42,977 bases of DNA, from contig JAJZGY010000015.1 in the NCBI GenBank assembly GCA_021804785.1, positions 1 to 42,977 of the forward strand, written 5' to 3'. The notes under the pieces are model-generated. The model was not told the DNA's origin and did no database searches. It was given only the letters and a program-made list of their open reading frames with translations. Shown here piece by piece: positions 1 through 42,977 of this stretch; the first letter of the stretch is position 1, and each line of letters starts with the position of its first letter. A program made the position numbers and the translations under genes. The DNA is from Pseudomonadota bacterium. GTDB taxonomy: Bacteria; Pseudomonadota; Alphaproteobacteria; Micropepsales; Micropepsaceae.

Positions 1-2
1 GC

Positions 3-374
3 AAGCTCTCCAGCTGCCGGGCCGTTACTTTCCTAGATCGTCCACTTGCTCGTTTGTCTCTCTATCACTGCTATACTAATGTCGCTTTCGTGATCAGTCC
101 CCTGGGTCGCGCGTTCGATTGCTATCGTACCTGGGAAGCCTTGCTGATGGGGGCGATCCCTATCACCAAGCGATCACCGCTAACCGCCCTCTACGATCAA
201 TACCCGATTGTGACGGTGGACGACTGGTCGGAAGTAACCGACGACAATCTGGAGCGTTGGATGGAGCGGTTCGGCGCGCAATGCCAGTCCACCGATGTTG
301 AGCGTCGCCTCAGATTTGAGCATTGGTCAGATCTCGTGTCGGCGAAGCGCGACGCGTTGCGTCAGACAGCTTGA
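3..374 (+). CDS. exostosin-like glycosyltransferase, C-terminal part (5' end outside window)
   Basis: The frame is open to the left edge of the window, so only the last ~123 residues are present; TTG at 54 is the first start-like codon but the open frame upstream argues that the real start is outside. The segment FVISPLGRAFDCYRTWEALL followed by GAIPI and VVDDWSEV-like residues resembles the nucleotide-sugar binding half of exostosin/GT47-type glycosyltransferases, where a DCxRTWEAL stretch precedes a loop of the form GxIPIV. That would make it an enzyme of surface polysaccharide or glycoconjugate assembly. The assignment rests on recalled family pattern only. The next gene is on the opposite strand and no clear terminator separates them. 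Confidence 0.5.
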   Translation, partial: KLSSCRAVTFLDRPLARLSLYHCYTNVAFVISPLGRAFDCYRTWEALLMGAIPITKRSPLTALYDQYPIVTVDDWSEVTDDNLERWMERFGAQCQSTDVERRLRFEHWSDLVSAKRDALRQTA

Positions 375-409
375 TGACTTGGCATAGACGCTTATACACG
401 AGGCGTGTG

Positions 410-495
410 CTCTAAAGCCTCTATGCCCGCCTTCTTTCGCGCTCTGTGTTTGGGATTGGCCGAGTGACAGAGGCTGTAACCTCATAGCTTTAGAG
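410..495. repeat. imperfect inverted repeat between convergent genes
   Basis: CTCTAAAGC at 410-418 is the exact reverse complement of GCTTTAGAG at 487-495. The match continues imperfectly: CTCTATG just after the first arm can pair with CATAG before the second if three bases bulge. The loop is 68 bases. It lies in the 259-base gap between two convergent genes and could fold as a long weak transcript end; no T-run follows. Confidence 0.3.
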
Positions 496-633
496 AACGC
501 GCCCTTATCTGCGGCAGGCATCACGAAGATTGATAAAAATCGTCACAACTGAACAGCACTCTGGCGTTCATTTCAATACCGCCAGTCACTACAGTGGTTT
601 TAACATGAAGGAGCAAGAGAGCAGCCGATGCAA

Positions 634-2406
634 CTAGGCTTCGGCCAGACGACGTGCCTCATTGATAATCTGGTCGGAGGGCACCGCCCCCTCAGCAACC
701 TTTGTGACAAAGTAGCCGTGGAGCTCGGCGCGCAGTGCGATGATACAGGCGGCAATTCCCGATGCGGCCTTTTCAAGAAAATCAATTTCGGCCTGGGCAT
801 AGCGTCCTTCGGCCTTTGGCCCACAGACAAGAAGGCCCTCCAAGCGTCCACGTACTGCCAGAGGTAGCGCAAGTCCGCCTCCCAATGCGCTCGAAACAGC
901 GGCAAGATCCAGCGGTGCAAGGGTAGCCCGAAGTCTGACCATGGCTTCGTCGTCGACCTCAATCTGCTGAGGCAGGTTTTGAGCTTTTTCGCTTTCCGCC
1001 GCGCGCTCATATCCACCTTCCGAGACAAGGTAGAGCCCGGCATAGTGGCCACCGGCATGATCAGAAAATATTTCAACCGTGCGAGCGTATAGTGTTGCGG
1101 TTTGGGAAATGAATCCCGCGTCGTGCAGAAAGGTCAGGATCTTGTTGCGAGCGTTGTATTCTTTGCGAAACACAAGCCGCTCGACGCTCTCCTCGCCCCA
1201 GCGATGAATACGATTGATAGAAAGACCGAGCAAAAGTGGCACCGCGAGATTGAGGGCCAGGCCTGCGTCCTTGCTGATGATACTGCGCTCGATCAGGCTT
1301 TCGACGAGTGATAGCGTGCCAACGAGGAGTGCGGTCAGAAGAGCAAACACCAGTGCCCGATTCATGACGAAGCGAACGGCTACCAGACGCTGGATGAGTG
1401 CTGCGTAGCTGAGCATCGCGAACAATGAGACATCGACGAGGATGCGAAATGTCTGAAGGACGTAGAGTGTGGTTGCAGAAAAGCCTCGTTCTGAACCCAA
1501 AATAATGTTCAGGCCCAAAAGGGGCAGAAGCAGGCAAACGCTGGCTATGAACCAGCGAATGCGCAGACGATTCTCAGCCCCGCTATGGCGGTATCCATGA
1601 ACCAGATAGAAAAGCGGCAGAACCCAGGCAATGGCGGCAAACAGCAGAGGGGCGGTCTGGCTAAGCTCCCACCACAGCGCTGAATTCATTCCACCCAGAA
1701 TCAGAATTTGGGGAATTGCCTCCCCGGCGTACATCAAAACTAAAACTGCAAGATAAGCGACGAACCCGAAGGATAGACTTCGTCCGCCATGTCGAGGATG
1801 AACCAATGCGCTCGCTGTCAGGAAAAGGCCGATAAATGCACCAGGTCCGCCGATCAGCGTCGCAAGGTTGATCGAAACGAGGTTCCAAGGAGGCGGCAGG
1901 GTTATAGCAAGAAGGCCCTTTGTCAGAATGTTACAGGTAGCAAAGATGCAAAGTCCGCGGCTGGCGGCCGTTTCACCCCGCCAGAGCATCAGAAGCGCAA
2001 ACAGCAGCACAAATGTCGCGAGTGCCTGTTCCGCGAGTTGGCCACCTTTTCGGACCGGCACACTATGTACCCTGATTGGCAAGCGTGTTGTGCCACGCCG
2101 CAACCATAGCTGGTAGCTTTGTTGGTGAGGAACATTACCGTCGATCAGTACCAGGCGCCCCCAAATGGACTGCTCAGAGAGAAGCGCACGATCTCCCGAG
2201 CGCACAGTCACGGCAGAGTGCAGTTCGGGACGTGGGGCGAGTTTGCAGACGGTAACCGTGCATCTGGCATTGAAGGGAAGCTGGTTGCTGTGGCCAAAGA
2301 CCGAAACCCCCCAAGAAATAAGGACAAGAACAGAAAAGAACAGCCGGCCCAGCCACTGAAGCGAAAGCAGCTGCGAGGGAATGCTCAACGCGCCATGGTC
2401 TTGCAT
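634..2406 (-). CDS. multi-pass membrane receptor with cytoplasmic GAF domain, no output domain
   Basis: 590 residues from the ATG at 2406, chosen over an upstream in-frame start because a GAGGGG ribosome site lies 9 bases before it. Order seen: a first membrane segment (~residues 16-35), an extracytoplasmic part of ~100 residues with two cysteines, then about seven to eight hydrophobic helices (~residues 130-400), a linker with the sequence RLVFRKEYNARNKIL, a GAF-like domain (~440-570), and a short tail. This is the architecture of a 7TM-type sensor, but I see no histidine kinase, GGDEF, EAL or phosphatase domain after the GAF. It may sense a ligand outside and signal through a separate partner. 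It is divergent from the amidohydrolase gene, with a 262-base shared upstream region. Domain reading is by eye; the function is unknown. Confidence 0.7.
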   Translation of the reverse strand: MQDHGALSIPSQLLSLQWLGRLFFSVLVLISWGVSVFGHSNQLPFNARCTVTVCKLAPRPELHSAVTVRSGDRALLSEQSIWGRLVLIDGNVPHQQSYQLWLRRGTTRLPIRVHSVPVRKGGQLAEQALATFVLLFALLMLWRGETAASRGLCIFATCNILTKGLLAITLPPPWNLVSINLATLIGGPGAFIGLFLTASALVHPRHGGRSLSFGFVAYLAVLVLMYAGEAIPQILILGGMNSALWWELSQTAPLLFAAIAWVLPLFYLVHGYRHSGAENRLRIRWFIASVCLLLPLLGLNIILGSERGFSATTLYVLQTFRILVDVSLFAMLSYAALIQRLVAVRFVMNRALVFALLTALLVGTLSLVESLIERSIISKDAGLALNLAVPLLLGLSINRIHRWGEESVERLVFRKEYNARNKILTFLHDAGFISQTATLYARTVEIFSDHAGGHYAGLYLVSEGGYERAAESEKAQNLPQQIEVDDEAMVRLRATLAPLDLAAVSSALGGGLALPLAVRGRLEGLLVCGPKAEGRYAQAEIDFLEKAASGIAACIIALRAELHGYFVTKVAEGAVPSDQIINEARRLAEA

Positions 2407-2668
2407 GTTCGTCCACCCCTCTTCTTTGCCCGTGTCCAACGTGTGGGAAAGCCGGTTTGCCCCCCAGGCTGGCAAGAGTATTTGCGCAGTCCTTAGCTGC
2501 TCGCAAGCTGACAGGACTGACAGTGGCCGGCTTTTCCAGGAACTGACCCTCTCAGCGCACGGTTGATGTCAGCCTATGCACGGTTCATGCAAAAGTCCGG
2601 GGTGAACTATTGGCGCGTTTGGCAACTTGGTCGATATAAGCAAAGCCATTCCGTTCGGAAGTCGCTCC

Positions 2669-3934
2669 ATGCGTATGCCAGCCCTTGTTGCCATCATTCT
2701 CCTCTGCGCCAGTGCTGCGCACGCTGCGAGCAACAGCTTTGCCGTCCGGGACGTGCGGGTGTTCGATGGTGACAAGACCATACCGAACGCCAATGTGGTG
2801 GTGAAGGGGGGGCGGATCGTTGCTGTTGGCTCTGGCGTTGCGATCCCTTCCGGCCTGCGCATTATCGATGGCCATGGCAAAACCCTGCTGCCGGGGCTCA
2901 TCGATTCGCATGTTCATGTATTTCCTGGAGCTCAGGCCGATGCCTTACGCTTCGGCGTGACCACCGAGCTTGACATGTTCGACATCAGTCGCAACTTCAA
3001 AGCCTGGCGCGCCCAGCGCAGATCGCTGCGCCGCACCCCTGAGGCCGACACTTGGGCTGCGGGCCTGGGGGTCACGGTCAAAGGTGGGGCGCCGCTGGAA
3101 AATGCGCCGCCGGGACTTCACATTCCTACGCTCGACAGTGCCGGGGATGCTCGCAAATTTGTGGACGCCCGGGTGGCCGAGGGCTCCGATTACATCAAGC
3201 TGTTCATCGAGAACTTGTCCGAATATCGCACCAAGAAGACCTTGCCGACATTATCGCCGCAGGAAGTCTGTGCAGTGATCGCCGCGGCCCACGCAGATCA
3301 CCGCATGGCGATCGTACACACCCAGGCTGAATGGGCCGCGCGTGAAGCCATCAAGTGTGGTGCCAACGCCCTGGCGCACATGATCCCTGATCGGATGGTG
3401 GGCGCGAGCTTTATTGCCTTGGCCAAGCGGCATCACATTTTTATCGAGACCACCGATGACGTTTGGGCCGGGGTCTCCGGTCTCGACCTCGCGCAAAAAC
3501 TGGCGCGGGATCCACGGGTCGCCCCCTATCTGTCGGCAGCGCAGAAAAGCACGCTTCTGGCTACCGACCAGAAGCTGGCACCGTGGTTCTTTCCCAATGT
3601 GCTTGCCAATACGCGGGCGCTGCACGCGGCAGGTATTCCCATTCTCGCGGGCACGGATTCGCCCAATCCTGCAACAGCCCATGGTGTGGCACTGCATGAG
3701 GAACTGCAAATTCTGGTCAGGTCAGGGTTCACCCCGGAAGAGGCACTTCACGCAGCGACGGCGCTGCCTGACGCGATCTTCCACCTCGGCCGTCGGGGCC
3801 ATGTGGCGGTGGGATATCGAGCCGACCTCCTCCTCGTTGACGGCAACCCCACCCAGAACATTTCGGACACCCTGTCGATCGACCGCATCTGGATGAATGG
3901 CTATGCAGTCAACCGCACACCACCAAAGACCTAG
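2669..3934 (+). CDS. secreted metal-dependent amidohydrolase (imidazolonepropionase-like)
   Basis: 421 residues from the ATG at 2669, which has GGAAG seven bases upstream and puts a clean signal peptide (residues 1-19, ending SAAHA) at the N-terminus; a TTG 42 bases earlier is in frame but would bury it. The binuclear metal site of the amidohydrolase superfamily is complete: HVH at 81-83, carboxylatable lysine in DYIKLF (K177), His217, His237 in LAHM, and Asp330 in AGTDSPN. The family hydrolyses amide or ester bonds in cyclic or peptide substrates; members with signal peptides act in the periplasm, often on dipeptides. The substrate cannot be read from sequence. Its neighbours, a receptor on the other strand and a broken gene, give no pathway hint. 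Confidence 0.88.
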   Translation: MRMPALVAIILLCASAAHAASNSFAVRDVRVFDGDKTIPNANVVVKGGRIVAVGSGVAIPSGLRIIDGHGKTLLPGLIDSHVHVFPGAQADALRFGVTTELDMFDISRNFKAWRAQRRSLRRTPEADTWAAGLGVTVKGGAPLENAPPGLHIPTLDSAGDARKFVDARVAEGSDYIKLFIENLSEYRTKKTLPTLSPQEVCAVIAAAHADHRMAIVHTQAEWAAREAIKCGANALAHMIPDRMVGASFIALAKRHHIFIETTDDVWAGVSGLDLAQKLARDPRVAPYLSAAQKSTLLATDQKLAPWFFPNVLANTRALHAAGIPILAGTDSPNPATAHGVALHEELQILVRSGFTPEEALHAATALPDAIFHLGRRGHVAVGYRADLLLVDGNPTQNISDTLSIDRIWMNGYAVNRTPPKT

Positions 3935-4336
3935 GGATGCTTCTGGATCAGGGCCAGCGAGTCAGGGAACAGCTTTGGCGAGTTGCTGGGTTCCGCCCCC
4001 AATTCCAATGGCAGGTTTGAGCCTATCAGGGCGCAGTCGACTGCGTATTGGGTAATGACTCTATACAGAATTCCGGCTCTGCGCTTGGTAAAGCGCAAAA
4101 CGCTTTTTAACCTGCCTCATGATCCTGCCGCTGCAGAGTTTTGTCGGAATCCTAGCGATCCATATCACGGTACGAAAGCTGCCTCTTGTGCATGTGATCT
4201 AGGAGTCGAAGGCGGTCAGTGGCCTTGAGAGATCGGGCATGCGGGCAGTCGTTGGAAAAGCTGATTGCAGGATTGCAGCCGCTTACCGTAGCTTTCCTGA
4301 GTGGACATAGCGCATTAGTGATTTGAGGTGATATTG
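3935..4336. other. intergenic stretch without a gene
   Basis: About 400 bases. An 81-codon frame at 3983-4228 has no ribosome site and no recognisable protein character, and no tRNA or terminator is visible. A strong ribosome site, GAGGTG six bases before the ATG at 4337, closes the region and belongs to the broken membrane-protein gene. Confidence 0.6.
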
Positions 4337-4994
4337 ATGAAGAATGGACTGTCCATGCGCGTCACCGCAATACTCTCCGGCCTAGCGGGATTTTGGGCGT
4401 GCTGATGATTGTCGAATCTTTTCACATCAACAACGGTTCGCCCCTCAGTGCGTCCGACTCGGCCTTCCACGCTTCCGCCATCATCCATCGTCTGCAGGTA
4501 CTCTGGGACGCCTGGCTGCAGGCAGTTGGTCGGCGCTCATCATGGTTCTCGCACTCAGCCTCGTTTCACTTTCCAAGGCTTTCAGTCGGGTCTCCGGTTT
4601 GCTGACCCTATTCGGTGCATCTGTGCTTATGACCACCAGTGTCATCGAGGGTACCTGCTACATCGGTGGCCTCTTCCCAAATCCGCCGCAGCTCCCTCGC
4701 ATCGCAAACACGCTAGGATACGCCGTGCGGCATCTGTACTTCTTTGTCGCCGCTCCGACATTGTTTCTGTCGTTGGGCTTCATGCTTCAGGGCTCAAATG
4801 TTTTACCCAAACTGTTTGCCTGGCTGGCTCTGCTGTTCAGTGCGGCGTTTGTCATGTTGGGACTTCTCCATATCGGGCAATCGGTTTTGCCCTTGCCCGT
4901 CACCTCCTTCGCCGCGGTCCTGGCGCCATGGTGGCTGCTGGCGGGTCTTGTGCTCACTTTCCGCTCCGGGCGTATTGCCCGGTCACTTGGGTGA
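4337..4994 (+). pseudogene. small multi-pass membrane protein broken by two -1 frameshifts
   Basis: ATG at 4337 with GAGGTG six bases upstream starts a frame that ends after 22 codons (MKNGLSMRVTAILSGLAGFW, then a stop). One frame back, from about 4387, the sense continues with GILGVLMIVESFHINNGS and runs to about 4525. One more frame back, from about 4521, it continues as GSWSALIMVLALSLVSLS to the stop at 4994. Joined, the three pieces make one ~218-residue protein with about six hydrophobic helices, which reads like a single hypothetical membrane protein family. Each join equals loss of one base. Either the gene is decayed or two sequencing deletions are present. Function unknown. Confidence 0.7.
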
Positions 4995-5498
4995 GCAGGA
5001 AAGGCGCATCCTGAAATCTTTGAAGTCTATTGCAGAGCATCAATCGGCCGCTGATTCCGACGATGTGCGTCGCCTCAGACTTTTCGCTAGACCAGCTTTG
5101 CGGGTACGTTCGACTAGACGGGGTCCACAACAGCCAAGGTCGAGACCTACTGGAACTGGAGATTGAGTGTCTGGGCCCCAATTGGTCAGCTTCATCGCCA
5201 TCGTCGCTAACTTTTCCGGAATGACACCTTGTGGGCGGGCTTCAGCATTTCGGCCCGGGCGTTCCTCACGAGAATCGAGTAATGGTAATTCAGAGACGCG
5301 TTTCCACCGACAGGCGCCGGGAATGATCTTTCTGTCCTCCTCAGGGGAGGTCGCATCCCCGATATCGGATAGTTTCTGAACGAAGAAGCTGTTGACTTAC
5401 AATGTTCGCGATTCAGGAACGGTGGGTTTGCACCGACCGGCCTCGACGGGCGAATGCCAAGCTCCCATTTGGGGGAGGCAACAAGATTAGAGGGTGCC
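4995..5498. other. intergenic stretch without a gene
   Basis: About 500 bases. Short frames on both strands (for example minus 5207-5500 and plus 5030-5224) have no convincing ribosome site or protein features. GTTC at 5404-5407 and GAAC at 5416-5419 form a small inverted pair with nine bases between, and TTGACT at 5392 resembles a -35 element, but no matching -10 is visible. The pirin promoter probably lies here. Confidence 0.5.
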
Positions 5499-6359
5499 AT
5501 GCCGCAATCAGCACCGAGCCATCAACAAAAGACACTCCGTCAAATTGTATGGAGTGGCACTGGTATGGCCGCCAGTGACGGCGCAGGGGTCAAACTCAGC
5601 CGCATCATCGGCCAGCCTCAGCTGCCTGATCTTGATCCGTTCCTGATGCTGGATGCTTTCGGGTCTGACGACCCCAAGGCTTATATTGCCGGCTTTCCGA
5701 GCCACCCGCATCGCGGCTTTGAGACCGTCACCTATATGCTGGCGGGACGCATGCGCCACCGTGACAACAAGGGCCACGAGGGCCTCCTCACTCCGGGTTC
5801 GGTACAGTGGATGACTGCGGGGCGCGGCATTGTCCATTCCGAAATGCCCGAACAGGACCATGGGCTGATGAAGGGTTTTCAGCTTTGGGTGAACCTTCCT
5901 GCCAAGGACAAGATGACCGCCCCGCGCTACCAGGAAATTGCTCCCGCGCAGATTCCGCGCGTTGCCCTGGCCGACGGTGCCTGGGCCAAGGTCATCGCTG
6001 GGGAGTTGCTTGGGGTGCGCGGCCCTGTTGATCCGCCCGCTACCGAGCCACTGCTGGTCGATCTCGACCTTGCCGAAGGGATTAAGGCCGATCTCGTCCT
6101 GCCGGCCGCCCATACGGCATTCATCTATGTCTATGAGGGCACCGTGCGTATTGGCGCGAGAAGCCTGGGCACTGGCATGGTCGGCGTTCTGTCCCCAGGT
6201 GATTGCATTCGGCTTGAGGCGGAGGCGATGGCGGCGAAAATGCTTGTGGGGGCGGGTAAGCCGTTGCGCGAACCCGTGGCGAAATATGGTCCCTTTGTCA
6301 TGAACACGGAGGAGGAACTGCGCCAGGCGGTTTTGGATTTTCGCGCCGGGCGCTTCTGA
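5499..6359 (+). CDS. pirin family protein (bicupin)
   Basis: 286 residues from the ATG at 5499, preceded by AGAGGG; a start 45 bases earlier would add a tail not seen in the family. The N-terminal cupin carries the pirin metal ligands in the usual pattern: HPHRGFE (His69, His71) and HSEMPEQ (His113, Glu115). The C-terminal cupin follows at ~170-286. Bacterial pirins are cytoplasmic Fe-binding proteins; some have quercetin 2,3-dioxygenase activity and others bind metabolic enzymes, so the role here is open. The length is normal (230-300). The next gene, a flavin monooxygenase, is on the same strand 286 bases on, too far to call an operon. Confidence 0.9.
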   Translation: MPQSAPSHQQKTLRQIVWSGTGMAASDGAGVKLSRIIGQPQLPDLDPFLMLDAFGSDDPKAYIAGFPSHPHRGFETVTYMLAGRMRHRDNKGHEGLLTPGSVQWMTAGRGIVHSEMPEQDHGLMKGFQLWVNLPAKDKMTAPRYQEIAPAQIPRVALADGAWAKVIAGELLGVRGPVDPPATEPLLVDLDLAEGIKADLVLPAAHTAFIYVYEGTVRIGARSLGTGMVGVLSPGDCIRLEAEAMAAKMLVGAGKPLREPVAKYGPFVMNTEEELRQAVLDFRAGRF

Positions 6360-6645
6360 AGCGGCCAGCCGTATCAAAAGAGGCTCTGAAGCACCAGGAC
6401 GGCTGCAGTGGCAAAGGTGACGTAACGTCGTTTGGCCCACTGCAGGCCACTGGTGGCCCCTGGCCTACACAAGACCATGCAGACCGCGGTTCCGCAGGTC
6501 CCGGTACGAATCTCCAGGGACTGGGCAGACCGGATAGTGGCACCGGTCATACGGCCGCTTTGCCGTCTCGCAAACTCGCGCAAAACATGCTCGCCTCGCG
6601 CCCTCGTGTGCCTTAGGCTTGCGTCCAAAAATCGTGGAGGAAGAC

Positions 6646-8610
6646 ATGGCACAGCAAACAGCACCAAAGGCAGGACTAGCAGACCTCACCGCAGATGATG
6701 CCGTGATTGCTGCTGCAATCGGGGAGGGACACCTGCCATCCCTGATGGCCGCAGCCGCTCAGATCGCCGGCAACATTGATCTCATCGATGCCTTCAAGGC
6801 GCCACTCTACGACTTCTTCGGCGACGGCCAGGGCGGCTATGACGATGCGACGCGCGCACGGATCTGCGCTGAGATTCTTTCCATCCTGCGCGGCTATCGT
6901 GATCGCGGCTGCATTATGGGGCCGGCTTTGTCGGCAGAGGCGCTGCATCGGCTGATGAGCTTTGTAGCCGGCGCGGAAATCCCCGATCGCTATATTCCCT
7001 ATCTTGAAGAGGAGATGGAGTTCTCCGGGCACGACGAGCGCATGCCTGACTTCAGTCAGGTCCCCGCGCAGACGAAGGAAAATTTTCGTGTCCTGATCAT
7101 CGGTGCCGGTATGTCAGGACTGCTGGCGGCGATCCGCCTCAGCCAGGCGGGTGTGCCCTTCATTATCGTTGAGCGTAACAACGATGTCGGCGGTACCTGG
7201 CTTGTCAATTCCTATCCTGGCTGTCGCGTCGACAATCCCAATCACATGTATTGCTACTCGTTTGCCCCCAATCATGACTGGCCACAGCATTATTCGACCC
7301 AGCCCGTGCTTGAGGCCTATTTCCGGCAGGTCTCGGAAAAATATGGCATCCGCGAGCAGGTGCGTTTCGGAACCACGGTCGAGGAATGCGTGTATGACGA
7401 GCAGCAGAAGTTGTGGCGGGTCCGTGTGCATGGCGCTGACGGCGCTACCCAGACACTCGCCGTCAATGCCGTGATAACCGCAACCGGTCAACTGCGCGAA
7501 CCCAAATTACCGGATATCAAGGGCGTGGGCAGCTTCAAGGGTCCTGCTTTTCATTCGGCGCGCTGGGACCATTCGGTTGATCTGACGGGGAAGCGCGTTG
7601 CCGTCATCGGTACCGGTGCGAGCGCCTTCCAGTTTGTACCGGAGATCGCGCCAAGGGTTGGTAAGCTCAAGGTATTCCAGCGCACGCCACCGTGGCTGGG
7701 GCCAACTCCAAATTATCATGATGATGTTGCGCAGGGGCAGAAATTTCTCCTGAAACACGTGCCGTTCTATGCACAGTGGTATCGCTTCTGGATCTTCTGG
7801 ATGTTGACCGACGGCATATTGCCAATGGTCAAGCGCGACCCGGCGTGGACCTCGCGCACAGATTCGGTCAGCGCCGAAAACGACATGCTGCGCGAGCTTC
7901 TGACGCAATACATGCTGGCTCAAGTTGCCGACCGGCAGGATCTTGCTGCCGCGGTGATCCCCAACTACCCCATGGGCGGCAAGCGCAGTGTGCGCGACAA
8001 TGGCGTGTGGCTGTCGACGCTCAAGCGTGACAATGTTGAGCTGATTACAGATCCCATCGCTGAGATCGTGCCACAGGGCCTCATCACCCGCTCCGGTCGG
8101 CACGTCGAGGTCGATGTACTGATCTATGGCACCGGCTTTCAGGCAAGCGAGTTTCTCGCGCCGATGCGGGTCAAAGGCCGTGGTGGCGTCGACCTGCATA
8201 AGATGTGGGATGGAGATCCCAGGGCCTATCTTGGCATCACGGTACCAGGCTTTCCCAACTTCTTCATGATGTATGGACCCAATACCAATATCGTCGTCAA
8301 TGGCTCGATCATCTTCTTCTCCGAATGCGAGATGCGCTACATCGCCAGCTGCATCGCAACCGTGCTGGAGCGGGGTTCCGCCGCACTCGAGGTCAAGAAG
8401 CAGGTTCACGATGCTTTCAACGAGAAGATCGATCGCGGCAATCTGGAGATGGCATGGGGAGCGCCTCAGGTGTCCAGCTGGTACAAGAATGCCAAGGGTC
8501 GGGTGACGCAGAACTGGCCGTTCCTGCTGGTCGATTACTGGCAGGCGACGCGGCGCGTTGATCCTGATGACTATCAATTTGAAAGTCTCATGGGTGAGGC
8601 AGCCGAATAG
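6646..8610 (+). CDS. FAD-dependent Baeyer-Villiger monooxygenase, 4-hydroxyacetophenone monooxygenase type
   Basis: 654 residues from the ATG at 6646, which has GGAGG five bases upstream; an in-frame TTG 27 bases earlier is rejected. Residues 1-145 form a helical extension found in the 4-hydroxyacetophenone monooxygenase group. Then come the FAD Rossmann motif IIGAGMSG (~151-158), the Baeyer-Villiger fingerprint FKGPAFHSARWD (297-308), and the NADPH Rossmann motif VIGTGASA (~320-327). The family inserts oxygen next to a ketone carbonyl using NADPH and O2, giving an ester or lactone. The substrate cannot be told from sequence. The intact fingerprint separates it from N-hydroxylases and simple flavin monooxygenases. 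A GC-rich hairpin follows its stop. Confidence 0.9.
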   Translation: MAQQTAPKAGLADLTADDAVIAAAIGEGHLPSLMAAAAQIAGNIDLIDAFKAPLYDFFGDGQGGYDDATRARICAEILSILRGYRDRGCIMGPALSAEALHRLMSFVAGAEIPDRYIPYLEEEMEFSGHDERMPDFSQVPAQTKENFRVLIIGAGMSGLLAAIRLSQAGVPFIIVERNNDVGGTWLVNSYPGCRVDNPNHMYCYSFAPNHDWPQHYSTQPVLEAYFRQVSEKYGIREQVRFGTTVEECVYDEQQKLWRVRVHGADGATQTLAVNAVITATGQLREPKLPDIKGVGSFKGPAFHSARWDHSVDLTGKRVAVIGTGASAFQFVPEIAPRVGKLKVFQRTPPWLGPTPNYHDDVAQGQKFLLKHVPFYAQWYRFWIFWMLTDGILPMVKRDPAWTSRTDSVSAENDMLRELLTQYMLAQVADRQDLAAAVIPNYPMGGKRSVRDNGVWLSTLKRDNVELITDPIAEIVPQGLITRSGRHVEVDVLIYGTGFQASEFLAPMRVKGRGGVDLHKMWDGDPRAYLGITVPGFPNFFMMYGPNTNIVVNGSIIFFSECEMRYIASCIATVLERGSAALEVKKQVHDAFNEKIDRGNLEMAWGAPQVSSWYKNAKGRVTQNWPFLLVDYWQATRRVDPDDYQFESLMGEAAE

Positions 8611-8634
8611 CCTTGGGCAGTGGCGTCTGCGCGT

Positions 8635-8664
8635 CTGGCGCGCAGGCGCCAACCCCGGCGCCAG
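8635..8664 (+). terminator. GC-rich hairpin after the monooxygenase gene
   Basis: GGCGCC at 8645-8650 and again at 8657-8662 can pair around a 6-base loop, and CTGGCGC at 8635-8641 can pair alternatively with GCGCCAG at 8658-8664. It starts 24 bases after the stop codon. There is no T-run, so intrinsic termination is uncertain. Confidence 0.3.
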
Positions 8665-8775
8665 CGGGCCCGCCGGCGCTGCGGGCCCGAAGCATTTGCC
8701 AGCTGCAAGAGCTACCTTTATAAGCGCCCAACGAACCCGCCCAGGGGTTCCTCTCCAAGGGACGATCGAGATCAC

Positions 8776-9216
8776 ATGCGAGCCATTGCCATTCTTTTTT
8801 GCTGTCTTGCGCTTGCCGGCTGCGGCACAACCGGAAGCGGCGATGGCGGCTCGGCGGTGATCTCGAGCAACAGTGGCGGGAAGATTACGCTCGGGGTCAA
8901 TTCCTACCTTTGGCATGCCAGCCTCGCGACGCTGAGCTTTATGCCGCTGGCCTCGGCAGATCCGTTTGGTGGTGTCATCATCACCAACTGGTACACGCCG
9001 AAGAATGCCCCCAGTGAGCGCACCAAGGTTACCGTCTACATCCTTTCGCGGACGCTGCGCGCCGATGGCATTAAGGTGGCCGTGTTTCGCCAGACCCGCG
9101 AGGCGGACGGTCAATGGGTCGATGCGAGCGTCAATCCGCAAACTGCGACCAAGCTCGAAGATGCGATCCTGACGCGCGCTCGTGAGCTTCGTCTGTCGAG
9201 CCAAACCAAAGATTAG
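8776..9216 (+). CDS. DUF3576 family lipoprotein
   Basis: 146 residues from the ATG at 8776. A lipoprotein signal ends in LAGC with the lipidated cysteine at residue 16, so it should be anchored in the envelope. The mature part contains [20 protein letters not shown] and the segment [12 protein letters not shown], which I recognise as the DUF3576 pattern common in Alphaproteobacteria, often directly before leuS as here. An in-frame start 156 bases earlier gives an arginine-rich nonsense extension and is rejected. The biochemical function of the family is not known; the link with leuS-lptE suggests outer-membrane biogenesis only by neighbourhood. Confidence 0.85.
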
Positions 9217-9225
9217 AGCCAATAT

Positions 9226-9257
9226 CCGCGCCGTGCGTCGCCAAAGCCTCGGCGCGG
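9226..9257 (+). terminator. stem-loop between lipoprotein gene and leuS
   Basis: CCGCGCCG at 9226-9233 pairs perfectly with CGGCGCGG at 9250-9257 around a 16-base loop. It sits 18 bases before the leuS ATG. With no T-run it may be a weak terminator or a leader structure affecting leuS. Confidence 0.35.
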
Positions 9258-9275
9258 TCAGCAAGGACTGAGGCA

Positions 9276-11807
9276 ATGGCGCGCTACAACGCCAAGGATT
9301 CGGAAATACGCTGGCAGGCGGCCTGGGAGGCCGCCGATGTGTTTTCTGCCGGCCGTGCGCCAGACGCGCCCAAATATTACGTGCTCGAGATGTTTCCCTA
9401 TCCTTCGGGACGGATTCACATGGGCCATGTACGCAATTATACCATGGGAGATGTCATTGCCCGGTTCCGGCGGGCCCAGGGCTATGACGTGCTTCATCCC
9501 ATGGGCTGGGATGCCTTCGGCCTGCCGGCAGAAAATGCCGCCCGGGAAAAGGGTGTAAATCCGCGCGACTGGACCTACCAGAACATTGCCGCGATGAAGG
9601 CGCAGCTCAAGCAGATGGGGCTCTCCATCGATTGGACCCGCGAATTTGCCACCTGTGACCCTGCCTATTACAGGCACCAGCAGGAGCTTTTTCTCGATCT
9701 TTATGAGGCCGGGCTCGTCTATCGCGCCGAGGCCGATGTGAACTGGGATCCGGTCGACGGCACCGTGCTGGCCAATGAGCAGGTGATCGACGGGCGCGGC
9801 TGGCGTTCGGGGGCCCTCGTCGAGCGCAAGAAGCTGAGCCAATGGTTCTTTCGCATTACCGAATTTGCCGAGGAGCTCTTGCAAGGGCTCGATGAGCTGG
9901 AACGCTGGCCCGAAAAGGTGCGGGTGATGCAGCGCAACTGGATCGGTCGCTCGGCCGGTCTCAAGTTTCACTTTGCACTGGTGGGCGGTGGGCAGATCGA
10001 AGTGTTCTCGACACGTCCCGACACGCTCTTTGGCGCAAGTTTCGTGGCCCTGTCGCCCGAGCATCCCTTGAGCGCCCAACTGGCGCTCAAGGACCTAGCA
10101 CTGGCAGAATTCATCGCCGAGTGCCGGCGGCTTGGTACGGCAGAGGAGGCCATCGAAACCGCTGAAAAGCGGGGTTTCGACACCGGATTGAAGGTCGTCC
10201 ACCCCCTTGATCCCAGCTGGACACTGCCGGTCTATGTCGCCAATTTCGTGCTCATGGGCTATGGCACCGGTGCGATTTTTGGCTGCCCCGCCCATGATCA
10301 GAGAGATCTGGATTTCGCGCGCAAATATGGCCTGCCCGTGGTGCCCGTGGTCGCCCCTGACGGACGAGAAACGTTCGAGATTGGCGATGAGGCTTATGTT
10401 GGTCCTGGCAGGCTGATCAATTCGCGGTTTCTCGATGGTCTTGAGGTCGAGACCGCCAAGGACAAGGTTGCCAGCCTCATCGAGGGTGCGGGGCAGGGCG
10501 AACGCACGGTCAATTACCGCCTGCGCGACTGGCTGGTGTCACGGCAACGGCCCTGGGGTTGCCCCATCCCGATGATCAAATGCCCCAGCTGCGGGATCGT
10601 GCCGGAAAAGCGCGAGAACCTGCCGGTGCGCCTGCCCGAGGAGCTGACCTTCAAGGGGGCAGGAAATCCCCTGGACAGCGATGTGGCCTTCAAGACAGCG
10701 CTCTGTCCCAAATGCGGCGGTCGCGCAGAACGGGAGACCGACACCTGCGACACCTTCGTGGATTCGAGCTGGTATTTCGCACGTTTCGCTGATGTTGCGG
10801 CGACGACGCCCCTGAATAGCGCCGCGGTCGCGCGCTGGCTGCCGGTGGACCAGTATATTGGCGGTATTGAACACGCGATCCTGCACCTGCTCTATTCGCG
10901 CTTCTTCACCCGGGCCCTGCGCCAATGCGGCCACATTCATCTCAGTGAGCCTTTTGCCGGATTATTTACCCAGGGAATGGTCTGCCACGAAACCTATCGC
11001 ACCCATGATGGTGCCTGGGTTGAGCCGGTCGATGTCGAAAAGCGCGATGGCAAGGCGTTCCGCAAAGGCAGCACGCAGGAGCTTGCGATCGGCCCATCGG
11101 AAAAGATGAGCAAGTCCAAGAAGAATGTGATCGCCCCGGAAGTCATCATCGACCTCTTTGGTGCCGATACCATTCGTTGGTTCATGCTGTCCGATACGCC
11201 GCCCGAGCGTGACATTGAATGGACCGAAGAGGGAGCCGAGGGTTGCTGGCGCTTTGTCCAGCGCATCTGGCGACTGGTCAGCGAGGGCGGATCCGATGGC
11301 GAGGCCTCCGCTCCGCGCGAGGAGACGGAAGCAGATCGGGCGCTCGCCCGCGCCAGCCATCGCGCCATTGCCGCTGTCACTGAGGATCTCGAGGCCCTGC
11401 GTTTCAATCGCGCCGTAGCCCAGATCTACACTCTGGCTAACGAGATCTCTGGCAGCAAGGCCGGGGGTGTGGTGCGCCGGTGGGCGCTGGAAACTTTGGT
11501 TCTGCTGATCGGACCGATGATGCCCCATCTCGCCGAAGAGTGCTGGCGGTATCTGGGCCGGACGGGGCTTGTGGCCGAAACACCCTGGCCCAAGGCAGAT
11601 CCCGAGTTGCTCCGCGCGAGGGAGGTTACGCTTGCCGTTCAGGTTAATGGCAAGCTGCGTGGCACGCTTGAACTTGCCAAGGGCACAGCAAAGGACGAGG
11701 CTGAGAGGGCGGCACTTTCTCTGGACGCGGTGCAGCGCGCCCTTGAGGGCAAAGTGCCCAAACGGGTCATCGTCGTCCCGGATCGCATCGTCAATATTGT
11801 CGTATGA
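9276..11807 (+). CDS. leuS: leucyl-tRNA synthetase
   Basis: 843 residues, normal for a bacterial class I LeuRS, charging tRNA-Leu in the cytoplasm. Visible: the HIGH-type motif HMGH at 48-51 within [11 protein letters not shown], the CP1 editing domain (~220-420, with the TRPDT stretch and a [15 protein letters not shown] segment), a zinc-finger-like CPxC...CPKCG part (~435-480), KMSKS at 610-614, the anticodon-binding domain and the C-terminal VQVNGKLRG domain. All hallmarks are intact. Its stop overlaps the lptE start by four bases (ATGA), and lptE in turn overlaps holA, so the three are translated together. A stem-loop lies just before the start codon. Confidence 0.98.
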
Positions 11808-12325
11808 TAAAGCGATTGACCGTACTGGTCCTGGCGCTCGGACTGAGCGGATGTGGCTTTCGTCCGCTTTATGGCCGCTATGGCGCTGATCCTCGTGCTG
11901 CTTCCGTTTTTGCTTCGATCTATATTCCGCCGATCGCCTCCGATGAGGCGGGATATAAGCTGCGCAACACCCTGATGGACCTGATCAGTTCCCGACCGTC
12001 CTCGGCGGGAGCACGCTATCGCCTGGCGATCACCTTGGCGCAGTCGCGCCAGGGCATTGCGATCGAACCCAATGCCACAATAACCCGGTATAATTATCAG
12101 CTGAATGCCAGTTACACGCTTTTCGACCTGGCCCATGACAGGATCGTTACCAGTGGAAACGAAGAGGCGCTCTCCGCCTACAATGTGCCACCTTCATCCG
12201 CGACCTCCCTTTACTCGACCTTGATGGCGCGTCGTGATGCGCAGCGTCGGGCAGCAGAGGATGTCGCCCAGCGCATCCGCATGGATCTGGCTGTCTTCTT
12301 TGCCGAGCACCGGTCCAGCTCATGA
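11804..12325 (+). CDS. lptE: LPS-assembly lipoprotein LptE
   Basis: 173 residues. A lipoprotein signal ends in LSGC (Cys17), followed by the FRPLYG sequence typical of LptE in Alphaproteobacteria. LptE plugs the LptD barrel in the outer membrane and is needed for LPS export. The position between leuS and holA is the classical one. The start overlaps the leuS stop and the stop overlaps the holA start, each by four bases. Sequence conservation in this family is low, so the call rests on lipobox, length and position together. Confidence 0.92.
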
Positions 12326-13344
12326 TCGTCAAGCACAGCGAGGGCGATCGCTTTTCCTCAAAGCCTCCTGCCGGTGTTATCGCGGCCCTGGTTTTCGGAC
12401 CGGACAGCGGACTGGTGCGTGAGCGCGCCGAGCGATTGGCGCGCAGCGTGGTGGCGGATTTGAACGATGCCTTTCTCGTCAGCGAACTTGATGAGGCGAT
12501 CCTCTCTGCCGATCCGGCCCGCCTCGCCGACGAAGCGGCGGCGATTTCCATGTTGGGTGGTCGACGCGTGGTACGCGTGCGTGGCGCGGGCAATGGTCTT
12601 GCCAATCTCTTTGCGGGGTTTCTGGCCGCACCGAGCGGCGACGCGTTGATTGTGGTCGAAGCCGGTGATCTGTCCCGGACCTCAGCACTGCGCAAGCTCT
12701 TTGAGGAGGCAGTCAATGCCGCGGCTCTTGGCTGCTATGCTGATAGCGCGCGCGATTTGGCGCAGCTGGTGCGCGATGTGATGAAGGAGCATGGGCTCGC
12801 CATTACGGCGGAGGGCGTTGAAGAGGCCGTAGCGCGGCTTGGTTCGGACCGGGGCGTAAGTCGGCGAGAACTCGAAAAACTGGCACTTTACGCGCGTGAT
12901 GCCGGCAAGGTTGCAGCCACCGACGTACGTGCCATCATGGGCGATGAAGCCGAAGCCAGGGCTGAGGAAGTTTGCGACGCGGCCGGCGAAGGCAATTTGC
13001 CACAGCTTGATTTGGCGCTGTCCCGTCTTTGGGCTGACGATATCTCGCCCGTCGCCGTGGTACGCATTGCACTGTCGCACTTTCAGCGCCTGGCTCAGAC
13101 CCGTACCCTGGTAGAGCGTGGAGAAGCGGTAGAGGGCGTACTGAGGAAGCTGCGTCCGCCTCTGCATTTTTCGCGGCAGGGGAGCTTTCGTGCGCAGCTC
13201 AGTCGCTGGAATGTGTCACGACTGCAACGTGCACTCGAACTGCTCTTCGAAACCGAGGAACTGTGCAAGACCACGGCAATACCCAGCGAGGCCGCCTGCG
13301 GGCGGGCACTGTTCAATATCGCGTCGCTGGCAAGGATGCGCTGA
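12322..13344 (+). CDS. holA: DNA polymerase III subunit delta
   Basis: 340 residues, the usual length for the delta subunit that opens the beta clamp in the clamp-loader complex. Features: the opening segment [21 protein letters not shown], the [18 protein letters not shown] stretch and the C-terminal segment [12 protein letters not shown], all in the expected order. As expected for delta, there is no complete Walker A motif. It overlaps lptE by four bases; hisF starts two bases after its stop, so it belongs to the leuS-lptE-holA unit with read-through into hisF. Confidence 0.93.
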
Positions 13345-13345
13345 G

Positions 13346-14107
13346 ATGCTGACCATTCGCATCATACCCTGTCTTGATGTCAAGGACGGCCGGGTGGTTA
13401 AAGGCGTCAATTTTGTCAATCTGCGTGATGCCGGCGATCCGGTAGAACAGGCAATCCTCTACGATGCGGCAGGCGCCGATGAACTGTGCTTTTTGGATAT
13501 CACCGCCAGTCATGAAAAACGTGGCATTCTGCTCGAGGTCGTGCAACGCACCGCCGAGGCCTGCTTCATGCCTTTGACGGTTGGTGGAGGTATCCGGACG
13601 CTTGAGGATATCCGTGCTCTCCTGCTGGCGGGCGCAGACAAGGTTTCGATCAACACGGAAGCTGTGCGGCGGCCGGAATTTGTTCGTGATGCCGCAGAGA
13701 AGTTTGGCAGTCAGTGCATCGTAGCGGCAATTGACGCCAAGGAAGTGCGCCCGGGCAGGTTCGAAGTCTTCACCCATGGCGGCCGCACGCCAACCGGTCT
13801 CGATGCGCTTGCCCACGCGCAGCGTCTTGCGTCCTTTGGGGCCGGCGAAATCCTGCTGACCTCGATGGATCGCGACGGCACGCGCAGTGGCTATAATCTG
13901 GCCCTGACCCGCGCGCTCGCCGACGGCGTCGAGGTTCCGGTGATCGCCAGCGGCGGGGTCGGCACAGTTGCCGATCTTGTTGCCGGAGTGGTCGAGGGCC
14001 ACGCCAGTGCGGTTCTCGCGGCCTCGATTTTCCATTATGGCGAGGTCAGCATTGCCGAGGCCCGGGCGGCGCTGAATGCGGCCGGCCTTCCCGTGCGCAA
14101 GATCTGA
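13346..14107 (+). CDS. hisF: imidazole glycerol phosphate synthase cyclase subunit
   Basis: 253 residues, exactly the family size, from the ATG at 13346 (the frame stays open further back inside holA, but [12 protein letters not shown] is the conserved N-terminus). HisF is a TIM barrel that turns PRFAR plus ammonia from HisH into imidazole glycerol phosphate and AICAR. Catalytic Asp11 is present in [13 protein letters not shown], and the second catalytic aspartate in [15 protein letters not shown]; phosphate-binding ASGGVG is intact. HisH and HisA are not in the window, so the histidine genes are split in this genome. The following CHAD gene is 41 bases away. Confidence 0.97.
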
Positions 14108-14148
14108 GCGCAAGGAGTCTTGCTGCCAAAAGCGATCCGTGGGAGTTG

Positions 14149-15276
14149 ATGATCTGGAAGGCCACGAGACGGGGGCTGAGCGTGGAGCCGGGCACCATGC
14201 CCAAGGAAGAGCAGTACGAACTGCGTTTTGGCGAAGCCTTGGAGCGCCGACGCGGTCCGCGGCGTGGCGCCAGCCTGGGACGCCGGCAGCCCCGTGAGGA
14301 CGGGGATGTTTCAAGGGCGCAGACCCGACAGCTGGCCCGCAAGGCCGGGATCTGGGTGCTGCCCGGTGAGGCCACGGCAGGCGAGGCCTTTCTGCGCATC
14401 CTTGAGCATTGTCGCAGCCACATCCTCGCCAATCTGCCGGCGGTGTTGCAGAGCCATGAAGTTGAAGGCGTGCATCAGTTGCGGGTGGCCCTGCGCCGTT
14501 TGCGCGTGGCGCTTCTCGCTTTTGGTGCAGACTTTCGTACCCCTGAACTCGATGCCTTACGCCTGCGCGCAAAAGTGCTGGCTGCGGGGCTGGGGCCGGC
14601 CCGAGACATGGATGTTTTCCTCGACGAACTCATGGCGCCGGCGCAGGCTGATGCCGGTCTGCCAGAGGCGTTTGCGCTGTTGCGGGCGCGCGCCGCGGCG
14701 CGCCGCGAAGCGGCCTGGCAGAGCGCCGTGGCCACCGCGTCCAGTCTTGCCTTTCACAGCTTCGTCCATGACCTGACCCAGGCTATCAGTCATCGCGCGT
14801 GGTATGCGCAGGGCGCCGACGAGGACCGGCTCTCGCGCTTTGACCAGCCAGTTCGTCTGCTTGCTGATCGCCAGCTTGCGCACTATTTCCGCAAGGCCAA
14901 GAAAAGGGCGCGCAAATTGCAGAACCTCAACGAAGCGGAACGCCATCAACTGCGCATTGCTCTCAAGAAGCTGCGTTACACCCTCGAATTCTTTTCCTCC
15001 CTCTATGACCCGAAGATGGTTAAGCCCTTCGTCCGCAGATTGTCGCTGATGCAGGATGTGCTTGGCAGCCTGCAGGATCTGGCGGTTGCGCGACGTATTC
15101 TGAACGATCTCGTCGAGGCTGCGTCAGAGCAGCAGGCGCCTGATCAGGGCGCGTTGCGATTTGCCGCGGGCACCGTTTATGGCTGGCATCTGGAACGGGC
15201 CAATGCGGCCCGGAGTGAAGCCAAGCTGCGCTGGAAACGTCTGGCGAAGACAGAGCCGTTTTGGAGCCCATCGTAA
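14149..15276 (+). CDS. CHAD domain protein
   Basis: 375 residues from the ATG at 14149; a TTG directly before it and an ATG at 14197 are other possible starts. Residues ~75-360 form a CHAD domain: a helical repeat with basic and histidine-rich helices, seen in VHQLRVALRRLRVAL, the second repeat HQLRIALKKLRYTLEFFSSLY, and KKRARKLQNL. CHAD domains bind polyphosphate through these conserved His/Arg/Lys residues. The usual N-terminal CYTH triphosphatase domain is missing; instead there are ~70 residues rich in arginine. The stop overlaps the thioesterase start by one base (TAATG), so the two are coupled. Confidence 0.88.
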   Translation: MIWKATRRGLSVEPGTMPKEEQYELRFGEALERRRGPRRGASLGRRQPREDGDVSRAQTRQLARKAGIWVLPGEATAGEAFLRILEHCRSHILANLPAVLQSHEVEGVHQLRVALRRLRVALLAFGADFRTPELDALRLRAKVLAAGLGPARDMDVFLDELMAPAQADAGLPEAFALLRARAAARREAAWQSAVATASSLAFHSFVHDLTQAISHRAWYAQGADEDRLSRFDQPVRLLADRQLAHYFRKAKKRARKLQNLNEAERHQLRIALKKLRYTLEFFSSLYDPKMVKPFVRRLSLMQDVLGSLQDLAVARRILNDLVEAASEQQAPDQGALRFAAGTVYGWHLERANAARSEAKLRWKRLAKTEPFWSPS

Positions 15277-15734
15277 TGCGTCGGACTGTCGATCCTGCAT
15301 ATAAGGATCAGTATCCTGCCAATATTCAGGCGATTCTCAAACGGGCGGCGCCCTGTGCAGTCTGGCTCGGCCAGGAGCTTCTCGAAATCGATGCCGAGAC
15401 CGGCTGGTGCCGCATCGCCTATAACCTCGGTGAGCCTCAGTTCAACCGCTTTGGTGCGGTTCATGGCGGCGCGATTGCCTGTGTCATGGACGATGTGCTG
15501 TCGGTTGCGGCGGGACTTGTACTTTCCTGGGGCGAGATTGCCCCGACGCTTGAGATGAAGGTGAGCTATCTCAATCAGGCAGGCGCAGGCCGCCATATTG
15601 GCGAGGCCTCCGTCCGCAAGCGTGGACGGCAAATCAGCTTCCTTGAGGCGAGCCTGATGCGCGAGGACGGCAGGATTGTCGCAACAGCCTCTGGCACCAT
15701 CATGATCTCGGTCCTCAAACGGCCGCAGGCCTAA
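15276..15734 (+). CDS. PaaI-family hotdog thioesterase
   Basis: 152 residues from the ATG at 15276, with GGAG nine bases upstream; a TTG 15 bases earlier is also in frame. The hotdog core shows FGAVHGGAIACVMDDVLSVA, the pattern of PaaI/YbgC-like acyl-CoA thioesterases, with the helix that carries the catalytic Asp/Glu, followed by the TLEMKVSYLNQAGAG strand. The family hydrolyses acyl- or aryl-CoA thioesters in the cytoplasm. The substrate is unknown. It is coupled to the CHAD gene by a one-base overlap and faces the convergent HemY-like gene 46 bases further on. Confidence 0.88.
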   Translation: MRRTVDPAYKDQYPANIQAILKRAAPCAVWLGQELLEIDAETGWCRIAYNLGEPQFNRFGAVHGGAIACVMDDVLSVAAGLVLSWGEIAPTLEMKVSYLNQAGAGRHIGEASVRKRGRQISFLEASLMREDGRIVATASGTIMISVLKRPQA

Positions 15735-15780
15735 GGCCAGTCGCTCACGAGGGGGATGGATGACGGCTTGTCACCTCATC

Positions 15781-17235
15781 TCACACCGTGCTGTCGGGCC
15801 CCGGATCATCGGGCCCCGGATCATCGGGCCCCGGATCATCGGGCCCTGGATCATCGGGCCCTGGATCATCGGGAACAGGCAGAGCCGTGGCAGAGGGTGA
15901 GGCAAGTGTGCCCGCATCGGTCTTTGTCGGCATCTGCTCCTGAGGGGCTGGGTGCGTTGGTGCGATCCAAAGAAGCGTGTCAAAGCCTTTGCATCGTCCG
16001 CATAACGCCTGCCAGTGCGGCGAGCTCCATCCACAGCGCGAGCAGCGGAAGTCGCCGTCACGCGGCGCTTGGGCCGCACGCAGCAACCAGTCATGGGCGG
16101 CGACATGGTCTTGGTGCTGACGCTCTTCGATCTCGGCGAAGAGGATGCAGATGCGCGTGCTGATTTCGTCATGCGCCCACGGTGCCAAGACGCGCCGGGC
16201 CTCGGACCAGCGGCTCATGGCGATATGCTGCTGGGCCTCGAGCACACAACTTTCGAAGTGCTCGGGACGGACGCGGGCCAGAGTTAGGAGGCGGGCACTG
16301 CGTTGCGGTGTGGTCTCGCGCGGAAACATGGCGCCATAGGTGGTGGCAAGCTCGGGGTGGGGCGCCACAGACCAGGCCCTTTCGATCACCTCCTGAGCGC
16401 GCCTGTCTTTGCTGTTATAGATGAGCCATCTGGCGGCGAGGATGGCGCCAGGCAGTAGACCGGGTTCAATATCCAGTGCTTCCAGGGCCAGATCGAGCGC
16501 CCGCTTTGGTGCTGCGGCCTCAGCCTCAAGCGCTTGAACCGCAAGGAGCACCGCGCGCCTGCGTCTGAGAACATCAGCGGCCAGAAGTCTGGTCTTGCCC
16601 GCATCATCAAGCAACGCCATCGCCTCATTCCATTCGCCACGTGCAGTGCGCAAGTCGAACAGTGCCTGAACCGGCCATGTGGCGCGCGGCTTCAGAGCAT
16701 AGGCACGTAGGCCAAGCTCAAGGGCTCGTTCGCTCTCACCCCGCGTCAACGCCGAGTGGAAAAGCCCTTTGAGGCCCAGATACTCCGTATGGGCATGGTT
16801 CAGCATCGCCTCATAGGCGGCGGCTTCCGCCTGCGTGTCGGCAGCAAGGCTGGCGGCTTGTGCCGCCAGGAGCAGGCCAAGAGGCGAGGCCGACAATGTC
16901 GGACTAATGCGGTTGCGCCAGTGCTGGACGTCCTTGAGCTCACCTGTGGCGGCGGCCACAAGGCCCTGGGACAGCGCGCCTTCGCCGCGGCGCAGGCGTC
17001 GCAGCTGCCACCATTGTCCGAGCGCTTGGGGGGCACCCAGAACGAGGCCGAGGATGCGGCCAAGAACGATCACCAGGAGGGCAAAAAGGGTGGTCACCGC
17101 GACAAACAGGCCGGCCGGCATGTGGATCTGCCAGTTGCCGATTTCCAGTTCGAGATGACCTTTCAGAGTGGCAAGCCAGACCGCAGCAAACGCAGCGATC
17201 ACCGCCATGGCAAAAAAGCCAAGCACACGTCTCAT
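15781..17235 (-). CDS. HemY-like TPR membrane protein with zinc-ribbon and Pro/Asp repeat tail
   Basis: 484 residues. Two membrane helices at the N-terminus (~7-25 and ~42-64), then a long helical region of TPR-like repeats (~80-390), a CxxC...CxxC ribbon (CSRCGWSSPHWQALCGRC, ~400-418), and a low-complexity end made of repeated PDDPG units. This is the HemY_N/TPR protein encoded at the end of haem operons; it is not protoporphyrinogen oxidase, which shares the name. Its role in haem synthesis is unproven. The start overlaps the stop of the mitofilin-like gene (ATGA), placing it last in the hemC operon. The C-terminal repeat is coded by a perfect 15-bp tandem array and may vary in length between strains. 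Confidence 0.85.
   Translation of the reverse strand: MRRVLGFFAMAVIAAFAAVWLATLKGHLELEIGNWQIHMPAGLFVAVTTLFALLVIVLGRILGLVLGAPQALGQWWQLRRLRRGEGALSQGLVAAATGELKDVQHWRNRISPTLSASPLGLLLAAQAASLAADTQAEAAAYEAMLNHAHTEYLGLKGLFHSALTRGESERALELGLRAYALKPRATWPVQALFDLRTARGEWNEAMALLDDAGKTRLLAADVLRRRRAVLLAVQALEAEAAAPKRALDLALEALDIEPGLLPGAILAARWLIYNSKDRRAQEVIERAWSVAPHPELATTYGAMFPRETTPQRSARLLTLARVRPEHFESCVLEAQQHIAMSRWSEARRVLAPWAHDEISTRICILFAEIEERQHQDHVAAHDWLLRAAQAPRDGDFRCSRCGWSSPHWQALCGRCKGFDTLLWIAPTHPAPQEQMPTKTDAGTLASPSATALPVPDDPGPDDPGPDDPGPDDPGPDDPGPDSTV
15796..15870 (-). repeat. five tandem copies of a 15-bp unit inside the HemY-like gene
   Basis: On the plus strand the unit GGGCCCCGGATCATC occurs three times (15796-15840) and the one-base variant GGGCCCTGGATCATC twice (15841-15870). 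It is in frame and codes for DDPGP-type pentapeptides on the minus strand, close to the stop codon. Copies cluster by variant, as expected from slippage. Confidence 0.97.
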
Positions 17236-18599
17236 CGTGCACCTGTGTTGGTGGGATCAGATTTTTGCGTACTCTGGGCAAGGATCATCGTGCTCAGGGT
17301 GCGGGTGGCGTCGTCGATGGCAAGGCGGGCCCTGGCAGCTGCGAGCCAGGACGAGGCGGCAGCCCTTGCCGGCCGGTCTAGTCCGGCGACATTGGCGACG
17401 GCCGTCGCCACATCACCATGGGCAAGGGCCTGCTGCGCACGGGAGAGATGGGCTTGCGTGGTATTGCCCGAGATGGGGGCGATGCGCCGCACCGAAACCA
17501 GATCGCCAAGCTCTGCCCAGGTCCGCGCAAACCAGTTCGGGGCATAGGCGATACGTTCGGCCTCAACAATGGTGTTGGCATTCTGATCGAGGCTTTGGGC
17601 CAGCTGTCCCACCGATGGTGCTCCCTGACGTGCATGACGGCTTAGCACGCTCAGGGCCGGTGATGGTGGCAGCAGCGTTGTGAGCACATGAAGCGCGCGG
17701 TCATAGGGCGCTCCACGCGCGCTGGTTTCTATCAGTTCGGCCAGCGTCAGCATTGCCGCAGCCTTTGTTAACACCTCTGCCGGGGTGTCGCGTTCAACGC
17801 GGGTAAGACGCTGTCCCAGTTGTGCGACGGCGCTCTTGGGCGCGAAAGACTCCAGCTGCTGCTGCAAATCAGCAGGCGGGGCATGTTTTTCGAGCGCTGC
17901 GACATGCGTTTGGAGGAGCGCAAGCTCTCCGTCAATGCTGTGCAGCGCGCCAGCGAAGTGTGCGAGGCTGCCTTGGGTTTTGGCGAGCTTGGCGCTCAGC
18001 CGTACGATTGTCATGGGGGAGGCGCGGTAGGCGCCTGACAGGTTGGGGCGACCCGTGCCGTTTGCTGGGCCCTCCGGATAGGGCGGATTGCTCAGCTGCT
18101 GATGGAGGGCGGCAAGCTCGGCGCTGTTTTTGGCGGTTGCCGACTTGAGAGCAGCGATGACATCGCTATCCGGCGGCGACCCGCTGTTCTGGGCTTTTTC
18201 GACCGCGCTGAGACGGGCTTCGTCAGCGTCGACGCGACTTTTGAGCGTATCAAGGCGCCGTTCGACGGCGGCGAAGCTTGCCGCGGCGGCCTGGGGGGCG
18301 CGTCCAGCGGCGAGCTGGCCGACTTGGCGTTCAAGGGCGCTGACGCGATCGGCCATGGCGGTCTCGTCTGCGCCGCTGCCAGTGATCCAGGGCCAGTAGA
18401 CAACGATGAGCGCGCCACCCACGGCTGCGAGAATGAGCAGAATGAGCCAGCCGAGCGCCGCTTCGGTGGCATCGACCAAAGGATGGCGGCGCCGCTCCGT
18501 CCCGCCTGTCCCGTCCGGCTTTTCCGGTTGGGGAATCGCGCTAAAGGCGGGCCGCGGCGCGGTCTCCTCGTCAGGCCGGTGCGGTTCTGCGTCCGTCAT
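17232..18599 (-). CDS. COG4223 mitofilin-like inner-membrane protein
   Basis: 455 residues from the ATG at 18599; an in-frame TTG 72 bases earlier lacks a ribosome site. The N-terminal ~60 residues are polar and proline-rich, then one membrane helix (~70-92, ALGWLILLILAAVGGALIVV), a long coiled coil (~105-290) and a C-terminal helical domain (~320-440) resembling the mitofilin signature region. Alphaproteobacterial homologues of Mic60 are encoded within haem operons and help shape or connect membranes. It sits between hemD and the HemY-like gene, which it overlaps by four bases. The coiled coil should face the periplasm if topology follows the family. Confidence 0.85.
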   Translation of the reverse strand: MTDAEPHRPDEETAPRPAFSAIPQPEKPDGTGGTERRRHPLVDATEAALGWLILLILAAVGGALIVVYWPWITGSGADETAMADRVSALERQVGQLAAGRAPQAAAASFAAVERRLDTLKSRVDADEARLSAVEKAQNSGSPPDSDVIAALKSATAKNSAELAALHQQLSNPPYPEGPANGTGRPNLSGAYRASPMTIVRLSAKLAKTQGSLAHFAGALHSIDGELALLQTHVAALEKHAPPADLQQQLESFAPKSAVAQLGQRLTRVERDTPAEVLTKAAAMLTLAELIETSARGAPYDRALHVLTTLLPPSPALSVLSRHARQGAPSVGQLAQSLDQNANTIVEAERIAYAPNWFARTWAELGDLVSVRRIAPISGNTTQAHLSRAQQALAHGDVATAVANVAGLDRPARAAASSWLAAARARLAIDDATRTLSTMILAQSTQKSDPTNTGAR

Positions 18600-18696
18600 C
18601 CCTTCCCACTTTTTAGCAGGCAACAAATCTATAGGGGCGGGGTTGGCCCGGAACAAGCTTGCCCACGCCAAGAGAGTGAGACTGGAACGGTCAAGG

Positions 18697-19395
18697 TCAG
18701 AGCAGAGCCATCATGCCGCCGTGGTCACTTTGAGGAGCGATGCGCCGCTCAGCAAAGGGCAAATGCGCGAGGCCTTGCGCCGCTTTTGCGCTGATGCAAA
18801 AGGCCTGAAGGCCTCTGCAGCGAGGGGCGAGGCCTGCCGCTGTGACAAGTCTGGCGAAAATCCGCGCGCTGCGCGGCGAATAAAACAGCGCACCATCGGC
18901 AGCACCGGCGGACAGGCTGTCCGCGGCGGCATGTGGCAAGGTGCCTACCGCCCGGGCCTCATAGAGAATTTCACGCCGCAGCTGATAGCCGTGATGGCTC
19001 AGCTCCAGCTCCAGCGTCCCGGCGCTCTGGGCGGGTGCGGCATGAAACAGAACGCTGGTGGCCGGCGGCAGCCGCTGCAGGATGTGCGGCACGAGCCCGT
19101 CGGCGCCACCATTACCGCTGTAGACCGTGGAGAAACCAGCTTCACGTGCCACCGCTGCGCTGTGAGGTCCCACCACAAAGAGCGGCAGGTCGCGGCTTTG
19201 GGTGCGCGCCGCGAGGGCCTCCACGGCATTGGCGCTGGTGGCGATGAGGGCACTGACCCCCGCCAAGGCCAGCCTGGGGCCGGGGAGCCTGTGGATCTCC
19301 AAGAGAGGTGCAAGTATGGCGCGGTGCCCGGCCTCCAATAGCGCCGCTTGCGTGCGCTCGCCATCGCTGCGCGGCCGGGTGACGATCAGCCGCAT
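18697..19395 (-). CDS. hemD: uroporphyrinogen-III synthase
   Basis: 232 residues, typical length. HemD closes and isomerises hydroxymethylbilane to uroporphyrinogen III. The N-terminus [19 protein letters not shown] is the family pattern (TRP near the start), followed by FVVGPHSAAVARE and the C-terminal FYSPRSARIF segment, where serine/tyrosine-bearing loops line the active site. The family is poorly conserved; operon position makes the call safe. Its start lies inside the end of hemC (10-base overlap), so translation is coupled. Confidence 0.93.
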   Translation of the reverse strand: MRLIVTRPRSDGERTQAALLEAGHRAILAPLLEIHRLPGPRLALAGVSALIATSANAVEALAARTQSRDLPLFVVGPHSAAVAREAGFSTVYSGNGGADGLVPHILQRLPPATSVLFHAAPAQSAGTLELELSHHGYQLRREILYEARAVGTLPHAAADSLSAGAADGALFYSPRSARIFARLVTAAGLAPRCRGLQAFCISAKAAQGLAHLPFAERRIAPQSDHGGMMALL

Positions 19396-20330
19396 GTGGC
19401 CGCGAGCCAGGGTGCGGCGCTGGTCTTGAGTGCAAGGCCGGCCTCATGGCCAAGGCGTGCGGCCTCCTCAAGTGGCGCAGAGGAAAGCTTCTGCACGCAG
19501 CGGCGAGTGACGAAATCCCGCCCGTCCGGGGCTAGGACCTCACCCGTAAAATGCAGCTCATCGCCGTGAAGCTGCGCCAGTCCGGCGATAGGGGTGCGGC
19601 AGGAGCCGTCGAGGGCGGCCTGAAAGGCCCGCTCACAGGCCAGGGCGATCTCGGTGGGCAGATGGCGCAAGGGCGCAATGGCGCTTTTGGTACGCGCATC
19701 GTCGCTGCGCAGTTCGATGCCCACGGCGCCCTGGGCAAGGGCTGGCAGCCAGTCCGCGGTTGCGAGCAGGCAATGCGGGCGCTCGGCAAGGCCAAGGCGC
19801 TTCAGTCCGGCAAAGGCAAGAAGGATGGCATCGAAATCCTGATCCTCAAGGCGGCGCAGGCGGGTATCCACATTGCCGCGCAGCAGCTCGACTTTGAGGT
19901 CTGGTCGCGCCCGCAGGACCTGGGCCTTGCGCCGCACGGATGCTGTACCGAGCCGGGCACCCTGGGCAAGCTCGGCAAGTGCGCAGCGTGCCGTGGTGAT
20001 CAGCGCATCTCGGGGGTCCTCGCGTTCGAGCACTGCGCCGAGGCTGAGCCCGGAGGGCAGATCTACCGGGACGTCCTTCATCGAATGAACGGCAAAATCG
20101 ATCCGTCCGGTGAGCAGAGCCTCCTCCAGCTCCTTGACGAAAAGACCTTTGCCACCGGCCTCGGCGAGGGGGCGATCCTGGATGCGATCACCGCTGGTCC
20201 TGATCTCGACAAGCTCGCAGGCGACACCGATGGCGGCGAGAAGCCGGCGTACCTGTTCGGATTGGGCCATCGCCAGGCGCGAGCTACGGGTGCCCAGGCG
20301 CAAGATGGCGTTAGGATTATTTTGCGGCAT
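19386..20330 (-). CDS. hemC: hydroxymethylbilane synthase (porphobilinogen deaminase)
   Basis: 314 residues, normal length. The enzyme joins four porphobilinogens into hydroxymethylbilane. Seen: [11 protein letters not shown] at the N-terminus, [15 protein letters not shown], the catalytic aspartate in HSMKDVP (D86), the substrate-binding arginines in TASVRRKAQ and RGNVDTRL, and Cys244 in DGSCRTPI, which carries the dipyrromethane cofactor. It is the first gene of the hemC-hemD-mitofilin-HemY operon. Only 54 bases separate it from the divergent tsaD, so the two promoters must overlap. Confidence 0.97.
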
Positions 20331-20384
20331 GACAGACTTTGCTCTAGAGGCTTGGGCGCATTCTTAGCACAAGGGCCGCGCTCA

Positions 20385-21437
20385 TTGGCCAGCCTGACCG
20401 TACTTGGACTCGAGACGAGCTGCGACGAAACTGCCGCAGCGGTGGTGCGTGGTGTCCTGCCTGGTCCGGGCGAAATTCTCTCCAATGTCGTCTTCAGTCA
20501 GATTGCCGAGCACGCGCCCTTTGGCGGCGTAGTGCCGGAAATTGCGGCAAGGGCTCATGTCGAAGCCATTGATGTGGTGGTGGCGCAGGCGTTGACCGAG
20601 GCGAGGTGCCGTCTTTCGGACATCGACGTGATTGCGGCGACGGCAGGTCCTGGGCTCATCGGTGGGGTGATGGTGGGGCTGACGACCGCAAAGGCATTGG
20701 CACTGGCGGCGCACAAGCCTCTTGTCGCGGTCAATCACCTGAAGGCCCATGCCCTGACCGCGCGGCTCACCGCCGGGCTGCACTATCCATTTTTGCTGCT
20801 GCTGATTTCGGGGGGGCATTGTCAGCTGCTCGGGGTGGAGACAAGCGACATTTTTCATCTTTATGGCACCACTATCGATGACGCGGTAGGCGAGGCGTTC
20901 GACAAGACCGCCAAGCTGTTGGGGCTGCCTTATCCCGGAGGTCCGCGCCTTGAGCAGCTGGCGCGGGTGGGCAACCCTTCGCGTTATCGCTTGCCGCGGC
21001 CGATGCGAGGCCGGCCAGGCGCGGACTTTTCCTTTTCTGGACTTAAGACAGCGGTGCGCCAGATCGTGCGCGAGGGTGATTTTGCCCCCGGGGATGAGGC
21101 TGATCTTGCGGCGGCGTTTCAGGCCGCAGTGATCGCCAGCCTTTGCGATCGCACGCGCCAGGCGATGGCCCGGTTTCGCGAACACTTTACTCCGCAACAC
21201 GGTCCGGCCACGCTGGTTGCTGCAGGCGGAGTTGCGGCCAATGGGGCCATTCGTGCAGCGCTGGGGGAGCTCTGCGCCGAAGATAATTTTTCTCTTGAGG
21301 TACCGCCGGTCAAACTGTGCACCGACAATGGTGCGATGATTGCCTGGGCGGGTCTTGAACAGGCGGCCAGCGGACGCTTGGATGGTCTTACGGTACCACC
21401 CCGCGCCCGCTGGCCACTTGCACAAACTACAACCTGA
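20385..21437 (+). CDS. tsaD: tRNA N6-threonylcarbamoyladenosine transferase
   Basis: 350 residues from the TTG at 20385, chosen because AAGGG lies nine bases upstream and the protein then begins [15 protein letters not shown], the conserved N-terminus. The frame stays open far upstream across hemC, but that part is antisense shadow. TsaD moves the threonylcarbamoyl group onto A37 of ANN-decoding tRNAs. Key parts: the ETSCDET loop, metal-binding HLKAH (family HxxxH), ISGGHCQLL, and [20 protein letters not shown]. The TTG start in an essential gene may tune down expression. It is divergent from hemC with a 54-base gap. Confidence 0.96.
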
Positions 21438-21463
21438 AGCTGCAGGTCGCCTGGCCGTCGGAC

Positions 21464-21598
21464 TTAGACGAAGGCCAGACCGAACTGGGCGAGCGACAGA
21501 AGTCCGGCGATGACGATGGTGGCGGCGGTGAACATCGCAATGACAGTGTCGCTGATCTGTCTGCGCGCAGGCGGAATATGAATTTGGGACTGGGTCAT
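21464..21598 (-). CDS. 44-residue single-pass membrane protein
   Basis: A small gene with a strong ribosome site: AGGAG eight bases before the ATG at 21598. The product begins MTQSQIHIPPARRQ, a basic polar head of ~15 residues, followed by one long hydrophobic helix (~18-43, TVIAMFTAATIVIAGLLSLA and on) that runs to the C-terminus. That fits a small inner-membrane protein with the head in the cytoplasm. I do not recognise a family. It is convergent with tsaD, 26 bases from its stop, and divergent from xth across a low-GC region with an inverted repeat. Confidence 0.7.
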   Translation of the reverse strand: MTQSQIHIPPARRQISDTVIAMFTAATIVIAGLLSLAQFGLAFV

Positions 21599-21720
21599 GA
21601 CTGCCTCTCCTAGACATTGGCGACCGGGGTCTCACCACCCCAAGCCACCCGTTTTGAAACTTTTGGCGCGAGGGCCTCACCGCCCGTCGCGTCCGGATAC
21701 ATAGTGCTGGCCCGGCCCAA

Positions 21721-21754
21721 GATCAATGAATATTTTTTTCATTGTTCATTGATC
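21721..21754. promoter_or_regulatory. perfect 10-bp inverted repeat in a low-GC intergenic region
   Basis: GATCAATGAA at 21721-21730 is the exact reverse complement of TTCATTGATC at 21745-21754. The right arm is part of a short tandem TTCATTGTTCATTGATC. It lies 122 bases upstream of the small membrane-protein gene and 120 upstream of xth, in unusually AT-rich sequence. This looks like an operator for a dimeric regulator; as a terminator it would be weak. Confidence 0.45.
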
Positions 21755-21874
21755 AAGATTTCTAATGCACCGCACCATCGAATACGGCGCTGCAATAACA
21801 CCTTGTACTTACGATTGGAATTCTTCTTTTAGTGCTTTGTTCTGCATTCCACGCATAGGAGATTTGCACCGCCC

Positions 21875-22675
21875 ATGAAGCTCGCCACCTGGAACATCAA
21901 CTCGGTTCGACTGCGTCAGGCCCAGGTCCTGCGCCTGCTCGAAGAGGAAGCTCCGGACGTTCTCTGTCTGCAGGAGACCAAGGTCACCAACGATTTGTTT
22001 CCCGCCGAGGCCTTTCGCGCCGCTGGTTACGTGCACCAGGCCCTGCACGGCCAGAAGGGCTATCACGGGGTCGCCATTCTTTCGCGCCAGCCCTTCCTGC
22101 GTATCGCTGCGCAACAATATTGCGAGAAAGATGATACCCGGCACATCAGCGTCGAGTTCGCCAATGGCATCGAGCTACACAATTTCTACGTGCCGGCGGG
22201 GGGTGACCTGCCGGACCCAGGCGTCAATGAGAAATTTGCCCACAAGCTCGCCTTCCTCCGCGAGATGGAGGTGGACTTTGGCCGGCGCCGGGGCAAGGCT
22301 TCGTCGCGGAGCATCCTCGTTGGTGACCTCAATGTGGCACCACTCGAAAATGACGTCTGGAGCCATACCCAGCTCCTCGATGTCGTCAGCCACACGCCGG
22401 TCGAAACCGCATTACTTGGCGCGGTACAGACCGCCATGCAGTGGATCGACATTACCCGCAGCTTCGTGCCGGCCAGCGAAAAGATCTATTCGTGGTGGAG
22501 CTATCGGGCCCAGGACTGGGAGGCCTCTGACCGCGGACGCAGGCTCGACCACATCTGGTTCGGCCAAGGCCTGAAGGGCGCCGCCCGCCATCACGCCATC
22601 CGCAAGGACATCCGCGGCTGGCCCAAACCCTCTGATCATGTCCCTGTCATTGTGGAATTTGACAGTGATGGCTAG
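21875..22675 (+). CDS. xth: exodeoxyribonuclease III
   Basis: 266 residues, typical for ExoIII/XthA: an apurinic/apyrimidinic endonuclease and 3'-5' exonuclease in base-excision repair. Active-site residues are in place: Asn7 (TWNINS), Glu34 (LQETK), Asp and Asn of VGDLNVAP, and the SDHVPV end with the catalytic histidine. AGGAG lies about 13 bases before the ATG, slightly far but acceptable. It is convergent with the phosphoribosyltransferase gene, 60 bases away, and shares its upstream region with a small divergent membrane-protein gene. Confidence 0.97.
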   Translation: MKLATWNINSVRLRQAQVLRLLEEEAPDVLCLQETKVTNDLFPAEAFRAAGYVHQALHGQKGYHGVAILSRQPFLRIAAQQYCEKDDTRHISVEFANGIELHNFYVPAGGDLPDPGVNEKFAHKLAFLREMEVDFGRRRGKASSRSILVGDLNVAPLENDVWSHTQLLDVVSHTPVETALLGAVQTAMQWIDITRSFVPASEKIYSWWSYRAQDWEASDRGRRLDHIWFGQGLKGAARHHAIRKDIRGWPKPSDHVPVIVEFDSDG

Positions 22676-22735
22676 GGCGTCAAGGCGGGCTCGACCGTTG
22701 TCCGCAGCTGCGTGGTGGGGACGCGCGGGCCGGTG

Positions 22736-23245
22736 TCAGAGCGCGACGATGTCACCACATCCCCGCCTTAGCCCCGCATCATCCATCCCATAGCCGGCAA
22801 TGAACGCCCTGACGGCGCAGAAGCAGGCATGATCGGCGCGCAGCGTCGCCTGCGCCATCTGCTTGTCGATCACCACCGCGGTGGTGATCTTGCGCGCGCC
22901 CTGCTGGTGCAGCAGGGCGATCGCCCGCGCGAGCGTATTGCCGCTGTCCAGAATCCCGTCGATGAGCAGGACATGCTCGCCCTCAACTGCGACCACCGGT
23001 GCGGCCCGCAGTGTCAAGGGGCCGCGGCTGCGCGCGTGGCCATAACTCGATAGCCACAGCCAGTCGATCGGAAGATCAAGACCCTGGCGGGCCAAAGCCC
23101 GAGACAGATCGGCGGCAAAGACGAAGGCCCCGGTCAGCACCGCGATCACGCGCTGGGGCTGATCGGAGAGCGCAGCGATGTCAGCTGCCAAGCGTTCGAC
23201 GCGGGCGGCGATCGTCGCTGCCGGAAACAGCACAACCGGATCCAT
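22736..23245 (-). CDS. hypoxanthine/purine phosphoribosyltransferase
   Basis: 169 residues from the ATG at 23245 (the open frame continues back through the zinc-ribbon gene but that is shadow). The PRPP-binding motif is clear: HVLLIDGILDSGNTL (91-105). The preceding LTGAFVFAADLSRAL is the family's substrate loop region and the C-terminus carries YGMDD. Such enzymes turn hypoxanthine or guanine plus PRPP into IMP or GMP for purine salvage. Length and motif match Hpt. The zinc-ribbon gene ends nine bases upstream on the same strand, so the two are probably co-transcribed. Confidence 0.9.
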   Translation of the reverse strand: MDPVVLFPAATIAARVERLAADIAALSDQPQRVIAVLTGAFVFAADLSRALARQGLDLPIDWLWLSSYGHARSRGPLTLRAAPVVAVEGEHVLLIDGILDSGNTLARAIALLHQQGARKITTAVVIDKQMAQATLRADHACFCAVRAFIAGYGMDDAGLRRGCGDIVAL

Positions 23246-23253
23246 GTGTGCAC

Positions 23254-24036
23254 TCAGCCGGTGGTCCCCGCGAGCTTGAGCGTCAGATGACGCGCGGCCG
23301 GCGACGGGCTCTTCAGCTCCGTGTGAAAGGCTTCCCGTTCGCCAGCCTTGAGGACAGGAACCGGGGGGGTAAACACATAGCGCTGCACTACCCGACCACT
23401 GCCATCGCGCAACAGAACCTGCAAGGGCGGCACTGGCAGGCGTTGACCCGAGAGGTTGCGCAAGCTTCCCGTCACGACGAGCAGGGCGTGGTGATTCTCC
23501 ACGCGGCGGCCATACTGCACATCCGAAAGAATGAGGTTGCCATCCCTGACCGGCCAGCCAACCCAGGCGTAAAGCGAGGCTGCACGCGGCCAGCTGCCGA
23601 CCACCTGTTCGCGATAGCGATAGGCTGACCACAGCACAACCAGGATCGAGAGCAGCAGCAGAGCCCAACCTACTGCTACCGCGAGACGCCGGCCCCTGCT
23701 GTGCCCGGCAACAGGTCTGGCCTCGGGTCCGAAGCCAAATGGTGCTAGACCGGCCGTGCTGAGGTCAGCTGGCGCCTGTGCGATCTGCGTGTCGACAGGC
23801 GCCGCGTCCGCAGCAACGCTCTGGATGTGCGTCTCTTGCGGAGGTGGCGCGCTTGCCGGAGATGGCTCCGGTGTGGCCTCGTTGATGAAGATCACCGCTT
23901 CAGCCGCCGCGGGCTCGGGCGGGCTTGCAAACCAGTTGTGGCCGCACTTCGTGCAGCGCACCGTGCGGCCCCCCGGGGGCATGGCCGCATCCTTGAGCGT
24001 GTAGCGCGTTGCGCAGTTGGGACAGGACAGGATCAT
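23254..24036 (-). CDS. MJ0042-type zinc-ribbon protein with DUF3426 domain
   Basis: 260 residues. The N-terminal ribbon has two cysteine pairs, CPNC (5-8) and CTKC (28-31), in the MJ0042 pattern ILSCPNCATRYTL...GRTVRCTKCGHNW. A proline/alanine-rich linker (~38-110) leads to one membrane helix (~115-138) and a DUF3426-like periplasmic domain (~150-258) with DVQYGRRVENHHALLVVTGS. In Alphaproteobacteria this protein is regularly found next to ftsE and hpt, as here. Function unknown; a cytoplasmic ribbon tied to an extracytoplasmic beta domain suggests an envelope role. It is divergent from ftsE with ~98 bases between starts. Confidence 0.88.
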   Translation of the reverse strand: MILSCPNCATRYTLKDAAMPPGGRTVRCTKCGHNWFASPPEPAAAEAVIFINEATPEPSPASAPPPQETHIQSVAADAAPVDTQIAQAPADLSTAGLAPFGFGPEARPVAGHSRGRRLAVAVGWALLLLSILVVLWSAYRYREQVVGSWPRAASLYAWVGWPVRDGNLILSDVQYGRRVENHHALLVVTGSLRNLSGQRLPVPPLQVLLRDGSGRVVQRYVFTPPVPVLKAGEREAFHTELKSPSPAARHLTLKLAGTTG

Positions 24037-24134
24037 CGTGCAGCCACTTAGTCATGTCCCCAGGCACCCTGCAAGACTGTTGAGTAGTGGCACGGCCGCC
24101 TTGCCTGGCGGCTACAGACAGATATGGTCCGCCC

Positions 24135-24806
24135 ATGGTTCGATTTGAAAACGTGGGCATGCGCTACGGTCCAGGACCGGAAATTCTGCGCGATGTCAGC
24201 TTCGTCCTCGAAGCTGGCTCCTTCACCTTTCTGACCGGGCCTTCGGGGGCCGGCAAGACGACATTGCTGAAGCTCCTGTATCTGGCCGAGCCGCCGTCGC
24301 GCGGATTGATCACGCTGTTTGGCACGGATCTGGCAACCGCATCGCGCCATCTGTTTCCGGCCCTGCGCCGTCGCATCGGCGTCGTGTTCCAGGACTTTCG
24401 ATTGCTCGACCATCTTTCTGCCTTCGACAATGTTGCCCTGCCATTACGTCTTTCGGGCGTGCGTATTGAGGATTTCCGTCAGGATGTGGAAGAGATCCTG
24501 ACCTGGGTCGGCCTGGGCTCGCGGATGCAGGCCCGGCCTTCCACCCTGTCTGGCGGTGAGCAGCAGCGCGTGGCCATTGCCCGCGCTGTGGTGGCACGTC
24601 CCGATCTGTTGATCGCCGACGAGCCAACCGGCAATGTAGATTCGGACATGGGGCAGCGTCTTTTGCGTCTGTTTTTTGAACTCAATCGCCTGGGGACTAC
24701 GGTGCTCATTGCCACCCATGATCGCGGCCTCATCGCCACCGGCCGGTCTCAGGAGATGCGGCTGGTCGATGGCCGTCTGGTCACGATGCCGACGGTGCGG
24801 CCATGA
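24135..24806 (+). CDS. ftsE: cell-division ABC transporter ATPase FtsE
   Basis: 223 residues from the ATG at 24135, giving the conserved start MVRFENVGMRYG; a GTG 48 bases earlier is rejected. Walker A GPSGAGKTT at 35-43, signature LSGGEQQRVAIARA and Walker B LLIADEPTGNVD are intact. FtsE binds FtsX at the septum and, in other bacteria, drives murein hydrolase activation through EnvC-like proteins. An EnvC-like gene is present ~11 kb away in this window. The stop overlaps the ftsX start by four bases. Confidence 0.96.
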   Translation: MVRFENVGMRYGPGPEILRDVSFVLEAGSFTFLTGPSGAGKTTLLKLLYLAEPPSRGLITLFGTDLATASRHLFPALRRRIGVVFQDFRLLDHLSAFDNVALPLRLSGVRIEDFRQDVEEILTWVGLGSRMQARPSTLSGGEQQRVAIARAVVARPDLLIADEPTGNVDSDMGQRLLRLFFELNRLGTTVLIATHDRGLIATGRSQEMRLVDGRLVTMPTVRP

Positions 24807-25708
24807 GACTTGTATTGAGAGCTCAGCGTAAATCGGTACTGCCGCGCGAAGCCGGTGCAGCACCGCTCGATATCGTGATCGCCATCATGGCGTTTTTGGC
24901 AGCGCTGTCTCTGTGTGCGGTTCTCATCGCCCAACGCACTGCACAGGACTGGCGTCGCGGCCTTGCGGGCAAGCTTACGGTTCAGGTTCTGCCACCGGCG
25001 CAAGGACCAACCCAACCGGCACTGGCGCGCGAAACCCGGGCGGCGGTGAGGGTTCTTGAGACCACCCCCGGCATCTTCAGCGCTCATGAACTGAGCGAGG
25101 CAAAGACCGAACGCCTCGTCGAGCCCTGGCTTGGCAAAGGTGCGCTGGTTGCCGATCTTCCGCTTCCCCGATTGGTCGATGCGAGCGTCGTGCCCGGCAT
25201 GCGTGTCGATCTTGCGGCATTGCGCCGTCGCCTCAAGAAGGTGGCACCGGACGGCTATGTCGATGATCACCGACACTGGCTGGCCCGACTCTCGCGCCTC
25301 GCCGACACCATCATGTGGTCGGCCTATGGCGTCCTTGGCCTCATTGCGATTGCAACCACGGCGACGGCGGCCTTCGCCACCCGCGCCGGGCTCGCGGCGC
25401 ATCACGACATCGTCGAGCTCCTGCATCAGATGGGGGCCCATGGCAGCTTCATTGCCAGTGCCTTCGACCGCCACTATCTGCGCACAGCATTCAGCGCGAG
25501 CCTGGTGGGCGCCTTGCTGGCGGTGATCCTGTTCATCGTCGCGGGCGGGCTCGAATATGTGGGATTGAAACCGATGGCCCATCTGCCGCCGCTCGCTCTT
25601 GGCATGGGACAATTGGCATGGCTTGCGCTCATACCGCTTGCCGGTGGCGCAATCGCTTGGGCAACAGCCCGTCTTTCGGTGTTTGCGGCCTTACGCAACA
25701 TCTACTGA
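24803..25708 (+). CDS. ftsX: cell-division protein FtsX
   Basis: 301 residues with the FtsX layout: cytoplasmic N-terminal tail, first helix (~25-45), a large extracytoplasmic loop (~50-165) with RRRLKKVAPDGYVDDHRHWL, then three helices (~170-195, ~225-255, ~265-290). The loop is where FtsX contacts murein hydrolase activators. It overlaps ftsE by four bases and is followed 70 bases later by a YdcF-family gene, an order seen in many Alphaproteobacteria. Confidence 0.94.
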   Translation: MRLVLRAQRKSVLPREAGAAPLDIVIAIMAFLAALSLCAVLIAQRTAQDWRRGLAGKLTVQVLPPAQGPTQPALARETRAAVRVLETTPGIFSAHELSEAKTERLVEPWLGKGALVADLPLPRLVDASVVPGMRVDLAALRRRLKKVAPDGYVDDHRHWLARLSRLADTIMWSAYGVLGLIAIATTATAAFATRAGLAAHHDIVELLHQMGAHGSFIASAFDRHYLRTAFSASLVGALLAVILFIVAGGLEYVGLKPMAHLPPLALGMGQLAWLALIPLAGGAIAWATARLSVFAALRNIY

Positions 25709-25778
25709 CAGCGACGGGCAAGACGGGGGTAAAGGCAGCTGATGGGCGTAAGGACGAAGGGACGCAATCCAGGAAAGT

Positions 25779-26468
25779 GTGATCGTGGCTGACTGGCGCC
25801 GTCGTCGGCGAAGGTGGCGCATTGTTGCCGCAACAGTTGCGGTGTTGGCGCTGGCCTATGTTTCCGGTTTTGTGGTTTTTGCGCAGACGCTGCCACGCCA
25901 TGCGCATGTCACCGGCCATCCCGATGCGATTGTGGTGCTGACCGGCGGAGGTTCGCGTCTGGATACCGCCGAGGACCTGTTGGACAGAGGTGTAGGACAG
26001 CGCCTGCTGATTACGGGCGTCAATCGGACCACGACGCGTGGTGAAGTAAAGGTTCTGGTCCATGGTGGACCACGTTTTCATTGCTGTGTCGATCTTGGTC
26101 GCGATGCGACAAGCACTTTTGGCAACGCATTGGAAGCCGCGGCATGGAGCCGTCATCATGGCTTTCGTGAATTGCTCGTGGTCACGGCAAATTATCACAT
26201 GCCACGCAGCCTCAACGAGTTTCACGCAGCGATGCCCCAGATCCGGCTCGATCCCTATCCCGTCGATCCCGTCGGCGTTGACCTGAGGAATTGGTGGCTG
26301 CATCCACGCACCATTCGCGTGTTGCAGGCCGAATACGCCAAATATCTCGCCAGCCTCGTCCTCACGCGCATCATGAGCCAGCGGATCCGTCTGCTCCTGG
26401 ACCGCAATTTCATCCAGATCGATAGCACCGCTCCGCCGACTTGGCCGGTAGCGCGACGCCAAAGCTAA
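25779..26468 (+). CDS. YdcF/DUF218 family membrane protein
   Basis: 229 residues from the GTG at 25779; a GTG at 25785 is spaced slightly better from AGGA and may be the true start. The N-terminus has an arginine cluster (RRRRRRW) and one membrane helix (~14-35). The DUF218 core follows: HPDAIVVLTGGGSRLDTAEDLL, the STFGNALEAAAW helix and LVVTANYHMPRSL. The family, which includes SanA and ElyC, is tied to envelope integrity and peptidoglycan precursor metabolism; the reaction is unknown. It is the third gene of the ftsE-ftsX-ydcF-plsC cluster. Confidence 0.9.
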   Translation: MIVADWRRRRRRWRIVAATVAVLALAYVSGFVVFAQTLPRHAHVTGHPDAIVVLTGGGSRLDTAEDLLDRGVGQRLLITGVNRTTTRGEVKVLVHGGPRFHCCVDLGRDATSTFGNALEAAAWSRHHGFRELLVVTANYHMPRSLNEFHAAMPQIRLDPYPVDPVGVDLRNWWLHPRTIRVLQAEYAKYLASLVLTRIMSQRIRLLLDRNFIQIDSTAPPTWPVARRQS

Positions 26469-26483
26469 CGGAACCCTCTGATC

Positions 26484-27209
26484 ATGACCACGCTGCGTTC
26501 GACCCTGTTTTTGCTCTGGTTCATTTTCATCTCGCTGATCATCCACCTGGCAGCTTTGCCGGCGTTCTTTCTGCCACGGCGCGCCAGCCTGAGGGCAGGC
26601 AAGATCTGGTGCCGGGCGGTGCTCTTTGGCCTGCGCCATTTTGCCGGCATGCGCGTTGAGGTGCGCGGAGCCCTGCCGGGAAATGGCGCGCTCATCGCCT
26701 CCAAGCACATGAGCATGCTCGACACCATCGCCCTTTATGCGACGCTTGATCAGCCCCACTTTGTCTATCGGCGCAGTCTGGAACGCATTCCCTTCTTCGG
26801 CTGGTATTTACGAAAATCCGGGATGATTGCGATCGATCGCGATGGCGGGGCCACCAGCCTGCGCCAGATGGCCGCTGCGGTGCGCGCCCTCACCGGTCGT
26901 GGTCACACGGTCATCATTTTTCCGGAAGGAACGCGCAAGGGCCCCGGCGCACCTGCCGACTACAAGCCAGGTGTGGCCGGGCTTTATGGGCAGGTAAACC
27001 AGCCACTGGTACCGGTTGCGCTCAATACCGGGCTGTTCTGGACAGGACCCATGGGACTGATCAAGCGCAAGGGCACGGTCATTGTCGAATTCCTGGAGCC
27101 CATTGCCCCCGGCATGAAACGACGGCCGTTCATGGAGCTTTTGCAGGAGCGTATCGAGACCGCCACCGCCGCCCTGGTGGCAGAGGGTCGGAAGGAGCTG
27201 GGGCAATGA
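26484..27209 (+). CDS. plsC: 1-acyl-sn-glycerol-3-phosphate acyltransferase
   Basis: 241 residues with an N-terminal hydrophobic segment (~7-30). The acyltransferase motif HxxxxD is HMSMLD (75-80) and the phosphate-binding motif is FPEGTR (146-151). The enzyme acylates lysophosphatidic acid at the inner membrane to give phosphatidic acid, the lipid precursor. The start lies 15 bases after the ydcF stop. The stop precedes a LexA box by only 12 bases, which marks the start of the nrdJ regulatory region. Confidence 0.94.
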   Translation: MTTLRSTLFLLWFIFISLIIHLAALPAFFLPRRASLRAGKIWCRAVLFGLRHFAGMRVEVRGALPGNGALIASKHMSMLDTIALYATLDQPHFVYRRSLERIPFFGWYLRKSGMIAIDRDGGATSLRQMAAAVRALTGRGHTVIIFPEGTRKGPGAPADYKPGVAGLYGQVNQPLVPVALNTGLFWTGPMGLIKRKGTVIVEFLEPIAPGMKRRPFMELLQERIETATAALVAEGRKELGQ

Positions 27210-27221
27210 CGCTTGTCTTTG

Positions 27222-27236
27222 GAACAAAAAGCGAAC
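27222..27236 (+). promoter_or_regulatory. LexA box (GAAC-N7-GAAC) upstream of nrdJ
   Basis: GAAC at 27222-27225 and GAAC at 27233-27236 are separated by exactly seven bases; on the other strand this reads GTTC-N7-GTTC, the LexA operator known from Alphaproteobacteria. It lies in the 97-base gap between plsC and nrdJ, 70 bases before the nrdJ start, a sensible operator position. The match to the core is perfect. Confidence 0.7.
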
Positions 27237-27306
27237 ATCATCAAAGAGGAACGCGCGATAAATTTGTCTTTGGTCTAAGAGCGTATGCCGTATCTGTGCC
27301 GGGCCG

Positions 27307-30300
27307 ATGATGAGCGATCTGACAAACCGCATCTGGGACATGAAGTACCGCCTCAAGGCCGCTGATGGCACGCCCGTCGACGCGACCCCAGCGCAGAGCC
27401 TGGCGCGTGTGGCTTGGGCAGCCGCCCAGGCCGAGCGGCCCGCTCGGCGCGCGCACTGGGCGGGCCGTTTTGCCGAGGCCCTCGCCAACCATCGCTTCCT
27501 GCCCGCCGGCCGCATCCTCGCTGGTGCCGGAACCGGGCGCCAGGTGACGTTGTTCAACTGCTTCGTGATGGGACGCATCGACGACGACATGGGCGCGATC
27601 TTCAGCCATCTGCGCGAGGCCGCGCTAACCATGCAGCAAGGTGGCGGGATCGGCTATGATTTTTCGACGCTAAGACCCAAGGGTGCGCCCGTGCGCGGCG
27701 TCGGGGCCGATGCCTCTGGTCCGGTGTCGTTCATGGAGGTGTGGGACGCGATGTGCCGCACCATCATGAGTGCCGGGTCACGACGCGGAGCGATGATGGC
27801 GACCCTCGCCTGCAATCACCCGGACATCGAGGATTTCATCGCGGCCAAGCGTGAGCCAGGCCGGCTTGCGATGTTCAATCTTTCGGTTTTGGTCAGCGAT
27901 GCCTTTCTTGAGGCGGTCAAAGCTGATCGGGAGTGGCCTCTCGAATTCGCCGGACGCGTCTACAAAACCCTGCGCGCACGCGAGCTTTGGGACCGCATCA
28001 TGCGCGCCACCTATGACTATGCCGAGCCCGGCGTGATCTTCATCGATCGCATCAATGCGCTGAACAATCTCGCCTATTGCGAGAGCATCCATGCCACCAA
28101 TCCCTGTCTGACGGCCGACAGTTGGATTCATACGAGCGATGGTCCACGCCAAATTGGTGAACTGTCGGGTGTGCCGTTCAAGGCTGTTGCCAACGGTGCG
28201 GTATGGCCCTGCGATGGGCGTGGCTTTTTTTCCCGCGGTACAAAGCCGGTCTATCGCCTGACGACGCGCGAAGGCTATCAGCTGCGCCTTACCGCCGATC
28301 ACCGCCTGCGCAAGGTGACTGCGCGCAATCCCTGGTCCGTCAGCTGGCAGTGGCAGGCGGCGGGATCACTCAGCCCAGGCGATGAAATCCTGCTGCAGGA
28401 CCACCGGAACTGCCCGCAGTGGGGCGACGGGGACGAAGAAGACCATGCCGAAGGCTATCTCATTGGTCTGTTGCATGGCGATGGCGATTGCGCCGCCGAC
28501 TCCTTGGGTCTCAGCGTCTGCGCGCAGCGTCAAAGAATGCCGGCTACAACTTCAATCCCAGCCGTTCCGCAACTGCTGCTGGCCGCGCAAGCCGCCGCGC
28601 GCACGCTTGACGGGGGCATTGGCAGCCACGCGTTGCGCTTCGATGCCCAACGCGGGCGATGGCATCTTGGCATTGCTGGTTTCGAGGAGTTTGCCCGCAA
28701 GCATGATTTGATGCTTCCCACGCGCACCATCTCTGCGGCACTGGAGCGCCGCTCGCAGCGCTTCTATTGCGGATTTCTGCGTGGCCTGTTCGATGCCTCC
28801 GCGCATTTGGAAACTGCTCTGCGGCAAGGCCCGCGCCTCAGTCTTTGGGATGAGACGCCAGAGAAGCTGCGCGCGGTACAGCGCATGCTGCTGCGTCTGG
28901 GAGTGGTGGCGTCGCTGTCATCGCGGCGTGACGGCATCAGGCGGATGCCTGCCGCGTTTGGATACGAGCTTGCACTCACCGGCGCCAATCTGGCGAGATT
29001 TGCTGCCAGCATCGGCCTCAGTGCGCGCGACAGCGCGCTGAAACTGAAGGCCGCGCTGGCACAGCCTGCGGTTTCGCTCTCCGTTGAGCCTTTCACTGCG
29101 ACCGTTGCGCAGCTGGAAGCGCAAGGCGAAGAAGCCGTGTTTGATGCGGCGATACCGGGGCTCAACGCCTTCGATGCCAATGGCTTCTGGGCGCATAATT
29201 GCGGCGAACAACCGCTGCCGGCCTATGGGGCCTGTCTTTTGGGCTCGATCAATCTGGCGCAGCTGGTCAGCAATCCGTTCAGCGATGATGCGCGCCTCGA
29301 TGTAGCGGAGCTGGCGGCGTTGACCCGCACGGCGGTGCGTTTCCTCGACAATGTGATCGATATCTCGCGTTTTCCCTTGCCGGCGCAACAGGCAGAAGCT
29401 GCTGCCAAACGCCGTATTGGCCTTGGCATTACCGGTCTTGCCGATGCGCTGATCTTTTGTCGGCTGACTTATGGCGAGGACGAGAGCCTTACGCAAATCG
29501 CGCACTGGCTTCAGGTCATGCGCGATGCCGCCTATGATGCCTCGGCCGAGCTTGCTGCCGAAAAGGGAGCGTTTGCACTATTTGATCGCGAGGCCATGCT
29601 GAGCCGACCCACTATCGCTGCACTGCCCGAGGCCATCCGCGACAAGATTGCCCGCCGTGGATTGCGCAATGGCCTTCTGACCTCGATCGCACCCACCGGC
29701 ACTATTTCGCTGTTCGCCGGCAACGTCTCCAGTGGTATCGAGCCGGTCTTTGCCTATTCCTATACCCGCAAAGTTCTTTTGGCCGACGGCACTCGCAGCG
29801 AGGAGGTGGTCAGCGATTACGCCTACCGTCTTTTCCGCTCCCGCTTTGGCGAGGATGCTGTTCTTCCGGATTATTTCGTCAATGCGCAAAATCTGGCACC
29901 TGAAGCCCATCTGCAGGTGCAGGCGGTAGCCCAGAGATACATCGACTCTTCCATTTCCAAAACCATCAACGTCCCTGAGAACATCGATTTTGCTGCGTTC
30001 AAGGACATTTATCTGCGCGCCTATGCGCTTGGCTGCAAGGGCTGTACCACCTATCGGCCCAATGCGGTAACCGGCTCGGTGCTGAGTGTCTCGTCACCGC
30101 CGGTCAGCACCGATGTTGCGGGCACACTTTTGCCGTCCGTGCTTGCCACGCGGGAGGACGCCCAGGGCGCGGTTGTCTACATGACAAGACCGCTTGACCG
30201 CCCCGAACTCCTGGCGGGGCAGACCTACAAGATCCGTTGGCAGGATTCGGATCATGCCTTCTACATCACCATCAACGATATCCTTCAGGATCATCGTCGC

Positions 30301-30702
30301 CGCCCGTTCGAGATTTTCATCAATTCGAAGAACATGGAGGCCTATGCCTGGACCTTGGCATTGACGCGGATGATCTCGGCAGTATTTCGCAGGGGTGGCG
30401 ACGTCAGTTTTGTGGTTGATGAGCTGAAGGCGGTGTTTGATCCACGCGGTGGCCAGTGGAGCCAGGGCCGTTATGTGCCCTCGCTGTTGGCTGCAATCGG
30501 CGATGTGATTGAACGCCATCTGGTCGATATCGGTTTTATGGCGGCCCGCCGGCATGCCGACGATGCGGTTGATGCCACCGCCGTGGCCATCGCGGCCGAA
30601 GGCGCACCGGCGCGGTTTTGCCCGCGCTGCTCAAGTCCGGGCTTCATCCGGCTCGAAGGTTGCGACAGCTGCCTGGCCTGCGGATATTCGCGGTGTGGCT
30701 AA
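27307..30702 (+). CDS. nrdJ: class II (B12-dependent) ribonucleotide reductase interrupted by an intein
   Basis: 1131 codons: N-extein 1-266, intein 267-631, C-extein 632-1131, giving a mature enzyme of ~766 residues. It reduces ribonucleotides to deoxyribonucleotides using adenosylcobalamin, so no NrdB partner is needed, and none is nearby. Seen: RFLPAGRIL, Cys85 in LFNCFVM (partner of the redox pair), TLACNHPDIEDFI, the radical-site loop NP-CGEQPL split by the intein, GSINLAQL, GCKGCTTYRPN, and a C-terminal zinc-ribbon-like tail CPRC...CLACGYSRCG. No cobalamin riboswitch is visible upstream; a LexA box is. Two ATGs in a row (27307, 27310) are both possible starts, with no strong ribosome site. 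Confidence 0.95.
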   Translation: MMSDLTNRIWDMKYRLKAADGTPVDATPAQSLARVAWAAAQAERPARRAHWAGRFAEALANHRFLPAGRILAGAGTGRQVTLFNCFVMGRIDDDMGAIFSHLREAALTMQQGGGIGYDFSTLRPKGAPVRGVGADASGPVSFMEVWDAMCRTIMSAGSRRGAMMATLACNHPDIEDFIAAKREPGRLAMFNLSVLVSDAFLEAVKADREWPLEFAGRVYKTLRARELWDRIMRATYDYAEPGVIFIDRINALNNLAYCESIHATNPCLTADSWIHTSDGPRQIGELSGVPFKAVANGAVWPCDGRGFFSRGTKPVYRLTTREGYQLRLTADHRLRKVTARNPWSVSWQWQAAGSLSPGDEILLQDHRNCPQWGDGDEEDHAEGYLIGLLHGDGDCAADSLGLSVCAQRQRMPATTSIPAVPQLLLAAQAAARTLDGGIGSHALRFDAQRGRWHLGIAGFEEFARKHDLMLPTRTISAALERRSQRFYCGFLRGLFDASAHLETALRQGPRLSLWDETPEKLRAVQRMLLRLGVVASLSSRRDGIRRMPAAFGYELALTGANLARFAASIGLSARDSALKLKAALAQPAVSLSVEPFTATVAQLEAQGEEAVFDAAIPGLNAFDANGFWAHNCGEQPLPAYGACLLGSINLAQLVSNPFSDDARLDVAELAALTRTAVRFLDNVIDISRFPLPAQQAEAAAKRRIGLGITGLADALIFCRLTYGEDESLTQIAHWLQVMRDAAYDASAELAAEKGAFALFDREAMLSRPTIAALPEAIRDKIARRGLRNGLLTSIAPTGTISLFAGNVSSGIEPVFAYSYTRKVLLADGTRSEEVVSDYAYRLFRSRFGEDAVLPDYFVNAQNLAPEAHLQVQAVAQRYIDSSISKTINVPENIDFAAFKDIYLRAYALGCKGCTTYRPNAVTGSVLSVSSPPVSTDVAGTLLPSVLATREDAQGAVVYMTRPLDRPELLAGQTYKIRWQDSDHAFYITINDILQDHRRRPFEIFINSKNMEAYAWTLALTRMISAVFRRGGDVSFVVDELKAVFDPRGGQWSQGRYVPSLLAAIGDVIERHLVDIGFMAARRHADDAVDATAVAIAAEGAPARFCPRCSSPGFIRLEGCDSCLACGYSRCG
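28105..29199 (+). mobile_element. intein with degenerate LAGLIDADG endonuclease, inserted in nrdJ
   Basis: 365 residues. It starts at Cys267 (CLTADSWI) right after extein NP and ends at His630-Asn631 (FWAHN), followed by extein Cys632. These are the nucleophiles and branch-cleavage residues needed for class 1 splicing. Block B is TADH (329-332) with the conserved Thr and His. The central domain has two LAGLIDADG-like helices ~106 residues apart: LIGLLHGDG (385-393) with its catalytic Asp392, and LRGLFDASA (491-499), where Ser498 replaces the second catalytic acid. Splicing should work; homing probably does not. The insertion point is the catalytic cysteine, a typical conserved target. Confidence 0.9.
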
Positions 30703-31128
30703 GCGGGCGCAGCGTATTTGCGGATGTGTCGCCGTCGTTCTCGGGCTGAAGCCTGGGGGGGCTGGGGGAGCCGACACTCCCCTCAAGTCCGCACGTGATC
30801 GTGGAGCAGGTGAGCCCGTTTCAATGCGTTGGAGCGGCAAGCAGAAGCGCGGTTGCGTCGCGCGAAACTGCACCGGGCCGATTTCGGGCAGGCACAGGGG
30901 AGGACGATCCGGCATTGCGCGGCTTGACCGAGGCGGAAGATTGTTGGCACTTCACGGCGACCGTCCTATGGTCGGGGCAGGGTGAAGTTGCACCCAAATG
31001 GTGCCCACCGTCCTTGTCGGTCCCTTCAGAAGGGCGACGTGAGCCGGCAAGACTTACACCTTGATGTCGTCCAGCGATGTCGTCCAGCATGCCTGCGTCC
31101 ACGAGCAAAAGACCGGCCAGATCTAGAA
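30703..31128. other. intergenic stretch without a gene
   Basis: About 425 bases. GGGGAG at 30765-30770 pairs with CTCCCC at 30777-30782 around six bases and could be a weak nrdJ terminator, though no T-run follows. A perfect 13-bp tandem duplication lies near the right end. Open frames on both strands lack ribosome sites and protein character. Confidence 0.5.
31063..31088. repeat. 13-bp perfect tandem duplication
   Basis: GATGTCGTCCAGC occurs at 31063-31075 and again at 31076-31088, directly adjoining. It lies 40 bases before the DUF2125 gene start, in the likely promoter or leader region. Confidence 0.9.
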
Positions 31129-32106
31129 ATGCGCTATTCCCATCGGTTTTTCCTTTACGCGCCCGTTGCTGCACTCCTGCTGCTTGGGCTCGCCGCATCG
31201 CTCCATTGGCTTACCGCCTATCAGCGCTTCACCACTGCGCTGGCACGGCTGAACGGCCATGAGGTACTTCCTGGTGTCCGCCTGTCGTATACCGCGGCAG
31301 AAACTGGCGGCTTTCCGTTTCGTCTGGACGCAGTGCTCAAGGATGTGCGTGTTCAGGTGCAAACCAGCCATGGCCCAGTGAGCTGGACGAGCCGGCATTT
31401 TGCGCTGCATAGCCTCGACTATGGGGATATGCACATCCTCATGGAGGCGGCCGGGCTCCAGCGTCTCAGCTGGTATGACCCTCGTGGAACACGCCATCAG
31501 CTTGGTTTTACCCCAGGACTATTGCGGGCGAGCGTGCTCGGGGATCACGGCGTGGTGCGGCGCATCGACATCGAACTTTATGATGCCCGCACGCGTCTGT
31601 TTCGCGTGCTGCATGCCGAATTTCATCTGCGCAAGGATCCCCACCGCAACGCGCTCGATCTTGTGGTTATGGCGGACCGGCTGAGGATTGACACCAAGAG
31701 TGGAGCCACACCCGCCGATCACATCACCAAGCTGCGTCTTGCGGGACGGGTCACACCGGCTAGCAGCTGGCACGGCCTATTGGCGGGGCAGGCGGGCTGG
31801 AGCCAGGCCACAGCCGCCTTCCGGGCGGCGTCCGGTCACCTTGATCTTGCCCATCTCAGTCTGGCGTGGCGCTCGGCCGAGGCGAAGGGCAATGGAGTGC
31901 TTAGCTTGGACGGTGCCGCACGACCTCAAGGTATCCTGGAGCTCTCGGTTGATGGCGAGCCGGTCGCTCACGGCAGCTCCAAGGGGCTGCTTTCCGCAGT
32001 GCTGGCCGCAGCCTCAAGGGCCCATCCAGGAGTTCGCATTGCTTTCAAGGACGGGGTTTCCTATCTCAACACCAGCCCGGTCGGTCTGGTCGCCCCGCTG
32101 TTCTGA
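31129..32106 (+). CDS. DUF2125 family protein
   Basis: 325 residues from the ATG at 31129; the frame is open for a further 147 bases upstream but MRYSHRFFLYAPVAALLLLG makes a natural signal anchor (~7-25). The rest is a predicted beta-rich extracytoplasmic domain with YTAAETGGFPFRLDAVL, the DUF2125 hallmark, and repeated strand patterns reminiscent of AsmA-like envelope proteins. Function is not known. No strong ribosome site is seen. It is followed 88 bases later by a small coiled-coil gene on the same strand. Confidence 0.82.
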   Translation: MRYSHRFFLYAPVAALLLLGLAASLHWLTAYQRFTTALARLNGHEVLPGVRLSYTAAETGGFPFRLDAVLKDVRVQVQTSHGPVSWTSRHFALHSLDYGDMHILMEAAGLQRLSWYDPRGTRHQLGFTPGLLRASVLGDHGVVRRIDIELYDARTRLFRVLHAEFHLRKDPHRNALDLVVMADRLRIDTKSGATPADHITKLRLAGRVTPASSWHGLLAGQAGWSQATAAFRAASGHLDLAHLSLAWRSAEAKGNGVLSLDGAARPQGILELSVDGEPVAHGSSKGLLSAVLAAASRAHPGVRIAFKDGVSYLNTSPVGLVAPLF

Positions 32107-32194
32107 CGGCGTCTTTCACACTAACGCGATTTCATGGATTGGACGGGGCGCCTTCGGCTAGGTTCAGCGCGAAACGATCCTTCGGGAGATCATC

Positions 32195-32596
32195 ATGGAT
32201 TATCAGTCCGCGGAAAATCAGGTGGTGCAGCTGCATCAGCAGGCCGATCAGGTGGCGACGGCAGTAGGCAATCTCGCCAGCAAGCTGCAAAATGCGATCA
32301 GCGATGCCCAGCTCGCACGGGAGCTCACCCTCGATCTAAAGGAAGCAGCCCTCGCGATCCAGACGCAGAACCAGCAAACCCAGATGTTGCTCGAGCAGAT
32401 GGCTCAGTACATCCATACACTCGAAAGCCAGCTTGGGGCTCAGCCGCAGTCATCTTTCCAGCCGCGCGGCTGGGCGCAGCAATCCTATGGTACCTCGGGC
32501 GGAGGGTTCATGGGCAGTCTTGTCTCTGGGCTTGGGCTCGGCGCGGGATTCGGACTTGCCAACGATATCGTCGGCGGCATCTTCAATGCGTTCTGA
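32195..32596 (+). CDS. unrecognised coiled-coil protein with glycine-rich hydrophobic tail
   Basis: 133 residues, with GGGAG six bases before the ATG. Residues ~1-85 are a glutamine-rich amphipathic helix with heptad character (for example DQVATAVGNLASKL and QTQMLLEQMAQYIHTLE). A short linker leads to a glycine-rich hydrophobic end, FMGSLVSGLGLGAGFGLA. No signal peptide. I do not recognise the family; the layout recalls small self-assembling or membrane-associating proteins. It is convergent with the flagellar cluster, six bases from the FlgN-like stop, but nothing shows that it is flagellar. Confidence 0.7.
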   Translation: MDYQSAENQVVQLHQQADQVATAVGNLASKLQNAISDAQLARELTLDLKEAALAIQTQNQQTQMLLEQMAQYIHTLESQLGAQPQSSFQPRGWAQQSYGTSGGGFMGSLVSGLGLGAGFGLANDIVGGIFNAF

Positions 32597-32602
32597 GCAG
32601 AT

Positions 32603-33046
32603 CTAGATCACCGCGTTGTAGACGAGGGAGGCGCCCGGCGCCCGTGCCCGTGACGGGTTCGTCGCCGCAGAGTTTGGCGCGCCCAGAGCAGTGTAGGGCC
32701 GGGCGCGGGCGCGCCTTCGGTCGACTTCCTCGGCGACCGCCTTCACGAGGCCTTCGCTGGCACTCTTGACACAGAGCACCATGCGCCGGTGCCGGTTCAG
32801 TACGTCGCGCACGCGGCTGGTCGAGGTTTCAAGCTGCTGGCGTGCGGCTTCCGGCGCGCTTTCCAGCACCGTGCGACTCAATCCCTGGGCTTCGCGTCCA
32901 TAGGCCGCGATCAACTCCTGATTTTGCGGGACCAGTGAGGCCATGGCCTGTGGACGGCCGGTCTGCAGCGCGGTGATATCGGCCTCAAAGATCGCAACCA
33001 GCTGTTCTGCCAGCGCCATGACGGTTGTAAGACGAGGATCCTTCAT
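32603..33046 (-). CDS. FlgN/FlbY-like flagellar protein
   Basis: 147 residues, mostly helical (~5-110: VMALAEQLVAIFEADITALQ and following helices), with a basic, disordered tail. Size, helical content and position directly after flgI and the rod-binding gene match the FlgN-like chaperone known as FlbY in Caulobacter. FlgN chaperones the hook-filament junction proteins. The sequence itself is too variable to be sure. The start overlaps the rod-binding stop by four bases (ATGA), so it is translated with it and is the last gene of this unit. Confidence 0.65.
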   Translation of the reverse strand: MKDPRLTTVMALAEQLVAIFEADITALQTGRPQAMASLVPQNQELIAAYGREAQGLSRTVLESAPEAARQQLETSTSRVRDVLNRHRRMVLCVKSASEGLVKAVAEEVDRRRARARPYTALGAPNSAATNPSRARAPGASLVYNAVI

Positions 33047-33354
33047 GATGCGATCTCCTGATGGCTGAGCAGGGCGCGGGTGATTTCACTGGCAAGACCG
33101 AAGCCGCCGCGCTGGGCCATAGACTTGCCGAACTGATCGATCATCAGCGAGCGAAACATCGCTTCGCCCTGGCCTCCGCCGAACGGACCGCCGGTCGAAA
33201 GGCCCTTGAACATCGGGCTCAGCATCTGACTGATGAACTGGCCCTCGAAGGTCACAGCCGCCTTGTGCGCGGCGCGATAGTTGGTCGCCTGGGACGGCGC
33301 CACCACCTTCGGGTTGGCGACCAGTGACAAAGCCGCAGAGAAGCTCGGGTTCAT
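33043..33354 (-). CDS. rod-binding protein (FlgJ N-terminal domain only)
   Basis: 103 residues. AAHKAAVTFEGQFISQMLSPMF, GGGQGEAMFRSLMIDQFGKSMA and the final GGFGLASEITRAL are the FlgJ rod-binding pattern (FEGxFIxxML). The muramidase domain of enterobacterial FlgJ is absent, as is usual in Alphaproteobacteria, where the gene is also called cheL. It caps or stabilises the growing rod in the periplasm. The ATG shares one base with the flgI stop (TGATG), and the stop overlaps the next gene by four bases. Confidence 0.9.
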   Translation of the reverse strand: MNPSFSAALSLVANPKVVAPSQATNYRAAHKAAVTFEGQFISQMLSPMFKGLSTGGPFGGGQGEAMFRSLMIDQFGKSMAQRGGFGLASEITRALLSHQEIAS

Positions 33355-34496
33355 CAGCCGATGACCTTCAGATCGGCCTGCAGTGCGCCGGCTGCCTTGA
33401 TGGCCTGCAGGATGGAGATGATGTCGCGTGGTCCGACGCCCAGCGCGTTGAGGCCGTCAACCAGTTTCTGCAGCGAGACACCCTGATTAAGTACCACCAT
33501 CTTGTTGTCCTTGCCGGTGCTCACCTGTAGCTGGGTGCGCGGAACGACTTGTGTGGTGCCGGTCTTGGAGAACGGCGCTGGCTGGCTCACCTGCGGGGTC
33601 TCGGTGACGCGGATCGTCAGATTGCCCTGGGCAATGGCCACCGTGGAGATGCGCACATTGGCACCCATGACGATGACACCAGTTTTTTCGTCGACCACCA
33701 CCTTGGCGGACTGGTCGGGCGTGACACGCAGGTGATCGATATCATCGAGCATGCCGACCACGCCGTTGGGATAGTTCACCGGGATGGTCAGTTTCACGTT
33801 GGCCGGGTCCGTGGCCTGCGCCACCGGTTTGCCCATGAAACGGTCAATGGCTCGGGCAATGCGCACGGCGGTGGTGATGTCGGGATTGTGCAGAGACAGC
33901 TTGAGACTGTGCTCGTCATCGAGCTTGAAGCTCGTCTGCCGTTCGACAATGGCGCCGTTGGGAATCCGTCCGGCGGTGGGCACGTTCTGGGTGACGCTTC
34001 CTGCCTGACCGCGGGCCGTGAAGCCGCTGACCGTGACCGGTCCTTGGGCCACGGCATAGACGTTGCCATCCGCGCTATAGAGCGGGGTGACAAGGAGGGT
34101 GCCCCCCTGCAGCGACTTCGCGTCGCCCATGGCGCCCACCGAGATGTCGATGCGGGTTCCCTGTGAGGCAAAGGGCGGCAGATTGGCCGTGACCATGACC
34201 GCCGCCACATTCTTGGTCTGCATGATCTGGCCGCTGGTGTTGACCCCGAGCCGTTCCAGCATGGTTTGCAAGGATTGCTGGGTGAACGGCGCGTTGCGCA
34301 AAGAATCGCCGGTACCGTTGAGCCCGACCACGAGGCCATAACCGATCAGCATATTGTCGCGCACACCCTCGACGCTGACCAGATCCTTGATCCGGGAATA
34401 GGCAAGGGCCTCGACCGGTAAAACCGTCAGCAACGCGGCGAGGCCGGCTGCAAGACTGCGGCGAAGAAGGCGGGGTGGGGTCTTTGACAAGGGCAT
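33354..34496 (-). CDS. flgI: flagellar P-ring protein FlgI
   Basis: 380 residues from the ATG at 34496; two in-frame ATGs 36 and 72 bases upstream would push the signal peptide inward. Signal peptide ~1-32 (LAAGLAALLTVLPVEALA), mature start YSRIKDLVSVEGVRDNMLIG, then LVVGLNGTGDSLRNAPFTQQ, the classic FlgI opening. The C-terminus ALGVGPRDIISILQAIKAAG is also typical. The protein forms the periplasmic P ring around the rod. It is first in a three-gene unit with the rod-binding and FlgN-like genes. FlgH is not in the window. Confidence 0.96.
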   Translation of the reverse strand: MPLSKTPPRLLRRSLAAGLAALLTVLPVEALAYSRIKDLVSVEGVRDNMLIGYGLVVGLNGTGDSLRNAPFTQQSLQTMLERLGVNTSGQIMQTKNVAAVMVTANLPPFASQGTRIDISVGAMGDAKSLQGGTLLVTPLYSADGNVYAVAQGPVTVSGFTARGQAGSVTQNVPTAGRIPNGAIVERQTSFKLDDEHSLKLSLHNPDITTAVRIARAIDRFMGKPVAQATDPANVKLTIPVNYPNGVVGMLDDIDHLRVTPDQSAKVVVDEKTGVIVMGANVRISTVAIAQGNLTIRVTETPQVSQPAPFSKTGTTQVVPRTQLQVSTGKDNKMVVLNQGVSLQKLVDGLNALGVGPRDIISILQAIKAAGALQADLKVIG

Positions 34497-34823
34497 GCGC
34501 GCGTTCTGCTGATCAAGCTCCGTACCCCCCATGCCAGAAACGTGCCGCGCGAGGGGCACCCGGAACACGAGGAAATTGCTCGCTTTTTCGGCTCTCGGGC
34601 AGATCCGTCAGGCGCCGCCCGGCAAAATCTTCCTGGCCGGGCCTTGCCCACTGCCGGGCTGAAGGGCGTCACCATGGCCAGGACGGCTCCGTGCGGGCAG
34701 ACAGCGGCCAACAAGTACCCGTCCCCGTGTCCGCCACGGGGTGCTGACCGCGGCGTTGCGACGTGGACAGATCACGGCCCTTGCACCTATTTTGCGCCAC
34801 CGCCTCAAGGGAAGGATGTTTCG
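34497..34823. other. divergent flgI-gpmA intergenic region
   Basis: About 327 bases between the divergent flgI and gpmA starts. I searched for a sigma-54 promoter (TGGCAC-N5-TTGC) toward flgI and found none. One TGGC...TTGC match on the plus strand near 34633 has a spacing one base short. No hairpin or further gene is evident. Confidence 0.4.
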
Positions 34824-35585
34824 TTGCGACAGGATCATGATGCCCAGCTCGTTTTGCTGCGCCACGGCGAAAGCGAGTGGAACAAACTCAATCTCTTTAC
34901 CGGCTGGCGGGACGTCAATCTGACCGCACAGGGCGAGGAGGAGGCGCGCCGCGCCGGCCTGCTGCTGCGGGAGGCGGGCCTGCGCTTTGATGTGGCCTTC
35001 ACCTCGATGCAGACGCGGGCCATCCGTACGCTGTGGCTCGCCCTTGAACAGCTCGATCAGATGTGGATCCCCGAATTCAAGCACTGGCGCCTCAATGAGC
35101 GGCACTATGGGGCACTCACTGGACAGGACAAGAAGCGCGCGGTGGAGGAATTTGGCGCCGAGCAGGTGCATCTGTGGCGCCGCTCCTACGACGTGCCGCC
35201 GCCCAAGGTGGGGCTGCAGTCACCAGATTATCCGGGGTTGGATCCCCGTTATGCCCATATCAGCGCTGCGGAAATGCCCCGCGGAGAGTGCCTGAAGGAT
35301 GTCCTGGCGCGGGTACTGCCTTATTGGGACGATGTCATTGTACCCGAGCTTGTGGCCGGCCGACGGGTGCTCATCGCCGCCCACGGCAATTCGTTGCGGG
35401 CCTTGCTGAAACATCTGGAAGGCGTCAGCGATGAGGCCATTGCCGACGTCAATATTCCGACCGGCGTGCCTAAGCTCTATCATCTCGATGGAGATCTGCG
35501 TTGCGTGCGCACGCGCTATCTGGGCGATGAACAGGAGCTTGCGGCCAAGATTGCGGCCGTCAAGGCGCAGACAGCAAAGGGCTGA
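34824..35585 (+). CDS. gpmA: 2,3-bisphosphoglycerate-dependent phosphoglycerate mutase
   Basis: 253 residues from the TTG at 34824, which has GGAAGG eight bases upstream and yields the family's N-terminus; the frame runs on upstream without protein character. Catalytic His14 is in LLRHGESEWN, followed by TGWRDVNLT, ERHYGALTGQDK, and the second histidine in AAHGNSLRAL. The enzyme interconverts 3- and 2-phosphoglycerate in glycolysis and gluconeogenesis. The EnvC-like gene begins six bases after its stop, so it leads the run gpmA-EnvC-ctpA. Confidence 0.96.
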   Translation: MRQDHDAQLVLLRHGESEWNKLNLFTGWRDVNLTAQGEEEARRAGLLLREAGLRFDVAFTSMQTRAIRTLWLALEQLDQMWIPEFKHWRLNERHYGALTGQDKKRAVEEFGAEQVHLWRRSYDVPPPKVGLQSPDYPGLDPRYAHISAAEMPRGECLKDVLARVLPYWDDVIVPELVAGRRVLIAAHGNSLRALLKHLEGVSDEAIADVNIPTGVPKLYHLDGDLRCVRTRYLGDEQELAAKIAAVKAQTAKG

Positions 35586-35591
35586 CCAAGC

Positions 35592-36929
35592 TTGCCCCCT
35601 GTCCTTGGTGATGGTGCAGAGCCGCAGAAAGGCCGCGCGTGGGCCAGGGGCCTCAGCGTGCGCGGACTGGTCTTTCTTGCGGGAGCCGCCCTGCTCGGCC
35701 CGGCGCTGTCCGCCCACAACGCCGCCGGGCCCGCGCCGCGCCAAAGTAGTGCAGGACGGCGTCCGTCGCTCACCGACATTCCCGATCTGTCGCAGGCGGT
35801 CCCCGCCAGCAACTTCGCCACCTTGCCCTCCAGCGAGGCCCGCTACAGGGCGCTCGCGGGCGAAGTCAAAAAGGTCGGGCCCAGACTGAAGACGGCCCAG
35901 ACCGCCTCGGCGCGGCTCAAGGCGGAGACCGCAAACCTGCAGCAGAGGCTGATCGCAATGGCCGGGCGGGTACAGCAGCTCGAGGCGCTGAAAGCCCAAC
36001 TTGGAGAGCAGATCGCGGTACTCAGTGCGCGCCAGCAGCAGCTGGCGGCGCGCTTTGGCCGCGAGCGGGTGGAGGTCACAAGGCTCCTTGCACTCCTGGA
36101 ACGTCTGCAACACGACGCTCCGCCCGTGCTGGCGATCTCGGCCTCTGATGCGCTTGCTTCGGCGCGCCAGAACATGCTTCTGGGCGCCTCACTGCCCCGG
36201 CTCTATAGAGCGGCAGCCAGGCTTGCGCGTCAGCTCGACGCGGTGCGCGCGACGCAGGACGCACTCATCCGCCGGCGTGCCCGGAGCATGGCTACCTCGC
36301 GGGCTCTGCGCCAGGCCCGGGCCGGTCTTGATCAACTTCTCGCGACAAAGCAAAGCGAGTCCGATACCGCCCTCGCGCGCTATACAACACTGGCGGCGAA
36401 ATACGCTGTGATCGCCCGTCAGGCGGAGGATCTTGGCCAGTTTCTGAATAAGGTAGCTCTGTTGCGGGCCGCCGCGCGCCGGGATCCCGTCAAGGCCGCC
36501 CAAAGTCCGCCCCTGAGCTTTGTACCACACCGTGGCGCGCTGGCTTGGCCCGTGGTAGGTGAGATGGTCCGCGGCGCGATGCCCGGGGCCGGTGTTGGTG
36601 GAGCGCGGGCACCGGGGCTCAGCTTTCTCAGCGCAGCGGGCGCAGAGGTTGTTGCACCGGCCGATGGGCGGGTACTGTTCGCCGGTCCCTATCAGCGCAC
36701 GGGTCAAGTGTTGATCTTGGAATTGGGCGACGGCTACGATCTGGTGCTGGCTGGTTTGGGTAAGGTGAGTGTGCGCGTTGGTGATGGCGTGCTGACGGGA
36801 GAGCCCCTCGGCACCATGCCCAAAGGACGGGAGCACGATCCGCTCTATGTCGAATTACGTCATGGCAAGCGCGCGCTGAGCCCGCTGCCCTGGCTGGAAT
36901 CTGGTTTTCGGAAGGCGAAAAAATCATGA
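35592..36929 (+). CDS. EnvC-like murein hydrolase activator (degenerate LytM/M23)
   Basis: 445 residues from the TTG at 35592, with AAGGG ten bases upstream. Signal segment ~22-42, then a long coiled coil (~85-300), then a C-terminal LytM domain (~310-440). The zinc ligands of active M23 peptidases (HxxxD and HxH) are absent; the domain shows APADGRVLFAGPY, LGDGYDLVLAGL and YVELRHGKRALSPLPWL, the EnvC pattern. Such proteins do not cut murein but activate amidases at the septum under FtsEX control. FtsE and FtsX are also in this window. The stop overlaps ctpA by four bases. Confidence 0.9.
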   Translation: MPPVLGDGAEPQKGRAWARGLSVRGLVFLAGAALLGPALSAHNAAGPAPRQSSAGRRPSLTDIPDLSQAVPASNFATLPSSEARYRALAGEVKKVGPRLKTAQTASARLKAETANLQQRLIAMAGRVQQLEALKAQLGEQIAVLSARQQQLAARFGRERVEVTRLLALLERLQHDAPPVLAISASDALASARQNMLLGASLPRLYRAAARLARQLDAVRATQDALIRRRARSMATSRALRQARAGLDQLLATKQSESDTALARYTTLAAKYAVIARQAEDLGQFLNKVALLRAAARRDPVKAAQSPPLSFVPHRGALAWPVVGEMVRGAMPGAGVGGARAPGLSFLSAAGAEVVAPADGRVLFAGPYQRTGQVLILELGDGYDLVLAGLGKVSVRVGDGVLTGEPLGTMPKGREHDPLYVELRHGKRALSPLPWLESGFRKAKKS

Positions 36930-38248
36930 AGCGTATTTTGTTCGGTGGTGCCTGCATGGCGGTTGGATTTGCCGCAGCGCTGTGGCTGTTTCCGGTCGCC
37001 ATGGGCGCCAGCACCCACGATGCCTACCGCCAGCTAGATCTGTTTTCGGAGGCCTTTGAACGGGTGCACGCCGACTATGTCACGCCTGTTTCCGACAAGA
37101 AGCTGATCGACTACGCCATTCAGGGCATGGTCTCGTCGCTGGATCCGCATTCCGGGTACATGGATGCAAAGTCGTTTTCCGACATGCAGATTCAGACCCG
37201 CGGCCAGTTTGGCGGCCTTGGCATCGAAGTGACGATGCAGGATGGGCTGATCAAGGTGATCTCTCCGATCGATGGCACGCCTGCGGCGAAGGCCGGAATC
37301 AAACCGGGCGATTACATCGCGGCGATCAACGGCGTTCCCATCGAGGGCATGGATCTGAATGCGGCAATCGACAAGATGCGCGGTCCGGTGGGGTCCAAGA
37401 TTACCGTGACGATCTTGCGCCGTGGCATGAAGAAACCGTTTGACGTGACCATGACGCGCGCGATCGTGAAGGTCGACAGTGTGCGCTGGCATCGCGAAGG
37501 TGACATTGGCTATATCCGCCTGACGGCGTTCAACGAGCGCACGGATTCAGGTCTGCGCAAAGCGGTCGCATCCCTGAAGAAAGAGATCGGGCCGTCACGC
37601 ATCGAGGGCTACGTCCTTGATCTGCGCAACAATCCGGGAGGACTGCTCGATCAGGCCATTCGCGTCTCGGACGACATGCTCAACTCCGGCGAGATCGTTT
37701 CTACCCGTGGGCGGCATCCCGAGGACACCCAGCGCTTCGATGCCCATCCCGGCGACATCATGGACGGCAAGCCCATCATTGTGCTGATCAATGGCGGCAC
37801 GGCGAGCGCGGCAGAAATTGTCTCGGGTGCGCTTCAGGACAACAAGCGCGCCACCGTCATTGGCATGACCTCGTTCGGCAAGGGTTCGGTGCAGACCATT
37901 ATCCCGCTCGGCAATGGCGGGGGTGCCTTGCGGCTGACTACGGCGCGCTACTACACCCCCTCCGGCCATTCGATCCAAGATACGGGTATCCAGCCGGACA
38001 TTGCCGTTGCTGAATCCGACAAGGAGCTGCCGGCCATTGAGCGCCCGCATGAGGTCGACCTGCCGGGTCATCTCGCTGAACAAAATCCCGAGGAGGAGCA
38101 CGCGGTCCCGGTGATCCGCCCGGCCCCTGGCAAAACCTACAAGGACTTCCAGCTCGACTATGCGCTCGACCTGCTGCGCGGACGCAAGACGGTCTCCTTC
38201 GTCACCACCAAGCCGATGATGCTGAGCAAGCCGGCGCGGCAGGATTGA
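36926..38248 (+). CDS. ctpA: C-terminal processing protease (S41)
   Basis: 440 residues. Signal anchor ~4-28, PDZ domain (~95-165, FGGLGIEVTMQDG...AGIKPGDYI), then the S41 catalytic core with Ser294 in NGGTASAAE and Lys319 in FGKGSVQT, 25 residues apart as the family requires. The enzyme trims or degrades envelope proteins, in several bacteria murein hydrolases, from the C-terminus. The gene directly follows the EnvC-like activator (4-base overlap), supporting a role in cell-wall remodelling. A strong hairpin follows its stop. Confidence 0.96.
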   Translation: MKRILFGGACMAVGFAAALWLFPVAMGASTHDAYRQLDLFSEAFERVHADYVTPVSDKKLIDYAIQGMVSSLDPHSGYMDAKSFSDMQIQTRGQFGGLGIEVTMQDGLIKVISPIDGTPAAKAGIKPGDYIAAINGVPIEGMDLNAAIDKMRGPVGSKITVTILRRGMKKPFDVTMTRAIVKVDSVRWHREGDIGYIRLTAFNERTDSGLRKAVASLKKEIGPSRIEGYVLDLRNNPGGLLDQAIRVSDDMLNSGEIVSTRGRHPEDTQRFDAHPGDIMDGKPIIVLINGGTASAAEIVSGALQDNKRATVIGMTSFGKGSVQTIIPLGNGGGALRLTTARYYTPSGHSIQDTGIQPDIAVAESDKELPAIERPHEVDLPGHLAEQNPEEEHAVPVIRPAPGKTYKDFQLDYALDLLRGRKTVSFVTTKPMMLSKPARQD

Positions 38249-38266
38249 AGAAACAGGACGGCCGAC

Positions 38267-38293
38267 GGGAAGCGGGCTTCTGGCCCGCTTCCC
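38267..38293 (+). terminator. strong hairpin after ctpA
   Basis: GGGAAGCGGGC at 38267-38277 pairs perfectly with GCCCGCTTCCC at 38283-38293 around a five-base loop, 19 bases after the ctpA stop. There is no adjacent T-run; TTTTTT appears only ~35 bases later. It may end the gpmA-EnvC-ctpA transcript or protect its 3' end. Confidence 0.5.
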
Positions 38294-38407
38294 ACCGTCT
38301 GCTGGGCCGGTCGGAGATGGCGCAGCGATTTTTTGAAACCTGGCTGCAGGCTGGATGCACCAGGGGCTCTTAACTCCCCGGTAACCATACCGGCCTAGAA
38401 ACGGGGT

Positions 38408-39490
38408 ATGGCCTTGCGCAGTCAACACGAGGATGCGCCGTCGCAGCGCCGTGCTGGCGCCAGCAGCTTCGGTCATCCTCTGGCTCTGGCCTTTTTCGCC
38501 ACGATCGCCGCTCTGGGCGCGCTTCTGCTGGCCATCGCCCTGTTCGGGCGTCCGCCCGCACAGCCACTGGCCCGCATCACCCTCACGCTGGCGCCGCAGG
38601 CGGTGGCGCCGGTACCGGCGCCTGCGCTTCCAGCCGTGGTCACGCCGGCGTCATCGACCGTGCCCCTGCCGCCCGCGCCCACCGCACCCGTCTATGCTGG
38701 CAGGGCACTGATCCTCGATCCGGCGCTGATCGAAAACACGCCCGAAGGTCCTTTGCCAAGAATTGCTCCCGACGGGCGCAGTCCTCTTGACGCCTATGCG
38801 CCAGCGTTCAGGGCTGGCCGCGGCATCAAGATTGCTGTTGTCATTACCGGGCTTGGCCTTGACGGACCGGCGACCAAGGCTGCCATCGACGAGCTGCCGC
38901 CGGCAGTGACCTTGGCCTTTGCCCCCTATGGGGACAGGCTCGGCCATTGGCTGCGTCTGGCGCGGCGCAAGGGCCATGAGGTGCTTCTTGAGGTCCCGAT
39001 GGAGCCGCGGAATTTTCCCGACAGCGACGCCGGCCCCCACTCCTTGCGCCCCAGCCTCAGCGCCGATGACAATCTTGCCCGCCTCAAATGGGCCCTGACC
39101 CGGGTGAGCGGCTATGTTGGCGTCACCAATCTGATGGGGGGGCGCTTTCTGGCCGAACCTCTTGCCTTGGAGCCGGTGCTGAGTTTTCTGGCTGCTCGCG
39201 GGCTGATGTTTTTTGACAGTTCCAGACATGCACTGGCGCAAAATGTGGCCCGCGAGCTCAATGCGCCCTACTCCCGCAGTGACCTGCGGCTTGATGCGGT
39301 GGCTGCGCCGGCGGCCATCGACCAGCGTCTGACGGAACTGGAAGGCCTCGCCCGCCATGCGGGTGAAGCGGTGGGCACCGGTTCGCTCCATCCTGTGACC
39401 CTGGCGCACATTTCCGCCTGGGCCCGGGGCCTGCGCGGACGGGGCTTTGTTCTCGTGCCTGTATCAGCCATAGTTAGGTTGAAGCCCTGA
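38408..39490 (+). CDS. YibQ-like divergent polysaccharide deacetylase
   Basis: 360 residues. A cytoplasmic N-terminal tail, one membrane helix (~28-50, LAFFATIAALGALLLAIALF), a proline/alanine-rich linker, and a C-terminal domain (~135-355) of the divergent deacetylase fold: IKIAVVITGLGLDG, VTLAFAPYGD, GHEVLLEVPMEP, LMGGRF and FFDSS. The family lacks the usual metal triad of NodB deacetylases. It is usually encoded between ctpA and rppH, as here. The exact reaction is not known; an envelope polysaccharide or peptidoglycan role is likely. Confidence 0.88.
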   Translation: MALRSQHEDAPSQRRAGASSFGHPLALAFFATIAALGALLLAIALFGRPPAQPLARITLTLAPQAVAPVPAPALPAVVTPASSTVPLPPAPTAPVYAGRALILDPALIENTPEGPLPRIAPDGRSPLDAYAPAFRAGRGIKIAVVITGLGLDGPATKAAIDELPPAVTLAFAPYGDRLGHWLRLARRKGHEVLLEVPMEPRNFPDSDAGPHSLRPSLSADDNLARLKWALTRVSGYVGVTNLMGGRFLAEPLALEPVLSFLAARGLMFFDSSRHALAQNVARELNAPYSRSDLRLDAVAAPAAIDQRLTELEGLARHAGEAVGTGSLHPVTLAHISAWARGLRGRGFVLVPVSAIVRLKP

Positions 39491-39503
39491 ACAGACGGCC
39501 TTG

Positions 39504-40016
39504 ATGTCCCGCCATCCCACTCGCTCCGGACACATGTTGCGCCACGAAGATCTGCCTTATCGGCCCTGTGTGGGCATCATGCTGATCAATCGTGAGGGGC
39601 TCGTGTTTGTCGGCCGGCGTATCGAACAGACAGTCGAAGGCTGGCAAATGCCGCAAGGGGGCATCGATGACGGCGAAAGTCCGCACGCGGCAGCGCTGCG
39701 CGAGTTGAAGGAAGAGATCGGTACCGACAAGGCCGAGGTGTTGCGCGAGCATCCTGACTGGATCTGCTACGATCTGCCGGTGCATCTGCTCGGAGTGGCC
39801 CTGCATGGACGCTATCGCGGGCAGCGGCAAAAATGGCTGGCGCTGCGTTTTACCGGTGAGGACAGCGACATCAATGTGGCTACGCAGTTGCCTGAATTCG
39901 CCGAGTGGAAATGGCTGGCCATGGAGGCGTTGCCGCGGCTCATCGTGCCGTTCAAGCGTGACACCTATAACCAGGTGATCGCGGCGTTTCAGGATCTTGC
40001 CTTCGCCCGGCCATGA
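39504..40016 (+). CDS. rppH: RNA pyrophosphohydrolase
   Basis: 170 residues from the ATG at 39504 (a TTG directly before it is in frame). The N-terminal PYRPCVGIMLINREG and the full Nudix box GGIDDGESPHAAALRELKEEIGT (52-74, written here as the family pattern Gx5Ex7REUxEExGU) are present, with the RQKWLALRFTG segment typical of RppH. The enzyme removes pyrophosphate from the 5' end of mRNA, opening it to RNase E. The stop overlaps the hydrolase start by four bases. Confidence 0.93.
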   Translation: MSRHPTRSGHMLRHEDLPYRPCVGIMLINREGLVFVGRRIEQTVEGWQMPQGGIDDGESPHAAALRELKEEIGTDKAEVLREHPDWICYDLPVHLLGVALHGRYRGQRQKWLALRFTGEDSDINVATQLPEFAEWKWLAMEALPRLIVPFKRDTYNQVIAAFQDLAFARP

Positions 40017-40816
40017 GCGCAGCCAAACCGCCTGTCGTCATGATTCACGGCGCCTTCTGCGGCAGCTGGGTCTTTGAGGGTTGGGCTCGGTGCTTTCGCG
40101 ATGCCGGCTATACTGTGCTGACCCCGGATCTGCGCCATCATGGGGCAGCCGCCGACCACGCTGCGCTCGGCAGGCTCGGCATCCTTGATTATGCTGAGGA
40201 TCTTGGCCAGCTGATTGACGGGCTCGGGGATCTGCCGGTGATCATTGGCCACTCGATGGGCGGGTTATTGGCGCAGATGCTGGCCGCCCGCGGCAAGGCC
40301 CGCGCGCTCGTCCTTCTGGCGCCAGCTGCATCCTGGGGCGTGTGGCCATCCAGCCTGTTCGAGCTCGCGGGTGCGCAAGCACTATTTCTGGCAGGCGACT
40401 TCTGGCACCGGCCGATACGTCCGGACCGTTGGCTGGCGTCCTGTGGACTGGACAGCCTTGATCCAGAGCAGCGCGCGCGCGCGCTGTCGCGTCTGGTTCC
40501 TGAATCCGGTCTTGCCATGTTCGAAATTCTGCATTGGCCGTTCGATTTGTCGCGTGCCTCCCTTGTGGATGCGCGTCAGGTTGTCTGCCCGATCATGTGT
40601 GTGGCTGGCGGCAAGGATCCGATCACGCCTTCGGGTACCGTGCGCCGCATCGCGCGGCGCTATCGCGGACGCGCGCAGTATCGGGAACTGAGGGATGCGT
40701 CCCATTGGCTGCTTCTCGAGCATGGCTGGGAGAAGCTGGTGTCACAGACCCTGTTCTGGTTGAGCCGGCTTCATGAGGACGCAGATGCGCCGCAGCCGGA
40801 TGGACGCACGACTTAG
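40013..40816 (+). CDS. alpha/beta hydrolase
   Basis: 267 residues with a standard alpha/beta-hydrolase fold: oxyanion loop HGAFCGSW near the N-terminus, nucleophile elbow IGHSMGG (serine ~82), acid in AGGKDPITP and histidine in DASHWLLLEHGWE. No signal peptide, so cytoplasmic. The substrate is unknown; the family includes esterases, lipases and C-C hydrolases. It overlaps rppH by four bases and is convergent with cckA, 11 bases away, with no visible terminator between. Confidence 0.9.
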   Translation: MSAAKPPVVMIHGAFCGSWVFEGWARCFRDAGYTVLTPDLRHHGAAADHAALGRLGILDYAEDLGQLIDGLGDLPVIIGHSMGGLLAQMLAARGKARALVLLAPAASWGVWPSSLFELAGAQALFLAGDFWHRPIRPDRWLASCGLDSLDPEQRARALSRLVPESGLAMFEILHWPFDLSRASLVDARQVVCPIMCVAGGKDPITPSGTVRRIARRYRGRAQYRELRDASHWLLLEHGWEKLVSQTLFWLSRLHEDADAPQPDGRTT

Positions 40817-40827
40817 GCGTGTTCGTT

Positions 40828-42882
40828 CTATGCCGGCAAAGACAGCACTTCCTTGACCTTCGCGGCAAGCTGCTTGAGGCCGAAGGGCTTGGGCAGGAAG
40901 TGAAGATTGGCGGCGTTTTCTTCATTGCGACGGAAGGCCTCTTCGGCATAGCCCGACATGAAGATGACGCGGATATCGGGCTTGAGACGCTTGACTGCGC
41001 GCACCAAAGTCGGTCCATCCATGTTGGGCATCACGACATCGGTGATCAGCAGATGGATGATGCCGGAGCGCTTTCTGACGATTTCCAGGGCCTCTTCGCC
41101 ACCCACCGCCTCCAGCACCTCATAGCCCCGCATGCGTAAAGCCCGGGCGGCAAAACTGCGTACCGCATCTTCATCCTCGACGAGCAGGATGGTGTCGGCA
41201 CCGGTGACGTCGGCCGGAGCGGTGGCGGCTGCTACCGGCGCCGGGGCTTCACCTGTAAAGCGGGGCAGGAAAACTCGAAAGCAGGTTCCCTTGCCAAGTT
41301 CGGAGGTAACCGAGATGAAGCCGCCGGTCTGCTTGACGATGCCATAGACTGTGGCCAGTCCAAGGCCGGTGCCTTGTCCAGTCGGCTTGGTGGTGAAGAA
41401 CGGGTCAAAGATCTTGCCCAGATGTTCGGGGGTGATGCCAGTTCCGGTATCGGCAACGTCGATGCGCACATATTCGCCGGGGGGCATCACCCCGGTGCCC
41501 ATCGCCACCGCCTTGGTGACAGTTTCGTTGCAGGTGCGGATGGTCACCGTACCGCCCTTAGGCATGGCATCGCGGGCATTGACGACAAGATTGATGATTG
41601 CGTTGGAGATCTGGGTTTCGTCGGCATGAACGGGCCACAGCTCGGAGCTGTGTTCGAGCTTCAGTTCGATGCCTTCGCGCAGCAGTCGGCGCAGCATGAC
41701 CGCGACTTCGCCGAGGACATCGCGCAGAGACAGAAGTTTGGGCTGCAGGGTCTGCTTGCGCGAGAAGGCGAGAAGCTGGCTGACGAGGGCCGCGGCGCGC
41801 AAGGCATTCTGATGGATTTCGTTGATCTCGTTGAACGAGGGATCACCGGCGCTGTGGCGCATCATCAAAAGTTCCGAACTGCCGATGATGACGGTCAGGT
41901 GGTTGTTGAAGTCATGAGCCACGCCACCTGCCAGCTGCCCGACGGCCTCCATCTTCTGACTTTGCGCGAAGCGCAGTTCGAGGGCCTTTTGCTGCGAAAT
42001 GTCGATCAGATAGAGCGTGACATGGCCTTCGTCCTGGCGACAGGCGAACAGTTCACCCATGCGTTCGTGCTGACCGGCCACGCGGATTTCGGTTGGCGCA
42101 GGGCGGGTGTCGCCAGCCAGGGCGGTGGCGAGGAGAGTGCGCACCGCGCCCTGGTCGGCCGGCTCGACCAGGGCCTCGAGGCCACGGCCATCCACAGCGC
42201 TGCCAAAAAAGGCATGAAACGCTGCATTGCTGGCGCGGATAACGCCATCGGCACTGGCTTGCGCCATTCCGATCGGGGCATCGGCAAAAAGGCTTGTGGG
42301 GGGGCTGGGGGCCGGTGCCTCGACGCGCGGCGAGGTGGCGGTGATGGCAGCAAGGCTCGGGGTGAACCACCACGCTGTACGCCCACCTTTAAGGGGGCGC
42401 ACCGCCGCCAGAAGATGCAGGCCGGGGGCAAGTTCGAAGCTCTCTTCGCCGGCCTCACCTTGGGCGGCCTTGCGGCTCAGCCGGTAAAGCACGGCCGCCG
42501 AGGCGTCCTGGACAAGCGCCAGCTCCGGAGGGGCGGGTACGGCGTCCGGGACACAGCCGATCATGGTACGATAGGCGAGGTTGCAATCGCCCACGCTGCC
42601 ATCGGCAGCGGTGATTGCCCAGGCGACATTGGCGCGTGCGGCAGCCGCAGCGATCTGATGGCTGCTGTCCGCGGCAAAGCGGTCTTCGGTCCAGAGCCGA
42701 AAGAGAAAAAAGCCCGCCAGCATGCCTACGGCAGTGGCAAGGCCAAAACCTGCCCAGCTCGCTGCATGTGGGGCGCCAACGCCAAGCGCTGCGGCCAGCA
42801 GAGCGACCAGCACGAGCACGAGTACAAGATAGCGCCACCCGCCAGGCGGCACGGGGAAATTGCCGAGAACGCGATTCGCCAT
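40828..42882 (-). CDS. cckA: CckA-type hybrid sensor histidine kinase
   Basis: 684 residues from the second of two adjacent ATGs; GGAG lies five bases before it and only two before the first. Two membrane helices (~18-35, ~42-63), two PAS-like domains (~80-175 and ~195-300), HisKA with the phosphorylated histidine in [15 protein letters not shown] (~323), HATPase with [14 protein letters not shown] and [13 protein letters not shown], and a receiver domain with its aspartate in [11 protein letters not shown] (~610). In Alphaproteobacteria CckA feeds phosphate through ChpT to CtrA to control the cell cycle and, often, motility. The flagellar genes in the window are plausible CtrA targets, but that is inference. 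Confidence 0.92.
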
Positions 42883-42977
42883 CATGGCTCCAGCTTATCC
42901 GGTTTGGGCTTCGGGTGCTGTGGTTTCGTTCAAGGACCAAGGCGGAGATCGGCAATGGGCGCAAATGCCAGGCGTCG

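Follow-up and report, generated by a model that had tools for sequence, protein, structure and literature searches.

It is established that inteins occupy conserved sites as well as catalytic positions in replication proteins, as described in the available sections of two papers (PMC5874633, PMC2814812). For ribonucleotide reductases, the accessible part of one survey assigned the rir1-b allele to Halobacteria and many bacteria and listed T. kodakarensis and B. subtilis among its hosts; the rir1-b entries in Table 3 of that survey contained no Alphaproteobacteria, unlike the host of the intein analyzed here (PMC4071816). A homing model in which inteins pass through invasion, fixation and decay is outlined in the available part of another paper (PMC3229294).

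The window analyzed in this study is a stretch of 42,977 nucleotides from an alphaproteobacterium of the family Micropepsaceae (contig JAJZGY010000015.1 of assembly GCA_021804785.1, positions 1 to 42,977), and it contains a ribonucleotide reductase gene, nrdJ, interrupted by a predicted intein. The features of the locus are as follows.

27222..27236, + strand: SOS-type (LexA) box GAACN7GAAC, GAACAAAAAGCGAAC; exact match, 85 bp before the nrdJ start
27307..30702, + strand: nrdJ, adenosylcobalamin-dependent ribonucleotide reductase with an in-frame intein; 1131-aa precursor matched by TIGR02504, PF02867 and TSCPD
27307..28104, + strand: N-extein, residues 1-266, ending ...ATNP; gap-free alignment to intein-free NrdJ
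28105..29199, + strand: predicted intein of 365 aa, from Cys1 to His-Asn; profile matches, empty sites, predicted fold near PI-PfuI and PI-SceI
28291..28302, + strand: splicing block B, TADH, residues 329-332; translation, Thr63 and His66 invariant in 39/39
28429..29079, + strand: LAGLIDADG endonuclease domain, intein residues ~109-325, apparently decaying; PF14528 at 46 bits, structural matches, raised nonsynonymous rate
28459..28485, + strand: LAGLIDADG motif 1, LIGLLHGDG, acid kept (Asp126); alignment
28777..28803, + strand: LAGLIDADG motif 2, LRGLFDASA, position-8 acid lost (Ser232); alignment
29194..29199, + strand: terminal His-Asn of the intein, His630-Asn631 of the precursor; translation, invariant in 39/39
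29200..30702, + strand: C-extein, whose first residue is the catalytic and +1 Cys632; alignment to Cys322 of T. maritima NrdJ, PDB 1xje

Profile searches revealed that the 27307-30702 product scored 542.6 bits against the TIGR02504 NrdJ_Z equivalog model (cut-off, 399.95 bits) and 379.3 bits against PF02867, with a TSCPD domain close to the C-terminus of the precursor. As evident from both the equivalog model and the catalytic cysteine loop, the interrupted enzyme is a class II ribonucleotide reductase, NrdJ. The intein was bounded by the junctions ...HATNP|CLTADSW... and ...GFWAHN|CGEQPLPAYG...; residue 267 was translated as Cys from the codon at 28105-28107, and Cys632 of the CGEQPL sequence aligned with Cys322 of Thermotoga maritima NrdJ (1xje), which we take to be the active-site thiyl-radical cysteine. 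A preliminary description, made from the letters alone, had placed the intein exactly between Pro266 and the catalytic Cys632, and all of the positions that it named agreed with the translation.

Upon joining residues 1-266 directly to residues 632-1131, we found no gap at the junction relative to intein-free NrdJ proteins. In an alignment of 28 loci that included the window, seven carried an insert of 363-379 aa at the junction and 21 had zero inserted residues there, so the extra sequence in intein-free homologs that would have spoken against the preliminary description did not occur. One of the 21 empty loci (L029) showed a variant junction, ATNS|CGEK. A further 14 genus loci were also empty at this position, with one masked by N there, and the intein-free genus loci aligned thus numbered 31 (17 plus 14). 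From this position of the intein, we infer on sound grounds that reductase activity would depend on splicing.

The intein contained Cys1, a TxxH block B (TADH), His364-Asn365 and a Cys at +1, and the splicing residues that the preliminary description had called intact (Cys267, TADH and His630-Asn631) were all present. In particular, all 39 full-length inteins compared at the site shared Cys1, Thr63, His66, His364 and Asn365; this set leaves out the partial L049 as well as L066 and L067, which end in VTGQ. The latter two (from G752 and G422, respectively) are distant inteins at NP|C with Gln in place of Asn and no penultimate His. The TIGR01445 intein_Nterm model matched at 29.4 bits (cut-off, 24.5 bits) and Pfam LAGLIDADG_3 (PF14528) at 46 bits (cut-off, 22.5 bits). 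The Pfam Intein_splicing model remained below its gathering score (25.7 versus 35.8 bits), which is a detection threshold and not a property of inteins, although the match extended to the last Asn.

We then compared a predicted model of the intein (mean pLDDT of 75.4, from an alignment of seven sequences) with known structures. The top match was PI-PfuI (1dq3), with a Z-score of 18.0 and a root mean square deviation of 5.5 over 301 residues at 16% sequence identity; the other full inteins 1um2 (Z-score of 17.8) and 1vde (Z-score of 17.6) also matched over nearly the whole length of the model, the mini-intein 5o9j matched at a Z-score of 10.1, and the free LAGLIDADG enzymes I-Tsp061I and I-DmoI matched residues ~109-325. 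The Hint domain that the preliminary description had proposed to look for in residues 267-631 was thus recovered as a predicted Hint/LAGLIDADG fold, together with the passing TIGR01445 match. Judged by sequence and predicted fold, 28105-29199 is an intein, and its Cys1, penultimate His, terminal Asn and +1 Cys point to the standard cis-splicing kind.

Related inteins were surveyed with a profile of seven inteins of this site. At an E-value of 1e-10, they were found in 15 of 385 class-sampled and 20 of 398 phylum-sampled genomes, counts that both contain the genome of the window and share two more genomes. The loci behind these matches had the NP|C junction, except for L049, which was cut off before its N-terminal junction. 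Within the genus of the window, the intein was present in 11 of 69 genomes (G000, G020, G778, G782, G795, G023, G796, G010, G007, G005 and G786); the other 58 showed no intein in this gene, some of them lacking the gene or being too fragmentary to score. A scan of genome contigs with the intein yielded one named locus, from the same genus. The loci L003 and L032 are one contig (JAJZDZ010000020.1) of a metagenome-assembled proteobacterium of this genus, JA6.bin32. Additionally, a further NrdJ-like gene with approximately 46-63% identity to the window enzyme was observed in some genus members (G784:C17, G798:C70 and G011:C153).

Junctions of the same kind were found in more distant proteins. The NCBIfam model PRK08332, which we take to represent a Thermococcales enzyme, aligned through a C-terminal junction identical in place to that of the window intein. 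The NrdE protein of a B. subtilis plasmid has an intein immediately ahead of the CSE cysteine, and inteins placed right before CSE were found in two class Ib NrdE proteins in all. The gene at L121:1264-5142, on a Miltoncostaea oceani plasmid, is annotated as a LAGLIDADG homing endonuclease between nrdI and nrdF, and its translation looks like an NrdE interrupted by an intein ahead of CSE. Because the PRK08332 and B. subtilis NrdE junctions agree with the hosts named in the available part of the rir1-b survey, the window intein is probably this published allele, an assignment drawn from matching junctions and listed hosts. As far as these junctions indicate, the insertion site is one that inteins have long used.

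LAGLIDADG motifs normally each have an acid near the motif end. At this position of motif 2, we found Ser in the window copy (L002), Ala in its nearest relatives L003 and L007, and Asp or Glu in the remaining 36 of the 39 full-length inteins, so that the motif-2 acid was lost in exactly these three; the motif-1 acid was also lost in three (L003, L004 and L065). With Ser232 in motif 2, the window copy did not have the acid in both motifs that marks an active homing endonuclease. Furthermore, L002, L003 and L007 lacked 12-14 endonuclease residues present in the other four of seven inteins aligned.

The rates of change also differed between the regions of the gene. Between L002 and L003, the exteins were 91.7% and the inteins 73.0% identical, and nonsynonymous change rose from 0.040 for the extein to 0.069 for the splicing region and 0.202 for the endonuclease region. 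The ratio of nonsynonymous change in the endonuclease region to that in the splicing region was 2.75-2.94 in the three pairs of the window clade, with wide bootstrap intervals (1.82-5.32, 2.08-4.34 and 1.96-4.30); seven control pairs gave 0.90-1.54. Higher control values, 1.99 and 2.62, came from two additional pairs within a single close group that kept both acids (L043, L046 and L047); all of the pairs (three clade and nine control) were chosen by hand. These results suggest that the endonuclease of the window copy is decaying and has probably lost part of its DNA-cutting ability, a decay that was absent from the preliminary description. Since one of the two acids was kept, the copy may still act as a nuclease to some extent, for instance by nicking. 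In all three clade pairs, nonsynonymous change in the endonuclease region was lower than in each of 300 neutral simulations, which argues against free drift of the domain; such residual constraint would be explained most simply if the domain must remain foldable and non-disruptive.

To place the intein in the history of its host gene, we used a tree of the exteins, which is the reductase's own sequence and not an independent species tree. It comprised 38 genus rows, 10 with the intein and 28 empty, plus five outgroup rows, and it left out L072 (C-extein cut off), L019, L029 and L082. The presence of the intein required eight changes on this tree, compared with a mean of 9.2 for shuffled labels, and 93 of 500 shuffles were as low. 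The intein label was therefore not clearly non-random on the tree, which matches the expectation under frequent gain and loss. Five bearers with both endonuclease acids each adjoined an empty sister, one of these pairings (L069-L076) being weakly supported (96/66). L002, L003 and L007, from three species, formed the sole all-intein clade among the genus loci on the tree (100/100). The intein tree, from which L049 (partial), L066 and L067 (C-terminus VTGQ) were left out, repeated the topology L007,(L002,L003) on a long stem of 0.88 and placed all of the genus inteins on the same side of a branch with support of 100/99. The uniform clade and its decaying endonuclease fit invasion, fixation and then decay in the homing cycle.

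The box at 27222-27236 has the motif also found upstream of lexA in the same genome (GAACTAAAGTAGAAC). LexA motifs of this type are typical of Alphaproteobacteria, and together with the nearest plasmid-borne NrdJ proteins the motif points to this class. The motif occurred three times in the window (0.92 expected) and 72 times genome-wide, compared with 103 for a reversed control. Because there was no genome-wide enrichment, single matches mean little, and the weight rests on conservation upstream of nrdJ. Searching up to 250 bp upstream, we found the box in all 10 scorable genus loci with the intein and in 23 of the 29 scorable genus loci without it; it started 55-105 bp before nrdJ in these 33 of 39 loci, with the box of L014 on the other strand. 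Random 250-bp stretches of the same genus loci, box regions included, gave a match in 81 of 2100. Outside the genus, the box was found in five of 30 scorable intein-bearing loci. Upstream sequence was too short for L007, L019, L074 and, beyond the genus, one locus. Scanning 27000-27320 for promoters returned nothing. On the strength of the conserved box, nrdJ is likely to be under LexA control. The box belongs to the reductase gene whether or not an intein is present. The preliminary description had treated the pairing of operator and intein as a hint of conditional splicing, and the boxes in intein-free loci remove the force of that hint; a literature search on inteins and the SOS response returned no title on such a pairing.

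On contig C98, the genome encoded a second reductase of class II type; its NPCSE loop contained no intein, and no SOS box was present in the 4617 bp examined there. No class I small subunit scored above the cut-off in the genome, where one weak match reached 20.9 of the required 33.6 bits. Given this reductase, which the preliminary description did not mention, the genome probably has another source of dNTPs besides the interrupted gene, and the interrupted enzyme may have a damage-induced accessory role.

We also considered where the element came from. Phage origin was rejected: no relative of the intein appeared in viral contigs, which were scanned with six short peptide patterns, all taken from a single sequence, that distant relatives could escape, and annotated phages gave one weak relative. 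Plasmid carriage was likewise rejected: 518 plasmid records matched in a search with the whole protein, and not one of them covered 80% of it in one place. The 20 plasmid matches listed covered 42-69% of the precursor, of which the exteins alone make up 68%; among the matches listed, the nearest NrdJ proteins were from Azospirillum and Rhodobacterales. On the same question, a search with the intein of a relative gave two distant inteins with identities of 24-29%. Ten proteins of the window were scanned, none from a mobile-element gene, and those in the flanks at 25779-27209 and 30982-32106 were DUF218, acyltransferase and DUF2125 proteins.

Taken as a whole, the sequence data make it very probable that a cis-splicing intein in the catalytic loop spread by homing, became fixed and then underwent decay of its endonuclease, with the SOS box as an independent feature. 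After translation, the intein would excise itself, and ligation of Pro266 with Cys632 would restore the NPCGEQPL loop, as the intact residues suggest. Its spread within the genus would have been driven by the LAGLIDADG homing endonuclease, which presumably recognized the conserved active-site codons. Once the intein was fixed in the lineage of the window, the endonuclease would no longer have been under selection and would have decayed, with splicing presumably under strong selection throughout.

An alternative is that splicing is conditional and that the SOS-induced reductase is held inactive until a stress signal (redox, metal or DNA damage) arrives. Conditional splicing is known for other inteins from the available sections of two papers (PMC5790916, PMC6195587), an insertion at the catalytic cysteine should yield an inactive precursor, and LexA probably controls nrdJ. 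A faint hint in the same direction comes from intein residue 36 (28210-28212, WPCDG), which is Cys only in L002, L003 and L007, whereas Ser, Thr, Val or Ala occupies this position in the remaining 36 of 39; Cys36 could be a redox partner of Cys1, and a disulphide switch is conceivable. However, SOS box and intein occur independently of each other, the nrdJ of most genus genomes (the 58 of 69 noted above, the fragmentary ones included) shows no intein, and the scattered distribution and endonuclease history look parasitic, so we regard conditional splicing as unlikely. It is quite improbable, too, that the decaying selfish element has turned into a post-translational, perhaps redox, switch in which the constraint on the endonuclease and Cys36 tune the splicing of a damage-induced reductase.

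Another possibility, a non-splicing insertion or dead intein that leaves the reductase a pseudogene beside the C98 enzyme, would agree with the presence of that second class II reductase, with the decayed endonuclease and with two of 69 genus genomes having no nrdJ match at an E-value of 1e-60. Nevertheless, the frame is open, the splicing residues are invariant, and the N- and C-exteins gave a pN/pS of 0.097 against L003 (from a set of 13 pairs, some saturated at synonymous sites), which argues that the enzyme is under strong selection; a pseudogene is thus highly improbable. We hold it very unlikely that the intein aids folding or cofactor loading of the reductase before excision, as was proposed for the intein of the Aquifex aeolicus R2 protein, which had more iron and twice the activity when produced from the intein-containing gene, according to the available part of that report (PMC8772380). 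That site is diiron, whereas class II enzymes use adenosylcobalamin, and close relatives of the window enzyme manage without an intein. The reading we prefer remains homing, fixation and decay of a cis-splicing intein.

The comparison with described systems supports the view of an ordinary element, of a known kind and at a known kind of site, in an instructive state of decay. PI-PfuI, the intein-encoded endonuclease of Pyrococcus furiosus, resembles the predicted window intein over its whole length; it is a homing endonuclease, whereas the window intein is without the second LAGLIDADG acid. The ribonucleotide reductase intein of Moorella phage MTATph1 (OR602862.1) has junctions identical to those of the window (ATNP|C ... 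HN|CGE), although it is shorter, and its tblastn alignment covers only residues 1-113, with 33% of them identical. The product name of that phage gene (L050:2416-4767) does not mention the intein at NP|C. The R2 intein of Aquifex aeolicus, in the portion of the report available, also separates catalytic residues of a ribonucleotide reductase, but those are the diiron ligands of a class I small subunit and the window enzyme belongs to class II (PMC8772380). Set against these systems, the genus offers a natural series of the homing cycle at one site, with empty alleles, scattered inteins with intact motifs and one uniform, decaying clade, and it illustrates that an SOS box may lie next to an intein without indicating conditional splicing.
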